64,000 nucleotides of DNA from Solwaraspora sp. WMMD791 (GTDB taxonomy: Bacteria > Actinomycetota > Actinomycetes > Mycobacteriales > Micromonosporaceae): contig NZ_CP120737.1 in assembly GCF_029581195.1 (NCBI RefSeq), positions 6,177,001 to 6,241,000 on the forward strand. Direction: 5' to 3'. How positions within the stretch are numbered: the first letter of the stretch is position 1; every line of letters begins with the position of its first letter. The translations under genes and the position numbers were made by a program. This document shows positions 1 to 64,000 of the stretch, piece after piece. The notes under the pieces were generated by a model. That model was not told the origin of the DNA. It was given only the letters and a program-made list of their open reading frames with translations, and searched no databases.

Positions 1-49
1 CGGCTGCGCCGAACTGGCCGCCGTGCAACGCAAGGCGCTCGACCGGTGA
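1..49 (+). CDS. rph: Ribonuclease PH, C-terminal end (partial)
   Basis: Only the last 15 codons are inside the window, read from base 2, ending GCAELAAVQRKALDR before TGA at 47-49. This resembles the C-terminal helix of ribonuclease PH, the phosphorolytic 3' exoribonuclease that trims tRNA ends. Its stop overlaps the GTG start of rdgB by the four bases GTGA, and rph-rdgB is a common actinobacterial gene order. The identity rests on a very short peptide plus that neighbour. Confidence 0.7.
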   Translation, partial: GCAELAAVQRKALDR

Positions 50-675
50 GCGCGGGCCACGCCGGGCGGACCCGGCTGCTGCTGGCCACCCGCAACGGCA
101 AGAAGCTCGCCGAACTGCAGCGGATCCTCGACGCCGCGCTCGGTGCCCAGCGCATCGAACTGGTCGGGCTGGCCGATCTGGAGCCGTACCACGAGGTACC
201 CGAGACCGGGCTCACGTTCGGTGAGAACGCGCTGCTCAAAGCGAGGGAAGGGTGCCGCTGGACCGGCCTGCCCACGGTGGCCGACGACTCCGGTCTCGCA
301 GTCGACGCGCTCGGCGGGATGCCCGGGGTGTTCAGCGCCCGCTGGTCCGGCCGACACGGTGCCGACCAGGCCAACCTGGACCTCGTTCTGGCCCAGCTCA
401 CCGATGTGGCCGACGAGCACCGGGCGGCGTCGTTCGTCTGCGCGGCCGCTCTGGTGCTGCCCGGCGGCAAGGAGCACCTGGTGGAGGGGCGCCAGTCCGG
501 TCGGCTGCTGCGGGCCGCCCGGGGTGACGGCGGGTTCGGCTACGATCCGATCTTCCTCGGCGACGGGCAGGAGCGGACGAACGCCGAGCTCAGTCCGCAG
601 GAGAAGGACGCGATCAGCCATCGTGGAAAGGCTTTCCGGTTGATGGCGAAGGTGATCGCCAAGGCGTTGGGATGA
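46..675 (+). CDS. rdgB: XTP/dITP diphosphatase (RdgB/HAM1 family)
   Basis: House-cleaning nucleotide pyrophosphatase of the cytosol that hydrolyses dITP, XTP and dXTP to monophosphates and so keeps deaminated purines out of nucleic acids. The 209 residues match the usual family length. The N-terminal substrate-loop motif LLLATRNGKKLAEL (about residues 11-24) and the metal-site motif ADDSGL (about 79-84) are present, as is GGFGYDPIF near 162-170. The GTG start overlaps the stop of rph, indicating translational coupling. No anomaly is seen. Confidence 0.95.
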   Translation: MSAGHAGRTRLLLATRNGKKLAELQRILDAALGAQRIELVGLADLEPYHEVPETGLTFGENALLKAREGCRWTGLPTVADDSGLAVDALGGMPGVFSARWSGRHGADQANLDLVLAQLTDVADEHRAASFVCAAALVLPGGKEHLVEGRQSGRLLRAARGDGGFGYDPIFLGDGQERTNAELSPQEKDAISHRGKAFRLMAKVIAKALG

Positions 676-781
676 CGTCGGTAGATTTAATTAGTGCTTA
701 GATCTCCGGTTACTCGGCGTACATCTGAGTTGACCCCCGATACGCTCGCGCCGCAAGCTCGTGCCACAGGGGGGCTGGATC

Positions 782-2518
782 TTGAGTAGACACAGATTGA
801 GCAAGGTCGTCGCGCGGACCGGGTCCGGCCGGCGACGGTTGATCGTCGGCGGAGTCAGCGCCGCGCTGCTGGCCGGCATGGTGGTGACCGCGCTGCCGCT
901 GTTCGCCGCCGACGAGATCGCCGTCGCCGCGGTCGCCGACACCACCGCGACCGACGTTCCACAGGACGGTGACAACGCGGTCAAGACGACCCTGGCCACC
1001 TGTCCCGCGCTGTGCGAGCGCAACCCGAGGGGGGCCCGGGACGCGGTCGTGGAGTTCGTTGTGGACCGGATTCCGGCCGGTGCCCGTGACGTGCGGGTCC
1101 GCCTGCAGATGTACTCCTGGCAGGATCTCGGCGCCCGGGTGGCGGTGCATCCCACCTCGTTGGACGCCCGCGCCGCCCGGCCGCCGCTGGCCTCGGGCAG
1201 CGGGGGCGGGGGCGGGGGCGCCGCGGAGCCACTGGCGACGGTGTCGACGGTCCGCAAGGGGTACAACGAGTGGGACCTGTCCGCGCTGGTCACCGGCAAC
1301 GGCACGTACACCCTGGCGCTGCGCCAGCAGGAGCTGTCGCAGCGGGTCTACTGGCCGTCGACGGAGTACCGGGACCCGTCGATCCGACCCCGGCTGCTGA
1401 TCAGCTACGAGGCGGCCGCAGCGGCACCGACCAGTCCGCCGGCGTCGCCTACCGCCGCGCCGACACCGCCGCCGAGTGCTCCGGTGCCGACCACGCCGGC
1501 CGCCACGGCGTCGCCGACCGTCGGCCCGTCGGCACCACCGAGTCCGTCGGCCACGCCGCCCGCGTCGGGAGTCGGCTGCGGCGCGGTGTCCGACCTGCTC
1601 GTGCCCTCCTGTGGGGCCTGGTGGGGGATGTACTCGCCGACCAGCGCCGCCAAGGGCTGGAACCACGGCGGCGCGGTGGCCGAGGTCGAGGCACAGGTGG
1701 GGCGCAAGTTCGACCTGGTGCACCGCTACCACGACTTCTCCAACGCCGGCAGCAACGGGGCGTTCCCCGACGAGTTCGAGCAGCAGCAGATGCGCGAAGG
1801 CCGGCTGATGTTCTTCGCCTGGGAGTCCCGGATCTTCTCCACCGGGACGACGTTGACCTGGCGTGACGTCTACAGCGGCCGGTACGACTCGGTCATCGAC
1901 GACGTGGCCGGTCGGATCAAGGCGACCGGTGTGCCGGTGTTCATGGGCTTCGACCATGAGCCGGAGGACGAGCCGGCGAAGGGCAGTGACGCCGACTTCG
2001 TCCGGGCCTGGCGCCACGTCTACGAACGATTCACCAAGGTCGGCGCGGACAATGCCGTCTGGGTCTGGGTGATGATGGGCTGGTCCGGGCACTACGACCG
2101 GTACGCCGGCCTCTACCCGGGTGACGCCTACGTGGACTGGGTGGGCTACGACCCGTACAACTTCTACGCCTGCAATGGCGGAAAGACCTGGAAGGACCCG
2201 CACACCACGGTCAACGGCTTCTACCGCTGGCTCGACGACAACCGTATCGGCGTCGGCAAACCACGGATGTTGGCGGAGTACGGCACCAACTTCGACCCCG
2301 AGGACCCGGCGGCCAAGCAACGGTGGTTCGAGCAGTTCCCGGCGGCGATCAAGGCCCACCCGAAGGTCAAGGCGGTGATCTACTTCAACTCTGCCGGATC
2401 GACCACCACGTCGGCGACCTGCAACATGACCATGAACCACACGCCGTCCGCGTTGACCGGGTTCACCCGGGCCGGCAAGGACCCCTATTTCAACCAACCG
2501 CTCCCGGTCAAGCGCTGA
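782..2518 (+). CDS. Secreted GH26 beta-mannanase-like glycoside hydrolase with DNRLRE-type domain
   Basis: Predicted secreted endo-glycanase of 578 residues. An N-terminal signal/anchor (about residues 18-42) is followed by a beta-rich DNRLRE-like domain (about 55-215), a Pro/Ser/Thr/Ala linker (about 218-258) and a GH26-type catalytic barrel. The barrel carries FDHEPE with the likely acid/base Glu393 and AEYGT with the likely nucleophile Glu499; the 106-residue spacing fits GH26. The TTG at 782 is chosen because AGGGGGG lies six bases upstream; an upstream GTG at 761 has no such site. It opens the exopolysaccharide locus, so it may trim or release the polymer. Mannan specificity is family knowledge, not shown here. 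Confidence 0.85.
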   Translation: MSRHRLSKVVARTGSGRRRLIVGGVSAALLAGMVVTALPLFAADEIAVAAVADTTATDVPQDGDNAVKTTLATCPALCERNPRGARDAVVEFVVDRIPAGARDVRVRLQMYSWQDLGARVAVHPTSLDARAARPPLASGSGGGGGGAAEPLATVSTVRKGYNEWDLSALVTGNGTYTLALRQQELSQRVYWPSTEYRDPSIRPRLLISYEAAAAAPTSPPASPTAAPTPPPSAPVPTTPAATASPTVGPSAPPSPSATPPASGVGCGAVSDLLVPSCGAWWGMYSPTSAAKGWNHGGAVAEVEAQVGRKFDLVHRYHDFSNAGSNGAFPDEFEQQQMREGRLMFFAWESRIFSTGTTLTWRDVYSGRYDSVIDDVAGRIKATGVPVFMGFDHEPEDEPAKGSDADFVRAWRHVYERFTKVGADNAVWVWVMMGWSGHYDRYAGLYPGDAYVDWVGYDPYNFYACNGGKTWKDPHTTVNGFYRWLDDNRIGVGKPRMLAEYGTNFDPEDPAAKQRWFEQFPAAIKAHPKVKAVIYFNSAGSTTTSATCNMTMNHTPSALTGFTRAGKDPYFNQPLPVKR

Positions 2519-2645
2519 CCGGACACAGAGGAGATCCGACCGGTAACTGATAGGAACCAGATAATCCGCCGTCCGATCGGTGGATGCCTGACCCGGCTGA
2601 GGTTGGCGCACGCTGTCTGAGATAATTTCCCATCTGGAGGGAAGC

Positions 2646-4643
2646 GTGAACCAATCTCAGCCTGGCTGGGCCATGCCCAGCCGGCGTCGTGTATGGACGA
2701 CAGCTCTGACGGCCGGCCTGGCGGCGACGGCCCTGGCACTGAGCGGCACCGCGGCTACGGCCGCCGTCATGCCCGTACCCGGTTCGGCCAGTCTGGTCTC
2801 GACCAACCCGGCCGACCACACCCCACATGCCCGTAACGGCGAGGTGCGCGCATTCGCCGAGATCGGCGGCGTCATCTTCGTCGGTGGCACCTTCACCGAG
2901 GTGCGACCGGTCAGCTCGGCCACCTGGGAGGCCCGCCCGTACCTGTTCGCGTACCAGCGGTCCACCGGGGCCCTGGTCGCCGGGTTCCAGCCGGTTCTCG
3001 ACGGCGCGGTGAACACCCTCGCGGTCACCCCCGCCGGCGAGCTGATCGTCGGCGGCGTGTTCCGCAACGTCAACGGTGAGGCCCGCCGTAACCTGGTGGC
3101 GCTCGACCCGGCCACCGGCGCGACCGTGCCGGGCTGGGAGGGCCGATCCGACGGCGGCGTGGTCCGCGACATGGACGTCAGCGGTGACTGGCTCTACATC
3201 GGTGGCGCATTCAACTGGGTCAACGGTACGGCGCACGCCGGCGTTGCCCGACTCGACGTGACCACCGGGGCGATCGACCCGACGTTCGACGTCGACATCG
3301 CCGTCGGCCGGCACGAGGTCGCCCCGTACGTGTGGACCCTGGACGTCTCGCCGGACGGTGCCACGTTGGTCTTCGGCGGCAACTTCCGGGAGGTCGAGGG
3401 GCAGCCCCGTGAGCAGCTCGCCATGGTCGACCTGACCGGTACGCCGACCCTGGTCGACTGGAACAGCAACCACCGGTTCTCGCCCGGCTGCTCCTCCCGG
3501 TCGTTCACGCACTACGTGCAGGACATCAGCTTCGCCGAGGACAGCAGCTTCTTCGTCGTCGGCACCAACGGCGGCACCGGCTGGCCGGTGGCGTACTGTG
3601 ACGCGCTGGTCCGCTTCGAGACCGCGAGCCGCGGCACCAACCTGGACGGCACCTGGCTCAACTTCACCGGCAACGACACGATCACCTCGGTCGTGGTCCA
3701 CGACGGCATCGCCTACACCGGCGGGCACTTCCGCTGGTTGAACAACCCGAACCGCAGCGACAACGCCGGTAACGGCGCGATCGACCGGCTCGGCATCGGT
3801 GCGGTCTCGGTGGCGACCGGGATGCCGGTCAACTGGAACCCGCGCCGCAGTGGCGGCTCGGCCCTGCCACCGGGTGCGCTCAGCTGGGGCTCGGCCGTAC
3901 CGGTGCTGTGGTTCGGCTCCGACGGGCTCTACTTCGGGCACAACTCCGACGGGATGGGTAACGAGTACCACGGTCGGCTCGGCATGTTCCCACACGCCGG
4001 CGGGCGCACGATCGTCCCGCGCAACCCACCGACGGCCACCACCGGCTACCTCTACCTGCCGTCGGCGACCGGTGACCTGACGAAGGTGCCGTTCGACGGG
4101 TCGACGCTCGGGGCGGCGACGGTGACCAACCAGCCCAACCTGGTCGACGCCGGCGCGGTCTGGCGGGTGTACGACCGGATCTTCTGGGCCAGGCCGGTCA
4201 CCGGCACCACGACCGGCAGCCGGCTGGACATCTCGCTGTTCAACGGCAACACGGTCGGTGCGCCCTGGGAGAGCTCGGGCTACAACGACTGGTTCGACGC
4301 ACTGTCGCTGACCGGGGCGTTCTACCTCGACGGCCGGCTCTACTACACCCGGACCGGTTCGGGCAGCAACCAGCTGTTCTACCGGTACTTCGAGCTCGAC
4401 GGCAACTATCTCGGTGCCACCGAGTTCGCCCTGCCGACCAGCGGTGTCACCTGGACCGGCGTACGGGGCATGGCCTGGGTGGGCGGAAACATCGTCTACG
4501 GCTCGACCGACGGGCGGCTGCGCAGCATTCCGTTCGATCCCACGGCGGATTTCGCGGTGGACGGGACAGCGGCGGTCGTCCTGGCCGAGCCGGATCCGAC
4601 ACTCGACTGGACCAACCGGTCGATGTTCTTCGCAGCCGAGTAA
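2646..4643 (+). CDS. Secreted delta-60-repeat beta-propeller protein
   Basis: A 665-residue exported protein with a Tat/Sec-like signal (RRR near residue 14 and a hydrophobic stretch to about 38). The body is repetitive: blocks such as VGGTFTEV, VGGVFRNVNG, IGGAFNWVNG and FGGNFREVEG followed by LDPATG-type turns recur through the first half. This is the pattern of delta-60 repeat propeller proteins. GTG 2646 has GGAGGG just upstream. It follows the GH26 gene in the same direction and precedes a strong terminator, so the two secreted proteins form a unit of their own. The function is unknown; polymer binding on the cell surface is only a guess. Confidence 0.75.
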   Translation: MNQSQPGWAMPSRRRVWTTALTAGLAATALALSGTAATAAVMPVPGSASLVSTNPADHTPHARNGEVRAFAEIGGVIFVGGTFTEVRPVSSATWEARPYLFAYQRSTGALVAGFQPVLDGAVNTLAVTPAGELIVGGVFRNVNGEARRNLVALDPATGATVPGWEGRSDGGVVRDMDVSGDWLYIGGAFNWVNGTAHAGVARLDVTTGAIDPTFDVDIAVGRHEVAPYVWTLDVSPDGATLVFGGNFREVEGQPREQLAMVDLTGTPTLVDWNSNHRFSPGCSSRSFTHYVQDISFAEDSSFFVVGTNGGTGWPVAYCDALVRFETASRGTNLDGTWLNFTGNDTITSVVVHDGIAYTGGHFRWLNNPNRSDNAGNGAIDRLGIGAVSVATGMPVNWNPRRSGGSALPPGALSWGSAVPVLWFGSDGLYFGHNSDGMGNEYHGRLGMFPHAGGRTIVPRNPPTATTGYLYLPSATGDLTKVPFDGSTLGAATVTNQPNLVDAGAVWRVYDRIFWARPVTGTTTGSRLDISLFNGNTVGAPWESSGYNDWFDALSLTGAFYLDGRLYYTRTGSGSNQLFYRYFELDGNYLGATEFALPTSGVTWTGVRGMAWVGGNIVYGSTDGRLRSIPFDPTADFAVDGTAAVVLAEPDPTLDWTNRSMFFAAE

Positions 4644-4672
4644 CGACGCGGTAACCACCGAACTGGTATGCC

Positions 4673-4714
4673 CGGTGGGCCGGCTGCGCTGCTGCCGGCC
4701 CACCGGCCATTTTG
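4673..4714 (+). terminator. Rho-independent terminator
   Basis: A perfect 13-bp stem (arms 4673-4685 and 4695-4707, loop of nine bases) is followed by TTTT at 4711-4714. It closes the GH26/propeller unit and separates it from the acyltransferase gene. Confidence 0.85.
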
Positions 4715-4750
4715 TAGTGTGGAACGTCCATCGATGGAGAGGCGGGCGGG

Positions 4751-5296
4751 TTGTCGACCACACGCCGGCACGGCTTGCTGCTGCGGACCGTCTTCGCGGT
4801 CAAGCGCCGCTACTACCAGCTGCGCTATCCCGGCCTGCGGCTGGGACGCGACGTCGAGATCCGCGGCCGGGTGCGGCTGCGCCGTGGAGTACGGGTGACG
4901 ATCGGCGACCGTACCCGGCTCAACAAACTGGTCCGGTTCGCCGGGCCGGGCGAGGTCCAGGTCGGTGCCGACTGCCTGCTCAACGCCACCTGGATCGGTT
5001 GCTGGACGACCGTGCGGGTCGGTGACCGCTGTCTGCTGTCCGACTGTGAGCTGATGGACAACGACTTCCACAACCTCGCGCCCCAGCTGCGGCACGCGCC
5101 GGCCAGCCCGGCGACCAGGGCCCCGATCGTCGTCGGTGACAACGTCTGGATCGGCGCGCACGCCCTGGTGATGAAAGGGGTCCGGATCGGCAGCGACAGT
5201 GTCGTCGGTGCCGGGACCATCGTCCGCACCGACGTACCCGACGGTGTCGTGGTGATCGGCAACCCGCAACAGATTGTGAAGCAATTCGATGAGTGA
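4751..5296 (+). CDS. Hexapeptide-repeat (LbH) acyltransferase
   Basis: A 181-residue left-handed beta-helix acyltransferase. Imperfect hexapeptides occur in two blocks (about residues 30-75 and 130-170, with VVGDNVWIGAHALVMKGVRIG and VVGAGTIV), separated by a loop with NDFHN that resembles the active-site segment of CoA-dependent acetyltransferases. It probably O-acetylates a sugar of the exopolysaccharide. TTG 4751 has GGAG upstream, and the gene ends eight bases inside the next one, so it starts the translationally coupled biosynthetic operon. The acyl donor and acceptor cannot be read from sequence. Confidence 0.8.
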   Translation: MSTTRRHGLLLRTVFAVKRRYYQLRYPGLRLGRDVEIRGRVRLRRGVRVTIGDRTRLNKLVRFAGPGEVQVGADCLLNATWIGCWTTVRVGDRCLLSDCELMDNDFHNLAPQLRHAPASPATRAPIVVGDNVWIGAHALVMKGVRIGSDSVVGAGTIVRTDVPDGVVVIGNPQQIVKQFDE

Positions 5297-7121
5297 GCAA
5301 CCACAGCGGACCGTGACCCTCACCGAGCTGCTGCGGATCCCGCTGCTGCGCTGGAAGCTGGTCGCCGGCGGCGCGGTGGTCGGTTGCCTGCTCGCGATCG
5401 GCTACCTGGTGGTGGCCCCGCCCGCCGCCACCGCGACCGCAGTCGTCGCCATCCGGCCGGTGGTCACCGACGCGTTCACCACCCCCGGTGCCGGTGCCGA
5501 CCGATCGATCAACATGAACGTCGAGAGCGGCATCGCGACCAGTACCGACGTGCTGTCGCGGATCGCCGAGGCCCGGGCGGTCGACGTGGTGGCGGTCCGG
5601 CGGGCGTTGGAGATCGAGGTGCCCACCGGCGGTCAGATCCTGCGGTTCACCTACTCGGCCGATTCGGTCGAGTCCGCTGTCGAGTCGGTCAACCTCGCCG
5701 CCGCCACCTACCTGCAGGTCCGTGAGGAGATGTACGAGCGGCAGCGCGCCGACATGCTGGCCTCCTACGACGAGCGGATCGCCACCGTCGCCGAGCAGCA
5801 GACGGCGGCCGGGCGGCGCGCCGCCGACTCGGACAGCAGCGGGCCGGCGGCCGACGCCGCGTTGGCCGAGTTCGCCTCGCTCAGCAACCAGCTGACCCAG
5901 CTCAACGGTGCCCGTACGGAGATCGCGGCGATCGACGTCACGCCGGGCTGGATCACTCAGAGCGCCCAGCAGCAGCTGTCCACCGCTGGCCAGCCCCGGG
6001 TGGTGTACCTGCTGGCCGGGCTGCTGGCCGGTGCTCTGCTGGGGATTCTGCTGACCTACCTGCGGGAGTCGGCCGACCGCCGGGTGCGCAGCGAGTCCGA
6101 CGCGCTCGACGCCTCGGGGCTGCCGCTGCTCGGCACCGTACGGCGCCGTGGTCTGCGGGTCGACGCCCGGACCGTCGACGCCGACGTGCGCTACGTCGGC
6201 ATGGCCATCGCCGAGCAGCTGCGTCAGACGGTACGCACCCCGGTGGTGGTGATCTCGTCGCGCAACCGGGAGGACACCACCCCGATGACCGCAAGTCTCG
6301 CCGTGGCGCTCGCCGCCGACGGCCAGGATGTCTACGTCGGCGACGACAGCCACCGGGTGGCGGCGCTGCGCGAGGCGTTGCTCGCCGACCGGCGGCGGGT
6401 GCCGTCCGGCCCGTTCGTGCCCGAGCAGCCGACCGGCCAGCAACCGTCCGCGGCCGGCACCGGCGATGCGCGTTCCCCGGGCGGCGGCCGGCCCGCCGCG
6501 TCGACCGCGACCGTCGGCGCTGCCACCGCGTCGGCCGGTGCTGCCACCGCGTCGGCCGGTGCTGCCACCGCGTCGGCCGCGCCGCGTCCGTCCGACGCCG
6601 GCGCGAACCCGGGCGTCGACGGCGACCCGGAGAGCACACTGATCTTCTCGCTGCCCCGGGCGGACCAGGACCACACCGTCATCCTGCCCCGGGTGACCGA
6701 GTCGGCGGACAGCCCGGCCGCACCGCGTCGACCGTCGCCCCGGCCCTCGCCGACCAGCGGCCCGCCGGACCGTTCCGACAGCAGCGGCGACCGGGCCGGC
6801 GGGACCCGCCCGGCCGGCGGTTCGGTCGTGGGCACCATCCCCGTACGGACGCTGCCGGCCGACGCGCTGACCGTGGGCGCCGGCATGGTCCGGATCGGAC
6901 TGTACGCCCAGGCGCCGCGCGACGGCAGCATCGTGCTGTTCAACGCCCCGCCGGCCGAATCCGACGAACGCGGCGTGCGGGAGGCCCGCTCCGGCACCGC
7001 CATCGTCGTGGTGGAACGGGACCGGACCCGGTTGGCCGACCTGCGTCGACTGACCGACCGGCTGCGTGCCTCCGGTGCCGAGCCGCTCGGTTTCGTGCTG
7101 CTCGGCAGCGGCCGTGGCTGA
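5289..7121 (+). CDS. Wzz-like chain-length/co-polymerase protein with degenerate BY-kinase domain
   Basis: A 610-residue membrane protein of the polysaccharide co-polymerase type. It has a TM helix at about 23-42, an extracytoplasmic domain with coiled-coil character (about 175-225), a second TM at about 237-258 and then a cytoplasmic part. That part resembles a bacterial tyrosine kinase (VVVISSRN near 319-326; ALAADGQDVYVGD; C-terminal IVLFNAPPAE and FVLLGSG). The Walker A loop is replaced by NREDTTPMT, and the Walker B-like Asp is Asn at about 552. A Pro/Ala/Ser-rich insert (about 375-540) includes three 7-residue repeats. It overlaps both neighbours by eight bases. It likely sets polymer length without ATP-driven phosphorylation. 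Confidence 0.75.
   Translation: MSEQPQRTVTLTELLRIPLLRWKLVAGGAVVGCLLAIGYLVVAPPAATATAVVAIRPVVTDAFTTPGAGADRSINMNVESGIATSTDVLSRIAEARAVDVVAVRRALEIEVPTGGQILRFTYSADSVESAVESVNLAAATYLQVREEMYERQRADMLASYDERIATVAEQQTAAGRRAADSDSSGPAADAALAEFASLSNQLTQLNGARTEIAAIDVTPGWITQSAQQQLSTAGQPRVVYLLAGLLAGALLGILLTYLRESADRRVRSESDALDASGLPLLGTVRRRGLRVDARTVDADVRYVGMAIAEQLRQTVRTPVVVISSRNREDTTPMTASLAVALAADGQDVYVGDDSHRVAALREALLADRRRVPSGPFVPEQPTGQQPSAAGTGDARSPGGGRPAASTATVGAATASAGAATASAGAATASAAPRPSDAGANPGVDGDPESTLIFSLPRADQDHTVILPRVTESADSPAAPRRPSPRPSPTSGPPDRSDSSGDRAGGTRPAGGSVVGTIPVRTLPADALTVGAGMVRIGLYAQAPRDGSIVLFNAPPAESDERGVREARSGTAIVVVERDRTRLADLRRLTDRLRASGAEPLGFVLLGSGRG
6519..6581 (+). repeat. In-frame 21-bp tandem repeat, three copies
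   Basis: Units at 6519-6539, 6540-6560 and 6561-6581 (last bases diverged) encode repeated AATASAG in the low-complexity insert of the Wzz-like protein. The period is a multiple of three, so copy-number change keeps the frame. Confidence 0.9.
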
Positions 7122-8421
7122 GTCCACCCGGCCCGCCACGGCGCTGCCGATCTGGCCGCTGTGGCTGATGTTCGGTCTGGTCCCGCTCTGGTGGATCAGT
7201 GGACTGTTCTACTTCGGTTGGCCGCTGTTCGGCATCCTGCTGCTGCTGATCATGATCATCCGGGGGCGGATCCCGCTGCCGGTCGGCAGCGGGATCTGGC
7301 TGGCCTTCCTCGCTCTGGTGGTGGCCAGCGCCACCCAGCTGCCCGGCCTGTCCAGCCTGCTGACGTTCGGTCTTCGGCTGGCCTTCTACCTCACCGCGCT
7401 GATCGTCTGCTGCTACGTGTACAGCGTCGCCCGGGAACGGGATGCGCTCACCGTGGTGCTGGGTCCGCTGTGCGCCTTCTTCGTCGCGCTGGTCGTCCTC
7501 GGCTGGTTCGGGGTGCTGGTGCCCCGGTTCTCGATGGCCACACCCTTCGAGTTGCTGCTGCCCGGTGGGCTGGCCGGCAATCCCTTCATCCGGGACATGG
7601 TGCACGCCGAGGTGACCGAGTACAGCGCCCGGTCGCTGAACCCGATCTACCGGCCGTCGGCGCCGTTCGCGTACACCAACACGTTCGGCAGCACCTACGC
7701 GATCACTCTGCCGGCGGTGGTGGCCTGCCTGCTGCTCGGCGTACGCGGACCGGCCCGCACCGTACTGCTGGTCGCGCTGCCGATGTCGTTGCCGCCGGCG
7801 TTCCTGACTCTCAACCGGGGGATGTTCCTCAGTCTCGGCGTCGGGCTGGCGGTCCTCGGGGTGCGGGCCGCGATCCGGGGCAACCTGCGGGTGCTGGCCT
7901 CGATGCTGGGTGTCCTGGTGATCGGCGGGCTGGCGACCTTGTTCATCCCGATCGGTGAGCTGATCGACCAGCGGGTCAGCTCCAGCAACACCAACGTCGA
8001 CCGGATGTCGCTCTACCTGGAGGTGCTGCGCTGGGTGCAGCGTTCCCCGCTGCTGGGGTTCGGCACGCCGGTGCAGGTGGACACCGTGTCCGCCGACGCG
8101 CCCCTGGGCACCCAGGGGCAGGTGTGGACGGTGCTGTTCAGCCACGGCATCCCGGCGCTGATCTGCTTCGTCGGCTGGTTCGTGCTGGTCGCCGCCGCCT
8201 GCTGGCGGGCGAGCTCGGCGGCGGCGCAGTGGCTGTCGGTGGTGCCGCTGATCGCGCTGGTCCAGCTGCCCTTCTACGGACTGGTCAACCAGAACCTGAC
8301 TGCGGTGTTCTTCGTGGCGGCGGTGGCCCTGGTCGCCGTCGAACGGGAAAGACGGGGCGTCACGCTCACCGCGCCGCTGCTGCCGGCCGCACCCCGACCG
8401 GTGCTCGGCGGTGTCCGATGA
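7114..8421 (+). CDS. O-antigen ligase/polymerase (Wzy-like) membrane protein
   Basis: A 435-residue polytopic membrane protein with roughly 11-12 hydrophobic helices and a large extracytoplasmic loop in the middle (about 145-190, with TEYSARSLNPIYRPSAPFAYTNTFGS). This is the architecture of O-antigen ligase/Wzy polymerases, which link lipid-borne repeat units outside the membrane. GTG 7114 is preferred over the in-frame ATG upstream because it overlaps the stop of the Wzz-like gene by eight bases and removes a non-hydrophobic Cys-rich leader. It pairs functionally with the Wzz-like and flippase genes on either side. Sequence conservation in this family is low, so the call rests on topology and context. 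Confidence 0.8.
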   Translation: MAESTRPATALPIWPLWLMFGLVPLWWISGLFYFGWPLFGILLLLIMIIRGRIPLPVGSGIWLAFLALVVASATQLPGLSSLLTFGLRLAFYLTALIVCCYVYSVARERDALTVVLGPLCAFFVALVVLGWFGVLVPRFSMATPFELLLPGGLAGNPFIRDMVHAEVTEYSARSLNPIYRPSAPFAYTNTFGSTYAITLPAVVACLLLGVRGPARTVLLVALPMSLPPAFLTLNRGMFLSLGVGLAVLGVRAAIRGNLRVLASMLGVLVIGGLATLFIPIGELIDQRVSSSNTNVDRMSLYLEVLRWVQRSPLLGFGTPVQVDTVSADAPLGTQGQVWTVLFSHGIPALICFVGWFVLVAAACWRASSAAAQWLSVVPLIALVQLPFYGLVNQNLTAVFFVAAVALVAVERERRGVTLTAPLLPAAPRPVLGGVR

Positions 8422-9986
8422 CCGGCGCGACGGACGCGACCGCGCAGCCGGCGGCCGGCACCGACTCGGCTGACCCGCCGCGGCCCGGGACCGGCCCGGC
8501 GGATCGGTCGGAGACCCGGCGCAGCGCCCGCAGCGGCGTCATCGGCCTGGCCGGGGCCGCCGTCAGCGGCCTGTTCGGGTTCGTCCTGGCCGTCGTCGTC
8601 ACCCGGGGGTACGGCCCGGCCGGCGCGGGCGTGTTCTTCGCCGCCGTCGGCCTGCTGACCGTCGTCACCGCGATCTGCACCCTGGGTGCCGAGACGGGCC
8701 TGCTGTGGTCGCTGCCCCGCCGACGGACCGGCCCGGCCGGTGACGCCGCCCGGGTGCTACCGGTGGCCGTACTGCCGCCGCTGCTGTGTGCGCTCGGACT
8801 GGCCGCCGTCGGGCTGGTGGCCGCGCCGTGGCTGGCCGAGACGCTGTTCGACGGGACCACCACGGACGGCGTACGGCTGGTGCGGCTGTGCGCGGTCGGG
8901 TTGCCGGTCCTGGTCGCCGCCGGATTGGGGCTGGCCGCCGTCCGAGGGGTGCGGTCGATCGGTCCGTACGTCGCGGTGCAGTTCTTCCTGCTGCCGATCG
9001 GTCGGCCGGTGCTGGTCGGCGCGGCCGCCTTCGCTGGCGCCTCGGTGCTGTTCGGCCTCGCCGGCTGGCTGGTGCCGGCCCTGGCGGCGGTGGGAGCCTG
9101 CGGTGTTCTGATCGCCGGGCCGCTCGGTGCCGGCCGTGGCGCGCGGTGGCGGCCACAGCGGGCGGACTGGACCGGCTTCTGGCGGTTCGCGCTGCCCCGC
9201 GCCGGTTCTGCGGCGATCGACGCCGGCAGCATGTGGACCGGGGTGCTGCTGGCGGTGGTGCTGGCCGGGCCGGTCGAGGCCGGCATCTTCGGCGCGGTGG
9301 GTCGGTACGTCCTGGCCGGGCAACTCGCGTTGCAGGGCCTGCGGGTGGCGGTCGCACCGCAGCTGTCCCGGCTGCTGGGGCAGGACCGTCCGGTGGAGGC
9401 GGCGGCGGTGCACCGACAGACCACCACCTGGGCGATCACCCTGTCCTGGCCGGTGTACCTGCTGTTGGCGGTCTTCGCGCCGGGTTTCCTGGCGATCTTC
9501 GGCCCCGAGTTCGCCGCCGGCGCCACCGCGATGACCGTACTGGCGGTGGCGATGCTGGTGAACATCGCGGTCGGCAACGTACAGACCCTGCTGCTGATGA
9601 GCGGGCGCAGCGGCCTGCACCTGGTGGCGGCGTCGGCGAACCTGGCGACGACGGTGGCGCTGGCGTTGTTGCTGGCCCCCCGGCACGGCGTGCTCGGGGT
9701 GGCGATCGCCTGGGCGGCCGGAATCGTGGTGGAGAACCTGATCGCGGTCACCGCCGCCCGGGTCGTGGTCGGCCATCCGCTGGTGGACCGGTCGGTGCTG
9801 TTGGCCGCCGGGGCGGTGCTGGCCGGGGTCGGTACGGCCAGCACGGCCGGGGTGCTGACCGCCGGCCGGGGCGTACCGGGCCTCGGCGTCGCGCTGGGGC
9901 TGACCGCCCTGGCGGTGCTCATGGGGCTGGCGCTGCCCGGGGTACGGCGCCGGGTGTGGCGCAGTGTCAGACAGAGAGGTGGGTGA
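8418..9986 (+). CDS. Wzx-type polysaccharide flippase (MOP superfamily)
   Basis: A 522-residue integral membrane protein with about 14 helices, beginning near SGVIGLAGAAVSGLFGFVL (about residue 37). The pattern is that of MOP-superfamily lipid-linked oligosaccharide flippases, which move repeat units across the membrane for Wzy. ATG 8418 overlaps the polymerase stop (ATGA) and gives a short polar N-terminus; longer in-frame starts lie inside the polymerase gene. The context with polymerase, co-polymerase and transferases supports export of a polysaccharide rather than a peptidoglycan precursor. Confidence 0.85.
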   Translation: MTGATDATAQPAAGTDSADPPRPGTGPADRSETRRSARSGVIGLAGAAVSGLFGFVLAVVVTRGYGPAGAGVFFAAVGLLTVVTAICTLGAETGLLWSLPRRRTGPAGDAARVLPVAVLPPLLCALGLAAVGLVAAPWLAETLFDGTTTDGVRLVRLCAVGLPVLVAAGLGLAAVRGVRSIGPYVAVQFFLLPIGRPVLVGAAAFAGASVLFGLAGWLVPALAAVGACGVLIAGPLGAGRGARWRPQRADWTGFWRFALPRAGSAAIDAGSMWTGVLLAVVLAGPVEAGIFGAVGRYVLAGQLALQGLRVAVAPQLSRLLGQDRPVEAAAVHRQTTTWAITLSWPVYLLLAVFAPGFLAIFGPEFAAGATAMTVLAVAMLVNIAVGNVQTLLLMSGRSGLHLVAASANLATTVALALLLAPRHGVLGVAIAWAAGIVVENLIAVTAARVVVGHPLVDRSVLLAAGAVLAGVGTASTAGVLTAGRGVPGLGVALGLTALAVLMGLALPGVRRRVWRSVRQRGG

Positions 9987-9993
9987 GTCAGCC

Positions 9994-10896
9994 ATGGCGT
10001 CCATCAGGGACCGGATCAAGAAGGCCGTGCCGGCCCAGGTGACCGACCGGGTACGCGAGTCGCTGGTGCACTACGGGGTGCGCACGAGCGGCCGTCGCCC
10101 GCTGCCGGACTTCCTGATCATCGGCACCAAGCGGGGCGGCACCACGTCGCTGTGGAACTACCTGATCCAGCATCCGCTGGTGCCTCGGCTCTTTCCGGCC
10201 TGGAACACCAAGGCCACGCACTACTTCGAGGAGCACTGGTCCCGGGGGGAGGCGTGGTACCGGTCGCATTTCCCCACCCAGCGGCAGCGCGACGCGCTGG
10301 CCGCCCGCCACGGCGGGCCGGTACGGGCCGGCGAGGCGGCGCCGCTGTACATGTTCCACCCGACGGCCGCGCACCGGGTGCAGGCATTGCTGCCGCAGGT
10401 ACGGCTGATCGTGCTGCTGCGGGATCCGGTCGAGCGGGCGTACTCGCACTGGAAGGAACGGCGCACCGAGGGCAAGGAGCCGCTGGACTTCGCGCAGGCC
10501 CTGGCGAGTGAGGCGGAGCGCACCGCCGGGGAGCGGGAGCGGCTGGTCGCCGACCCGAACTACTTCTCCGAGCCGTACGACTGGTACACCTACCGGGCCC
10601 GGGGCCGCTACCTGGAGCATCTCGACCCGTGGCTGGAGCGGTTCGACCGGTCCCAGTTTCTCTTCCTGACCAGCGAGGAGTTCTACGGCGACACCCGCGG
10701 TGCCTACCTGCGGACGCTGGAGTTCCTCGGTCTGCCGCAGCACGAGCTGCCGACCTTCAAGGTCTACAACGACCGCCGCTCGGCACCGATGGACGAGCAG
10801 CTGCGGGCCGAGTTGACCGACTACTACCGGCCGCACAACGAGGCGCTCGCGCAGCGGCTGGGGCTGCGGCTGGACTGGGCCGGGTCGGACCGGTGA
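9994..10896 (+). CDS. PAPS-dependent sulfotransferase
   Basis: A 300-residue cytosolic sulfotransferase of the carbohydrate/heparan type. The 5'-phosphosulfate loop IIGTKRGGTTSLW (about residues 42-54) has the Lys/Thr-Thr-Ser core that binds PAPS. The 3'-phosphate motif LLRDPVERAYSHW (about 142-154) follows. ATG 9994 is chosen for the AGAGAGGTGGG site upstream; a GTG at 9964 would add ten residues inside the flippase gene. It sits inside the exopolysaccharide operon and its stop overlaps the next start (GTGA). The likely acceptor is a sugar of the polymer, which would make the product a sulfated polysaccharide. Confidence 0.88.
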   Translation: MASIRDRIKKAVPAQVTDRVRESLVHYGVRTSGRRPLPDFLIIGTKRGGTTSLWNYLIQHPLVPRLFPAWNTKATHYFEEHWSRGEAWYRSHFPTQRQRDALAARHGGPVRAGEAAPLYMFHPTAAHRVQALLPQVRLIVLLRDPVERAYSHWKERRTEGKEPLDFAQALASEAERTAGERERLVADPNYFSEPYDWYTYRARGRYLEHLDPWLERFDRSQFLFLTSEEFYGDTRGAYLRTLEFLGLPQHELPTFKVYNDRRSAPMDEQLRAELTDYYRPHNEALAQRLGLRLDWAGSDR

Positions 10897-12248
10897 GCGT
10901 GGGTGTCGACCCGCGGGGGCGTGACGACGGACTCGGCTGGGTGTCGCGGGCGGTCTTCCCGGACGAACGGCTGCGGTTGGCGTTGACCGACGGCCCGCGG
11001 CGGTCGGTGTCGGCCGGCGAAGGGCGGCTGCTGGCCCGGTACGCGGTGGTGCCGTCGGCGGCGGCCGCCCGGTTCCTGTTGCCGCTGGGTCCGCGCCGGG
11101 TCACCGCCGCGTCGGTCTGGGCGTACAACGCGCTACGTCCGGTGCCGGTACGGCTGCCCCGGGCGCTGCTCGGCCTGGCCGCCCGGGTGGGGGCGCTGGG
11201 GGCGACGCGACCGGGGACGTTGACCGTGTCGGCGCCGGCCGACGGCGTACCGGAGGAGGATCTGACGCTGGTCGACCACGTGTCGGCCCGCCTCGGCGGC
11301 GGTCGATGGTACGCGGCGATCGGGGTCCGGCCGCCGGATCCGAACCACAAGCCGACGGTGCAGTTGTTCGACGCCGCCGGCCGCCCGCGTGGCTACGCCA
11401 AGATCGGGTGGAACGGCGCGACCCGGGATCTGGTCCGGGCCGAGGCAGCGGCGTTGACGCTGGCCGCGTCGGCGAGTGCGGTGGGCGACCATCCGTTGGT
11501 GCCGGGGGTGCTGCTGGCGGGTGACTGGTCCGGGCAGGCGGTCACCGTGGTCGAGCCGTTGCCGGCCCGGGTACGTGGTGTCGGTGCCGGTGACGCGCCC
11601 CGGGTGGCGGCGACGTCGGCGATCGCCCGGCGGGGTGGGCTGCCGACGGCACCGCGCCCGCTGGCGGGTTCGGCGTTTCTCGACCGGCTGCGCCGGCTGG
11701 CCGCCGCTGCCGCCGGGACGGGTGCCGTTGCGGACGCCGGGCCGCTCGGGACGGCCGGGCCGGTGCGGTCCACCGATCCGCCGGAGTTCGTCGCGTCGGC
11801 GATGGACCTGCCGGCCGGTCGGCGGGCGGTGGCGGCGGTGCAGCGGTTGGCCGAGTGCTTCGGCGGTGTGTCCGTCGAGTTCGGTCACTGGCACGGCGAC
11901 TGGGTACCGTGGAATCTCGGCGAGCATGCCGGACAGCTGGTGGCCTGGGACTGGGAGCACAGTGGCCCCGACGTACCGCTCGGTTTCGACCTGGCGCACG
12001 ACGCGTTCCAGCGATCGTTGGTGCTGCGCGGTGAGTCGGCGGCAGCCGCGGCGGCCGCAGTGGATCATCGATTGGGCCTGGTTGCGGCGGAGTTGGCTGT
12101 GGAGCCTACCCAGCGTCGGATGATCGTCCAGAGTTATCTGATTGAGATGTGGTTGCGGACCTGGCGGTTGGCGGTGGGCGGGGCCGGCTGGAATCCTGCC
12201 CTGCACCCGCATCTGCTCGACGAGATCGAGCGACGCAGCGTTGACTGA
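10893..12248 (+). CDS. APH/choline-kinase-fold protein of the exopolysaccharide operon
   Basis: A 451-residue protein whose C-terminal half shows an aminoglycoside-phosphotransferase/choline-kinase fold: GHWHGDWVPWNL near residue 335 supplies the catalytic Asp and Asn, and VAWDWEHSG near 352 the metal-binding Asp. An N-lobe Lys candidate is in GYAKIGWNG near 170. The first 150 residues match nothing I recognise. GTG 10893 overlaps the sulfotransferase stop, so expression is coupled. Phosphorylation of a sugar or lipid carrier in polymer assembly is the natural inference. Antibiotic resistance is less likely given the operon. Confidence 0.65.
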   Translation: MSVGVDPRGRDDGLGWVSRAVFPDERLRLALTDGPRRSVSAGEGRLLARYAVVPSAAAARFLLPLGPRRVTAASVWAYNALRPVPVRLPRALLGLAARVGALGATRPGTLTVSAPADGVPEEDLTLVDHVSARLGGGRWYAAIGVRPPDPNHKPTVQLFDAAGRPRGYAKIGWNGATRDLVRAEAAALTLAASASAVGDHPLVPGVLLAGDWSGQAVTVVEPLPARVRGVGAGDAPRVAATSAIARRGGLPTAPRPLAGSAFLDRLRRLAAAAAGTGAVADAGPLGTAGPVRSTDPPEFVASAMDLPAGRRAVAAVQRLAECFGGVSVEFGHWHGDWVPWNLGEHAGQLVAWDWEHSGPDVPLGFDLAHDAFQRSLVLRGESAAAAAAAVDHRLGLVAAELAVEPTQRRMIVQSYLIEMWLRTWRLAVGGAGWNPALHPHLLDEIERRSVD

Positions 12249-12532
12249 CGGAGGTGCGCGGGCTTCCTGAAAGATGGGATGGGCATGTCTGATCGATGAC
12301 CGACCAGGGGTCGTGGACCGGACTGCCTGTCCAGCAGGGATCGATACCGTTGCTGGTGCCCCACTAATCCCACTGGGGCGATAGAAATTGTTTCACGTCT
12401 GGGGTGTGCGGAAAGTGACATCGGTGCCGCTGGATCGCGGAAGTCGCGACGGCACGGCGGTGTCGTGACGGGTCGATGCCCGAGGGTAGTCGCAGGTCAG
12501 GTGGTCCATGGTGGTCGCGGTAAGCGATGATC

Positions 12533-12569
12533 GCCAATTTTCTTTCCTGGCGGGGTCTTATATATTGGC
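12533..12569 (+). promoter_or_regulatory. AT-rich promoter candidate upstream of the ALG14-like gene
   Basis: The 365-base gap 12249-12613 has no convincing gene. Near its end an AT-rich patch interrupts the GC-rich background: TTTTCT (12538-12543) and TATATT (12561-12566) are 17 bases apart, fitting -35/-10 spacing. Half-sites GCCAAT (12533-12538) and ATTGGC (12564-12569) flank it, and the same two words recur at 13115-13131. Confidence 0.4.
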
Positions 12570-12613
12570 TATCCAAACAGCGGTTGGCCGGCTAGTGAAC
12601 TCTGGGGGCGCAT

Positions 12614-13096
12614 GTGGCCAACAATGTGGACGGCGTCGACGCGGAGCCCACTGTCCTGCTCGTCGGTTCCAGTGGTGGACACCTCGCGCAGCTGCTCGCC
12701 CTCGAACCCTGGTACGGCGACCGTCGACGGTGCTGGGTGACCTTCGACACGCCGGACGCCACGTCGCTGCTGCGCGGCGAGGATGTCCTGTGGGCCCACC
12801 ATCCCACCACACGCAACCTTCGCAACCTGGTGCGCAATACCTGGCTGGCGGTACGGATCTTCCGGCAGCGCAGCATCGCGGCGGTGGTGACCACCGGGGC
12901 CGGCGTCGCTGTTCCCTTCGTGGTTCTCGCCTGGCTGCGTCGGGTGCCGGCCGTCTACATCGAGGTGTACGACCGGATCGACACCCCGACCCTCACTGCG
13001 CGACTGTGTCGGCCATTCCTCTCCGCGATGCTCGTGCAGTGGGAGGAGCAGCGGCGACAGTACCCGGAGGCCACGGTCGTCGGCAACCTGTTGTGA
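12614..13096 (+). CDS. ALG14-type membrane-anchoring subunit of a UDP-sugar glycosyltransferase
   Basis: A 160-residue protein like eukaryotic ALG14 and bacterial EpsF/CpsF-type subunits. These dock a soluble catalytic partner at the membrane for addition of a sugar to a lipid-linked intermediate. VLLVGSSGGHLAQLLAL (about residues 14-30) is the family hallmark; VVTTGAGVAVPFVVLAW and YIEVYDRID follow. GTG 12614 lies about five bases after a GGGGG stretch. The catalytic partner (ALG13-like) is the next gene. Unlike the tightly overlapped genes upstream, the pair is separated by a 73-base AT-rich gap. Confidence 0.85.
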   Translation: MANNVDGVDAEPTVLLVGSSGGHLAQLLALEPWYGDRRRCWVTFDTPDATSLLRGEDVLWAHHPTTRNLRNLVRNTWLAVRIFRQRSIAAVVTTGAGVAVPFVVLAWLRRVPAVYIEVYDRIDTPTLTARLCRPFLSAMLVQWEEQRRQYPEATVVGNLL

Positions 13097-13114
13097 GCGC
13101 ATATATTCGTACAT

Positions 13115-13131
13115 GCCAATGACATATTGGC
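13115..13131. promoter_or_regulatory. Inverted repeat GCCAAT-N5-ATTGGC between the two transferase subunits
   Basis: Perfect 6-bp arms at 13115-13120 and 13126-13131 around GACAT, in an AT-rich gap (13097-13169). The same half-sites, more widely spaced, surround the promoter candidate at 12533-12569, which suggests a shared DNA-binding protein. Confidence 0.4.
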
Positions 13132-13169
13132 GAAACAAAACAAGTGGCAGTTAGTTCAGGGAGTTGGTC

Positions 13170-13796
13170 GTGGTGGAATCCGCCCTGTCAAGATCCGGAG
13201 CTGTGCACGCGACCGTCCGGATTCCCCGGCAGCGCAGCGCGCCGCGTACCGGCACCGTCCTGGTCGCGGTCGGGACCGACCGGCACCGGTTCGACCGGCT
13301 GATCGGCTGGCTGGAGGAGTGGTACCCGGCCGCCGCCGACCGGCCCGAGCTGATCGTGCAGTACGGGCACAGCCGCACCCCGGCGCTCGCCGGTGCCACC
13401 GCCTTTCTCGACCACGACGCGCTGCAGCGGGCCATGGCCCAGGCCAGCCTGGTGGTCTGCCACGGCGGGCCGGCGACCATCCTCGAAGCACGACGGCACC
13501 GGCACCTGCCGATCGTGGTGCCCCGCGATCCCACGCTGGGCGAGCACGTCGACGACCACCAGATCCTGTTTGCCCGACGACTGGCCGCCGCCGGGCTGGT
13601 CCGGCTCTGCGAGTCACCGGCGGAGCTGGCAGCCACCCTGGACACCGGGCTGCGCGAGCCGGCGGGTTTCCGCATCGGCGCGGAGCCCGGCTCCGACGCG
13701 GCCCGACTGGCGGCCGTCGCCCGGGTCGGCGAGATCATCGAAGGGCTGATCTCGTCGGCGCACCCGCGACGCACCCTCGCCCGGCGGGCCCGATGA
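13170..13796 (+). CDS. ALG13-type catalytic subunit of a UDP-sugar glycosyltransferase
   Basis: A 208-residue GT28 C-terminal-domain protein, the soluble nucleotide-sugar-binding partner of the ALG14-like gene. VCHGGPATILEARRHRHLP (His98 onwards) is the UDP-binding segment also seen in MurG and EpsE/ALG13. GTG 13170 is chosen because AGGGAG ends seven bases upstream; a TTG at 13164 would sit on that site. Its stop overlaps the GT2 start (ATGA). Together the pair probably adds an early sugar to a lipid-linked unit. No initiating phosphoglycosyltransferase is present in this window. Confidence 0.82.
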   Translation: MVESALSRSGAVHATVRIPRQRSAPRTGTVLVAVGTDRHRFDRLIGWLEEWYPAAADRPELIVQYGHSRTPALAGATAFLDHDALQRAMAQASLVVCHGGPATILEARRHRHLPIVVPRDPTLGEHVDDHQILFARRLAAAGLVRLCESPAELAATLDTGLREPAGFRIGAEPGSDAARLAAVARVGEIIEGLISSAHPRRTLARRAR

Positions 13797-14809
13797 CCGC
13801 CGTCGACCCGGTGGTAGCCGGGTCCGCCGTCGACCCGGTAGCAGCCGCCGGGTCCGCCGTCGAACTGCCGGCTACCGGCGAACTGCCGGGTACCGACCCG
13901 GTGCCGACGGTCAGCGTGGTGGTGCCCACCCGGGACCGTCCGGAGCTGCTGCGCGACACCGTCGACGCGATCCGTGGGCAGGACTACCCGGGAACCGTCG
14001 AGATCGTCGTGGTCTACGACCAGTCCCACCCGGACCCGCAGCTGGCCGACGACGACCCCCGCCGGCCGGTCCGGGTGGTCGTCAACGACCGGTCCGCCGG
14101 CCTGGCCGGTGCCCGTAACTGCGGCATCCTCGTCGCCAGCGGCGAGCTGATCGCCTTCTGTGACGACGACGACCGTTGGCTGCCGGGCAAGCTCACCGCC
14201 CAGGTGGCCGAGCTCGGTCGGCATCCGGACGCCGAGTTTGTCAGCTGTGGCATCACGGTCAGCTACGACGGTGCCACCACCGACCGGGTGCTCGACCGCG
14301 ACACGGTGCCGCTCGACGCGCTGCTACGCGACCGGATGACCGAGCTGCACCCGTCCACCTTCCTGATCCGCCGGTCAGCCCTGGTCGACGGCTTCGGTCT
14401 GGTGGACGAGGAGATCCCCGGCAGCTACGCCGAGGACTACGAGTTCCTGCTGCGGGCCGCCCGCAGCGCCCCACTGCGCAACCTGCGCACGCCGTACGTG
14501 CTGGTCCGCTGGCACAAACGGTCCTACTTCGCGCAACGCTGGGACACCATCTCCACGGCGCTGCAGTGGCTGCTGGAACGCTACCCGGAATTCGCCACCC
14601 AACCGGCCGGTGAGGCCCGGGTGGCCGGGCAGATCGCCTTCGCCCAGGCCGCTGCCGGGCATCGGCGCGACGCGCTGCGCTGGGCTCGGCACACCTTGGC
14701 CCGCAACCCGAAGGAGCCCCGCGCCTACCTGGCGCTCGCCGTCGCCAGCCGGGCCGTCCGCCCGGACACCGTACTGCGCAGCCTGCACCGGCGCGGCCGG
14801 GGGATCTGA
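13793..14809 (+). CDS. Family 2 glycosyltransferase
   Basis: A 338-residue cytosolic GT-A transferase. VSVVVPTRDRPELL (about residues 40-53) opens the nucleotide-binding fold; FCDDDDRW (about 122-129) is the metal/UDP-sugar DXD region; the EDYEFLLR motif (about 218-225) supplies the probable catalytic base. The first 35 residues are a low-complexity repeat (VDPVVAGSAVDPVAAAGSAVE). ATG 13793 overlaps the preceding stop. It is the last gene of the exopolysaccharide locus and meets the hut operon tail to tail. The sugar transferred cannot be predicted. Confidence 0.88.
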   Translation: MTAVDPVVAGSAVDPVAAAGSAVELPATGELPGTDPVPTVSVVVPTRDRPELLRDTVDAIRGQDYPGTVEIVVVYDQSHPDPQLADDDPRRPVRVVVNDRSAGLAGARNCGILVASGELIAFCDDDDRWLPGKLTAQVAELGRHPDAEFVSCGITVSYDGATTDRVLDRDTVPLDALLRDRMTELHPSTFLIRRSALVDGFGLVDEEIPGSYAEDYEFLLRAARSAPLRNLRTPYVLVRWHKRSYFAQRWDTISTALQWLLERYPEFATQPAGEARVAGQIAFAQAAAGHRRDALRWARHTLARNPKEPRAYLALAVASRAVRPDTVLRSLHRRGRGI

Positions 14810-14865
14810 CCCGAGCGGGACATCACCGCCGGTGGGCGCATGGGCCCGGCGGTGGTGGCCCGGCC

Positions 14866-14917
14866 CGTGGTGGCCTGTGCATGGCCCGGCCCGTGGTGGC
14901 CTGTGCATGGCCCGACC
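14866..14917. repeat. 26-bp tandem repeat, two copies, between convergent operons
   Basis: Copies at 14866-14891 and 14892-14917 differ by one base; a partial copy precedes them. They fill most of the 125-base gap between the GT2 stop and the hutH stop. No poly-T terminator is seen there. Confidence 0.85.
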
Positions 14918-14934
14918 GGCGGTGGCGGTGACCC

Positions 14935-16476
14935 TCAGTGCAGTGGGCCGACCTCGGCCTCGATCGCCGTACGCAACTCCCGGCCGGCCACCACACTCCG
15001 GACGGACTCCAGCACCGGGGCCAGGAAGACGTCCGGCCCGGGCTCACCGGCGAGCTTGCCGACGATCTCGACCGCCGCCTGCCCGGCCGGTGACGGCCGC
15101 AGCGGGGCACGCAACTGCAGGCCGCGTACGGCGGCCAGCAACTCCACAGCGAGCAGGCTGGTCAGGTTGTCCAGCACGGTACGCAGCTTGACGGCGGCGG
15201 CCCAGCCCATCGACACGTGGTCCTCCTGCATGCCGGAGGTGGGCACCGAGTCCACCGAGGCCGGAGAGGCCAGCCGTCGGTTCTCGGCGACGATGCCGGC
15301 GGCGGTGTACTGGGCGATCATCAGCCCCGAGTTGACCCCGGCGTCCGGGGACAGGAACGCCGGCAGGTCCCGGGACCGGTTGACGTCCAGTAGCCGGTCC
15401 ACCCGGCGTTCGCTGATCGCGCCGACCTCGGCGGCGGCGATGGCGAGGAAGTCGGCGGCGAAGCCCAACGGCGCGCCGTGGAAGTTGCCGGTCGACTCGA
15501 CCCGGCCGTCGGGGAGCACCACCGGGTTGTCCACCACCGACCCCAGCTCCCGGCCGGCCACCATCGCGGCGAACGTGAGCGTGTCCCGGGCGGCGCCGGC
15601 GACCTGTGGTGCGCAGCGCATCGAGTAGGCGTCCTGCACCGCGTGCATCAGGTCGTCGCGGTGCGAGTCCATCACCGCCGAGCGTTGCAGCAGCCGGTGG
15701 ATGTTGCCGGCCGACACCGCCTGACCGGGATGCGGCCGGATGGTGTGCAGTTCGGCCTGGAACGGCCGGTCCGAGCCGAGCATCGCCTCGATCGCCAACG
15801 CCGCCGTCACGTCCGCCATGGTGAACAGGTGCCGGGCGTCGTCGATGGCCAGCAGCAGCATGCCGAGCATGCCGTCGGTGCCGTTGATCAGCGCCAGCCC
15901 TTCCTTGGCGGCCAACTCGACCGGGTTCAGCCCGGCCCGGCGCAGCGCCGCCCCGCCGTCGATCCGCTCCCCGGTGCCCGGATCCCGGGCCCAGCCCTCG
16001 CCGAGGAGCACCATCGCGCAGTGCGCCAGTGGTGCCAGGTCGCCGGAGGCGCCGAGCGAACCGTGCCGGGGCACCCAGGGCGTCACCCGGTGGTTGAGCA
16101 GATCCAGCAGCGCCTGCGCCAGCAGCGGGCGTACCCCGGAGCGGCCCATCGCCAGCGACCGGACCCGCAGCACCAGCATGGCCCGGACCACCTCGTCGGG
16201 CATCGGGTCGCCGATCCCCGCCGCGTGCGAGCGGATCAGCGCGTGCTGCAACTCCGACCGTCGGTCCGGGGCGACGAAGCTGCTGGCCAGCGCCCCGAAC
16301 CCGGTGGAGACGCCGTACACGGGTCGGCCGTCGCGTTCGATCGACTCGACGATGTCGCGGCTGCGGGTCATCGCCGCGAGCGCCGCCGGGTGCAGCTGCG
16401 CCCGTACGCCGTCGCGGGCCACCGCCCGTACCTGCTCGGGAGTCATCCCGGTCGGTTCGATGATCACAGTGGGCAT
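14935..16476 (-). CDS. hutH: Histidine ammonia-lyase
   Basis: First step of histidine catabolism, removing ammonia from L-histidine to give urocanate. The 513-residue length is normal. The Ala-Ser-Gly triad that cyclises to the MIO cofactor is in [14 protein letters not shown] (Ala143-Ser144-Gly145), and [10 protein letters not shown] lies near residue 48. The ATG complementary to 16474-16476 gives the family N-terminus; longer readings run into hutI. It is the last gene of the hut operon and its start lies inside the 3' end of hutI (13-base overlap). Confidence 0.97.
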
Positions 16477-17645
16477 ACGGGCTCCCCGTCGTGCAGGACC
16501 TGGCTGATCAGTGGCACCCCCGGCCGGTAGGCCAGGTGCAGATAGGACGGCGCGTCGAGCAGCAGCAGGTCGGCGCGGGCACCGGGCCGCAGCACCCCGA
16601 CGTCGGTGCGGCGCAGCGCTCGCGCGCCGCCGCCGGTCGCCGCCCAGACCGCCTCCGCCGGGGTCATCGCCATCTCCCGGACCGCCAGCGCGACACAGAA
16701 CGGCATCGACGTGGTGTACGACGACCCCGGGTTGCAGTCGCTGGCCAACGCGACCGTCACCCCGGCGTCGAGCAGCCGGCGGGCATCCGGGTACGGCGAC
16801 CGGGTGGCGAACTCCGCCCCCGGCAGCAGCGTCGCCACCGTCGACGAGCCGGCCAGCGCCGCCACGTCCGCGTCGGACAGGTGGGTGCAGTGGTCGGCGC
16901 TGGCCGCCCCCAGCTCCACCGCCACCGCCACCCCCGGTCCGGGCCCGAGCTGGTTGGCGTGCACCCGCAGCCCCAGGCCGGCCGCCGCACCGGCGGCGAG
17001 CACCGCGCGGGCCTGGTCGCCGTCGAACGCGCCACGTTCGCAGAACACGTCCACCCACCGGGCGTACGGTGCGGCGGCCGCGAGCATCGGACCGGTGACC
17101 AGGTCCACGTAGGCGTCCGGACGGTCGGCGTACTCGGCCGGCACCACATGGGCGCCGAGGAACGTCGTCTCCGTACTGAACTCCGCCGCCACCCGCAACG
17201 ACCGGGCCTCGTCGGTGACGTTGAGCCCGTACCCACTCTTGATCTCGATCGTGGTGCTGCCCTGGCGCAGCGCTTCGCGGCGCAGTCGCCCGGCGGTGGC
17301 GCGCAGCGTTGCGTCGTCGGCGGCGCGGGTCGCCGTGACCGTGGTCCGGATGCCGCCGCCGTCGTAGCGGACCCCGGCCATCCGGGCGGCGAACTCGCCC
17401 GCCCGGTCCCCGGCGAAGACCAGGTGGGTGTGGCTGTCCACGAAGCCGGGCAGCCCGGCCCGGCCCTGCGCGTCGAGCCGCCGGTCGGCGGCCGGGGCCT
17501 GCGCCGCGTGCCCCACCCAGGCGATCCGGCCGCCGTCGACCAGCACCGCCGCGTCGGTCAGCAGCCCCAGCGGGCCGCCGTCGTGCGCCGGATCGTTGGT
17601 GACCAGCTCCCCGATACCGGTCACCAGCAGCGTGCCCGTCGTCAT
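16464..17645 (-). CDS. hutI: Imidazolonepropionase
   Basis: Third enzyme of histidine degradation, a zinc/iron amidohydrolase that opens 4-imidazolone-5-propionate to N-formimidoyl-L-glutamate. Length is 393 residues. The metal-binding [15 protein letters not shown] (about 68-82), KSGYGL (about 140-145), the HANQLG segment and LASDCNPGS near the C-terminus are all characteristic. The start (ATG complementary to 17643-17645) overlaps the hutF stop by ATGA, so the two are translationally coupled. Confidence 0.96.
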
Positions 17646-18964
17646 CCGGTCGTCACCGCCCGGATCGCGGCGGCCAGTTCGGCCGGTACGTCGAGGTGCA
17701 GGTGCCGGCCGTCGGCGACCACCGGTCGGCCGTCGACGACCACGTCGGTGACGTCGGCGGCGGTCGCCGCGAAGACCAGCCCGGCCGGGTCGATCCCGGC
17801 GGTCCGCACACTGTCGCACCGGACGGTGACCAGGTCGGCGCGGGCCCCGACCGCGATCCGCCCGGCATCGGCCCAGCCCAACGCCCGGTGCCCGACCTCG
17901 CCCGCCGTGGCCAGCAGCTGCGCGGGGGAGAAGTGGCCCCGCCGGCCGGTACGCAGCCGCTCGTGCGCCTCCACCGCCCGCGCCTCCTCGAACAGGTCGA
18001 TCACCGCGTGACTGTCACTGCCCACGCTCAACGCGACCCCGGCGGCCGACAGCGGCCCGGCCGGGCCGATCCCGTCGGCCAGGTCCCGTTCGGTCGTCGG
18101 GCAGAGACAGACACCGGTGCCCGACCCGCCGAGCAACGCCACGTCGGCGTCGGTCAGGTGGGTGGCGTGCACCGCCGTCGTGTCCGGTCCGAGCACCCCG
18201 GCATCGGCCAGCAGCTTCGTCGGGGTCCGGCCGTACCGGACCAGACAGGCCGCGTTCTCCGCCGGCTGCTCCGACAGGTGTACGTGCAGCGGGGCCCGCC
18301 GCTGCGCCGCCCAGTCCGCGACGACCGGCAGTTCGGCGGCCGGCACCGCCCGTACCGAGTGGACCGCCGCCGCCGCTCGGACGTGCGCGCCGGTCGGCCG
18401 CCAGCTGCCAAACCGGTCGGCCCACGCCGTCGCATCGGCGTCGCCGAAGCGCCGCTGCACCCCGGCCAGCGGGGCACCGTCCACCCCGGCCGTCAGGTAA
18501 CAGGTGTCCAGCAGGGTGATCCGCACCCCGGCGTCGGCGGCCGCCTGCGCCAGCGCGTCGGCCATCACGTTCGGGTCGGTGTACCGCCGGCCCTGCGGGT
18601 CGTGGTGCAGGTAGTGGAACTCGCCGACGCAGGTCACCCCGGCGAGCGCCAGCTCGGCGTACACGGCGCGGGCCAACACCAGGTAGGTGTCCGGGTCGAG
18701 CCGGCCGGCGACCGCGTACATCCGGTCCCGCCAGGTCCAGAAGCTGCCCCGGTCGTCGTGGGTGCGCCCGCGCAACGCCCGGTGGAAGGCGTGCGAGTGG
18801 GCGTTGGCCAGGCCGGGCAGGGTCACCCCGGCCAGCCTCGGCACGCCCGGCGGGGCCGGCTGTCCTGCCGTGACCGCAGTGAACCGGCCCGCCTCGGCTT
18901 CGATCAGCACCCCGGCGACCGGAGCCGGCCCGTCCAGCCACGCGTACTCGGCGTACCACCTCAT
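17642..18964 (-). CDS. hutF: Formimidoylglutamate deiminase
   Basis: Amidohydrolase of 440 residues that converts N-formimidoyl-L-glutamate to N-formyl-L-glutamate and ammonia, defining the five-step hut route. [17 protein letters not shown] (about residues 51-67) carries the metal-binding HSH; HVHLSEQ, HATHLTD and [11 protein letters not shown] carry the remaining ligands. The start is taken as the ATG complementary to 18962-18964 ([12 protein letters not shown]); a GTG three codons upstream is possible. That ATG overlaps the stop of a 36-codon repeat ORF that bridges from the preceding amidohydrolase gene. Confidence 0.93.
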
Positions 18965-19071
18965 CCGACGCACCCCGTCGTCCGCCGAGGCTCGGTGGTC
19001 CGCCGTGGCCCGTTCATCGGGCGCGGCCCGTTCATCGGGCGCGGCCCGTTCATCGGGCGCGGCCCGTTCAT
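18961..19071 (-). CDS. 36-codon mini-ORF of hexapeptide repeats bridging two hut genes
   Basis: Starting at the ATG that overlaps the stop of the M20 amidohydrolase (ATGA at 19068-19071), an open frame reads MNGPRP three times, then [18 protein letters not shown], and stops at a TGA overlapping the hutF ATG (18961-18964). Three and a half 18-bp units keep the frame, and each unit has its own ATGA. It could let ribosomes cross the gap by start-stop coupling. No ribosome-binding site of its own is obvious, and translation is inferred only from the geometry. Confidence 0.4.
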   Translation of the reverse strand: MNGPRPMNGPRPMNGPRPMNGPRRTTEPRRTTGCVG

Positions 19072-19076
19072 CGGGC
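19005..19076. repeat. 18-bp tandem repeat, four copies, spanning a stop codon
   Basis: Units at 19005-19022 (one mismatch), 19023-19040, 19041-19058 and 19059-19076. The last unit contains the stop codon of the M20 amidohydrolase gene. The period is six codons. Confidence 0.95.
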
Positions 19077-20321
19077 GGCCAGTTCGGCCAGCGCGGCCGC
19101 CAGGGCCCGGACCCCGGCGGCGCAGTCGTCGTCGGTGGCGTGCTCGGCCGGGGCGTGTGACACCCCGGTCGGATTCCGTACGAAGATCATCGCCGTCGGC
19201 ACGTGTCCGGCGAGGACACCGGCGTCGTGCCCGGCGGCGGTCGGCAGGACCGGCACCGGGCCGGGTCCGGCCGCCTCGATCGCCGTACGGATCCGGCCGG
19301 TCAGGGTCGACGCGAACGCCACCGCCGGACTGTCCGACTCGCCGACGACGGTGACCGTGGTGCCGTCGGCGGCGGCCCGCGTCGCCGCGTCGGCGGCCAC
19401 CGCGTCGACCAGCGCGGCCAGCGTGGACCCGTCAGCCGCCCGCGCGTCCAGCCAGGCGCGGACCCGCGCCGGGATCGCGTTGGTGGCGTTCGGCCGGACC
19501 TCGACCCGGCCGACGGTGGCGTGCCCGCCGAGCCGCCGGGCCTGCGCGTCGGCGGCGAGCACCGTGTGCGCGCAGGTCAGCATCGGGTTGCGGCGGTCGG
19601 CCATCCGGGTGGTGCCGGCGTGGTCGCCGACCCCGGTGAACTCCAGCCGCCACCGCCCGTGCGGCCAGATCATGCTCGCCACCCCGACCGGCGCGGCCAG
19701 GTCCACCAGCGCCCGACCCTGCTCGACGTGCAACTCGACGAAGGCCCCGATCCGGGTCAGCCGCGCCGGATCCGGGCCGACCGCCGCCGGGTCGGCACCG
19801 GCCGTGCGCATCGCCTCGGCCAAGGTCACCCCGTCGGCGTCGGCCAGGGCCAGCGCCCGCTCCGGCGACACCGCACCGGTCAGCAGCCGCGACCCGAGGC
19901 AGGCCAGGCCGAACCGGGACCCCTCCTCCTCGACGAACGCGGCGACGGTGACCGGCCGGGCCGGCACGACACCCTGCTCCCGCAGGATGTCGACGGCGAG
20001 CAGCGCCGACACGATGCCGAGCGGGCCGTCGTAGCCGCCGCCGTACGGCACCGAGTCGAAATGGCTGCCGGTGACGACCGCCGGGGCGGTCGGGTCCACC
20101 CCCGGCGGCACCCAGTCGCCCCACAGGTTGCCGTTGCCGTCGGCCCGCACCGCCAGCCCTCGACCGGTCGCCTGCGCGACGAACCACCGCCGGCAGGCCA
20201 GCTCGGCCGGCGACCAGGCGTACCGCAGGTAACCGCCGGTGGCCGGATCGCGGCCGATGCCAGCCAGCTCCGCCCACGTCGCCCGGAACCGTGCGACCAG
20301 CGGATCGCCGTCGACGCTCAT
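19068..20321 (-). CDS. M20-family amidohydrolase (allantoate/N-carbamoyl-amino-acid type) in the hut operon
   Basis: A 417-residue zinc hydrolase of the allantoate amidohydrolase/N-carbamoyl-L-amino-acid hydrolase branch of family M20. [18 protein letters not shown] (about residues 86-103) gives the His and the bridging Asp; FVEEEGSRF (about 130-138) the catalytic Glu pair; [11 protein letters not shown] and TAAGHDAGV the dimer-face and final ligands. A classic HutG is missing from the operon, so this enzyme probably hydrolyses N-formyl-L-glutamate to glutamate and formate. That role is inferred from position. Its start overlaps the hutU stop and its stop overlaps a mini-ORF. Confidence 0.85.
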
Positions 20322-22030
20322 CGACGCCTCATCGGCACCGGCAGGTCCTGCGCGTCGGCTACCCGGCCGGCCAGCTGGTATCCGGCGTCGACGTGGCGCA
20401 GCACTCCGGTCGCCGGATCGTTGTGCAACACCCGTTCGATCTTCTGCCCCGCCAGCGCCGACCCGTCGGCGACGCAGACCTGACCGGCGTGCAGCGACCG
20501 GCCGATGCCGACCCCGCCGCCGTGGTGGATGCTCACCCAGGACGCGCCGCTGGCCGTGTTGACCAGGGCGTTGAGCAGTGGCCAGTCGGCGATCGCGTCC
20601 GAGCCGTCGGCCATCGCCTCGGTCTCCCGGTACGGCGACGCCACTGATCCGCAGTCCAGATGGTCCCGGCCGATCACCACCGGGGCGGCCAGGTCACCGC
20701 TGGCGACCATCTCGTTGAACCGCACCCCGGCGAGTTCCCGTTCGCCGTACCCGAGCCAGCAGATCCGGGCCGGCAGCCCTTGGAAGGCGACCCGCTCCCC
20801 GGCCAGCCGGATCCAGCGGGCCAGCGCCTCGTTGTCGCCGAACAGGTCGAGGACCGCCCGGTCGGTGGCGGCGATGTCGGCCGGGTCGCCCGACAGGGCC
20901 GCCCACCGGAACGGCCCCTTGCCGGCGCAGAACAGCGGCCGGATGTACGCCGGCACGAAACCGGGAAAGTCGAAGGCCCGGTCGAAGCCGCCGAGCCGGG
21001 CCTCGTCGCGGATCGAGTTGCCGTAGTCGAAGACCTCCGCGCCGGCGTCGGCGAAGCCGACCATCGCCGCCACATGCCGGGCCATCGACTCCCGCGCCCG
21101 CTCGGTGTACTCCTGCGGTGCCCGTCGGGCGTACTCGGCCGCGTCGGCCAGGTCGACACCTTCCGGCAGGTAGCTCAGCGGGTCGTGGGCGCTGGTCTGG
21201 TCGGTGACGATGTCGATTGCCACCCCGGCGGCGAGCAGCTGCGGGAAGACCGTCGCCGCGTTGCCGACCACCCCGACCGACAGCGCCCGCCGGTCCCGGC
21301 GGGCCGCCTGCGTCAGGGCGACCGCCTCGTCCAGCGTGTCGGCGACGGTGTCCAGGTAACCGGTGGCGACCCGGCGGGCGAGCCGCTGCGGGTCGACGTC
21401 GACGATCAGACACACCCCGCTGTTCATGGTGACCGCGAGCGGTTGCGCACCGCCCATCCCGCCGCAGCCGGCGGTCAGGGTCAGCGTGCCGGCCAGCGAC
21501 GCGGTGCCGACCCGGTCGATCCAGCCCGGCGGTGCGGTCGGGTCGGCCGGCGCGTTGCCGGTGCCCGCCGCCAACTTCGCGGCGACCGCCGCGAACGTCT
21601 CGTAGGTGCCCTGCAGGATGCCCTGGGTGCCGATGTAGATCCAGGAGCCGGCGGTCATCTGCCCGTACATGGTCAGCCCGAGCTGCTCCAGCCGGCGGAA
21701 CTCCGGCCAGGTGGCCCAGTCACCGACCAGGTTGGAGTTGGCCAGCAGCACCCGGGGTGCCCACTCGTGGGTGCGCAGCACCCCGACCGGCCGGCCGGAC
21801 TGGACCAGCAGCGTCTCGTCGTCGGCCAGCTCGGTCAACGTACGGACCAGGGCGTGGTAGGACGGCCAGTCGCGGGCCGCCCGCCCGGTGCCGCCGTAGA
21901 CCACCAGGTCGTCGGGGCGTTCGGCGACGTCCGGGTCGAGGTTGTTCATCAGCATTCGCAGCGCGGCCTCCTGCGGCCACCCCTTGGCGGTACGGGTGGT
22001 GCCACGCGCCGCGCGGATCAGCTCAGCCAT
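20318..22030 (-). CDS. hutU: Urocanate hydratase
   Basis: Second step of histidine degradation; it hydrates urocanate to imidazolonepropionate using tightly bound NAD+. The 570 residues match the family. [16 protein letters not shown] (about residues 46-61), the [12 protein letters not shown] motif for NAD (about 188-199) and [10 protein letters not shown] (about 340-349) are diagnostic. It has a good site, GGAAGGGG, upstream of its ATG and lies 22 bases downstream of the regulator gene, with which it is probably co-transcribed. Confidence 0.97.
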
Positions 22031-22052
22031 GTCGCGATCCCCTTCCGGGTAG

Positions 22053-22961
22053 TCAGCCGATGAAGACGTTGCGCTGGGCGGCGGAGCGTTCGAACTGCTC
22101 CAGCCGGCGCTGCGCCTCGCCGGGCGCGGCGTCGCAGATCGCCTGCAACAGCACCATCGCCAACGCCATCGGCGCGGCGTGCAGATCGAAGACCAGTTGG
22201 TCGCCGACCGGGGCGGGCAGCACCAGGTCGGCGTGGTCGGCGGCCGGGCTCAGCGCCGAGTCGGTGATCAGCACGATGGTCAGGCCGATGGCCCGCGCTT
22301 CGACCAGCGCGTCCACCGCCTCCCGGGGGCAGCGGGGCAGCACGATCGCCAGCAACGCGCTCGCGCCGGCCTCCCGGGCCTGTTCGAGGCGTTCGGGCAG
22401 CAGGCTGCCGCCGCTGTCGAGGACCCGTACGTCGGGGCGGACCTTGGCGGCGAAGAAGCCGAAGTAGTGCGCCAGCGGGGCGGCGGCCCGCAGCCCCAGC
22501 ACGGGAAGCGGGACGCTGTCGGCCAGGACCGTGCCGGCGGCGGTGAGCCGGTCCCGGTCGGCGAGCTGGTCGGCCAGCATGCTCAGGTGGTGGGCCTCGG
22601 CCCGGACCGCACGCTGCATCTCGTTGTCGGCGGCGTAGGGCCGTCGGGCGCCCCGGCGACCACCGACGCGCGGCGCTGGCAGCCCGGTGCCGTCGGTGCC
22701 GGAGCCGGTGGCGAACTCACGCAGCCGTCGTCGCAGCGCCGGGTAGCCGTCGTAGCCGAGGGCCATGGCGAACCGGGTGACCGACGGTTGGCTGACCCGG
22801 GCCAGTTCGGCGACCTCGGCGGCGGACAGGAAGGCAGCGGAGCCGGCGTGCTGCACGAGGCTGTGCGCGATCCGTCGCTGGGTGGGGGTGAGACGGACGC
22901 CGGTGAACAGGTCGAGCACCCGTTCGGCCGAGGCGGCCGACACGACGTCACTGTTATTCAC
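22053..22961 (-). CDS. RpiR/MurR-family transcriptional regulator, probable hut regulator
   Basis: A 302-residue regulator with an N-terminal HTH_6 domain ([14 protein letters not shown] ... [33 protein letters not shown], about residues 25-82) and a C-terminal SIS-type sensing domain (about 125-285), usual for proteins that sense sugar phosphates. Here it is the first gene of the hut operon, so its ligand is more likely urocanate or another pathway intermediate. It uses a GTG start and is divergent from the MOSC gene; the short region between them must hold both promoters. A palindrome TATGCATA lies at 22972-22979. Confidence 0.8.
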
Positions 22962-22971
22962 GGGCGTACTG

Positions 22972-22979
22972 TATGCATA
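22972..22979. promoter_or_regulatory. Palindrome TATGCATA in the divergent hut/MOSC region
   Basis: A perfect 8-base palindrome 11 bases before the regulator start, in a short AT-rich patch unlike its surroundings. It may be part of an operator or a -10 region for the hut operon. The evidence is only position and symmetry. Confidence 0.25.
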
Positions 22980-23026
22980 AGTTCATTCAGTCGGCAACGG
23001 TGGCCGACCGTGGTACAACACAGCCC

Positions 23027-23944
23027 GTGGACCACACGACGCACCGGGCCGTTCACCCGGCGACCGCCGTACGGGTCGTCGCACTGCACACGTACCCGGT
23101 GAAGGGGTGTCGCCGGCTCGACCACGACGCCGCCCGGGTCGAACGCTGGGGCCTGTCCGGCGACCGGCGCTGGATGATCGTCGACCCCGACGGCGTCGGA
23201 CTCACCCAGCGGGAGGTTCCCGCCCTGGTCACCATCCACCCCAGACCCGGCACCGCCGGTCCCGACCTGGACGACGCTGCCGGCCTCACCCTGCGCAGTG
23301 CCGGCCGACCCACGCTCGACGTCGCCGCACCGGTCGACGGCGAGCTGGTGCCGGTCCGCGTCTTCCGGTCCAAGACCGCGGTGCCGGCCCGGCTCGCCGC
23401 GCCCGCCGCCCACGACTGGCTCACCGACCTGCTCGGCCGGCCGGCCCGGCTGGTCTGGCTCGCCGACCCGACGGTACGGCCGGTCGACCCCGACTTCAGC
23501 CGACCCGGCGACACGGTCAGCTTCGCCGACGGGTACCCGGTCCTGCTGACCAGCACCGCCTCACTCGACGCGGTGAACGACTGGCTCGTCGGGTCCGGCG
23601 ACCCGGCGGCGCCCCTGCCGATGCACCGGTTCCGCCCCAACGTGGTCCTCTCCGGAGCACCGGCCTGGACCGAGGACACCTGGCTCGGACAGCGGATCCG
23701 GATCGGCGAAGTGGCGTTCCGGGTGGCCAAGACCTGCGCGCGGTGCGTCGTCACCACGACCGACCAGGACACCGGCGAACGGGGCCAGCAGCCGCTGCGG
23801 ATCCTCGGCCAGCACCGGCGCGGCCCGAAAGGTGTCCTGTTCGGGATGAACCTGATCCCGGACGGTACCGGCCGGATAGCTGTCGGCGACCCGGTGACGG
23901 TTCCCGCCGGCCCGGCTGCCAGACCATTCAGCCCGGACTCTTAG
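23027..23944 (+). CDS. MOSC-domain protein (YcbX-like)
   Basis: About 305 residues with an N-terminal MOSC beta-barrel (VVALHTYPVKGCRRL ... GLSGDRRWMIVDPDG) and a C-terminal MOSC domain (HRFRPNVVLSG ... CARCVVTTTDQDTGERG), as in molybdenum-cofactor-dependent amidoxime reductase-type proteins. The Cys of CARCVVTTTD is the conserved molybdenum/sulfur-handling residue. The start is uncertain: ATG 22973 and GTG 23000 are also in frame, but they crowd the divergent hut promoter. GTG 23027 follows TACAAC by seven bases, which would suit a leaderless transcript. The substrate is unknown. Confidence 0.8.
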   Translation: MDHTTHRAVHPATAVRVVALHTYPVKGCRRLDHDAARVERWGLSGDRRWMIVDPDGVGLTQREVPALVTIHPRPGTAGPDLDDAAGLTLRSAGRPTLDVAAPVDGELVPVRVFRSKTAVPARLAAPAAHDWLTDLLGRPARLVWLADPTVRPVDPDFSRPGDTVSFADGYPVLLTSTASLDAVNDWLVGSGDPAAPLPMHRFRPNVVLSGAPAWTEDTWLGQRIRIGEVAFRVAKTCARCVVTTTDQDTGERGQQPLRILGQHRRGPKGVLFGMNLIPDGTGRIAVGDPVTVPAGPAARPFSPDS

Positions 23945-23998
23945 GTCTCACTTAGGACCGTTGCCCCGGTACGTCGCAGTAGGGCAGCATCACTGGAC

Positions 23999-24286
23999 GT
24001 GACCGACGACGGCCGTGGTTCCCATGCCCGCAAGTCCGGCTGGTCCGGCTGGAGCGCTCGGAGCCGCTGGCTCGCCGGCGGCGGCGTCGCCACCGGCACC
24101 GCGCTGCTCGGCCTGCTGCTCGCCGCCCAGGTCGGCGCCAGCCCGGCCTGCGCCGCGCCGCCGGCCGGCGGCAGCACCTACCAGAACGTGGGCAGCCCGT
24201 GTCCGTCGCGGACGGTGACCTGCAGTGCAGTCAGGCCGAGCGCGCGGCCGACCCGCTCCGCCTCGGCCAGCAGAGCCAGTCCGTAG
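23999..24286 (+). CDS. Short ORF with signal peptide, possibly the 5' remnant of a secreted-protein gene
   Basis: A GTG start leads to a basic N-terminus, a hydrophobic stretch (GVATGTALLGLLLAA, about residues 29-43) and ASPACAAP, a plausible signal-peptide site. After about residue 60 the reading continues into sequence antisense to the acetyltransferase and becomes a typical shadow (Arg/Ser/Ala-rich). I read it as the beginning of an exported protein cut off near 24177 by the event that also truncated the acetyltransferase. A small real gene cannot be excluded. Confidence 0.3.
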   Translation: MTDDGRGSHARKSGWSGWSARSRWLAGGGVATGTALLGLLLAAQVGASPACAAPPAGGSTYQNVGSPCPSRTVTCSAVRPSARPTRSASASRASP

Positions 24287-24615
24287 CCACGGCCCTGCCG
24301 GTCCGGCGCGACGACCACCCGCTTGAGTACGCGCCAGTGCTCCTTGAGGTCGAACCGGTTGCTGGTGACGAAGACGAACGCGGCCAGCCCGCCGGCGTCG
24401 ACGCCGACGAGCAGCCGGTCGATGCCGGCATCCACCCCGGCGAACGCGGCCTCGGCGGTCGGCCGGACCTGCGCGGCGGTCACCGGGGCAACGAACCCGA
24501 CCGCCCCACCGGCGTTGGTGGCCGCCACCCAGACCGCGATGATTCGCTCCCGCAGGTCGTCGTCGAGCGGCGGATCCAGGACGAAACCCAGGTGTACGGA
24601 GGGTTGGCAACTCAT
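24178..24615 (-). pseudogene. GNAT N-acetyltransferase, C-terminally truncated
   Basis: A 145-residue GNAT-fold protein with the acetyl-CoA loop KRVVVAPDRQGRGYGLALL (about residues 104-122). It ends at DGHGLPTFW followed by TAG at 24178, where the family normally continues about 30-40 residues (GLPxFYxxLGYxEVGR ... E). The last two beta-strands are therefore missing. The sequence past the stop belongs to an unrelated ORF on the other strand. The ATG complementary to 24613-24615 has GGAG upstream. It may be inactive; sequencing error seems unlikely because no frame continues the domain. Confidence 0.55.
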
Positions 24616-24657
24616 TGTGATTTGCTGACTCCGTGCGGGCTGGGTGACGGTTCTGTG

Positions 24658-24731
24658 TAGGGCCGGCGGGACTCGAACCCGCACTATCACGGACCTAAAC
24701 CGTGTGCCTCTGCCAATTGGGCTACGGCCCC
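24658..24731 (-). tRNA. tRNA with anticodon UAG and short variable loop (nominal tRNA-Leu)
   Basis: A 74-nt cloverleaf on the minus strand: acceptor GGGGCCG/CGGCCCT (first pair G-U), D-arm with GCC/GGC and G18-G19, anticodon stem CACGG/CCGTG around loop TTTAGGT (anticodon TAG, codon CUA), T-arm GCGGG-TTCGAGT-CCCGC, discriminator A. The variable loop is only five bases (ATAGT), whereas bacterial tRNA-Leu has a long variable arm. CCA is not encoded, unlike the tRNA-His and tRNA-Lys here. Its amino-acid identity is therefore open. Confidence 0.8.
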
Positions 24732-24739
24732 AAACGTCC

Positions 24740-25303
24740 CTAGGTTACGCGTCCAGGATACGGTAGTCGAGCTGCGGGCGGGCCGGCGACCGGCTCGGTC
24801 GCCGCAGCTCGATCCCGCGGCTCGCTTGTCGTCGGGGTGCGACGTGATCCGGCGTAGGTCTCCGTCTGGCTGTGGCAGTTGGGGCAGAGCAGCCGTAGGT
24901 TGGTCGCGCTGTTGTTCAGGAAGTCGCCGTCGATGTGGTCCACGTGCAGCGTCAATGGAGCGTTCTGCCAGATGGGGCCGGTCCCACAGGTGGCGCATCG
25001 CTCCGGGACGCCGATCGACAGCAGCGCCCGCTTCAGTCGAAATCCCGGTGTCCGTCGAGATCCTTCGGGCAGCCTGGTCAACAGCATCGGCGGGGTCAAT
25101 CGGTAATATCCGCGCTGACCTCGATTGTGGGCGCTGCCGGTGAAGTGTGACGTGTTGATGCCATAGAACTTCAGGCGGCGACTGATATGCGCGTGTGAGC
25201 CCCCGCTGACCCGGATCCCCAGATGGCGCAGCATATCGGTGACGTTGCGGCACTGTGCAGCGGCAGTGGCAAGTCGCTCACGCGTATATTTTTCTCTCCC
25301 CAT
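24740..25303 (-). CDS. HNH endonuclease
   Basis: A 187-residue HNH nuclease. The zinc knuckle CATCGTG (about 101-107) and CPNCHSQ (about 138-144) bracket the catalytic core LHVDHIDGDFLNNSATNLRLL, with His-Asp-His and Asn in place. The N-terminal half (TRERLATAAAQCRNVTDMLRHLGI) looks like a small helical DNA-binding region, as in many phage and actinobacterial stand-alone HNH proteins. It lies directly upstream of the odd tRNA on the same strand. It could be a relic of a mobile element or a defence nuclease; no partner gene is visible. Confidence 0.85.
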   Translation of the reverse strand: MGREKYTRERLATAAAQCRNVTDMLRHLGIRVSGGSHAHISRRLKFYGINTSHFTGSAHNRGQRGYYRLTPPMLLTRLPEGSRRTPGFRLKRALLSIGVPERCATCGTGPIWQNAPLTLHVDHIDGDFLNNSATNLRLLCPNCHSQTETYAGSRRTPTTSEPRDRAAATEPVAGPPAARLPYPGRVT

Positions 25304-25398
25304 GCCCGAACGCTATCGGTGGGGTGTGACATTGTCGTCGATCGAGGACCAGGGCTGGAGGATCCGCCCCCGGAGATCGGGTCGGGAGTGGGCTCTGC

Positions 25399-25890
25399 TC
25401 AGTCGAGGCCGAGGTCGCGCCGGAGCTTGGCCACGTGGCCGGTCGCCTTGACGTTGTAGAGCGCCTTGGTGATCCGTCCGTCGCCGTCGATCACGAAGGT
25501 CGACCGGATCACCCCGGTGACGGTCTTGCCGTACAGCTGCTTCTCGCCGTAGGCGCCGTACGCGGTGAGCACGGTCTTGTCGGGGTCGGACACGAGCGGG
25601 AAGGTCAGCCCGTCGCGCTCCCGGAACTTGGCCAGTTTCTCCGGTTTGTCGGGGGAGATGCCGACCACCTCGTAGCCGGCGGCCTGCAGCGAGGCCAGGG
25701 AGTCGCGGAAATCACATGCCTGTTTGGTGCAGCCCGGAGTCATCGCCGACGGGTACGCGTACAGCACCACGTTGCGGCCGCGTAGCTGGGTGAGGGACAA
25801 CTGGTCACCGGTGTCGGTCGGCAGGGTGAATTCCGGGGCCGGATCGCCCGGTGCGAGGCGGACGGGGCCCTCGTCGGCTGCGGAGGTCAT
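25399..25890 (-). CDS. bcp: Thioredoxin-dependent peroxiredoxin (BCP/PrxQ)
   Basis: Reduces hydrogen peroxide and organic peroxides in the cytosol. The 163-residue length is usual. YAYPSAMTPGCTKQACDFRD has the peroxidatic Cys54 and resolving Cys59 spaced by four residues, the PrxQ arrangement. FTLPTDTG and VIRSTFVIDGDGRI are also typical. It is a single gene, with no operon partner close by. Confidence 0.95.
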   Translation of the reverse strand: MTSAADEGPVRLAPGDPAPEFTLPTDTGDQLSLTQLRGRNVVLYAYPSAMTPGCTKQACDFRDSLASLQAAGYEVVGISPDKPEKLAKFRERDGLTFPLVSDPDKTVLTAYGAYGEKQLYGKTVTGVIRSTFVIDGDGRITKALYNVKATGHVAKLRRDLGLD

Positions 25891-25944
25891 GGCCGGAGCC
25901 TACCCGCCGCCCCGGCCGTCGGGCCGCCCGCCACCATCTGCCAC

Positions 25945-25961
25945 TTGCCATCTCTATGCAA
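25945..25961. promoter_or_regulatory. Nur-like box upstream of the ECF metal transporter
   Basis: TTGCCA-TCTCT-ATGCAA fits the 6-5-6 pattern of the nickel uptake regulator (Nur, Fur family) box tTGCaa-N5-ttGCAA, with the invariant TTGC/GCAA ends. It lies about 60 bases before the CbiM-like start, where a repressor site is expected. No cobalamin riboswitch is visible in this short leader. The assignment is pattern-based. Confidence 0.45.
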
Positions 25962-26022
25962 GAGCGTCCTAGCCGCAATACGCTCGGTTGGCGATCACCC
26001 GTACCCTGCCGGGAGGCACTCA

Positions 26023-26808
26023 GTGGACCTGGACCCCCTCGCGCTCCACATTCAGAACGGGGTGCTCAACGGCCCTGTAGCGATCAGTTACGCCGTCCTC
26101 GCCGCGGTCGCCTTCGCGTACTGCGTGGTCCGGGGCCGCCGTGACCTCGACGACCGCCTCGCCCCGATGGCCGGCCTGGTCGCCGCGTTCATCTTCGCCG
26201 TCCAGATGCTCAACTTCCCGGTCCTGCCCGGGGTCAGCGGCCACCTGCTCGGCGGCGCGCTCGCCGCGCTGCTGGTCGGGCCCTGGGTCGGTGCGCTCTG
26301 CGTGTCGATCGTGCTGATCGTGCAGGCGTTGCTGTTCGCCGACGGCGGAGTCACCGCCATCGGCCCGAACGTCACCAACATGGCCCTGGTCGGCACCGCC
26401 GCCGCGTACGGGCTGATCTTCGTGCTGCTGCGGGTGCTGCCGCGCACCCCGACCGGGCTGGCGGTGACCGCCTTCGTCGCGTCGGTGGTCAGTGTGGTCG
26501 CCGCCGCGTTGAGCTTCGTGCTGCAGTACGCCATCGGCGGCACCACCCAGTTGCAGGAGTTCGGCCTCGGCCAGGTGCTGGCGCTGATGACCGGCACCCA
26601 CGTCCTCATCGGGATCGGCGAAGGGCTGATCGCCGCGGTCACCGTACTGACCGTCGCCCGGACCCGCCCGGACCTGGTGTACGCCCTGCGCGGCCTGCGC
26701 CGCCCGACCACGCCGACCACGCCGAGCGCGCCGGCCGCTCCCACCACGCCGGCCGCTCCCACCACGCCGACCACCAGCCAGCCCGCATCCGCCGGAGGTG
26801 CCGCATGA
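26023..26808 (+). CDS. cbiM: ECF transporter substrate-binding permease, CbiM/NikM type
   Basis: A 261-residue S-component for cobalt or nickel with about seven TM helices. GHLLGGALAALLVGPW (about residues 75-90) is the conserved CbiM/NikM metal-site helix with its His, and LFADGG and GPNVTNMALVG follow. GTG 26023 has GGGAGG upstream. In CbiM/NikM the metal is held by the N-terminal Met-His amine site (MHIPDG). Here the equivalent HIQNG is preceded by eight residues (MDLDPLAL), so that site is displaced or processing occurs. The C-terminus is a Pro/Thr/Ala repeat tail. Nickel is favoured by the upstream Nur-like box. Confidence 0.85.
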   Translation: MDLDPLALHIQNGVLNGPVAISYAVLAAVAFAYCVVRGRRDLDDRLAPMAGLVAAFIFAVQMLNFPVLPGVSGHLLGGALAALLVGPWVGALCVSIVLIVQALLFADGGVTAIGPNVTNMALVGTAAAYGLIFVLLRVLPRTPTGLAVTAFVASVVSVVAAALSFVLQYAIGGTTQLQEFGLGQVLALMTGTHVLIGIGEGLIAAVTVLTVARTRPDLVYALRGLRRPTTPTTPSAPAAPTTPAAPTTPTTSQPASAGGAA

Positions 26809-27170
26809 AACGCAACACCGGGTTCGTCCTGGCCGGGCTGCTCGTCTCGCTGCTGCTCGCCGGGGTGGTGAGCAACTTTGCCTCCGGCTCGCCCGACGGG
26901 CTGGACTCGGCGTCGACCCGGGGCTGCCAGGTCGACGGCGAGGAGATCGTCGGCGGTGCCTGCATGGCGTCCGGTGCCCGCGAGCACGAGCTGTCCGACA
27001 GCCCGTTCGCCGACTACGGCCTGGCCGCCGTGGACAACGCCTTCCTCGGTACGGCGGTCGCCGGTGTCGTCGGGGTGCTGCTCACCTTCGCCATCGCCGG
27101 CGGGCTGTTCTGGCTGGCTCGGGTCCGCCGGTCGCAGGAGCCGGCCGGCGCCTCGACCGGCGAGCGGTAG
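26805..27170 (+). CDS. CbiN-like PDGLE-domain membrane component
   Basis: A 121-residue protein with two TM helices (about 8-27 and 83-105) and an extracytoplasmic loop bearing SPDGLDSA, the PDGLE motif of CbiN/NikN-like accessory subunits. These help load metal on the M component. Its ATG overlaps the cbiM stop by ATGA. The loop between the helices has two Cys residues (Cys47 and Cys57), uncommon in the family, which might form a disulfide. Confidence 0.85.
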   Translation: MKRNTGFVLAGLLVSLLLAGVVSNFASGSPDGLDSASTRGCQVDGEEIVGGACMASGAREHELSDSPFADYGLAAVDNAFLGTAVAGVVGVLLTFAIAGGLFWLARVRRSQEPAGASTGER

Positions 27171-27182
27171 AGGCGGGTCACG

Positions 27183-27950
27183 GTGGGCGCGGGGCACTCG
27201 CAGGTGCTGCACCTGGAGCGGGACAGCCTGGTGCACCGGCTCGCCCCGGAGACCAAGATCGCGGCGATGGTGGCCTTCACCCTGGCGGTGGTGGCCACCC
27301 CGCGCGAGCAGCTGTGGGCCTTCGGCGGGTACGCCGTACTGGTGGCGGTGGTGGCGGCACTGGCCCGGGTGCCGGCCGGCTGGCTGGCCCGCCGGTCGCT
27401 GATCGAGGTCCCGTTCGTCGCGTTCGCGGTGGCGCTGCCGTGGCTGGCCGGCGGTGAGCAGGTCGTCGTCGGTGGGCTCAGCCTGTCGGTCGAGGGCCTC
27501 TACGGCGGCTGGAACATCCTGGCCAAGGCGACCCTCGGGGTGCTCGCCTCGTTGCTGCTGGCGGCCACCACCACCAGCCGTGACCTGCTGGTCGGCCTGG
27601 ACCGGCTGCGCTGCCCGGCGGTCATCACGCAGATCGCCACGTTCATGCTGCGCTACGTCGACGTGCTGGTCGACGAGGCCCGGCGGATGCGTATCGCCCG
27701 AATCTCCCGGGGCGACGACCCCCGCTTCCTCTGGCAGGTCCGGGGCTTCGCCGCCGGCATCGGGGCGCTGTTCCTGCGGGCGTTCGAACGTGGTGAGCGG
27801 GTCTACCTGGCGATGATCTCCCGGGGCTACACCGGTCGGATGCCGGCGGCCTGGCATGCGACCGGCGGCGCGACGGCCCGGCAGTGGGCGGCGGCGGCGT
27901 CGGTGCCGGCCACGGCGGCTACGATCGCCGCCGTGGCGGTACTGCGGTGA
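27183..27950 (+). CDS. cbiQ: ECF transporter T component, CbiQ type
   Basis: The transmembrane coupling subunit of 255 residues, with about five hydrophobic segments. The two Ala-Arg-Gly-like coupling motifs that press on the ATPases are visible as RIARISRGDDPR (about 169-180) and MISRGYTGRM (about 214-223). A GTG start follows the PDGLE gene by 12 bases and its stop overlaps the ATPase start (GTGA). It acts with CbiM, the PDGLE protein and CbiO in metal uptake. Confidence 0.92.
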   Translation: MGAGHSQVLHLERDSLVHRLAPETKIAAMVAFTLAVVATPREQLWAFGGYAVLVAVVAALARVPAGWLARRSLIEVPFVAFAVALPWLAGGEQVVVGGLSLSVEGLYGGWNILAKATLGVLASLLLAATTTSRDLLVGLDRLRCPAVITQIATFMLRYVDVLVDEARRMRIARISRGDDPRFLWQVRGFAAGIGALFLRAFERGERVYLAMISRGYTGRMPAAWHATGGATARQWAAAASVPATAATIAAVAVLR

Positions 27951-28801
27951 CCACGACCGGCGGCGAGCAGCCCGGCCGGCCAAACGGCGGCGAGCAGCCC
28001 GGCCCGCCGTCGCTGCGGGTACGGGATCTGCACTTCAGCTACCCGGACGGGCACCCGGCGTTGCACGGGGTGGACCTGACGGTGCCCGCCGGTGCCCGGG
28101 TGGCGTTGCTGGGGCCGAACGGGGCCGGCAAGACCACCCTGGTGCTGCACCTCAACGGCGTACTGCGGGGCGGGTCCGGGCAGGTCGAGGTGGCCGGGCT
28201 GACGGTGGACGACCGGCGGGCCACCCTGGCCGAGGTGCGGCGCCGGGTCGGGATCGTCTTCCAGGACCCGGACGACCAACTGTTCCTGCCGACGGTCGCC
28301 GAGGACGTGGCGTTCGGGCCGGCGAACCTGGGGCTGCGCGGGGCGCAGCTCGCGGCGCGGGTCGACGAGGCGTTGGCCGCCGTCGGGATGTCCGAGCATC
28401 GCGACCGTACCCCGCAGCACCTGTCCTTCGGTCAGCGCCGGCGGGTGGCGGTGGCGACGGTGCTGGCGATGCGTCCGGAGATCCTGGTGCTCGACGAGCC
28501 GTCGTCGAACCTGGATCCGGCGGCCCGCCGGGAGCTGGCCGAGATCCTGCACGGGCTGTCGGTCACGATTCTGATGGTCACCCACGATCTGCCGTACGCG
28601 ATCCAGCTGTGCGAGCGGTCGGTGATCCTGGACGCCGGTCGGGTGGTGGCGGACGGGCCGACCGCGCAGTTGCTGGCGGACCCGCAGTTGCTGGCCCGGC
28701 ACCGGCTGGAGCTACCGGTCGGCTTCGACCCGCTGCTCGCCGCCGATCAGCTCGCCGCCGCCCGAGGTGCCGGGTGGTCCGGTGACCGGCTCCGCGCGTA
28801 G
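27947..28801 (+). CDS. cbiO: ECF transporter ATPase, CbiO type
   Basis: A 284-residue ABC ATPase. Walker A is GPNGAGKTT (about residues 52-60), the Q-loop VFQDPDDQLF is typical of ECF ATPases, the signature is LSFGQ rather than LSGGQ, Walker B is ILVLDEPSS, and the switch His is in MVTHDL. A polar N-terminus with a GGEQPG repeat precedes the domain. GTG 27947 overlaps the cbiQ stop. Only one ATPase gene is present, so it should act as a homodimer. Its last 90 bases overlap the 3' end of a gene on the other strand. Confidence 0.92.
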   Translation: MTTTGGEQPGRPNGGEQPGPPSLRVRDLHFSYPDGHPALHGVDLTVPAGARVALLGPNGAGKTTLVLHLNGVLRGGSGQVEVAGLTVDDRRATLAEVRRRVGIVFQDPDDQLFLPTVAEDVAFGPANLGLRGAQLAARVDEALAAVGMSEHRDRTPQHLSFGQRRRVAVATVLAMRPEILVLDEPSSNLDPAARRELAEILHGLSVTILMVTHDLPYAIQLCERSVILDAGRVVADGPTAQLLADPQLLARHRLELPVGFDPLLAADQLAAARGAGWSGDRLRA

Positions 28802-29854
28802 TCGCAGCACCGCGCCGACCGCGACCGCCGCGCCGACGGCGACGATGACGGCGACGGTGACCCGGGGCCACCAGCCGGGGCCGGGTACCGGTGCGATCGC
28901 CCGGGCGAAGACGGCGGCGTTCGCCGCCCCGGCGAAGATCGCCAGGCAGGCACCGCCCAGCGCCAGGGCCAGTTCGACCCCGGGGCGGCGGCGCACCGCG
29001 TACCCGGCGGCGGCCAACGCGGCCACCCCGGTGACCAGCGCCCAGACCGGTCCGGCGAGGAGCGCGTCGAGGACCCCGCCGAACCCGCCGCCGGCGCCGG
29101 CGGTCACCGCGCGGGTGACGGCATAGCCGACCGCGATCGCGCCGCCGACGGCGAGTCCGACGGCCGACAACCGGTGCGCGGTACGCGGTCCGCGCCGGGC
29201 CGCGGCCAGCAGGCCCGACACCATGAGTACGGCGCCGAGCAGCGTGCCGCCACACCAGTGCAGCGGGTCCGGCGGCGGCACCCAGTCCAGGGTGCCGCGC
29301 AGCTCGGCCGGGGTGACACCGACGCGCAGCGGGACGACCCAGTCCCGTACCCGGTGCGGCTGGTCGGGTGCGGCGCGCACCGCCTCTGGTGGTCCGTCGG
29401 CCAGCCAGTAGGTGCGCTGGTCGTGCCAGCGGACGACCGGTTCGGTGCTGATCCGGCGCCAGTCCGGTGGTGCGGTCGGGTCGGCGTCGGTCGGCACCGG
29501 GGTGTCGCCGGCGAGGGTTTCGTTGCGGTACGCGGTGGGGGATCGGCGGTTCTGGTAGACCCCGTCCGGGCGGATCTCCAGGTACGGCTCTCCGTCGTAG
29601 CCGAGCACCTCGACCGGCCGGTCGCCACGGTTGGTCAGCTCAAGACGGGCACCGGCCTCGACGACCCGTACCGTGACGGCGTCGAGGGCCGGGACGGTGC
29701 CGGTCACGGTGACCCGGTAGTCGGTGGCGGCGGGGGCGTCCGCGCCGTGCGCGGCGGCCGGTGCGCCGGTGGCGACGAGCACCGCCGCCGGTACGCCGAC
29801 GAGCACCGCGCTCGCCACGGCGGCCAGTACGGCCAGTCGCCCGGGTGCCCGCAC
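28712..29854 (-). CDS. Unknown exported membrane protein beside copper genes
   Basis: A 380-residue protein I do not recognise as a named family. A signal peptide (about 7-34, ending APAAAHG) leads to an extracytoplasmic domain of about 175 residues rich in beta-strands (TVPALDAVTVRVVEAGARLELTNRGDRPVEVLGYDG) followed by five hydrophobic segments. A single His follows the predicted cleavage site, as in CopC and YcnI nearby. GTG 29854 lies two bases after the DsbA-like stop, so the two are one operon. It overlaps the cbiO 3' end by 90 bases on the opposite strand. A role in copper or metal handling is a context guess. Confidence 0.6.
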   Translation of the reverse strand: MRAPGRLAVLAAVASAVLVGVPAAVLVATGAPAAAHGADAPAATDYRVTVTGTVPALDAVTVRVVEAGARLELTNRGDRPVEVLGYDGEPYLEIRPDGVYQNRRSPTAYRNETLAGDTPVPTDADPTAPPDWRRISTEPVVRWHDQRTYWLADGPPEAVRAAPDQPHRVRDWVVPLRVGVTPAELRGTLDWVPPPDPLHWCGGTLLGAVLMVSGLLAAARRGPRTAHRLSAVGLAVGGAIAVGYAVTRAVTAGAGGGFGGVLDALLAGPVWALVTGVAALAAAGYAVRRRPGVELALALGGACLAIFAGAANAAVFARAIAPVPGPGWWPRVTVAVIVAVGAAVAVGAVLRLRAEPVTGPPGTSGGGELIGGEQRVEADR

Positions 29855-29856
29855 GG

Positions 29857-30567
29857 TCAGCCGGCCGCGTCCACGGCGGCGGTGATGGCGTCCGCGCTGG
29901 ACCCGACGGTCTCGCCGTCGACCTGCACGGTCGGGGTGCCGCTGACGCCGGCCCGGCCGGCCTGCTCGGTGACGTGGGCGGGCCAGCCACGGTAGGTGTC
30001 GTCGCGGACGCACCGACCGAAGCTGCCGGTGTCCAGGCCGACGTCTCCGCCGATGGCGATCAGCTGTTCGGTGCTCAGGCCGGGGCCACCTTCGGCCGGC
30101 TGCTGCTCGTACAGCGCGGCGGCGTACTCGCTGAACTTGCCGCCGGCGGCCGCGCAGCCGGACGCGGCGGACGCCCGCGTCGAGTACGCGTCGTCGCTGA
30201 GCCGGTCGAGGATCGCGACAGGGTGGTACACGAGGGTGATCCTGCCATCCGCGACGAGTTGGTCCAGGGTCGGCCCGACCTGCTGTTCGAACTGCCGGCA
30301 GGCGGGGCAGAGAAAGTCGGCGTAGAGGTCGACGGTGACCGGGCCGTCGCCGATCGGGATGCCGGAGTCGTTGGCGACGGCGCCGGGTGGTGCGGTGTAC
30401 TCGCCGCCGCGCTGGGTCTGGTAGACGGCCCAGCCGATCATCCCGGCGAGGACCACCGCCACGGCGGCCGCGACCGACGTCCACAGGGCGCGTTGGCGTC
30501 GTCGTTCCCGGGCGATCTGTTCGCGGACCACCCGGGCGGCCTTCTTCTGCTCCACTCGCCGGCTCAT
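29857..30567 (-). CDS. Membrane-anchored DsbA-family thiol-disulfide oxidoreductase
   Basis: A 236-residue thioredoxin-fold protein anchored by one TM helix (about 29-50) after a long basic cytoplasmic N-terminus. The active site CPAC (87-90) lies in YADFLCPACRQFE, and the cis-Pro loop is SGTPTVQVDG. It probably makes, or keeps reduced, disulfides in exported proteins. Neighbours are a MauE/DoxX-type protein, which usually supplies electrons to such thioredoxin-fold partners, and copper proteins. ATG complementary to 30565-30567 is preferred over a GTG three codons upstream. Confidence 0.85.
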   Translation of the reverse strand: MSRRVEQKKAARVVREQIARERRRQRALWTSVAAAVAVVLAGMIGWAVYQTQRGGEYTAPPGAVANDSGIPIGDGPVTVDLYADFLCPACRQFEQQVGPTLDQLVADGRITLVYHPVAILDRLSDDAYSTRASAASGCAAAGGKFSEYAAALYEQQPAEGGPGLSTEQLIAIGGDVGLDTGSFGRCVRDDTYRGWPAHVTEQAGRAGVSGTPTVQVDGETVGSSADAITAAVDAAG

Positions 30568-30618
30568 CGCCGTCACCCGCCGATCTGAGGATCACTGACA
30601 ATCAAAGGTGTCTATCGC

Positions 30619-31110
30619 CTATTTATGCTCAAAGATGGCCATGTCGGCTGACCACATCGTCCGCGGGAACCAGATCAGGAACCCGGCCAGCGCGAGAAAC
30701 GCCAGGTCACGCAGGATCTCCGGTCCGTAGCTGGGGTCCTGCCCGGCGGCCAGCTCACCGCCGACACCGAAGCATCCGCAGTCGATGCGCAGCCCTCGCG
30801 ACCAGGCCGACGCGATACCGGCGACGAAGATCACCAGCAGTACGGCCGACAGCACCGCGCAGAGCCGGGTGGCCAGCCCGATCAGCAGCAGCACCCCGAG
30901 GGCCAGTTCGACAAGTGGCAGCGCCGCGCCGATCACCATCGCCAGGTCGTACGGGAAGATCTGGTACGCGTTGACCGACCGGCCGGAACCGGCCAGATCG
31001 GTGACCTTGGAGCCGCCGGCGTACAGCCAGACGGCGGCCAGCCCCAGGCGGGCGACCATGCCGAGCCAGGGCGCCACCGTCGGCCAGCGCCCGCCCGTAC
31101 CAGCTGTCAT
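30619..31110 (-). CDS. MauE/DoxX-family redox membrane protein
   Basis: A 163-residue protein with four TM helices and the conserved ARLGLAAVWLYAGGSKV start of DoxX/MauE proteins. It has paired cysteines in LRIDCGCFG (about residues 110-118), typical of MauE-type proteins that pass reducing equivalents to a thioredoxin-like partner. That partner is probably the DsbA-like protein just downstream. It is divergent from copCD across a region with a 10-bp inverted repeat. The quinone-linked reductant role is family knowledge. Confidence 0.85.
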   Translation of the reverse strand: MTAGTGGRWPTVAPWLGMVARLGLAAVWLYAGGSKVTDLAGSGRSVNAYQIFPYDLAMVIGAALPLVELALGVLLLIGLATRLCAVLSAVLLVIFVAGIASAWSRGLRIDCGCFGVGGELAAGQDPSYGPEILRDLAFLALAGFLIWFPRTMWSADMAIFEHK

Positions 31111-31138
31111 GTCTATTGGTCGCTCCCCACCCGGCGCC

Positions 31139-31174
31139 GGGTTCCCGGCGGATGTGACAACAAACCGGGAACCC
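31139..31174. promoter_or_regulatory. Inverted repeat in the divergent MauE/CopCD promoter region
   Basis: GGGTTCCCGG (31139-31148) and CCGGGAACCC (31165-31174) form perfect arms around 16 bases, 28 bases from the MauE start. The position suits a regulator acting on both directions. The GGGAAC words resemble ECF-sigma -35 elements, but I find no -10 at correct spacing. Confidence 0.4.
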
Positions 31175-31282
31175 GGATGTCCTTCGTCACACCCGGGTCG
31201 GCGGGAACTTTTTCGCCCGTCGCACCGACCAACAACGAATGAGGCGGAGCCGGGTCGCGCGGACAGGGGTGGACCGGCGAGC

Positions 31283-32944
31283 ATGTTCCCCATGACTGCC
31301 GCTTCCCACAGGTGGACCTCCCGGCTCGCCGCCATCGCCGCACTGGTGCTGGCGGCACTGCCGGTCGTCCTGCTGCCCGCCACCCCGGCCAGCGCACACG
31401 CCGTACTGGTCAGCACCAGCCCGGTGGTCGACGCGGTGCTGCCGAACGCCCCGGCCGAGGTGGTGCTCACCTTCTCCGAGTCGGTGCGGCAGGTGCCCGA
31501 CCGGGTCCGGGTGATCGCCCCGGACGGGCAGCGGGTCGACCAGGGCGAGCCGGTGTTCAACGGGGCGGTGGTCAGCGTCGCGGTCGACCAGCAGACCTCC
31601 CGGGGCACGTATCTGGTCAGCTACCGGGTCATCTCCGCCGACGGCCACCCGGTCACCGGCGGCTTCACCTACTCGGTCGGCGCGCCGTCGGCGGTGCCGA
31701 CCGACACCGGTGGTGCCGAGACCGATCCGCTGGTCAGCCGGCTGATCCAGGTCGCCAAGTTCGCCGGATACGTCGGCCTGCTGCTGATCGTCGGCCCGGT
31801 GCTGGTACTCACCATGCTCTGGCCACGGCGGTTGTCGCGGGCCGGCCCGGGGCGGCTGGTCTGGGCCGGACTCGGGCTCGTCGCGGCGGCCACCCTGGCG
31901 GCCATCTGGCTGCAGGCCCCGTACGTCACCGGCGGTGGGCTGGCGGACGCCGACGGCGCGGCCCTGCGCGACGTGCTGGGCAGCAGTCTCGGCGCGGCCA
32001 TGCTGGTCCGCCTCGGTGTGCTGGCCGCCGCCGCTGTCCTGATCCGCCCCCTGCTGGCGGGTACGGACGGCAGCAGCGACCGGATCCTGCTCGGCGTGCT
32101 GGCGGTGATCGGCGCTTTCACCTGGCCGCTGGCCGGACACCCGGCGGCCTCCCCGGTGCCCGCCGTCTCGGTGGTCGTCGACGCCGTGCACCTGGCCGGG
32201 ATGGCCGTCTGGCTCGGCGGGCTGCTGATGCTCGCGGTGTTCCTGCTGCGTCAGGCCGACGAGCGGGAGCTCGGCGCGATCCTGCCGATCTGGTCGCGGT
32301 GGGCCGCGTTGGCCGTGTGCGGCCTGCTGCTGGCCGGCACCGTCCAGGCGTTGATCGAGGTCGGGACCTTCGGCGCGCTGGTCGGCACCACGTACGGTCG
32401 ACTGCTGCTGGCCAAGATCGGGCTGTTCGTCGTCGTGCTGGCGGTGGCGGCGTACTCGCGGCAGCTGGTGCGCAACCGGACCGCCGCCGGTCAGCCCGGT
32501 CGGATGCGCCGGGCGATCGTCGCCGAGTTGGCGGTGACCGCAGTGGTGCTGGCGGTGACCGCGGTGCTGGTGCAGACCACCCCGGCGCGGACTGCCGTCG
32601 CCGACGACCTGCGGGCCACCAGCACCTACTTCTCCACCACCTTGACCAGCGACATCTACTCGCTGCAGGTCGAGGTGGATCCGGCCCGACGCGGCAACAA
32701 CTCGGTCCACCTGTACGCCTACACCCCGGACAACCGCCCACAGCCGGTCGTCGAGTGGCAGGCGACGGCGGCGTTGCCGGCCAGTGGGGTGGAGCCGATC
32801 GAGATTCCGCTGCTGCCGTTGACCGACAACCACGCCACCGGCGAGATCAGTCTGCCGACCACGGGAGACTGGGAGCTGCGGATCACCGTTCGGATCTCCG
32901 ACATCGACCAGGCCACCGTGTCCACCACGGTGGAGATCAGTTAG
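31283..32944 (+). CDS. CopC-CopD fusion copper resistance/import protein
   Basis: A 553-residue protein. A signal peptide (to about residue 38) exposes His39 as mature N-terminal residue of a CopC domain (HAVLVSTSPVVDAVLPNAPAEVVLTFSESV ... SADGHPVTGGFTYSVG), which binds copper by that His and downstream ligands. A CopD membrane domain follows with about eight TM helices (about 150-440), then a C-terminal extracytoplasmic beta domain (about 450-553). CopC/CopD handle copper outside and across the membrane. Two ATGs (31283, 31292) are possible starts. It is 13 bases upstream of the YcnI-like gene. Confidence 0.9.
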   Translation: MFPMTAASHRWTSRLAAIAALVLAALPVVLLPATPASAHAVLVSTSPVVDAVLPNAPAEVVLTFSESVRQVPDRVRVIAPDGQRVDQGEPVFNGAVVSVAVDQQTSRGTYLVSYRVISADGHPVTGGFTYSVGAPSAVPTDTGGAETDPLVSRLIQVAKFAGYVGLLLIVGPVLVLTMLWPRRLSRAGPGRLVWAGLGLVAAATLAAIWLQAPYVTGGGLADADGAALRDVLGSSLGAAMLVRLGVLAAAAVLIRPLLAGTDGSSDRILLGVLAVIGAFTWPLAGHPAASPVPAVSVVVDAVHLAGMAVWLGGLLMLAVFLLRQADERELGAILPIWSRWAALAVCGLLLAGTVQALIEVGTFGALVGTTYGRLLLAKIGLFVVVLAVAAYSRQLVRNRTAAGQPGRMRRAIVAELAVTAVVLAVTAVLVQTTPARTAVADDLRATSTYFSTTLTSDIYSLQVEVDPARRGNNSVHLYAYTPDNRPQPVVEWQATAALPASGVEPIEIPLLPLTDNHATGEISLPTTGDWELRITVRISDIDQATVSTTVEIS

Positions 32945-32957
32945 AAAGGGTTCCTTC

Positions 32958-33755
32958 ATGCTCCGTCACCGACGCACGCTGGCCCGCGCCGTGGCGCTCA
33001 CCGGCGCGACCGTCGTCGCCGGCGTCATCGGACTGGCCGCCCCCGCCGCCGCGCACATCACCGTCAACCCGTCCGAGGCGGTCGTCGGCGACTACGCCCG
33101 GCTGGCGTTCCGGGTGCCGAACGAGAGCGACGAGCACAGCACCACGCAGGTGGAGGTGGTGATGCCGGAGGAGACGCCGATCGCGTCGGCCACCCTGGCC
33201 CGGGTGCCCGGCTGGACGGCCCAGGTGCAGACCCAGCCGGTCGACCCGCCGCTGGAGGTGCACGGCGCCCAGGTCACCGAGGCGGTGGCCCGGATCGTCT
33301 GGACCGCCGACGACCCGCAGGCCGGGGTCCAACCGGGCGAGTTCCTGGAGTTCCCGGTCTCCCTCGGACCGCTGCCGGACGCCGAGCAGTTGGTGTTCAA
33401 GTCGCTGCAGACCTACTCCGACGGCACCGTGGTGCGGTGGATCGAGGTGCCGGTTCCCGGCCAGGACGAACCGGCCACCCCGGCGAGCGTGCTGACCCTG
33501 GTGCCGGAAGGCGCGCAGGCCCCGGCGGCCGGTGGCGGTGAGGAGACCGTCGACGAGGCGCCGGCCGCCGACGCGCAGCCCGGCACCGACACCGGTGGCT
33601 CCGGAGTGGCGCTCGGGCTCGGCGTCGCCGGACTGCTCGCCGGCCTCGGCGGTCTGGCGCTCGGTGGCCTGGCGTTCGCCCGGACCCGGCGACCCGCGCC
33701 CGCTACGGCGTCGGACTCGGCCCCGGCATCCAGTGGTGGCGGATCGGCAGACTGA
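32958..33755 (+). CDS. YcnI-like (DUF1775) copper-binding protein
   Basis: A 265-residue exported protein. The signal peptide ends at AAA, giving mature N-terminal His33 in HITVNPSEAVVGDYARLAFRVPNES, the mono-histidine copper site of YcnI proteins; the partner Trp is probably in RVPGWTAQVQ. After the beta-sandwich domain (to about 185) comes a Glu/Ala/Pro-rich stretch and a C-terminal TM anchor (about 213-238). It follows copCD closely and likely hands copper to it. The gene ends inside the 3' end of the opposing GT87 gene. Confidence 0.9.
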   Translation: MLRHRRTLARAVALTGATVVAGVIGLAAPAAAHITVNPSEAVVGDYARLAFRVPNESDEHSTTQVEVVMPEETPIASATLARVPGWTAQVQTQPVDPPLEVHGAQVTEAVARIVWTADDPQAGVQPGEFLEFPVSLGPLPDAEQLVFKSLQTYSDGTVVRWIEVPVPGQDEPATPASVLTLVPEGAQAPAAGGGEETVDEAPAADAQPGTDTGGSGVALGLGVAGLLAGLGGLALGGLAFARTRRPAPATASDSAPASSGGGSAD

Positions 33756-34998
33756 CCAGCAGCAGCGCGGCGGTCAGCACGTACAGGTTGCGCAGCAGGA
33801 ACGTCGCAGGGTCGTCGGTCGGCACCTTCTCGTTGCCCCAGTCGATCAGCGACACCACCCCGAAGACCAGCACCGCGAACGTGACCGCCGCCAGCAGCGC
33901 CGCGCCGGCGGCCCGGACCCCGCTCCGGACCGCCGGCGCGGCAGGCTGTCGCGTTGCGTCGAGTCGGTACGGCTGCCGGACCGCCGCGTCGACCAGCAGG
34001 ATCAGCGCCGGGACGAACCAGTAGACGTGATGTGGCCAGGTGATCGGTGCGATCAGCGCGGCGACCAGCCCGGTCAGGGTCAGCCCGGCCAGTTCGTCGC
34101 CGGCCCGTACCGCCCGGGCGGCACGCCACAGCCCGTATCCGGCGACCACCGCGACCAGCGCCAGCCAGACCAGCCGGCTCGGCTCGTCCGGGGCGACCAG
34201 CCGGCCCAGCAGCCCTTGCAGCGACTGGTTGCCGGTGTAGTCGCTGCGGCCGACCCGGTCGGTGCTCCACAACTCCTGCGTCCAGAACCGCCACGACTCG
34301 GCCGGCAGGACCGCCGCCGAGAGCAGCGTCGCGCCGGCCGCAGCGACACACGACACCAGCGCCGCCCGCCACCGCCGGGTGATCAGCAGGTAGACGATGA
34401 AGATCCCCGGGAACAGCTTGATCGCGGTCGCCAGGCCGATGCCGACGCCGGCCCAGCGGGACCGCTGCGGTACGGCGAACAGCAGGTCGGCCAGGATCAG
34501 CACCACCAGCAGCATGTTGATCTGACCGAGGAAGATCGTCTCCCGGGTCGGCTCGATCAGAACCACCAGCGGCACCGCCAGACCGGCCAGCCACCAGCGC
34601 GGCAGACCCCGGCGGTGGGCGATCGGGGTGACCAGCCAGACCGTGGTGACCACCACCGCCAGCAGGGTGCCGACGGTGAAGACGGTGGCGGCGACCCCTG
34701 GGCCCACCGCCGCGAACGGGCGCAGCAGCAGCGCGGTGAACGGCGGGTAGGTGAAGTAGAGCTCACCCTGCACGACGTCGGGTTGGACGTAGTCGTACAG
34801 CGGGTTGCCCTCGGCCCACCAGCGCATCGCGCTGAGGTAGATCTTCAGGTCGTAGAAGTCGTGCCGGTTGCCGTACCAGAGCAGGGCCGTGACCACGGCG
34901 GCGGCCAGGCCGACGATGACGCCGATCCGACGGGCGGCGTGCGGTCGGCTGCCGGCCGGGTGGGGGGCCGGGCGGTCCGGGACGGTGTCGGCGGGCAC
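33703..34998 (-). CDS. GT87-type polyprenol-phosphate-mannose-dependent mannosyltransferase
   Basis: A 431-residue integral membrane glycosyltransferase with about ten TM helices. HDFYDLKIYLSAMRWWAEGNPLYDY (split around residues 42-66) carries the first-loop Asp pair of the GT-C fold; GQINMLLVVLILADL and ATAIKLFPGIFIVYLL are the hallmark helices of the DUF2029/GT87 family. Members add alpha-mannose to phosphatidylinositol mannosides and lipoglycans outside the membrane. The GTG complementary to 34996-34998 is chosen as the first start giving a short polar N-terminus. It overlaps the YcnI gene by 53 bases tail to tail. Confidence 0.82.
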   Translation of the reverse strand: MPADTVPDRPAPHPAGSRPHAARRIGVIVGLAAAVVTALLWYGNRHDFYDLKIYLSAMRWWAEGNPLYDYVQPDVVQGELYFTYPPFTALLLRPFAAVGPGVAATVFTVGTLLAVVVTTVWLVTPIAHRRGLPRWWLAGLAVPLVVLIEPTRETIFLGQINMLLVVLILADLLFAVPQRSRWAGVGIGLATAIKLFPGIFIVYLLITRRWRAALVSCVAAAGATLLSAAVLPAESWRFWTQELWSTDRVGRSDYTGNQSLQGLLGRLVAPDEPSRLVWLALVAVVAGYGLWRAARAVRAGDELAGLTLTGLVAALIAPITWPHHVYWFVPALILLVDAAVRQPYRLDATRQPAAPAVRSGVRAAGAALLAAVTFAVLVFGVVSLIDWGNEKVPTDDPATFLLRNLYVLTAALLLVSLPIRHHWMPGPSPTP

Positions 34999-35040
34999 GC
35001 CCGCGAGCCTAGCGGTCGCGCCGGTCCGGCGACGGGTGCC

Positions 35041-35084
35041 CGGTCGTGGGCCGGTCGTGGGCCGGTCGCGGGCTGGTCGTGGGC
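35041..35084. repeat. 11-bp tandem repeat, four copies, upstream of orn
   Basis: Four imperfect CGGTCGTGGGC units in the 123-base gap between the GT87 start and orn. No other element is clear in the gap. Confidence 0.75.
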
Positions 35085-35121
35085 TGGGCACCGGCTGGAC
35101 GTCGGCGCGTAGGCTGTCGGC

Positions 35122-35712
35122 GTGGCGGATCTTCTTGTCTGGATCGACTGTGAGATGACCGGGCTGGACCTCGGCAAGGACGCGTTGATCGAGGTGGCCG
35201 CGCTGGTCACCGATTCGGACCTCAACGTGCTCGGCGACGGTGTCGATCTGGTCATCCACGCCGATGAGGAGGCGCTCGCCGGGATGCCGGACGTGGTGCG
35301 CGAGATGCACGCCAGGTCCGGGCTGACCGAGGAGGTACGCCGTTCGGCGATCACCCTGGCCGAGGCCGAGGACCGGATCCTGGAGTACGTCACCAGCTTC
35401 GTCCGGGAGCCGAAGACCGCCCCGCTGTGCGGCAACTCGATCGCCACCGACCGGGGCTTCCTGGCCCGGGACATGCCGCGACTCGACGCCCACCTGCACT
35501 ACCGCATGATCGACGTGTCGTCGATCAAGGAGCTGTGTCGCCGTTGGTACCCCCGGGTCTACTTCGGCCAGCCGGCCAAGGGACTGTCGCACCGGGCGCT
35601 GGCCGACATCCAGGAGAGCATCCGGGAGCTGGAGTACTACCGGCGGGCGATCTTCGTACCGCTGCCCGGCCCGGACGTCGACGCGGCCAAGGCGATCGCC
35701 GCCGGTCTGTGA
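35122..35712 (+). CDS. orn: Oligoribonuclease
   Basis: A 196-residue DEDDh 3'-5' exoribonuclease that finishes RNA decay by hydrolysing di- to pentanucleotides, including pGpG from c-di-[14 protein letters not shown] holds the first Asp-Glu pair (Asp9, Glu11), [11 protein letters not shown] the second Asp, and [10 protein letters not shown] the His and last Asp. The length is normal. A GTG start; the tRNA-His gene follows 125 bases downstream, a common actinobacterial order. Confidence 0.97.
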
Positions 35713-35837
35713 TCCACTGCAGGTGCCCGGGTCCGACCCGCCGCTGACCCGCCGGGCGAACCCGCTCGACGGGAGCCGTCCGGGTGGGGCTATCATTGGT
35801 CGGCACCGCACGCGGCAGTCTGTCGGGTGAGGTTCAT

Positions 35838-35914
35838 GGTGGCTGTAGCTCAGCAGGTAGAGCACCGGGTTGTGGTCCCGGGTGTCGAGGGTTCAAGTCC
35901 CTTCAGTCACCCCA
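35838..35914 (+). tRNA. tRNA-His (anticodon GTG)
   Basis: The cloverleaf is complete: extra G-1 at 35838 opposite C73 (35911), acceptor GTGGCTG/CAGTCAC, anticodon loop TTGTGGT, T-loop TTCAAGT and encoded CCA at 35912-35914. The G-1:C73 pair is the histidine identity element. Confidence 0.97.
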
Positions 35915-35921
35915 CGGAAAA

Positions 35922-35953
35922 GGGCCGGTCAGGATCATCCTGACCGGCCCTTT
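35922..35953 (+). terminator. Rho-independent terminator of tRNA-His
   Basis: A near-perfect palindromic stem of about 14 bp (35922-35935 with 35937-35950) is followed by TTT. Because it is symmetric it may also stop transcription from the opposing L,D-transpeptidase gene. Confidence 0.85.
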
Positions 35954-35990
35954 CGCTGTCCGTCACCTGTTCACGGGCGTTGCCGGCCCG

Positions 35991-37316
<1,326 letters not shown>

Positions 37317-37409
37317 GATCTCCTCACGGAAAGTTCGGTCCCCGGGTCCCATCGTCCATCAATGACGCGGCAGGGCAACTCCCGGGTTCGTGCCTGAACG
37401 GAGGTAACG

Positions 37410-37466
37410 CCGACGCGACCGACCGATATTCCCGATTCTCCGGGCGTTTTCGATCGGTCGCGTCGG
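37410..37466. promoter_or_regulatory. 13-bp inverted repeat between the two L,D-transpeptidase genes
   Basis: Perfect arms CCGACGCGACCGA (37410-37422) and its complement (37454-37466) around 31 bases. It lies between the end of copy 2 and the start of copy 1, so it may terminate the former or regulate the latter. There is no T-run after it. Confidence 0.4.
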
Positions 37467-37527
37467 ATTAGTCCGTTGTCGGCCTTTGTTCAGATGTCAT
37501 GCCTCACTGCGGTGACTCGCCCTGATG

Positions 37528-38829
37528 TCATCCGGACGTCACCGAGGGTGCCGGGGTCGGGGTGCCCCCACCGGACTGGGCCGGTGCCGGCGACCCGGAC
37601 CGCTGCTTCGGCGCGAGATCGGCCGGCACCGGCAGCGCGCTGCCCTTGACGAACTCGTCCCAGGTCAGGTTCCACGCCGTCCACCCGTTACCGTCGGCCA
37701 GCTTGCGCTCGGTCCCCTTGACCGTGATCGGATCACCGACCTTGGTCTGACTGAACAGCCACTCCGCGTTCGCCATCGACAGGTTGACGCAGCCGTGCGA
37801 CACGTTGCGTACCCCCTGGTCACCGACCGACCACGGCGCCGCGTGAATGAACTCACCGCCCCAGGTGATCCGCTGAGCGAACGAGATGTCCGTCCGGTAA
37901 CCCTCCTCCGGGCCAAGCTCGGCGAACGTGTCGAAGACCGTCTGCGCCTGCTTGTCCATCACCACCATCGTGCCACTCGACGACGGCGTACTCGGCTTGC
38001 CGAGACTCACCGGCATCTGCTTGACCAGCTTGTCGTCCTTGAACATCGACAACTGCTTGGTGGCGTTGTCCACCTCCATCGTCACCTTGCCGCCGATCGT
38101 GGCGGTGGCCCCGCGGTCCTGGTCGCCGTACCGGCCGTCACCCGTCGGATGCCCACCGAGCGCGATCCGCGCGGTCAGCTTGGTGCCGGGCTGCCAGTAG
38201 TCCGGCGCCCGGTAGAACGCCTGACTGCCGTTCGCCACCCAGTACCAGGTGCCCGGCTGCGGCGGGTCGGTCGAGACGAACATCCGCTTCTGCACGTTGG
38301 CCCGCTCCTTCTCCGGAACGCCCGGGAAGAACTCCACCACCACCGGCATCGCCACCCCGTACGTACGCCCGTCGAACAGGTAGAGCCCCGTGCCGGTCTG
38401 CGACCCGGACTTGCCCATCGTGCTGAACGTGGTGGTCTTCGTCTCCTCGTCCCCGGAGGCGCTCGTCGCGACCACCGTCGCCGTGTACTTCTTGTTGTTC
38501 TTCAACGGCTTGTCCGGCACCCAGGAGGTACCGTCGTCGCGCATGCTGCCGCTGACCTCGCCGCCGCCGTCCTCGACGAGCGTCACCGAGGTCACCTCCC
38601 CACCGCTGACCGAGGTGCCGATCTCCGTGCTGATCGGCAGATCCTTCGCGTCAGCCTCCGGCGAGATGGCGAACTCGAACGGTTCCGGCGGCGGAGTCGG
38701 ACTCGCCGACGCCACCTGACCGCTGACGAACCGTGGTGCCTCCTTGTCCGCTCCGCACCCTGCCAGTGCGGCCGGTGCGATGACTGCCAGTGTCATCGCG
38801 ACCGACCAACCCCTCCTGACCCTGTCCAT
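37528..38829 (-). CDS. L,D-transpeptidase lipoprotein (YkuD domain), copy 2
   Basis: A 433-residue paralogue of the neighbouring gene with the same order: lipobox LAGC (Cys25), two Ig-like domains and a YkuD domain with SHGCVNLS (Cys near 347). The two share long conserved stretches in the YkuD domain (VSLGKP.TPSSSGTM, TWGGEFIHAAPWSV). ATG 38829 is preferred to an upstream in-frame ATG because GGGGA lies before it and the signal peptide then has normal length. The tail is Pro/Ser/Gly-rich, without the Thr-Asp repeat. Same direction, 211 bases apart: a tandem duplication. Confidence 0.94.
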   Translation of the reverse strand: MDRVRRGWSVAMTLAVIAPAALAGCGADKEAPRFVSGQVASASPTPPPEPFEFAISPEADAKDLPISTEIGTSVSGGEVTSVTLVEDGGGEVSGSMRDDGTSWVPDKPLKNNKKYTATVVATSASGDEETKTTTFSTMGKSGSQTGTGLYLFDGRTYGVAMPVVVEFFPGVPEKERANVQKRMFVSTDPPQPGTWYWVANGSQAFYRAPDYWQPGTKLTARIALGGHPTGDGRYGDQDRGATATIGGKVTMEVDNATKQLSMFKDDKLVKQMPVSLGKPSTPSSSGTMVVMDKQAQTVFDTFAELGPEEGYRTDISFAQRITWGGEFIHAAPWSVGDQGVRNVSHGCVNLSMANAEWLFSQTKVGDPITVKGTERKLADGNGWTAWNLTWDEFVKGSALPVPADLAPKQRSGSPAPAQSGGGTPTPAPSVTSG

Positions 38830-39015
38830 CCCAGTCCCCGTTCCTTGTTGCGTCCCTGCCGACATCGTGCATCACCCGCTACGCCCTTCGTGCCTGATCC
38901 GGAAGGGTGCCAGATCCGTGCACGTGGGCAGGTCGGCCGGACAGTCGGCTCGTACCCGGCAACCGGTTGGAAGACGGGCGGGCCGCCGTGCTACGGTTGC
39001 CGACGTTGTCAGCGA

Positions 39016-39091
39016 GCGCCGCTAGCTCAACTGGCAGAGCAGCGGACTCTTAATCCGCGGGTTGTAGGTTCAAGTCCTACGCGGCGTACCA
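39016..39091 (+). tRNA. tRNA-Lys (anticodon CTT)
   Basis: Complete cloverleaf: acceptor GCGCCGC/GCGGCGT, anticodon loop CTCTTAA, T-arm GTAGG-TTCAAGT-CCTAC, discriminator A and encoded CCA (39089-39091). Its 3' half plus flanking sequence is repeated, decayed, at 42698-42761. Confidence 0.97.
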
Positions 39092-39099
39092 GACAACAA

Positions 39100-39138
39100 G
39101 GCCCCGACCAGGCGGTTTCCGCCCGGTCGGGGCCTTTT
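39100..39138 (+). terminator. Rho-independent terminator of tRNA-Lys
   Basis: GGCCCCGACC (39100-39109) pairs with GGTCGGGGCC (39125-39134), followed by TTTT. Its 5' arm is part of the repeat shared with 42749-42758. Confidence 0.88.
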
Positions 39139-39513
39139 GCCGTACGCCGCACCGCCGGCCGGGTGTTCGCCGGGCGCTCCACGGACCGGCGAAGTCGGGG
39201 AGCACCAGTCCGGTCCACGTCCTGTGGGGTTGGCCGAGGCGCGCGGGGCGGAGTCTCTCCGGTACCCGGCGTTCTGCAGCCGGCCTGGTGGGCGTTCGAA
39301 TGCCAGGTGGCGTAGGTGTCCGGATGACCAGGTGCTCAAGGCTGACTCTCGACGGCAGCCCGGCGAGCCAGCCGACCCCGGTGCTGCACCTCGGTGGCGT
39401 GCCTGACACGCAGGCCTGGCGGTACGGGCCCGGTGCCGCGCGGACGACGCCGGGAGGACCTAGGGCCATGGTCGGCGTTCGGAACCCTGTGTCGACCCAC
39501 TGAGACCCGAGAT
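39139..39513. other. Non-coding stretch at the left end of the tRNA-Lys island
   Basis: About 375 GC-rich bases with no frame that looks coding on either strand and no recognisable integrase remnant. It ends at the operator palindrome of the XRE-ImmA gene, so it should contain that promoter; I cannot place a -35/-10 with confidence. Confidence 0.4.
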
Positions 39514-39528
39514 GTGCGATTATCGCAC
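39514..39528. promoter_or_regulatory. Palindromic operator at the XRE-ImmA start
   Basis: GTGCGATTATCGCAC is a perfect 7-1-7 palindrome ending one base before the ATG at 39530. Such a site suits binding by the dimeric XRE domain and autorepression. It also argues against the in-frame ATG at 39512, which would lie upstream of it. Confidence 0.6.
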
Positions 39529-39529
39529 C

Positions 39530-40630
39530 ATGGCTGGGGAACAGCAGGACTGGCACCGCATCGGGGAGCAGGTGCGGCAGGCGCGTCTGTCAGTAGGCAT
39601 GTCGCAGCAGGACCTTGCCGATCGCGTGGGGCTGGATCGAACCATGCTGGCGAAGGTTGAGGCTGGTAGCAGGCGCCTCGACGCGGTCGAGCTGTCGCGA
39701 CTGTCCCGTGCGCTCGAGGTATCGATGGAGTATCTGATCGAGCCGCGGCCAGCGGTGCTGTCCCGGCGGTCTGCGGTACTGACGGAAGAGACAGACACCG
39801 AGGCGGCGCGGTCTTCTGAGCGCTTGGAGATCGCTTTGGTCGGCTGGCTGCGTGATGTGCAGCAACTGGTAGACATCGGCTCTCTGCAGACGGTTCCGCT
39901 ACTTCGTTACCCGGGTACGGTGACATCTGAGACTGATGCGAGGCAAGCGGCGCACTGGTTGCGGCAGCAACTTCATCTTGGCGATGAACCGATTGGTAGC
40001 ATCACGGAGATTTGTGAGCGTGCAGGGCAGTGGGTCCTTGTAGCTGATCTGCCAGGCGATGGTGCGTCCCTTATCCAGGGGGAGGTGGCTGTTGCGGTGG
40101 TGAGCGCACAAGGCGATCCTGGCCGTCGACGAGCTACCGCCGCACATGAGCTTGGACATTTGGTTATTGGAGACGAATACTCCAGTGACCTGGGAGTCAG
40201 CACGTCTCGCGCGGAGCGCGAAGGGGTGATCGACGCATTCGCTGCTGAGTTGCTGTTACCGCTCAACGCCATGACCGGCTCCCCGAATGATGGGCGCGTG
40301 AGCCGGGATCTGCTGATTGCCTACGCCGCTCGATACCGTACCTCCTGGTTGTTGGCATTACGTCAGGCTGAGCAGGCCGGGGTAATTGATGCTGCGACAC
40401 GTCGGGCCTGGAGCTTTCCGCGGCCCACTCGGGCAGAGTTCATGGAGGCTCTAGGCTGGGTGCCTCAGCCCGATCTTGCCTCGGTGCGTGTGCCACCGGG
40501 CTATGCGCATGCGGTGATCGAGGCGTGGCGGGCCAGTCGAATCACTCGATCTAGGGCGGTCGAGTTGATGTACGGCCAGATCGCCGATGCGGACCTGCCT
40601 GATGAGGATGACCTGGAGACCGCTCCGTGA
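39530..40630 (+). CDS. XRE-family regulator fused to ImmA/IrrE metallopeptidase
   Basis: A 366-residue protein. The N-terminal XRE helix-turn-helix (about residues 7-60: IGEQVRQARLSVGMSQQDLADRVG ... LAKVEAGSRRLD) binds DNA. The central ImmA/IrrE domain has HELGH (His206, Glu207, His210) and the IDAFAAELLLP helix, which supplies the third zinc ligand. A C-terminal helical region follows. Such proteins cleave or inactivate a partner repressor or toxin on a signal. Its stop overlaps the PIN gene start (GTGA), typical of an antitoxin-toxin pair. Codon use is freer than in the flanks, consistent with transfer. Confidence 0.88.
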   Translation: MAGEQQDWHRIGEQVRQARLSVGMSQQDLADRVGLDRTMLAKVEAGSRRLDAVELSRLSRALEVSMEYLIEPRPAVLSRRSAVLTEETDTEAARSSERLEIALVGWLRDVQQLVDIGSLQTVPLLRYPGTVTSETDARQAAHWLRQQLHLGDEPIGSITEICERAGQWVLVADLPGDGASLIQGEVAVAVVSAQGDPGRRRATAAHELGHLVIGDEYSSDLGVSTSRAEREGVIDAFAAELLLPLNAMTGSPNDGRVSRDLLIAYAARYRTSWLLALRQAEQAGVIDAATRRAWSFPRPTRAEFMEALGWVPQPDLASVRVPPGYAHAVIEAWRASRITRSRAVELMYGQIADADLPDEDDLETAP

Positions 40631-41175
40631 GTCTGCCGATGCCGCCGGGTTCGGTCCTTGTGCTCGATACGATGCTCTTGTATCACTTTGCCCTTGCTGA
40701 CCGGCTGGACGTCCTGCGCGATCTGCTTATGGATGCTGACTGCTGGACAACGCGGGTGGTCATGGAGGAGTTGCGGTCGGGAGCTGTGAACCGACCAGAG
40801 CTGATGGCTGCCTGTGAGGTGGACTGGCTGAAGCGAGCTCAGCTGGACACTCTTGATGAGATTCGATGCTTCACCGTGTGGGTCAGAAGACTTGGTGCTG
40901 AGGAGCGCCATCTCGGTGAGGCATCCGTCCTCGCTGCTGCTGAGCTGCGGAGAGGTATCGCAATCACGGATGATCGGCAGGCCACCAAGGTCGCCCGTGC
41001 CTACCGGGCGGAAGTGCATGGCACGATCTGGCTTCTCGCTGCAGCTTGTCGGACCGGCAAACAGACTGAGGTGGGTGCGGGCAACCTCATCGACGCATTG
41101 AGAGCGACGAGTGCTCGTCTACCCTGCTCGGGTGCAGACTTCTCGGCCTACGCCCGTAGGCATCACCTGCTATAA
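40627..41175 (+). CDS. PIN-like domain protein, putative toxin partner of XRE-ImmA
   Basis: A 182-residue protein with a PIN-type nuclease pattern: VLVLDTMLLYHF (Asp14), VVMEELRSG (Glu48), HLGEASVLAAAEL (Glu98) and IAITDDRQATKVARAY (Asp115/Asp116), in the order and spacing of the four acidic residues. PIN nucleases cut RNA, often tRNA or mRNA, as toxins. The GTG start overlaps the XRE-ImmA stop, so the two are made together. The C-terminal 60 residues are outside the core fold. A hairpin follows at 41210. The RNA target is unknown. Confidence 0.75.
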   Translation: MSLPMPPGSVLVLDTMLLYHFALADRLDVLRDLLMDADCWTTRVVMEELRSGAVNRPELMAACEVDWLKRAQLDTLDEIRCFTVWVRRLGAEERHLGEASVLAAAELRRGIAITDDRQATKVARAYRAEVHGTIWLLAAACRTGKQTEVGAGNLIDALRATSARLPCSGADFSAYARRHHLL

Positions 41176-41209
41176 GACGTCTACACGAGACCGGAGTCGG
41201 AGTGTTACC

Positions 41210-41257
41210 GGCACCTGCCGGGGAGAGCGCAGGTGTCGCTCTCGCCCGGCAGATGCC
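41210..41257. terminator. Bidirectional hairpin between convergent island genes
   Basis: Arms 41210-41229 and 41237-41257 pair over about 20 bases with one mismatch and one bulge, loop CAGGTGT. It lies between the convergent PIN and nuclease genes and probably ends both transcripts. Confidence 0.65.
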
Positions 41258-41325
41258 GTGAGAAGGGCGCGGGTGCCTCGCGTCTGATCCTGCCTCGAAC
41301 CAGGCTGTCGGGTTCGCGTCGAGTC

Positions 41326-42441
41326 TCAGCGGTTCTTGTCGCCGCCGTCGCCCATGAATGCTCTAACTGCAATCCGTATCGCTTCCGCATGCAGATAAAT
41401 GTCGTCAAGCGAGCTGATCAGATGGCGAGTCTCGGTCTTGTCGGCATCGAAGGTCCCGATGTATTTTCGGGATTTTCCATTGAAGTGCAGCCGCGCTATG
41501 GGCTTGCGGTTGTTGTCGTCGAGAATGATCGCGAAGTATGACTTCGCATCGCGGCCCACGACGCGTTGGGGCTTCACGTCGCTACACGCGATCGCCTTGA
41601 CGATCTGATACCCGGTCAATTCCTCGAGTGTGGTGTCGACCTCTGTGTCGCGTGCGACGTCGCCGAGTGCAACCACCTCGCTTTCAATCGCCTCGGGATT
41701 CGCTTCAACGGTCTGCCCGGGAAGGTTCGCGTGGAGTGCGCCCTTCAGTCGTTCGTTCACCTTGTCCCTGATGAACTGGGAGGCGGCCTTGGCGACAATC
41801 GGCCGGAACTGCTCCCGCCTCTTCTGGGTCAGTGAGCCATCATACACTTTGCTGGCGAAGAATCGGATCCATTCGTCCTCGGGATCCTCGAACTGCTTCG
41901 CCATCGAACGCTTGATCTGTCCGAGGTACTTCAGTTCTTCGGCAGCGCTGATGATGGAATCGAGATCGAAAACTTCCTTTGTGAGCTTTCGCAACTCCGG
42001 CAGGAGGGTGTCGTCGATATCATCCAGGTCGAGTATGAGGAAGGGCTTGGTGTCCATCTTGTTAGGTGCGTCGAGGTCGGTGTAGAAGTGGTAGACCTGA
42101 CCGTTGGTGAGGATGGCGATGCGGGCATTCGTAACTGAGAAGTACCGATAGAGTTGAGACGCGTGTTCGATCCTCAGTGGGTCGCGTGGCTGCTTGCATT
42201 CGATGAGAATTTGCACCTCACCGGCGTGCATGATCGCGTAGTCGACCTTCTCGCCTTTTTTGGTCCCGACGTCAGCGGTGAACTCCGGTATGACCTCCAG
42301 TGGGTCGAATACGTCGTAGCCGAGAATCATCGAGATGAACGGCATGACGAAAGCGTTCTTGGCGGCTTCTTCCGTCTGAATCGCGTCCCGCTGATTTTTG
42401 ACCTTTGTGGCGAGGGCGGCGACCCGTTCATCGAATTCCAT
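41326..42441 (-). CDS. Stand-alone HsdR-N-type restriction nuclease
   Basis: A 371-residue protein with a PD-(D/E)XK fold like the N-terminal nuclease of type I restriction subunit HsdR. KVDYAI (Asp67) and VQILIECKQP (Glu81-Cys-Lys83) form the catalytic site, and SQLYRYF gives the QxxxY motif (Gln96, Tyr100) of that family. No helicase motifs are present, and no methylase or specificity gene lies nearby. The C-terminal half (about 230-371) has a small beta domain (YFAIILDDNNRKPIARLHFNG). ATG complementary to 42439-42441 follows AAGGAG. The moderate G+C sets it apart from the chromosome. It is likely phage-derived or a defence effector. Confidence 0.82.
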   Translation of the reverse strand: MEFDERVAALATKVKNQRDAIQTEEAAKNAFVMPFISMILGYDVFDPLEVIPEFTADVGTKKGEKVDYAIMHAGEVQILIECKQPRDPLRIEHASQLYRYFSVTNARIAILTNGQVYHFYTDLDAPNKMDTKPFLILDLDDIDDTLLPELRKLTKEVFDLDSIISAAEELKYLGQIKRSMAKQFEDPEDEWIRFFASKVYDGSLTQKRREQFRPIVAKAASQFIRDKVNERLKGALHANLPGQTVEANPEAIESEVVALGDVARDTEVDTTLEELTGYQIVKAIACSDVKPQRVVGRDAKSYFAIILDDNNRKPIARLHFNGKSRKYIGTFDADKTETRHLISSLDDIYLHAEAIRIAVRAFMGDGGDKNR

Positions 42442-42697
42442 GGAGCAGACTCCTTGTCGTCGGGCGGGTGGAAGGGGCGCCATGAATTTCCGGTAGTTCT
42501 ATGATTGGAACTGGGCATCCCCGGCGTCGACCGGATTTTACTGGCCGGTTGCGGGGTGTGATGCCCCGAAAAGAGACCGAGCGATCCCACTTTCCGTCAG
42601 TTCTGCGCGTCGGAAAGGGCAGGTTTGCAAGGCTCCTGGTTATGACTAGGATGCGCTACCGGTATGCGCCCTTCACGGGTAGCCACAGGCCAAGACC

Positions 42698-42761
42698 TCA
42701 ATCCGCAGGGCATAGGTTCACGTCCTTCGCGGGAGTACCAGACGACAAGGCCCCGACCAGG
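42698..42761 (+). repeat. Decayed copy of the tRNA-Lys 3' end (att-like repeat)
   Basis: Matches the anticodon-loop to CCA part of tRNA-Lys and about 20 bases of its terminator arm. No 5' half of a tRNA precedes it; 42442-42697 holds the nuclease promoter region and nothing else I can name. It lies just beyond the valS 3' end, with a weak hairpin to 42780 that may serve valS. Confidence 0.75.
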
Positions 42762-42823
42762 CTCTTCGGCCCGGCCGGGGCATGAGTCGTCGCCGTACTA
42801 CCGGCGTGCTCGACTGTTCGCTG

Positions 42824-45379
42824 CTACACCGTCACCAGGGTGCTCAGGCCCGGCTCGTCGGCTTCCTCGGTGCCGAGCTGGTCGACCCGACCGGCGGCCC
42901 GCAGATCGTCGGCGACGCCGCCGAGTGCGACCAGCATCGCCGGCTCGGCGCGGACCAGGACCTTCGAGACGTCCGCCCGCATGGACAGCTTCGCTTCCGA
43001 CTTGGCTTTGCGGATCGCGGCGATCACCTGGCTGGCGACGGTCAACGCGGTGGCGTCGGCGCCATCGACCGCCGTACGCAGCTCGTCACCCGTCGGCCAG
43101 GCGGCCCGGTGCACCGTGCCGGTGCGCCACCAGGACCACACTTCCTCGGCGACGAAGGGCAGGAACGGCGCGAACAGCCGCAGCAGCGTGGCCAGGGCGG
43201 TGGTCAGCGCCGCGCGGGCGGACTCGGCCGGGGCGGAGCCGCGTTCGCCGTACCCCCGGCTCTTGGCCAGCTCCAGGTAGTCGTCGCAGAACCGCCAGAA
43301 GAACTGCTCGATGCGCTCCAGGGCGCGGGCGTAGTCGTAGCCGTCCAGCGCGGTCGTGGCGTCGTCGACCACGCTGGCCAGCTCCGCCAGCATCGCCCGG
43401 TCCAGCGCTTCGGTCACGGTGGCCGATTCGGCGGGAGCACCCAGGCCGAGCACGAACCGGCTGGCGTTGAGGATCTTCATCGCGAGCCGGCGACCGACCT
43501 TCATCTGCCCGGTGTCGAACGCGGTGTCGGTGCCGGGCCGGCCGTTGACCGCCCAGTAGCGGGCCGCGTCGGATCCGTACTCCTCCAGCAGCGCCAGCGG
43601 AGTGACGACGTTGCCCTTGGATTTCGACATCTTCTTGCGGTCCGGATCCAGGACCCAGCCGGAGATCGCGGCGTGCGACCAGGGCAGGCTGTCATGCTCC
43701 AGATGCGACCGTACGACGCTGGAGAACAGCCAGGTCCGGATGATCTCGTGCGCCTGGGGGCGCAGGTCCATCGGGAACACCCGCTGGAACAGGTCGTCGT
43801 CGGTGCCCCACTTGCCGGCGATCTGTGGGGTCAGCGAGGACGTCGCCCAGGTGTCCATGACGTCCGGGTCGCCGACGAAGCCACCGGGGGTTCCCCGCTG
43901 CCCGGCCTGGTAGCCCGGCGGGGTGTCCACGCTGGGGTCCACCGGCAGCATCGCCTCGTCAGGCAGGATCGGCTGGTCGAGGACCGGCTCGCCGTGCTCG
44001 TCGAGGGGATACCAGACCGGGATCGGCACGCCGAAGAACCGCTGCCGGCTGACCAACCAGTCCCCGGTCAGGCCGCCGACCCAGCTTTCGTAGCGGGCCC
44101 GCATGTACTCCGGCTGCCAGGCCAGCTCCCGGCCCCGGCTCAACAGAACCTCCCGCAGCTCGGGTTCCCGACCCCCGTTGCGCAGGTACCACTGCCGGGT
44201 CGTGACGATCTCCAGCGGCTTGTCGCCGCGCTCGTAGAACTTCACCGGATGCGTGATCTTCTCCGGCTCGCCGACCAGGTCGCCGCAGGCGCGCAACAGC
44301 TCCACCACCCGTTCCCGGGCGGTGTGCATGGTGGCCCCGACCAGCTGGGCGTAGACCGTGCGTCCCTGCGGGTCGTCCAGGCCGGGCGGCGGGTCGGCCA
44401 GCACGCGGCCGTCCCGGCCGACGATCGGCCGGGTGGCCAGCCGCAGCTCGCGCCACCACAGCACGTCGGTCAGGTCGCCGAAGGTGCAGATCATGGCGAT
44501 GCCGGTGCCCTTGTCGGGGGCCGCGAGCCGGTGCGCGGTGACCGGGACCTCGACCCCGAACAGCGGGGAACGGACGGTGGTGCCGACCAGGTCGCGGTAC
44601 CGCTCGTCGTCCGGGTGCGCCACCAGCGCCACGCACGCCGGCAGCAGCTCCGGTCGGGTCGTCATGATGTGCACCGGGGTGCCGTCCGGCCGGTGGAACG
44701 CCACCCGATGGTGCGCCCCGGGCCGCTCCCGGTCCTCCAGCTCCGCCTGGGCGACGGCGGTCCGGTAGGTGACGTCCCAGAGCGTCGGCGCCTCCGACAG
44801 GTACGCCTCACCGCGCGTGACGTTGCGCAGAAACGCCCGCTGCGACACCCGCCGTGAGTCGGCGTCGATGGTCTGATAGGTCAGCTGCCAGTCGACCGAC
44901 AGCCCCAGCCGCCGCCACAGCTGCTCGAACACCTGCTCGTCGGCGACCGTCAGCCGCTCGCACAACTCGATGAAGTTGCGCCGGGACACGCCGAGCTCCG
45001 ACGTGCCGGGCCGCTCCGGTGGAGTGAAGTCCGGGTCGTACGGCAGGGACGGGTCGCAGCGCACCCCGAAGAAGTTCTGCACCCGACGCTCGGTGGGTAG
45101 GCCGTTGTCGTCCCAGCCCATCGGATAGAACACCGCCTTGCCCCGCATCCGCTGATAGCGGGCGATGACGTCGGTGTGGGTGTACGAGAACACGTGACCG
45201 ACGTGCAGCGACCCGCTCACCGTGGGCGGCGGCGTGTCGATGGCGTACACCCCGGCCCGGTCGGCGGACCGGTCGAACCGGTATACGCCCTGCTCCTCCC
45301 AGCGACGCGCCCACTTGTCTTCCAGCCCGTTCAACGACGGTGCCGACGGCACGGCGAAGCCCGCAGAGGTGTCAGTCAT
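42824..45379 (-). CDS. valS: Valyl-tRNA synthetase, archaeal-like type
   Basis: An 851-residue class I synthetase that charges tRNA-Val. The HIGH-equivalent is GSLHVGHV (about residues 56-63), KMSKSKG lies near 583-589, and the CP1 editing domain (TRPELLPACVALVAHPDDERY) removes Thr-tRNA. TPPPTVSGSLHVGHVFSYTH and GWDDNGLPTERR match the archaeal/alpha-proteobacterial style of ValRS rather than the common bacterial form with PPPNVTG and DHAGIATQ. It may be the only ValRS or a second, inhibitor-tolerant copy. The C-terminal coiled-coil arm of many bacterial ValRS appears absent. Confidence 0.92.
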   Translation of the reverse strand: MTDTSAGFAVPSAPSLNGLEDKWARRWEEQGVYRFDRSADRAGVYAIDTPPPTVSGSLHVGHVFSYTHTDVIARYQRMRGKAVFYPMGWDDNGLPTERRVQNFFGVRCDPSLPYDPDFTPPERPGTSELGVSRRNFIELCERLTVADEQVFEQLWRRLGLSVDWQLTYQTIDADSRRVSQRAFLRNVTRGEAYLSEAPTLWDVTYRTAVAQAELEDRERPGAHHRVAFHRPDGTPVHIMTTRPELLPACVALVAHPDDERYRDLVGTTVRSPLFGVEVPVTAHRLAAPDKGTGIAMICTFGDLTDVLWWRELRLATRPIVGRDGRVLADPPPGLDDPQGRTVYAQLVGATMHTARERVVELLRACGDLVGEPEKITHPVKFYERGDKPLEIVTTRQWYLRNGGREPELREVLLSRGRELAWQPEYMRARYESWVGGLTGDWLVSRQRFFGVPIPVWYPLDEHGEPVLDQPILPDEAMLPVDPSVDTPPGYQAGQRGTPGGFVGDPDVMDTWATSSLTPQIAGKWGTDDDLFQRVFPMDLRPQAHEIIRTWLFSSVVRSHLEHDSLPWSHAAISGWVLDPDRKKMSKSKGNVVTPLALLEEYGSDAARYWAVNGRPGTDTAFDTGQMKVGRRLAMKILNASRFVLGLGAPAESATVTEALDRAMLAELASVVDDATTALDGYDYARALERIEQFFWRFCDDYLELAKSRGYGERGSAPAESARAALTTALATLLRLFAPFLPFVAEEVWSWWRTGTVHRAAWPTGDELRTAVDGADATALTVASQVIAAIRKAKSEAKLSMRADVSKVLVRAEPAMLVALGGVADDLRAAGRVDQLGTEEADEPGLSTLVTV

Positions 45380-45471
45380 AGCTGCTCATGCTACGGGTGG
45401 CCGCCGGACGCCCGACAAAGAATTTCAGTGCGCCTGCCGGGTCCGGGAGCGTCCAGCGGACCGCGCGGCGA

Positions 45472-45505
45472 CAGCCGCCACTTCCAGGTGCGGAAGTGGC
45501 GGCTG
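45472..45505. terminator. Hairpin between valS and the lectin-esterase gene
   Basis: A perfect 14-bp stem (45472-45485 with 45492-45505, six-base loop). No poly-T follows. It lies 93 bases upstream of the valS start, after the end of the esterase gene transcribed toward it, so it probably terminates the carbohydrate operon. Confidence 0.6.
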
Positions 45506-45534
45506 CCACCCGCCGCCGGCGGGTGCCCGCGCCG

Positions 45535-45590
45535 GGGCGAGCTCAGGAGACCGCGGGCGAGCTCAGGAGATCGCGGGCGAGCTCAGGAGA
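45535..45590. repeat. 20-bp tandem repeat, three copies, spanning a stop codon
   Basis: The core GGGCGAGCTCAGGAGA recurs at 45535, 45555 and 45575 with a period of 20. The third copy contains the stop codon of the esterase gene (complement of 45583-45585). Confidence 0.92.
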
Positions 45591-46971
45591 ACTGTGCGAA
45601 GAAGCGCCAGATCTCGCCCTTGGTCCAGGTCGTCACGCCGCTCTCGCCGTACGTTCCGTCCACCGGGCCCGGCATGTGCCCGTTGTCGAACGCTGCCCAC
45701 TGCACTGGATAGCCGGCCCGGCATCCGGAGTAGGCGGTGGTGATGTGCGTGCGGCTGCCTGCTCCCGGCTCGGGCGGGTTCTGGAAGGTGCACCCGTTGT
45801 TGCGGACGAAGGTGTCCCGCAGTGAACGTCCCTGGCCGATGCTGAGGACGTTGTCGGAGATGCCGTGCAGCCCGAAGTACGCGATGGGCTGGCTACCGCC
45901 GCTGCACCCGCTGATCTGCGCACCGGAGATCACCGCGACGGCCCGGAAGACATCGGCCCGTGCGCACGCCAGGGCGTAACTCATTCCTCCACCCCAGCTG
46001 AAACCGAGGGCGAAACGTTGCCGCGGGTTGACGCAGAGCCCGCTTTCGATGCGCCTGATCATGTCGTCGACGAACGTGACGTCCTCACCTCCGTTGTTCG
46101 CCCAGCCGTTGCCGAACCCCTGCGGGGCGACCAGGATCGCGCTGTTGTTCGACTGTTCCTGCTGGCCGTAGTAGGACCAGGCGGCCCCGCTGGTGCCGCC
46201 GGAGGAGATCTCCTGCATGGTGCCGCCGCGCCAGTGGAAGGCAAAGATCAGGCGGTACGGGTTGTTGCTGTTGTAGTTGGCCGGTACCCGCAGGATGAAC
46301 TGCCGGTTCTGGCCGTTGCTCTGGATCGTGTGGGTGCCGCTGGACAGCGTCGGGGCCCGTCCGCACCCGCTGTCGCCCGGTGGTGGCGGGTTGCCGCCAC
46401 CGTCGACGCGGACGAGTTGCCACTGCTGGTTGGTGCCGTTCCAGTCGGCGTACTGCACGATGTTGGCGCCGTCGGTGGTGGCGGCACCCTGCACCTCGAC
46501 GGCCTTGCCGCTGTGCCGGCTGATCAACCGGACGTGACCGCCGTCGGAGTCGGCCAGCCGGAACTGCTGGTTGGTGCCGTTGGTGTCGGCCCACTGCACG
46601 ATCGCGCCGCCGTCGGCGGTCGACCAGTTGTACACGTCGAGCACCTTGCCCGAGTGCCGGGACTTCAGCCGGTAGTAGCCGCCGCCGGAATCCACGAACT
46701 GCCACTGCTGGTTGGCGCCGTCGTTGCGGGTCCACTGGCTGATCCGCGCGCCGTCGTTGGTGGCCAACCCGTAGAGGTCGAGCGCCTTGCCGCTGTTCCG
46801 GTTGACCAGGACGTACCAGGCGCTGGTGTCCACGGTCGCCGCGGCTGCCGGCGTCGCGTGTCCGGCGATCAGCGCGCCGGCGGCCAGGACGGTGGCGGTC
46901 GCCGCAGCCAGCACTGACCGCCAGCGGAGTCCGGGTGGCGCGACGGGTCGCGCCGCGCTGCTGAGCTTCAT
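45583..46971 (-). CDS. Secreted esterase (PHB-depolymerase/feruloyl-esterase type) with N-terminal ricin-type lectin
   Basis: A 462-residue exported enzyme. A signal peptide (to about 45) precedes a ricin-B/CBM13 trefoil with three QxW repeats (about 48-185: NQQWQFVDSG, NQQFRLADSD, NQQWQLVRVD), a Gly/Pro linker and an alpha/beta-hydrolase domain. The nucleophile Ser is in ALGFSWGGGMSYALA, the general acid region in GISDNV and the catalytic His in FDNGHMPGP. It likely releases acyl groups such as ferulate from plant polysaccharides, or cleaves polyesters. It follows the giant ThuA protein by 41 bases in the same operon. Confidence 0.88.
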   Translation of the reverse strand: MKLSSAARPVAPPGLRWRSVLAAATATVLAAGALIAGHATPAAAATVDTSAWYVLVNRNSGKALDLYGLATNDGARISQWTRNDGANQQWQFVDSGGGYYRLKSRHSGKVLDVYNWSTADGGAIVQWADTNGTNQQFRLADSDGGHVRLISRHSGKAVEVQGAATTDGANIVQYADWNGTNQQWQLVRVDGGGNPPPPGDSGCGRAPTLSSGTHTIQSNGQNRQFILRVPANYNSNNPYRLIFAFHWRGGTMQEISSGGTSGAAWSYYGQQEQSNNSAILVAPQGFGNGWANNGGEDVTFVDDMIRRIESGLCVNPRQRFALGFSWGGGMSYALACARADVFRAVAVISGAQISGCSGGSQPIAYFGLHGISDNVLSIGQGRSLRDTFVRNNGCTFQNPPEPGAGSRTHITTAYSGCRAGYPVQWAAFDNGHMPGPVDGTYGESGVTTWTKGEIWRFFAQFS

Positions 46972-47012
46972 GGTCTGCTCCAATCGTTGGTTGCCTCGGC
47001 GGTCGCGGTGCG

Positions 47013-50000
47013 TCAGGCCTGGCTGAACCGCCACTGCTGGTTGAGGCCGGCGTGGCAGTTCCATTGGATGAGGCGAGCGCCGTCGCTGGTGGCGGCGCCG
47101 TTGACGTCCAGGCACAACCCGCTCGGTACGCTGCGTACCGTGTAGACCCCACTGGTGCCGGTCGGGGTGACGGTGAACCGCTGCTGGTTGCTGTTGTTGC
47201 AGGTGGCCTGCTGAAGGAAGGCGCCGGCGCTGGTGGAGCCGCCGATGACCTCCGCACACTTGCCACTGTGGACAGCGCGGAGGTAGACCGCGCCGCCACC
47301 GGCGTCCACGGCTGCCCACTTCTGGTTGTTTCCGCCGGTCGCCGCCCATTGGTGGATCTGGGCCCCATCGGCGGTGGAGACACCGTTGACGTCCATCAGC
47401 TTGCCGCTGTGCTGCGCGGCCAGCGTCCACGTCCTGCCGGCCACCCCGTCGCCCGGAGGATCGCCGGGGTCGACCGGCTGGCCCACTCCGGCACCGCCGA
47501 AGGTGAACGAGTCCAGGTCGAACCAGTTGTTCGCGCTGCCCTTGAACACCATGTACAGGGTGTGGCTGCCCGCCAGGGCGGTGACGTTCACTGGGGACGT
47601 GGACTGGTAGTTGTCCCAGCCGCCGGTGCTCGGCACCGGTGTGGTGGCCAGCAGTGTACCGGTCGGTGAGCCGGCGCGTAGTTCGATCGTGCCGCCGCCG
47701 GACGGCGACGACAGCCGGTAGCTGACAGTGGTGATGCCGGACAGGCTCATCGGGGTGAACGCCACCCAGTCGTTGTTGGAGATGTCCCCGATGCGTTTGC
47801 CGCTCTCCGCGCCGGCCTGGTCGATGATCCGGGTGCCGGACTGGCTGCTGTGGTACTCGGCCTGCTTGTGTTTCGGCTGGAGGATCACCTTCGCGTAACC
47901 GGTCAGGGGTGCGGCACCACCGTTGCCGCCGTCGTCGGTGTAGCGGGCGTTGAGCGCGTAGAACAGATTGGCCCCGTCCGGGTGCCCGCCGAGCAGTTCG
48001 GTACGGATCGTTCCCGAGCAGCCCGGGTAGTCGGTGGTCTCGTGCTCGTGGTCGTCGTGACCGAGTGCCGGGTTGACGAACACCTTGGCGCAGTCGACCG
48101 GGGCACCGCCCGGGTCGGAGACGGTGACCGTGTACGACACCTGGTCGCCGAAGGTGAGCATGCCGCCATTGGCCGGTGCGGTGATGGTGACCACCGGCGC
48201 GGTGTTGCCGACGGTGATGTTGACGTTGGCGAAGGCCGTCCGGCCGGTGTTGTCCGTGACCGTCAGCTGCGCGGTGTAGTTGCCGTTGGTGGTGTAGACG
48301 TGTGACGGGTTGGCCGCGGTCGAGGTGCCGCCGTCGCCGAAGGTCCACTGGTAGCTGAGTGTGTCGCCGGGGTCGGGGTCGGCCGATCCGGCGCTACTGA
48401 ACTGGACCGTCAGTGGCGCGTACCCGTTGGTCGGCGTACCGGTCGCCTTGGCGATCGGTGACCGCCCGCCCTGGACGTAGTCGATCCGGTAGAGACCGGA
48501 GTCGTTGTTGCCGCCGCCGAAGTTGGTGCCCCACTCCAGCAGGTACAGCGAGCCGTCTGGACCGAACTGCATGTCCATCGGCTTTTTGAACTCCGCGCCG
48601 GGCAGGAACGGGTTGGTGCGGGTCACCGCGGTCGCGGAGTCGAAGTGCACCTCCTTGACGTAGCTGCGTGACCACTCGTAGAAGAAGTGCACCCCGTCGT
48701 AGTAGGGCGGGAACTTCGTGTCGGACGGGTTCGTCGGGTCGTACCGGTAGACCGGCCCGCCCATCGGCCCGGAGCCGCCGGCGCCGAGCTCCGGGAAGGT
48801 CGGCGAGGTGCCGTTGCCGTACCACATGTTGGGCGCGACGACCGGACGGAGGTTGGTCAGGCCGGTGTTGTTGGGCGAGTTGTTGACCGGGGCGGTGCAG
48901 TTGAACTTCGCGCCGACGGCACCGGTGTCCGGGTTGTACGGCGCGTAGGGCTGGTTGTCGCCGTGGCAGAACGGCCAGCCGTAGTTGCCGGGCGACTTGA
49001 TCACATTGAGTTCGACCAGGCCCTCGGGACCACGGTTGGTGGTGGGTGGGTTGCGGTCGGGTCCGTAGTCGGCCAGGTACACCCAGCCGGTGGCCGGGTC
49101 GATAGAGAAGCGGAACGGGTTGCGGAAGCCCATCGCGTAGATTTCCGGTCGGGTGGATGCCGTTCCCTGGGGGTAGAGGTTCCCGGCCGGAACGGTGTAG
49201 CCGCCGCCCGCCGACGGCCGGATCCGCAGCAGCTTCCCGCGCAGGTCGTTGGTGTTGCCGGCGGTCCGGGCCGCGTCGAGCATGTGCTTGCCCGGCCGCC
49301 AGTCCAGCGGGGCGTAGCCCTGCCAGGCCGGATCGAGGTTCGGCGCGACGTCGTCGCCGGTGCCGATGTACAGGTTGCCGTCCGGGCCGAACCGCAGGTA
49401 GCCGCCGGTGTGGCCGGGTTCGGGGAAGGTCCGGTCGCGGTACGCCGGGATGTCGATGATGGTGACCTGGCTGGCCATGTTCAACGTGTCACCGGTCAGG
49501 GTGAACCGGGAGACCCGGTTGATGTCCGTGGAGCTGTTCGCCGGCGAGTGGTACAGGTAGACGTACCCGTTGCTGGCGAAGTCCGGGTCCAGCGCGAGCC
49601 CCGTCAGGCCGTCCTCGCCGCCGGTGTAGACACTCAGGGTGCCGGCGGTGACCGTGCTGTTCGTGCTCGGCTTGAAGATCTTCACCTGGCCGCCGCGTTG
49701 GACGTAGAGCACCCGGCCGTCCGGTGCCACCGCCAGCGCCATCGGGTCGACGGTGTTGCTGTCCAGGGTGCGCTTGTCGAAGTTGTTCCACACGGTGCCG
49801 CCGCAGTCGCCGGGTTCGTTGCCGGCGGCCCACTTGACGCCACCGAGCACGTGGTCGCGGAAGAGGGGCTCGCTGTACGACTCGATGGCGTGTCCCATGG
49901 CGGTGGCCCAGACCCGGCCGCCTCCGGCGTTGCGGCACCAGGAGATCGGGTGGTCCGGGCCCATCGCCTGGGAACCGGGGTTGTAGGTCCGCTCGTCGGC

Positions 50001-50579
50001 GGTCACCAGCACGTGCACCGCGCCGCGTGGGTTGGCGTTGAAGTTGTACCACTCCTCGCTGCGGTTCCAGCGGTCCGGCAGGCTGGCCGTCGACGGGTGC
50101 TTCTTGTCGGCGACGATGGCGGTGCCCGGCAGGACCCCGGGGGAGTGCTCGGTCATGTGCACGCCACCGTTGATGGTCTGGTCCCACCACGGGTACTCGC
50201 CCTCGATGTTCATGTCGGTGGCGTTGTGGACAGCGGCGATGCCCTTTCCGCTGGCGAGGTACCCCTCCACCGCCTGGCGCTGCGCCGGCGAGGTCCAGAT
50301 CATGCCGGAGGTCTGGAACATGATGAGGACGTCGAAGGTGGCCAGGTTGGCCGCGGTGAAGACGTTCGAGTCCTCGCTGTGCACCAGTTCGAAGTTGTTG
50401 GCTGCCGCCTGCTGCTGGAACATGGCGATGCCGGCGGGGATCGAGTCGTGTCGGTATCCGACGGTCTTGGTGAACAGCAGGGCGCGGAAGGCCGGGGCGG
50501 CCGCCGCCGCCGGATTGACCAGCGCGAGCGCCATGACCAGGCCCGCGATCACGCCGATGATGGTGGTGCTGCGACGCAT
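47013..50579 (-). CDS. Giant secreted ThuA / PQQ-type sugar dehydrogenase / PKD / CBM6 / ricin-lectin protein
   Basis: An exported protein of 1188 residues. Order: signal peptide (about 1-27); ThuA-like class I amidotransferase-fold domain (about 30-240: FTKTVGYRHDSIPAG, GKGIAAVHNATDMN); six-bladed glucose/sorbosone dehydrogenase-type propeller (about 260-690: LALDPDFASNGYVYLYHS, DLRGKLLRI, YAMGFRNPFRFSID); PKD domain (YQWTFGDGGTST); a linker with HDDHEHE; CBM6 (about 905-1030); ricin-B lectin with QxW repeats (about 1050-1188). It probably binds and oxidises glycans outside the cell. ATG follows GAGGAG. It is divergent from the sugar importer. Confidence 0.88.
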   Translation of the reverse strand: MRRSTTIIGVIAGLVMALALVNPAAAAAPAFRALLFTKTVGYRHDSIPAGIAMFQQQAAANNFELVHSEDSNVFTAANLATFDVLIMFQTSGMIWTSPAQRQAVEGYLASGKGIAAVHNATDMNIEGEYPWWDQTINGGVHMTEHSPGVLPGTAIVADKKHPSTASLPDRWNRSEEWYNFNANPRGAVHVLVTADERTYNPGSQAMGPDHPISWCRNAGGGRVWATAMGHAIESYSEPLFRDHVLGGVKWAAGNEPGDCGGTVWNNFDKRTLDSNTVDPMALAVAPDGRVLYVQRGGQVKIFKPSTNSTVTAGTLSVYTGGEDGLTGLALDPDFASNGYVYLYHSPANSSTDINRVSRFTLTGDTLNMASQVTIIDIPAYRDRTFPEPGHTGGYLRFGPDGNLYIGTGDDVAPNLDPAWQGYAPLDWRPGKHMLDAARTAGNTNDLRGKLLRIRPSAGGGYTVPAGNLYPQGTASTRPEIYAMGFRNPFRFSIDPATGWVYLADYGPDRNPPTTNRGPEGLVELNVIKSPGNYGWPFCHGDNQPYAPYNPDTGAVGAKFNCTAPVNNSPNNTGLTNLRPVVAPNMWYGNGTSPTFPELGAGGSGPMGGPVYRYDPTNPSDTKFPPYYDGVHFFYEWSRSYVKEVHFDSATAVTRTNPFLPGAEFKKPMDMQFGPDGSLYLLEWGTNFGGGNNDSGLYRIDYVQGGRSPIAKATGTPTNGYAPLTVQFSSAGSADPDPGDTLSYQWTFGDGGTSTAANPSHVYTTNGNYTAQLTVTDNTGRTAFANVNITVGNTAPVVTITAPANGGMLTFGDQVSYTVTVSDPGGAPVDCAKVFVNPALGHDDHEHETTDYPGCSGTIRTELLGGHPDGANLFYALNARYTDDGGNGGAAPLTGYAKVILQPKHKQAEYHSSQSGTRIIDQAGAESGKRIGDISNNDWVAFTPMSLSGITTVSYRLSSPSGGGTIELRAGSPTGTLLATTPVPSTGGWDNYQSTSPVNVTALAGSHTLYMVFKGSANNWFDLDSFTFGGAGVGQPVDPGDPPGDGVAGRTWTLAAQHSGKLMDVNGVSTADGAQIHQWAATGGNNQKWAAVDAGGGAVYLRAVHSGKCAEVIGGSTSAGAFLQQATCNNSNQQRFTVTPTGTSGVYTVRSVPSGLCLDVNGAATSDGARLIQWNCHAGLNQQWRFSQA

Positions 50580-50645
50580 GCCGTCTCCTCGTTGGGGGCG
50601 GGGCAACAGGGGTGCGACCACGGCCGGCCACCCTCTCACCATCTA

Positions 50646-50659
50646 TCCGTAGCTACGGA
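50646..50659. promoter_or_regulatory. Perfect palindrome TCCGTAGCTACGGA in the divergent carbohydrate promoter region
   Basis: The 452-base gap 50580-51031 between the ThuA-dehydrogenase gene and the sugar importer carries no gene. The 14-base palindrome lies 67 bases upstream of the former start and has the even, CG-rich form of LacI- or ROK-type operators. The remainder is moderately AT-rich toward 50850-50960, probably the importer promoter. Confidence 0.4.
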
Positions 50660-51031
50660 AAGTGACGATGGGCTGAGTTGGCCTGATGGTCCGCCAGCGA
50701 TTGGCTGGCCCAGTTAGATGGTCGATCGTCGATGTTAGCGACAACACGCGCTGATGCCCTTCAGCGCCCTGGCGGCCCGGCAGCCAGCTTGAGGCAGCGT
50801 CGCTACGGCCGGCGGTCGGTCGAAAGTAGCTGCGAGTCCGGGGATTGCTAACTCATACCCAAGCACCTATCTTCATACGTGTGATGTTTCGGCTGTGTCA
50901 AGGAAAAGTTGCGCACGACAACATTTGCCGCCATGTCGCATGACACATGAAGTGCAGGCTATCGACTGCTGGCGATCGGTAGTCGATGGGCCGGGAGGGG
51001 GAGGCGCTACTTTGAGTGAGGATCGCTGGCG

Positions 51032-52579
51032 ATGATGGATCGACGTCCGGCCTCGTTGTTGGCCCTGCGGGGCATCGGCAAGTCCTTCCTCGGCACGCGG
51101 GTCCTCGACGGTGTCGACCTCGACGTCGCGCCGGGCGAGGTCCACGCTGTCGTCGGCGAGAACGGTGCCGGAAAGTCCACCCTCATGAAGATCGTCTCCG
51201 GTGGGTACGCCCCCGACGAGGGCACCATCGAATTCGCCGGCCGACGACGCGTGTTCGCCGGCCCACGGCACGCCCAGCAGGCCGGGATCGGCATCATCCA
51301 CCAGGAGTTCAACCTGCTGCCGGAGCGCACCGTCGCCGAGAACGTGTTCCTGGGCCACGAGCCGCTGCGGCGCGGCCTGGTCGACCGTCGACAGACCCGC
51401 GACCGCACCAGGCAACTGCTGGACGCCGTCGGCGAGGGAACACTGCCGGTCGACACCCCGGTGGGGCACCTCGGCGTGGCGCAGCAGCAGGTCGTCGAGA
51501 TCGTCAAGGCGCTGGCCCTCGACGCCCGGCTGCTCATCATGGACGAGCCCACCGCAGCCCTGGCCGACCACGAGGTGGAGCTGCTCTACCGACTGGTGCG
51601 CCGGCTGCAGGACCAGGGCATCGGTCTGCTCTACGTCTCGCACCGGCTCACCGAGGTCTTCGACCTGTCCAGCCGGATCACCGTCCTCAAGGACGGCCGC
51701 CGGGTGGAGACGCTGCGCACCGCCGAGACCACGGCCGAGGAGCTGGTGCGGCTCATGGTCGGTCGGGAGATGTCCAGTCTCTACCCCGACCGGGCCGGCA
51801 CCGTCGGCGGTCCCGTACGACTCGCTGTCCGGGGAGGGGGAAACCGGACGTTGCGCGACGTCGACCTGGACCTGCGCGCCGGGGAGGTGCTCGGCGTCGG
51901 GGGTCTGCAGGGCTCGGGACGATCGGCACTGGCCCGGGCGCTGTTCGGGGCGGTTCCGTTCACCACCGGAGAGGTCACGCTCGACGGCGTACCGGTGCGG
52001 ATCCGCTCCCCACGGGCGGCGATGCGGGCCGGAATCGCCTACGTCACCGAGGACCGCAAGGGCGAGGGCATCGTCGCCCGACAGTCGGTGCTCGACAACG
52101 CATTGCTCGCGGTGCGGGCGGTCGTCACCAGCCGGTCGCACCGCGCTGCCGGCCGGTCGCGCCGCGCCACCGGCGCCGCGCGTACTCATCGGGTCGGCCG
52201 GATCCGGCAGCTGCTCGCCGCCGTCGACCTGCGGGCCGCCGCCGAGGATCAGGAGATCCGCTTCCTGTCCGGCGGCAACCAGCAGAAGGTCGTGTTGGCG
52301 CGATGGCTCGCTACGGACCCGCTGGTCCTGCTCTTCGACGAACCGACCCGTGGCATCGACGTCGGCGCCAGATCGGCGATCCACCATCTCGTCCGCGGAC
52401 TCGCCCGTGACGGGGCCGCAGTGCTGATGATCTCCTCCGATCTGCCCGAGCTGATCGGCATGAGCGACCGGATCCTCGTCATGCGCGACGGGCGGGTCGC
52501 CGGTGAGCTGCCCGCCGGCGCGACCGAGCCCGACGTCGCGTCCCTCGCGGTCGGGACCGGACGGGAGACGGCGGCGTGA
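51032..52579 (+). CDS. Sugar ABC importer ATPase (RbsA/MglA type)
   Basis: A 515-residue duplicated ATPase powering a carbohydrate importer. The first domain has GENGAGKST (about residues 44-52) and LLIMDEPTAAL, with a divergent signature LGVAQQQ. The second has a degenerate Walker A, LQGSGRSAL, a full signature LSGGNQQKVVLARWL and LLFDEPTRGIDV. This asymmetry is normal for RbsA proteins. Two adjacent ATGs (51032, 51035) are possible starts. It leads an operon with two permeases, a binding protein and an epimerase; the next gene overlaps by GTGA. Confidence 0.93.
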   Translation: MMDRRPASLLALRGIGKSFLGTRVLDGVDLDVAPGEVHAVVGENGAGKSTLMKIVSGGYAPDEGTIEFAGRRRVFAGPRHAQQAGIGIIHQEFNLLPERTVAENVFLGHEPLRRGLVDRRQTRDRTRQLLDAVGEGTLPVDTPVGHLGVAQQQVVEIVKALALDARLLIMDEPTAALADHEVELLYRLVRRLQDQGIGLLYVSHRLTEVFDLSSRITVLKDGRRVETLRTAETTAEELVRLMVGREMSSLYPDRAGTVGGPVRLAVRGGGNRTLRDVDLDLRAGEVLGVGGLQGSGRSALARALFGAVPFTTGEVTLDGVPVRIRSPRAAMRAGIAYVTEDRKGEGIVARQSVLDNALLAVRAVVTSRSHRAAGRSRRATGAARTHRVGRIRQLLAAVDLRAAAEDQEIRFLSGGNQQKVVLARWLATDPLVLLFDEPTRGIDVGARSAIHHLVRGLARDGAAVLMISSDLPELIGMSDRILVMRDGRVAGELPAGATEPDVASLAVGTGRETAA

Positions 52580-53550
52580 CCGCCCTGTCGTTGCGGTCCG
52601 CGCGGCGGTCCGTCCCCGGCGTGTACGTGGCGCTGGCCCTCACCCTGATCACCGGCTCGCTGATCGTCACGATCGACGGTGGTCAGCTGTTCAACCAGTC
52701 GACGACGGTGAGCCTGCTGCACGTCGCCGCCGGGCTGGGGCTGGTCGCGGTCGGCCAGACCCTGGTCGTCCTCGGCGGCTCGCTCGACCTGTCCGTGGCG
52801 TACGTGGTGAGCCTGACCACCCTGGTCGCCGCGGAGACGATGAACGGTCGCGACAGCGGGCTGCTGCCCGGCGTCGGCCTGGCGCTCACCGTCAGCGCCG
52901 CCGTCGGACTGGCCAACGGACTGCTCGTCACCCGGCTGCGGATCAACTCGTTCATCGCGACCCTGGGCGTCGGGCTGCTACTCAAGGGCTACCTCGACAA
53001 CGGCTACGACGGCCCGGCCGGCAGCACCGCACCGACGCTCGTGCAGACCCTCGGCTACCAGCGCGTCGGTCCCGTACCGCTGTCCTTCCTGCTGCTGATC
53101 GCCGTCACCGGGGCGTGCTGGTTCGTCCTTTCCCGGACCCGGTTCGGTCACCACCTGATCGCGGTCGGCGGCGACCCCCAGGTCGCCAGACTCTCCGGCG
53201 TGCGCACCGACCGGGTCCTGGTCACCGCCCATGTGCTCTGTTCACTGTGCGCCGGGCTCGCCGGGATCTACCTGGCCAGCCGGCTGGGCTCGGGCGCGCC
53301 CCGGGTAGGCACCGAAGGCCTCTACGACCTGGAGTCGATCGCGGCGGTGGTCATCGGCGGCACCGCCCTCGCCGGCGGACGCGGTGGTGTCGTCGGCACC
53401 GTCGGTGGCGTACTGCTGCTCGCCAGCATCGACGCCATCTTCAACCAGCTCGAGGTCGACGCCTTCTTCAAGCAGGTGATCCGGGGTGCCGTCATCATCG
53501 CCGCCGTCGCCATCTACGCCCACCGGGCGATGCGAAAGGCGGCCCGCTGA
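52576..53550 (+). CDS. Sugar ABC importer permease 1 (RbsC type)
   Basis: A 324-residue permease with about nine TM helices. The RbsC hallmarks are the GLVAVGQTLVVLGGSLDLSV segment (about 55-75), LRINSFIATLGV and the coupling-loop sequence FGHHLIAVGGDPQVARLSGV (about 194-213). GGTALAGGRGGVVGTVGG near 261-278 is the conserved C-terminal motif. GTG start overlapping the ATPase stop. It pairs with the second permease as a heterodimer. Confidence 0.92.
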   Translation: MTALSLRSARRSVPGVYVALALTLITGSLIVTIDGGQLFNQSTTVSLLHVAAGLGLVAVGQTLVVLGGSLDLSVAYVVSLTTLVAAETMNGRDSGLLPGVGLALTVSAAVGLANGLLVTRLRINSFIATLGVGLLLKGYLDNGYDGPAGSTAPTLVQTLGYQRVGPVPLSFLLLIAVTGACWFVLSRTRFGHHLIAVGGDPQVARLSGVRTDRVLVTAHVLCSLCAGLAGIYLASRLGSGAPRVGTEGLYDLESIAAVVIGGTALAGGRGGVVGTVGGVLLLASIDAIFNQLEVDAFFKQVIRGAVIIAAVAIYAHRAMRKAAR

Positions 53551-53552
53551 CC

Positions 53553-54530
53553 ATGCAGACCGTCCCGCGCCGCCTGGCGCCGCCGCGATGGATGCCTACC
53601 GGTGGCGTCCTGCCGATCCTCGCGATTCTCGCGGTACTCCTGGTCCTCGTCGCCATCCGCCAGCCGGGCTTTCTGGCCCCGGCGTCGCTGATGTCGTTCC
53701 TCGGCCGCTCGGCGCCGATCATCCTGCTCGCCGCCGGACAGTACTTCGTGATCGTCTCCGGCGAGTTCGACCTGTCCGTCGGTGCCCTGGTCACCGCGCA
53801 GGTCGTGGTCGCCGCCCGGATCATCGACAGCGACCCGGCACGGACCTGGCCGGCGGTGCTGGTGCTGCTCGGCGGCGGCGCGCTCGTCGGGTTGGTCAAC
53901 GGTCTGATCGTGACGCGCCTGCGGGTGCCCTCGTTCATCACCACGCTCGGCATGTTCCTGATCCTGGTGGGTGCGGTCTACCTGTGGTCCAACGGTGCCC
54001 CCAAGGGCGGGTTCTCCGAGGAGTTCCGGCAGTTCGGCCGACGTGCGGTCGAGGACGTACCGGTACTGGGCAGGGTCCCGTACGCGTTGCTGATCCTGTT
54101 GGTCCTCGCGGCGACGGCCGTGCTGCTGACGCGGTCCGACTTCGGCCGGATCCTGATCGCCGTCGGGGACAACCCGCGCACCGCGCACCTCAGCGGCGTG
54201 CGGGTCCCGCGGGTGCGCACCATCGCCTTCGTCCTCAGCGGCCTCGCCGCCGCTGTCGCCGCCATTCTGATCGGCGGGTACAGCGGCGTCTCCTTCCAGG
54301 CCGGGGCCGGCCTGGAGTTCGGTGCCATCACCGCGGTCGTCCTCGGCGGGGTCGCCCTGGGCGGCGGCCGCGGGTCGGTCGTCGGCGCGATGCTCGGCGC
54401 GGTGACCCTCGAACTGCTCTTCGCCCTCATGAACTTCTACGGCGTCTCCGGCGCACTGCGACCGACCGTCCAGGGCGCCATCATCCTGTTCGCCGTGGCG
54501 GTCGCCACCCGGCGTTCCTCATCAAGATAA
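53553..54530 (+). CDS. Sugar ABC importer permease 2 (RbsC type)
   Basis: A 325-residue paralogue of the first permease: LLAAGQYFVIVSGEFDLSVGAL (about 59-80), LRVPSFITTLGMF, FGRILIAVGDNPRTAHLSGV and GGVALGGGRGSVVGA are at matching positions. ATG 53553 lies two bases after the previous stop; longer in-frame readings overlap that gene. The binding-protein gene follows after ten bases. Substrate specificity is not readable from the permeases. Confidence 0.92.
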   Translation: MQTVPRRLAPPRWMPTGGVLPILAILAVLLVLVAIRQPGFLAPASLMSFLGRSAPIILLAAGQYFVIVSGEFDLSVGALVTAQVVVAARIIDSDPARTWPAVLVLLGGGALVGLVNGLIVTRLRVPSFITTLGMFLILVGAVYLWSNGAPKGGFSEEFRQFGRRAVEDVPVLGRVPYALLILLVLAATAVLLTRSDFGRILIAVGDNPRTAHLSGVRVPRVRTIAFVLSGLAAAVAAILIGGYSGVSFQAGAGLEFGAITAVVLGGVALGGGRGSVVGAMLGAVTLELLFALMNFYGVSGALRPTVQGAIILFAVAVATRRSSSR

Positions 54531-54540
54531 GGGGATTCTG

Positions 54541-55725
54541 GTGAAACATCGCATGACCGTGCTGGCCACGGTGACGCTGCTCGCCGTCGCCGGCTGCGCC
54601 ACGGACCAACCGCCCGCAGCCAGCTCGGGCGCGTCGTCGGCACCGGCGGGAACGGGCACCGGCGACCAGTCGAAGTTCTTCGTGCAGGCCGACTACGACA
54701 ACGAACTCGCGCTGCTCGACGCCACCCCGACCGGACCGGCGGACAAGCCATGGGAGCAGGTGCTCAACCCGACGATGGTGGACACGGCGACGTTCGCGAA
54801 GCCCGGCCCGTACCGAATCTGCTTCTCCAACGCCGCGCTGAACAACCCGTGGCGTCAGGTCGGGTTCAAGACCATGCAGGCCGAGGTGGAGGCACAGGCG
54901 GACCTGATCGAGGAGTTCGTCCACATCGATGCGGAAGGCAAGGACCAGAAGCAGATCGCCGACATCAACGATCTGCTCGGCAAGGACTGTGACGCGCTCA
55001 TCGTCTCGCCGAACACCACCGCCACCCTCACCCCGGCGGTCGAGGCGGCCTGCCGTACCGGTCTGCCGGTCATCGTCTTCGACCGGGGCGTGGACACCGA
55101 CTGCCCGGTCACCTTCATCAATCCCATCGGCGGGTACGGGTTCGGCCACGTCGGTGCCGAGTTCGTCAGCCAGCGGATGGCGCCTGGCGGCAAGCTGCTC
55201 GCGCTGCGGATCCTGCCCGGCGTCGACGTGCTGGAGACCCGCTGGTCCGCCGCGAAGGTCGTCTTCGACCGGGCACAGATCGACGTCGTAGGGGTCGAGT
55301 TCACCGACGGCGACCCGGCAAAGACCAAGAAGATCGTCGACGACTACATCCAGCGGTACGGCACGATCGACGGTGTGTGGATGGACGCCGGCGCGGTCGC
55401 GGTCGCCGCGGTCGAAGCGTTCCAGGACGCCGGCAAGCCGGTGCCACCCATCAACGGTGAGGACCAGCTCGACTTCCTGAGGATCTGGAAGGACGACGGA
55501 CTCACCGCGATCGCGCCGACCTATCCGACCTACCAGTGGCGTACCCCGGTCATCGCCGCCCTGCGGGTCCTCGCCGGCCAGCAGGTGTCCGACCCGTGGA
55601 AGCTGCCGCAACCGACGATCACCCAGGAGAACCTGGACAGCTACCTCGACCCGGACATGCCGCCGCTGCACTACGCGATGTGCGGCTGCACCGGGCTGCC
55701 GGGATACCCGCAGCGGTGGAAGTAG
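54541..55725 (+). CDS. Sugar-binding lipoprotein of the ABC importer
   Basis: A 394-residue periplasmic-binding-fold (PBP1, ribose-binding type) lipoprotein. The lipobox LLAVAGC anchors it at Cys19, followed by a Ser/Ala/Gly linker. YRICFSNAALNNPWRQVGFKTMQAEVEAQA, CDALIVSPNTTATLTPAVEAA and GLPVIVFDRGVD are the domain-1 signatures; DGVWMDAGAVAVAAVEAFQ belongs to domain 2. GTG 54541 follows AAGGGG. The C-terminus has an odd CGCTG motif. With the epimerase next door, an unusual hexose or pentose is a reasonable ligand guess. Confidence 0.92.
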   Translation: MKHRMTVLATVTLLAVAGCATDQPPAASSGASSAPAGTGTGDQSKFFVQADYDNELALLDATPTGPADKPWEQVLNPTMVDTATFAKPGPYRICFSNAALNNPWRQVGFKTMQAEVEAQADLIEEFVHIDAEGKDQKQIADINDLLGKDCDALIVSPNTTATLTPAVEAACRTGLPVIVFDRGVDTDCPVTFINPIGGYGFGHVGAEFVSQRMAPGGKLLALRILPGVDVLETRWSAAKVVFDRAQIDVVGVEFTDGDPAKTKKIVDDYIQRYGTIDGVWMDAGAVAVAAVEAFQDAGKPVPPINGEDQLDFLRIWKDDGLTAIAPTYPTYQWRTPVIAALRVLAGQQVSDPWKLPQPTITQENLDSYLDPDMPPLHYAMCGCTGLPGYPQRWK

Positions 55726-55730
55726 GTCCG

Positions 55731-56621
55731 GTGTACCAGATCGGGGTGAACCCCTGGGTGTGGGCCTCGCCGGTGGACGACGCGGCCCTGGCCGAGCTGC
55801 TGCCCCGGATCGCCGGGTTCGGCTTCGACGCCGTCGAGCTGCCGATCGAGCAACCCGGCGACTGGGACCCGCACCGTACCCGGGACCTGCTCGCGGAGCT
55901 CGGGCTGACCGCGGCGGGCGTCTGCGCGGTCACCCCACCCGGCAGGGAACTGGTCGACGCCCCGCCGGCGGTGGTCGAGGCGACAGTGGCCTACCTGAAG
56001 GGCTGCGTCGACAGCGCGGTGGCCGTCGGCGCGCCGAGCGTCGGCGGGCCGGTCTACGCCTCGGTAGGTCGGACCTGGCGGATGAACTCGGCCGCCCGCG
56101 CCGCCTGCTACGCGGGATTCCGTCGGGCGCTGGCGCCGGTCGCGGACCACGCCGGCGCCCACGGCGTGTCGATCGGCGTCGAGGCGCTCAACCGGTACGA
56201 GACGAGTGTGGTCAACACGATCGGTCAGGCGGTGGAGCTGATCGACGGTCTGCCAGCCAACGTCGGGCTCATGATCGACACCTACCACATGAACATCGAG
56301 GAGGCCAACCCGTACGCCGCCGTCGCCGTCGCCGGCCCGTACATCAAACACGTCCAGGTCAGCGGCACCGACCGGGGCGCACCCGGCGCGGACCACCTGG
56401 ACTGGCCCCGCTTCCTCGCCGCCCTGACCGCGACCGGGTACCGGGGCGCGATCTGCATCGAGTCGTTCACCCCGGAGAACGCCACGATCGCGACCGCCGC
56501 CTCGATCTGGCGCCCCCTCGCCCCGTCACCCGACCGGCTCGCCTGCGACGGCCTGGCGTACCTGCGGGAAGCCCTTCGGTCCGTGCCAGATCGGCCGACG
56601 CCGGATGGCGGTGCCCGCTGA
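55731..56621 (+). CDS. Sugar 3-epimerase/isomerase (xylose-isomerase-like TIM barrel)
   Basis: A 296-residue cytosolic enzyme of the D-tagatose/D-psicose 3-epimerase group. GVEALNRYETSVVNT (Glu near 148), LMIDTYHMNIEE (Asp and His near 182-185) and ICIESFTPE (Glu near 244) give the metal ligands and the two catalytic Glu. GTG 55731 lies five bases after the binding-protein stop. It ends the importer operon and probably converts the imported ketose to a form that enters central metabolism. Confidence 0.87.
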   Translation: MYQIGVNPWVWASPVDDAALAELLPRIAGFGFDAVELPIEQPGDWDPHRTRDLLAELGLTAAGVCAVTPPGRELVDAPPAVVEATVAYLKGCVDSAVAVGAPSVGGPVYASVGRTWRMNSAARAACYAGFRRALAPVADHAGAHGVSIGVEALNRYETSVVNTIGQAVELIDGLPANVGLMIDTYHMNIEEANPYAAVAVAGPYIKHVQVSGTDRGAPGADHLDWPRFLAALTATGYRGAICIESFTPENATIATAASIWRPLAPSPDRLACDGLAYLREALRSVPDRPTPDGGAR

Positions 56622-56648
56622 CGACGACCGCCTGCGGGGACACCGTGG

Positions 56649-58727
56649 TCAGGTCGTCGCGGACCTGGGTTGATGGGGGATCGCCGCCCCGGTGGCGGGA
56701 CCGCCCTGGTAGCCGGCGGCCTGCAGGGTGAACAGTTCGGCGTACCGGCCACCGGCGGCGAGTAGTTCGTCGTGGCTGCCGGACTCCACCAGGGCTCCGG
56801 CGTGCAGGACGAAGATCCGGTCGGCGTGCCGGACGTTGGCGAGCCGGTGGGTGATCAGGATCGTCGTGGCAGTGCCCTGCCGGTCCCGGATCGCCTGGAA
56901 CAGCGCGTCCTCGGCGCGGGGATCCAGGGCCGAGGAGGGCTCGTCCATGATCAGCAGTTCGGCGTCGCGCAGGAAGCCACGGGCGGCCGTGATGCGTTGC
57001 CACTGCCCGCCGGAGAGATCCTGGCCCTTGGCGAAGGTCCGGTCGAGCAGCGTCTCGTACCCGTACGGCAGGTCGCGGATCATGTCGTGGGCGACCGCGC
57101 GGGCTGCCGCGGCCTCGATCCGACGCTGGTCGGGCTCGGCGTCGGCGTCGCCGAGGGCGATGTTGGTCGCCGCGGTGAACGGCCACTTGTGGTACTCCTG
57201 GGTGACCACGGCGATCCGGCGGCGCAGCTGGTCGAGGTCCCAGTGCTGCAGTGGTCGGCCGTTCCATTCGATGGTGCCGCCGCCGGGTGTCCGCATCGTC
57301 GCGATCATCGCGGCCAGGGTCGACTTGCCGGATCCGTTCTCGCCGACGAAGGCCACGGTCTGTCCCGCCCGGATGGTCAGCGAGACATCGTCGACGGCGG
57401 GGGCGTCCCGGTCCGGGTAGCGCAGGCTGACGCCGCGTACGGTCAGGTCCCGTAGCGGCTCGGGGGTGGCGCCGGGCGGCCGGGCACCGGCCCCGCCGGC
57501 CCCGTCAGGTCCGCCGGCCCCGTCGGCTCCGTCAGGCAGGTACGCGGCGGCGCGGGCCATGAATCCGGTGTAGTCGTTGAAGTGCTGGCCGTCGGTGTAG
57601 ACCCGGTCGACGTGCAGGGTGACCGTGGTCAGCGCCCGCTGGGCGGCCTGTACGGCGATCACGCAGGTGGCCGCTGCCGCCAACGGGATCTGCCCGCCGA
57701 CGAGCAGCAGCCCGAGCAGCACGTACACCACGCCGGTGGCCAACCCGCTGGCCAGCGACCCCACACTGGTCGTGGTGGTGACCCGCCGGGCCAGGGCGAG
57801 CTGGATGTCGGTCTCCACGCCCATCACCCGGTCGTACTGGTCCAGCAGGAACCGGCGCAGGCCGTACGAGCGCAGCTCCGGGGCGGAGACGCGCTCGGCC
57901 ATCAGCCGGTGCAGGATCCACAGCCGGCGTCGACGTACCGAGCCGGCGGTGAAGGTGCGGTAGCGCAGGTGTCCGGCCCGCAGCGAGGCCCAGGCGTTGG
58001 GCACCGTCGCGACGAGCAGGGCGACCAGCAGCAGCGGGTGGATCACGATGACGGCGACCGCCACCGCGAGCAGGCTGACCAGCCCGGCGAAGAGGTTCAT
58101 CGACGACTGCACCAGTGAGGTCGTCGCGTCGGTGCCCCGGGTGGCGCGTTCCATGTCGTCGGCGAACGCGTCGGCGTCGAACGCGTCGAGCCGTACCGCC
58201 GTGGTGACCTCGAACAGGCCGCGCTCGACCTCGCGGTCCACCCGGGGGGTGAGGCCGTTCTGGGCGTACCCGGTCGCGATGCCCAGCCCGGCCCGGATCG
58301 CGGTGACCGCGGCCAGCGCCGTCAACGCCGGCAGAGCGGCGACCACCTTGTCGGCGGTCGGGCCGCCGGCGAACAGTTCGACGAGCACCCGCTGCGTGGC
58401 GAGCAGCCCGAACGAGGCCATCGTGCCGGCACCGATCGTGGCGACCGCCACCACGGAGGTCCGCAGGCGGTCGGCCCGCCAACTGATCCGCACGGCCTCG
58501 GCGACCAGCCGGGGCAGTTCGGCGAAGACCACCATCAGGCCCGCCTCGGCCCGGGCCCGGACGCCGGTCTCCCACCACATCGCCCGCAGCTCCGGCAGCA
58601 CCGACTCTGCCCGCGGTGGGCCGGACCGGCTCGTCGCGGACGGGTTCGCTGCGGACGGGTTCGCTGCGGACGGGTTCGCCGGCTGGCCCGCCCCGGTCGG
58701 CTCGGGCGTCGTGGTCGGTGACGTCAA
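56649..58727 (-). CDS. ABC exporter with fused membrane and ATPase domains
   Basis: A 692-residue half-transporter. The N-terminus is low-complexity with three NPSAA-type repeats; the membrane domain (about 75-410) has roughly six helices; the ATPase domain has GENGSGKST (about 488-496), LSGGQWQR and LLIMDEPSSALD. Likely a homodimer exporting a lipid, peptide or secondary metabolite. TTG complementary to 58725-58727 is chosen for GAGGGAG five bases upstream. It is divergent from a SARP regulator across 171 bases, suggesting control by it. The substrate is unknown. Confidence 0.88.
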   Translation of the reverse strand: MTSPTTTPEPTGAGQPANPSAANPSAANPSATSRSGPPRAESVLPELRAMWWETGVRARAEAGLMVVFAELPRLVAEAVRISWRADRLRTSVVAVATIGAGTMASFGLLATQRVLVELFAGGPTADKVVAALPALTALAAVTAIRAGLGIATGYAQNGLTPRVDREVERGLFEVTTAVRLDAFDADAFADDMERATRGTDATTSLVQSSMNLFAGLVSLLAVAVAVIVIHPLLLVALLVATVPNAWASLRAGHLRYRTFTAGSVRRRRLWILHRLMAERVSAPELRSYGLRRFLLDQYDRVMGVETDIQLALARRVTTTTSVGSLASGLATGVVYVLLGLLLVGGQIPLAAAATCVIAVQAAQRALTTVTLHVDRVYTDGQHFNDYTGFMARAAAYLPDGADGAGGPDGAGGAGARPPGATPEPLRDLTVRGVSLRYPDRDAPAVDDVSLTIRAGQTVAFVGENGSGKSTLAAMIATMRTPGGGTIEWNGRPLQHWDLDQLRRRIAVVTQEYHKWPFTAATNIALGDADAEPDQRRIEAAAARAVAHDMIRDLPYGYETLLDRTFAKGQDLSGGQWQRITAARGFLRDAELLIMDEPSSALDPRAEDALFQAIRDRQGTATTILITHRLANVRHADRIFVLHAGALVESGSHDELLAAGGRYAELFTLQAAGYQGGPATGAAIPHQPRSATT
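58636..58680. repeat. In-frame 15-bp tandem repeat, three copies
   Basis: Units at 58636-58650, 58651-58665 and 58666-58680 encode the NPSAA repeats near the N-terminus of the ABC exporter. Confidence 0.92.
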
Positions 58728-58898
58728 GGCGCTCCCTCGATCGAAGCGACAAATACCCTCGGTGTCGACAATGTTACGGAAAGCTAGAAGTGTGTGGGTG
58801 CAGGGTAGCTGGGGTACTCCCCAGTGCCCTGGTCGGTTAACGGCGTGTCTACGTCCTGTTGATCCGATGTCGACACGACGGGTCTTCACTCTGCAGAC

Positions 58899-60791
58899 GT
58901 GTCCGCGACAGCAGGCAGCCTGATCTTCGACGTGTTGGGGCCGCTGGAGGTACGGCGGTTCGGCCAGTCGGTACCGCTGGGTCCACCGCAGCGCCGTCGG
59001 CTGTTGCTGCGGCTGTTGGTTGCCGGCCCGGCGCCGGTCCAGCGAAGTCAGTTGATCGAGGACATCTGGGGTGACCGGCCGACCCCGGGAAACCTGTCGT
59101 CGTTGCACGCCCATGTCAGTCGACTGCGCTCGGCGCTGGAGCCGGGGGTACGGCGGCCAGCGGTGCTGGTCCGCGAGGGCTCCGGGTACCTGCTGCACGT
59201 CGACCCGTCCATGTTGTCGTCGGTCCGGTTCGAGGAGTCGATCCGGCGTACCCGACGGCTGCTGGCCATCGGCCGATCGGAGGCGGCCAGGGCGGAGGTC
59301 GAGGCGGCGATGAGCTGGTGGCGGGGGGCAGCCCTGGCCGACGTGGCGGACGCGCCGTTCGCCCGGGGCCTGGCCGGGCGGCTCGAGGAGGCCCGGCTGT
59401 CCGCCGAGGAGATGCGGATCGCGACGCTGCTGGCCGTCGGCGACTGTGCGACGGCGACCGCGTCGGCCCGTGCCCTGGTCGACGGTCATCCGCTGCGGGA
59501 ATCGGCCTGGGAGTTGTTGATCAAGTCGCTCTACCGCAGCGGCCGGGCCGCCGAGGCGTTGCAGCAGTACGACCGGATCCGCGCCGCACTCGTCGACGAA
59601 CTCGGCACCGAGCCGGGCCCGGCGTTGCGCAAGCTGCATCTGGCGGTGTTGCGGCAGGACATCCAGCTCGACTCCGGTGCGGCCGCCGCCGTACCTTCCG
59701 GCGACGGCGCGGGATCAGCTGGGGCTGCCGTACCGATCGGCGCGACGCCGCTGGTCGGCCGGGAATGGGCACGTAGCGTCCTTGCGCGGATGCTCGTGCG
59801 GACCGGCACCGGCCGTACGACGTGGGCCGTGGTCTCGGGCGCGTTCGGACTCGGCAAGTCGGCGTTGATGGAGCAGGTCGCCGTCGACGCCACCGCAGGC
59901 GGTTGGGACGTCGTGGTCAGCCGCCCGGTCGCGCTGCCCGGCGCGGGCCCGGAACTCACCGTCGACCGGCTGGCCAGCGAACTGGCCGGCCCGGCACCGA
60001 CCGCTGCCCTGGAGGCACCGACGGGCCACCCCGGTCCACCGGTCGGCGTCGCCGACCAGCCGGCCGACTCGCATGGGCGGTCGAGCGATCCGCGCGACAT
60101 CGACGCACTCGTTGCGCGGGTCGCGCAGCGGTGCGCCCGGCGGCACACTGTCTGGATCGTCGAGGACATCGACCTGCTCGACTCGGCGGCGCGAGCCTTC
60201 CTCGGGCGGCTCGCGGTCGGGCTGCGGAGCGTCCCGCTGACGGTGATCTGCACCGTACGCAACCCGGACGGCCCCCCCGTCGGCGAGCTGACGCTGCTGC
60301 TGACCAGGTCCGGCGCGGAGCGCATCGCGCTGGAGCCGCTCACCGTGCGCGATGTGGCGCGGTTGGCCGGGGTGGCCGACGGTACGGCGTTGGCGCGCCG
60401 TACCGGTGGGAACCCGTTCCTGGTACGCGCGGTGCTGTCGCTGCCGGCGGACGCCCGACTGGGTCGGGTGCCGCCGGCAGCGCTCAGCGCCTTCCGGGCG
60501 GTCCTACGGGATCTGCCGGCCCGCACCCGGCTGCTGCTGCGCTCCCTTGCCGATCTGCGGTACCTGGGCCAGGGCGACGGGGACCTGCGCCTCGGCCGGG
60601 GTCCGCAGGTCGACGCGGCGATGGAGGTCGGTCTGATCGCCAGGACGGCGGGAGTATCGACGGACCTCGTCGACGATCTCCTGATGCCGGCCGTGGAGGC
60701 CGGCGTGATGTCCCGCGTCGACGGCTGGCCGGTCGGCTACGCGTTCGCCTCCACCCTGCTGAGCGACGCGCTGGCCGACCGGCTCGTGTGA
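58899..60791 (+). CDS. AfsR/SARP-family transcriptional regulator with ATPase domain
   Basis: A 630-residue regulator. An OmpR-like winged helix (about 8-95: FDVLGPLEVRRFGQSVPLGPPQRRRLLLRLL, SSLHAHVSRLRSALEP) and a BTAD domain (about 100-250) form the SARP module. An AAA-type ATPase follows with a Walker A, SGAFGLGKSAL (about 311-321), and Walker B-like VWIVEDIDLL (about 418-427). It ends about 150 residues after the ATPase core, without the long TPR region of full AfsR proteins. GTG start. It is divergent from the ABC exporter, a likely target. Confidence 0.88.
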   Translation: MSATAGSLIFDVLGPLEVRRFGQSVPLGPPQRRRLLLRLLVAGPAPVQRSQLIEDIWGDRPTPGNLSSLHAHVSRLRSALEPGVRRPAVLVREGSGYLLHVDPSMLSSVRFEESIRRTRRLLAIGRSEAARAEVEAAMSWWRGAALADVADAPFARGLAGRLEEARLSAEEMRIATLLAVGDCATATASARALVDGHPLRESAWELLIKSLYRSGRAAEALQQYDRIRAALVDELGTEPGPALRKLHLAVLRQDIQLDSGAAAAVPSGDGAGSAGAAVPIGATPLVGREWARSVLARMLVRTGTGRTTWAVVSGAFGLGKSALMEQVAVDATAGGWDVVVSRPVALPGAGPELTVDRLASELAGPAPTAALEAPTGHPGPPVGVADQPADSHGRSSDPRDIDALVARVAQRCARRHTVWIVEDIDLLDSAARAFLGRLAVGLRSVPLTVICTVRNPDGPPVGELTLLLTRSGAERIALEPLTVRDVARLAGVADGTALARRTGGNPFLVRAVLSLPADARLGRVPPAALSAFRAVLRDLPARTRLLLRSLADLRYLGQGDGDLRLGRGPQVDAAMEVGLIARTAGVSTDLVDDLLMPAVEAGVMSRVDGWPVGYAFASTLLSDALADRLV

Positions 60792-60813
60792 CCCGGCCGG
60801 GGTGCCCCGGCGG

Positions 60814-61698
60814 CTATCGCAGGCGCCACTTCTGGTTCCCGGTGCCGGCGCAGGACCACAACTGCAGGCGGGTGCCGTTGCCGGTGCCGTTGTCCCGTAC
60901 GTCGACGCACCGGCCGGTGACCGTGTTCACCAGGTCGTGTGCCGCGTTCACCGTCCAGCGCTGGGCCTGGCCGCCGTTGCACCGGGCCAGTTGCAGCGGC
61001 GTCCCGTCGGCCATGCTGCCACCGGCCGCGTCCATGCACAGCCCCATCGCGCGGATCGTTCCGTCCTGCAGCGTCCACCGCTGTCCGGCGGACCCGGTGC
61101 AGTCCCAGATCTGCAGCGGCGAACCGTCGCGGCCCTGCCCACCGACCACGTCGATACATTTGTCCGCGGAGAAGCTGACGATGGCCCGGCCCTGGTTCGC
61201 CGGTGGCGCCGTGGTCCGGGGCGCCGGCGAACCGGTCGTGGTCGTGCCGCCGGCACCGTTCGCCGATGCGGTACCGCTGCCGCCGGCCGGGGTGGGCGCG
61301 GCCGCGGGCGCGTCGGTCGGGGCGTTCGCCACCGGATCGACCTGGGCCTGCCCGGAGCCGCCGGGTGCCGATTCGCCGATCGCCGGCCCGTCCGGTGCGT
61401 CGTCGGCTGCGGCGCTGGTCGACGGGTCCACGGTGGCGCCGGGTGCCGCCGTCGCGGTGCCGGTGGTCGGTCGGGCGAACGCGGTCCGGTCGACGTCCCC
61501 GGCCATCCGGTTGGCCATGAATCCGACGCCGACGACGGCGAGCGCGACCACGGCGGTGACCGCCGCGAGGATCACCACGCGGCGCAGCAGCGGTGAGCGG
61601 TGGTCGCCGCCGTCCTCGTCGTCGCTGCGCCGGGCTGACGCGGCGAAGCTGGCGGCGAACCCGCGCAGCCGGGATGTGGGTGGGATCTGCTCGCTCAC
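60814..61698 (-). CDS. Membrane-anchored ricin-type lectin protein
   Basis: A 294-residue protein with a cytoplasmic N-terminus of about 40 residues, one TM helix (about 41-63), a Pro/Ala/Ser/Thr-rich stalk (about 70-160) and a C-terminal ricin-B trefoil with three QxW-type repeats (GQRWTLQDG, AQRWTVNAA, NQKWRLR) and paired Cys. GTG complementary to 61696-61698 follows GGAGAG. It points away from the type VII secretion genes across a 333-base region. It may bind cell-wall or environmental glycans at the surface. Confidence 0.8.
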   Translation of the reverse strand: MSEQIPPTSRLRGFAASFAASARRSDDEDGGDHRSPLLRRVVILAAVTAVVALAVVGVGFMANRMAGDVDRTAFARPTTGTATAAPGATVDPSTSAAADDAPDGPAIGESAPGGSGQAQVDPVANAPTDAPAAAPTPAGGSGTASANGAGGTTTTGSPAPRTTAPPANQGRAIVSFSADKCIDVVGGQGRDGSPLQIWDCTGSAGQRWTLQDGTIRAMGLCMDAAGGSMADGTPLQLARCNGGQAQRWTVNAAHDLVNTVTGRCVDVRDNGTGNGTRLQLWSCAGTGNQKWRLR

Positions 61699-61823
61699 TG
61701 GTCTGCTCTCCAACGGAGGTGGTCGAGCCGGGGCGCGGCCGAGTGGTCGTCGGAGCGCTGGCCCGCCGATCGGGGACATCGTCCGAGGCCCGAGGAATTT
61801 ATAGCACCCGCGCCACGCTCGTG

Positions 61824-61866
61824 CGGTAGCCGTCGGCCGGTGCGGATCACCGGCCGACTGCTACCG
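61824..61866. promoter_or_regulatory. Long hairpin in the lectin / type VII intergenic region
   Basis: Arms 61824-61842 and 61848-61866 pair over 19 bases with one mismatch and a five-base loop. The rest of 61699-62031 has no gene but carries three CGACAAGA direct repeats (61915-61965 area). The hairpin could be a terminator, an mRNA leader structure or an operator. Confidence 0.4.
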
Positions 61867-62031
61867 CGGAATCCGGTCGAAGATCTGCCGGAGTATCCGT
61901 CGGTGGCAGGTGATCGACAAGACATTCGACCGCTCGGCGGGCGGGCGACAAGAAATCGACAAGAAGCGTCCGGCAGGATCGCCCGGAGTGCCCGGCGTGC
62001 CCTCGCGTGGGCTGCTGTTGTGAGGAGCGCA

Positions 62032-62376
62032 ATGACGGAGACCAGCATGGGTGGGGTGACGTACCAGGTCACGCCCGAGTACCTGGCGACGGCCGCGACC
62101 AACGCCGAGACCACCGCGTCGGAACTTGCCGACCTGCTGGCCGGCATTCGCAGCTACGTGGTCAGTTTGGAGGCATCCTGGCAAGGTGTCGCCGCCAGTG
62201 CCTTCCAACAGTTGATGCAGAATTACGACGTGTACGCGAAGATGCTCAACGATTCGCTCAACGGCATCGGTAGCGGCCTGCGGGGGACCTATGTCAATTA
62301 CACCGACGCGGAGGAGCGGGTCCATCACAACATCGTCGACGTCGATCTGAACCTGCCGCCGGCCAACTTTTCCTAG
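62032..62376 (+). CDS. WXG100-family type VII secretion substrate
   Basis: A 114-residue helical-hairpin protein, the size of ESAT-6-like substrates. The turn motif is SWQGVAASAF (Trp-Gln-Gly, about residues 50-59), followed by a second helix ending in a polar tail. ATG 62032 has GAGGAG seven bases upstream; in-frame starts upstream lack one. It is probably secreted as a dimer with the next gene product through the type VII system beginning at eccD. Confidence 0.88.
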   Translation: MTETSMGGVTYQVTPEYLATAATNAETTASELADLLAGIRSYVVSLEASWQGVAASAFQQLMQNYDVYAKMLNDSLNGIGSGLRGTYVNYTDAEERVHHNIVDVDLNLPPANFS

Positions 62377-62396
62377 TGATGTCGAGGGTGTGAAGA

Positions 62397-62708
62397 ATGA
62401 GTATCGACGATCAGCCGATCTATGTCGGCGAGGGTCTCGAGGCCGCAGGCGCGTGGCTCAACGGGCAGGCCGCCATCGCCGGCGGGGACCTGGACAACTT
62501 GCGGGCCCTGCTGGCCCCGTTGCAGGAGACCTGGCTGAACAGCACCGCCGCCACCTATTTCACCGACATGCAGATGCAGTGGGACCTGGCGGCCGTCGGC
62601 CTGTTCGGTCCCGAAGGTGTCCTCGGTCAGATCGCCGAGGTGATGGACGTCAACTGGATCAACTACGTGGAGGCGGAGACCGCCAACATCGAGACCTGGC
62701 GGTCCTGA
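62397..62708 (+). CDS. WXG100-like protein, second of pair
   Basis: A 103-residue partner with the same helical-hairpin outline. The turn reads ETWLNSTAATYF, so the WXG triplet is Trp-Leu-Asn, a variant seen in some paired WXG100 proteins. It lies 20 bases after the first gene and ends at the eccD start. Heterodimer formation with the first protein is inferred from family behaviour. Confidence 0.78.
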   Translation: MSIDDQPIYVGEGLEAAGAWLNGQAAIAGGDLDNLRALLAPLQETWLNSTAATYFTDMQMQWDLAAVGLFGPEGVLGQIAEVMDVNWINYVEAETANIETWRS

Positions 62709-64000
62709 GTGGCGCCGGTGACCAGTGAGGACCGCTGCCGGGTCACCGTGGTCGGCGCGCACCGCCGCGCCGACCTGATGCTGCCGTCCCGGGCAGCGAT
62801 CGCCGAGTACGTACCGGGTCTGCTCGACCTTTGCGGTGTCGACCCGGCCGACGACACGTTCCCACCGGCCTGGTCGCTGGCCACCGGGACCGCCCGGGCG
62901 TTTCCACCGTCCATGTCGCTGGTCGAAGCCGGCGTGACCGACGGTACGACGCTCTACCTGCGCGACGCGGCCGCTGGCGAACTCGACGACCCGGTGGTCA
63001 CCGACATCGAGGAGCTGGTGGCCGCAGCCAACCAGCGTGGCCTGCGCTGGGACGCCCGGGTCCGGGCGGTCGTGGCGTTGCTCGTCGGACTGGCCCTGGT
63101 GGTCGGTGGCCTGGCCGCCCTGGCCGCCCGGCCGGACCCGCCGCCAGTGGCCGGCGTCGTCGCACTCGGCATCGGGATCGGCTGTGCGCTGCTCGGCCGC
63201 CATGCGCTGCGTCGACGCTGGCCGCTGCCGGGACCGCTGATCGTCACACTGGGGCTGTCCGTAGGACCGTTCGTGGTGTTGGCGGTGGCGCTGCTGCCGC
63301 CGGCGCGTACCACCGTCGCCTCGCTGGTGGTCGGAGTCGCCATCGCTGCGGTGATCGGCGCGGTGGCCGCGCGGCTCGCCGTACCCGGGTTGGCGGCGAC
63401 ATTCGCCATGGCGACCTCCCTGTTGAGCCTGCCGGTAGCGGTCGGCCTGGCGTTGTCGGGGCTGGACGCGGCGCGCTCGGCGACCGTGGTGGCGTTGCTG
63501 GGGCTGATCGTGGTGTTCAGCGGGCCGCAGATCGCCGGGCACTTCGTGACGGCTGCCGCCCCGTCGTCGTCGGTCGATGCCGTCGCCGACGCCGAGAGCG
63601 TCACCGCTCTGGTCGACCAGGGACGGTGGCTGCTCACCGGCATCGTGGCCTTCGGCGGCCTGGCCGTGCTGGCCAGCGCGTACGTCTCGGCGTCGACGGA
63701 CGATCCGTACGCGATCGCTCTCGCCGCCGCGACCGGCGGCATCCTGGCACTACGCGCCGGGCAGTTCGCGGTCGTCGCCGTCGCCGCGACGGCCCTGACC
63801 GCCGCAGTGGCGACGCTGGTGTGCGTGGTGCTGCTCGCCGGCGGTCAGGTCGTCAGCTGGCTGGGCGGGCCCGGCCCGGTCCAACGCTGGGCCGGACCGC
63901 TGCTGCTCGTGCTGGTCGGCCTGGTGGCGGCGGCGACCGGGCTGGTCCGGTCGTTCCGGGCAGCCGAGGCGGTGGCCGACGACGCGGCGGGACTGCCCCG
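62709..64000 (+). CDS. eccD: Type VII secretion integral membrane protein EccD (partial)
   Basis: An open frame from GTG 62709 to the window end (430 codons, no stop). An N-terminal ubiquitin-like domain (about 1-85: CRVTVVGAHRRADLMLPSRAAIAEYVPGLLDL ... VTDGTTLYLRD) is followed by alternating hydrophobic helices from about residue 118, the first ten or so of the eleven expected in EccD. EccD forms the vestibule of the type VII translocon. The start directly abuts the stop of the WXG100-like gene. The C-terminus lies beyond the window. Confidence 0.88.
   Translation, partial: MAPVTSEDRCRVTVVGAHRRADLMLPSRAAIAEYVPGLLDLCGVDPADDTFPPAWSLATGTARAFPPSMSLVEAGVTDGTTLYLRDAAAGELDDPVVTDIEELVAAANQRGLRWDARVRAVVALLVGLALVVGGLAALAARPDPPPVAGVVALGIGIGCALLGRHALRRRWPLPGPLIVTLGLSVGPFVVLAVALLPPARTTVASLVVGVAIAAVIGAVAARLAVPGLAATFAMATSLLSLPVAVGLALSGLDAARSATVVALLGLIVVFSGPQIAGHFVTAAAPSSSVDAVADAESVTALVDQGRWLLTGIVAFGGLAVLASAYVSASTDDPYAIALAAATGGILALRAGQFAVVAVAATALTAAVATLVCVVLLAGGQVVSWLGGPGPVQRWAGPLLLVLVGLVAAATGLVRSFRAAEAVADDAAGLP

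What the first reader, a model, noticed from the sequence alone, without database searches (positions are those of the whole stretch)
39050..42761. tRNA-Lys island carrying an XRE-ImmA/PIN pair and a lone HsdR-N nuclease
The 3' half of tRNA-Lys and 20 bases of its terminator recur 3.6 kb downstream in decayed form, with three lower-G+C genes in between. All three have defence or addiction character, and no integrase is present. Such a compact, integrase-less cargo block at a tRNA is a candidate new defence island. The two operons converge on one hairpin terminator.
Basis: partly seen in the sequence, partly recalled or inferred. Interest (0 to 1): 0.72.

Follow-up and report, generated by a model that had tools for sequence, protein, structure and literature searches.

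The report
Two defence-like modules beside a tRNA
A variable spot next to a lysine tRNA gene carries a two-gene toxin-antitoxin-like pair and, separately, a stand-alone nuclease whose relatives often sit right behind the lysogeny repressor in temperate phages; it is an accessory locus built from known kinds of parts, but what the nuclease does is still open.

Summary
In detail: tRNA-Lys, three lower-G+C genes and a decayed copy of the tRNA 3' half plus terminator are there, and the same arrangement is in one of the six other genomes of the genus searched. The block is accessory DNA in a variable spot (2 of 7 genomes). A clean tRNA integration is doubtful: some 85 bases of the tRNA's own flank, shared by the genus, lie between tRNA and cargo. 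Low G+C of the HsdR-N gene is a family trait (80 of 80 loci), so it does not mark an insertion. The three genes look like two independent modules: (1) XRE-ImmA + PIN, together in 23 of 25 further loci, of the RosmerTA / Xre-COG2856-PIN kind; (2) a solitary HsdR-N nuclease (PHROG 4225), without that pair in 18 other family loci. Of 50 viral records searched, 23 have an S24-repressor match, and in 14 of these the nuclease gene lies within 142 bases downstream on the same strand (random placement 2.7). Best reading: an addiction/defence pair plus a prophage-type exclusion nuclease taken up by the chromosome. Functions are inferred, not shown.

The parts
39016..39091 (+). tRNA-Lys(CTT), intact
   Evidence: ARAGORN; Rfam
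39092..39178 (+). tRNA terminator and flank shared by the seven genomes of the genus before the sequences part
   Evidence: by eye; by BLAST the 39 bases 39141-39179 match G001, G002, G005 and G006, not G003 or G004, at E<=0.001
39512..40630 (+). XRE + ImmA/IrrE-type (Peptidase_M78) protein, HELGH zinc motif intact; probable antitoxin/regulator
   Evidence: Pfam HTH_3 5e-13, Peptidase_M78 3e-10; PADLOC RmrA 3e-25; motif in the translation
40627..41175 (+). PIN-type protein; probable toxin nuclease
   Evidence: PADLOC PDC-S70 9e-12; Pfam PIN 0.014 and DUF3368 0.0036, both below cut-off; 7 of 13 family members match each at E<=0.01; D14, E48, E98, D115 invariant in 13 sequences
41209..41258 (.). 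GC hairpin between the convergent genes
   Evidence: no T-run terminator found
41326..42441 (-). solitary HsdR-N nuclease, 371 aa
   Evidence: phrog_4225 endonuclease 3.5e-120, HSDR_N 3e-10; D67, E81, K83, Q96 invariant in 44 sequences; AlphaFold model pLDDT 87; DrdV first and an HsdR fragment fifth in Foldseek, none at E<=0.001
42508..42660 (-). upstream block conserved with the HsdR-N gene at other sites in the family: inverted repeat and -10-like TAAAAT; probable promoter/operator
   Evidence: promoter-like hit 42562-42535
42697..42781 (+). decayed copy of the tRNA-Lys 3' half and terminator

Best explanation
The block is accessory cargo in a variable spot downstream of tRNA-Lys. It holds two unrelated modules that arrived separately, or were joined once before G000 and G003 parted. 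Module 1 (XRE-ImmA + PIN) most likely works as a RosmerTA-like toxin-antitoxin pair: the XRE-ImmA protein represses the operon and holds the PIN nuclease inactive; a trigger, perhaps phage infection, releases the PIN, which cuts RNA and stops growth. Module 2 is a stand-alone PD-(D/E)xK nuclease with its own promoter block. In many of the temperate phages examined its relatives are the gene directly behind the lysogeny repressor, so they would be made in the lysogen; the simplest role is exclusion of incoming foreign DNA, and the chromosomal copy would be a taken-over exclusion gene. Shown: gene content, repeat, variability, separateness of the modules, conserved putative catalytic residues, repressor linkage in phages. 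Inferred: toxicity, trigger, nuclease activity, exclusion.
For: Variable spot. Separateness: no relative of the window's XRE-ImmA or PIN in 18 HsdR-N loci of 7-13 kb; no HsdR-N in 25 PIN loci of 10-15 kb. Pair together in 23 of those 25. RmrA and PDC-S70 matches. S24 match 34-142 bases upstream, same strand, in 14 of the 23 records with an S24 match (14 of 50 searched); random placement averages 2.7 within 1000 bases, 9 at most in 2000 trials. In 8 of 10 phage regions read, a repressor or regulator lies within three genes upstream on the same strand. Fold and invariant residues.
Against: No activity, toxicity or phage phenotype was found for these genes. 27 of 50 viral records have no S24 match and 9 of 23 have it more than 1 kb away. 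Integrase proximity is not above random (6 of 36 within 2.5 kb, random 6.4; 14 of 36 within 5 kb, random 10.3). In the Porphyromonas phage read, the gene lies beside HicAB and tail genes. In genus g12 and many Curtobacterium genomes it is syntenic, which also fits a resident role. The PIN assignment of the window's protein is below Pfam cut-offs and its single-sequence model failed (pLDDT 46). Without a methylase, how HsdR-N spares host DNA is unexplained.
Confidence: 0.6

Rival explanations
1. The whole 3.6 kb is one integrated element (a reduced prophage or satellite) that entered at tRNA-Lys by an integrase now lost; HTH + ImmA and HsdR-N are its old lysogeny module.
For: Repeat of tRNA 3' half plus terminator at both ends in two genomes. 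Three of ten phage regions read (H4, H8, H13) have an annotated metallo-protease next to the same nuclease gene.
Against: About 85 bases of flank shared by the genus lie between tRNA and cargo (by eye). The XRE-ImmA/PIN pair and the HsdR-N gene occur apart elsewhere, HsdR-N with its own upstream block. The two are convergent here; in those three phages the genes run the same way.
Confidence: 0.2
2. The three genes form one new defence system at a tRNA.
For: They lie together in G000 and G003. In the family sample 7 of 20 genomes with a strong HsdR-N match also have a PIN match, 3.8 expected; two of the seven are G000 and G003.
Against: Apart in the 18 HsdR-N and 25 PIN loci examined; in the other five genomes that have both, they lie on other contigs or far apart. 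Convergent transcription.
Confidence: 0.04
3. HsdR-N is a resident DNA-processing or repair nuclease, not a defence gene.
For: Syntenic in 21 of 21 pairs of genus g12 and 75 of 120 Curtobacterium pairs; 56 invariant columns in 44 sequences.
Against: Patchy: strong match in 20 of 250 family genomes; synteny rare in Nocardiopsis (1 of 45) and Microbacterium (1 of 36); poorer in G+C than its flanks in 80 of 80 loci; behind the repressor in many viral records.
Confidence: 0.15

Closest known systems
RosmerTA (RmrT/RmrA) and Xre-COG2856 with PIN (PMC10440598 and PMC2701414; passages seen by term search, not the whole papers)
   Same: HTH + ImmA/M78 protein beside a small toxin-like gene; PADLOC RmrA match; passages of both papers report association of such proteins with PIN domains
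   Different: The partner here is of the PDC-S70 type; I found no toxicity or anti-phage test of this pair
PDC-S70 (PADLOC candidate; PMC12988326, passages seen)
   Same: PIN-domain family, E 9e-12
   Different: described there among single-gene candidates; here beside XRE-ImmA, as in 23 of 25 other loci
PHROG 4225 endonuclease; proteins annotated 'type I restriction endonuclease' of about 360 aa
   Same: full-length match and length
   Different: chromosomal copy with its own conserved upstream block, not behind a repressor
HsdR of type I restriction enzymes (and the DrdV nuclease)
   Same: HSDR_N match and nuclease-like fold
   Different: 371 aa, no helicase match, no HsdM or HsdS gene in the block; a small beta domain follows instead

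Membership tests
RosmerTA / Xre-COG2856-PIN pair | HTH plus ImmA/IrrE metalloprotease protein | tested here: met
   HELGH in the translation
RosmerTA / Xre-COG2856-PIN pair | adjacent conserved toxin gene | tested here: met
   XRE-ImmA beside PIN in 23 of 25 other PIN loci examined, of 47 genomes with a match in the family sample
RosmerTA / Xre-COG2856-PIN pair | toxin poisons cells and is neutralised by the ImmA protein; anti-phage activity | not testable with these tools
   bench assay needed
PIN domain family | profile match and acidic active-site residues | tested here: inconclusive
   own protein under the Pfam cut-off, 7 of 13 relatives at E<=0.01, invariant acidic residues (their role is recalled); model failed
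Type I restriction-modification | HsdR with helicase, plus HsdM and HsdS | tested here: not met
   371 aa, no helicase match; the other two genes are XRE-ImmA and PIN
PHROG 4225 stand-alone endonuclease | full-length profile match and conserved residues | tested here: met
tRNA-integrated genomic island | direct repeat of tRNA 3' end at both ends | tested here: inconclusive
   repeat present but genus-wide flank lies inside the left end
tRNA-integrated genomic island | integrase in the element | tested here: not met
   three genes, none an integrase
prophage superinfection-exclusion gene | sits in the lysogeny operon of temperate phages | tested here: met
   for part of its relatives, not for this copy:
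prophage superinfection-exclusion gene | blocks infection of the lysogen | not testable with these tools
   plating assay needed

The most novel reading that the evidence does not exclude
The stand-alone HsdR-N family (PHROG 4225) is a widespread single-gene exclusion nuclease not yet described as such: made with the lysogeny repressor, it destroys incoming DNA without a partner methylase by a recognition principle of its own (the C-terminal beta domain), and bacteria have repeatedly adopted it as a chromosomal gene with its own promoter.
Probability: 0.35. Interest if true: 0.6.

Novelty: new member of a known kind. Interest (0 to 1): 0.35.

Why it matters
The island claim itself is ordinary. 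What could matter is the nuclease: a large family, common in viral contigs, named only by its HsdR-like N-terminus, without a solved relative by profile search, and often directly behind the lysogeny repressor. If it excludes incoming DNA without a methylase, its way of telling self from foreign DNA would be new and testable with one gene in a laboratory strain.

Tried and rejected
A conserved RNA upstream of HsdR-N: Rfam on 38900-42900 gave only the tRNA above a gathering score; RNAalifold on 10 sequences gave an unfavourable covariation term (+1.02), 4 of 23 pairs with a two-sided change; I favour a promoter/operator. That block elsewhere: 9 of 250 genomes match the one version used as query; 8 places lie at an HsdR-N gene, the ninth (G186) is a 32-base match; the query missed G003, G102 and G135, which have it, the last two in part, by eye.

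PIN pair in phages or plasmids: no close PIN relative in viral contigs (pattern scan, close relatives only) and none in plasmids; XRE-ImmA has 14 distant phage records, below 30% identity, 2 of them covering 80% of the query.

Solved relatives: none by profile for either protein. The PIN model from one sequence failed. Script one search found 3 of 80 HsdR-N frames because its motif was too strict; one search found 79 of 80.

Literature: searches (listings only) showed me no paper on the stand-alone HsdR-N gene as an exclusion gene; the library lacks most subscription papers. One search (tRNA-Lys islands) listed nothing on these genomes.

Changed on checking: the repeat copy is 42697-42781, not 42701-42785; the shared flank is about 85 bases in G000 and G003 (about 105 in some others), not 110; 'Glycomyces-like' was my guess for the unnamed genus g12 and is dropped.
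Full report
Observation. The tRNA-Lys gene, the three genes and the second copy are real. The copy (42697-42781) matches the tRNA from the anticodon arm through the terminator at 82.6% over 86 columns and is the best further match to the query in the genome. The same three genes and repeat are in G003, where the genes are 95%, 97% and 92% identical in DNA, close to the neighbouring valS (94%) and above the neighbour on the tRNA side (88%). So the block is about as old as the split of these two genomes.

Site in relatives. I searched the seven genomes held for the genus, own one included. HsdR-N: 2 of 7. The PIN gene at this site: 2 of 7; G006 has an 83% relative elsewhere, and weaker relatives lie elsewhere in G000, G002, G003 and G006. 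Between tRNA-Lys and valS, G002 has about 8 kb, G006 17.6 kb and G001 27 kb of other genes; in G004 the two lie about 760 kb apart, and in G005 they are 4.8 kb apart with the tRNA turned relative to valS. G005 is nearest to G000 at the tRNA side (tRNA region 99%, neighbouring gene 97%) and in valS (95%) and has neither HsdR-N nor PIN. None of the seven gives a true empty site. Transposase-like genes are seen by eye in the G001 and G005 regions (not tested).

Boundary. After the tRNA the seven genomes keep a common flank (terminator, then a G+C-rich stretch) before the sequences part: about 85 bases in G000 and G003, about 105 in G005 and others (by eye). By BLAST the 39 bases past the terminator are found in G001, G002, G005 and G006, not in G003 or G004. 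Of two genomes of genus g11, G072 keeps a similar flank and G053 does not (by eye). In an integration into the tRNA this flank should stand behind the right-hand copy. A duplicated or captured tRNA fragment is therefore as good a reading as an att site, unless all seven descend from one old insertion.

Module 1. The XRE-ImmA gene overlaps the PIN gene by 4 bases. PIN relatives occur in 47 of 250 sampled family genomes. I fetched the 20 best loci outside the genus and 5 further ones in it: 19 of 20 and 4 of 5 have XRE-ImmA directly upstream; the two misses (L142, L051) have truncated or weak PIN matches. PADLOC names the parts RmrA and PDC-S70. Passages of PMC10440598 describe RosmerTA systems with ImmA-type antitoxins and an association of that domain with PIN-like domains; passages of PMC2701414 list COG2856 with PIN partners and fused Xre-COG2856 proteins in operons with PIN or RelE. 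The pair is a member of a known kind.

Module 2. HsdR-N matches PHROG 4225 over its full length. In the family sample 20 of 250 genomes have a strong match and 6 a weak partial one. I fetched 18 loci outside the genus (a second copy in G135 was not fetched): none has the XRE-ImmA/PIN pair; eight of them, of genus g12, share one setting, the others differ, with some shared neighbours between G038 and G072. G102 has a small unrelated HTH gene directly upstream (by eye). Two genomes of g11 have HsdR-N 3.9 and 5.3 kb from tRNA-Lys, and G007 has it about 430 bases from a tRNA-Ser. The genome-collection scan found 349 matching stretches, 80 kept, in actinobacteria, proteobacteria and others. G+C is below the flanks in 80 of 80 kept loci, mean difference -9.3 points, and in the 20 family copies; low G+C is a trait of the gene. 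Pairs with both flanks homologous: g12 21 of 21, Curtobacterium 75 of 120, Cryobacterium 22 of 55, Brevibacterium 2 of 10, Nocardiopsis 1 of 45, Microbacterium 1 of 36, Brachybacterium 0 of 3.

Phage context. I read 10 of the 18 phage regions: in 8 a repressor or regulator lies within three genes upstream on the same strand, in 6 an annotated integrase follows, in 3 a metallo-protease adjoins; H9 bears no informative names and H5 (Porphyromonas) has HicAB upstream. The 8 not read are a second record of the same phage as H4, three more Porphyromonas phages and four records without annotation. In 50 viral records, 23 have a PF00717 match and in 14 it lies 34-142 bases upstream of the nuclease gene on the same strand, with nine different spacings; some of the 14 are near-duplicates. 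Random placement gives 2.7 on average, 9 at most in 2000 trials. The same test for integrases (36 records with a match) shows no clear enrichment. Of eight upstream proteins that I chose for scanning, five are HTH or S24 proteins and three match nothing.

Structure. The model (mean pLDDT 87, pTM 0.57) has an N-terminal nuclease-like domain, a helical middle, a low-confidence linker (240-267) and a small beta domain. Foldseek's best match is DrdV (E 0.005); other restriction-endonuclease-like proteins and an HsdR fragment (3h1t, E 0.07) follow; none reaches 0.001. D67, E81, K83 and Q96 are invariant in 44 sequences; that these are PD-(D/E)xK and QxxxY residues is recalled knowledge.

Promoter block. 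Some 70-220 bases upstream of the window's HsdR-N, a block with an inverted repeat and a TA(A/G)CAT-like box is shared with copies at other sites (13 sequences, the most distant in part; 10 aligned) and goes with the gene (8 of 9 matches). This fits a gene that travels with its own promoter.

Verdict. An accessory spot with two known kinds of module. The nuclease family is the part worth bench work.

Noticed in passing
window 35991-37352 and 37528-38865: Two L,D-transpeptidase-like genes (name by eye) in tandem, 74% identical in DNA over 735 aligned columns, one beside tRNA-His and one beside tRNA-Lys; the two tRNAs recur about 3 kb apart in G003, G053 and G072.
   Followed up: partly
window 42508-42660 (minus strand): Block conserved upstream of HsdR-N at other sites, with an inverted repeat and a -10-like box; may be an operator for an unknown regulator.
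   Followed up: partly
L262 2690-6119: On a Kocuria plasmid a relative of HsdR-N lies beside a DUF4041 gene and near a RES-domain gene.
   Followed up: no
L126 and L127: In another genus HsdR-N also lies a few kb from tRNA-Lys with other neighbours, so this tRNA region may be a recurrent spot across genera.
   Followed up: partly
L161-L240: The HsdR-N gene is poorer in G+C than its flanks in 80 of 80 loci, with flanks from about 44% to 75% G+C.
   Followed up: yes
L066: In G005 the tRNA-Lys is turned relative to valS, with an IS-like gene pair between them (by eye).
   Followed up: no
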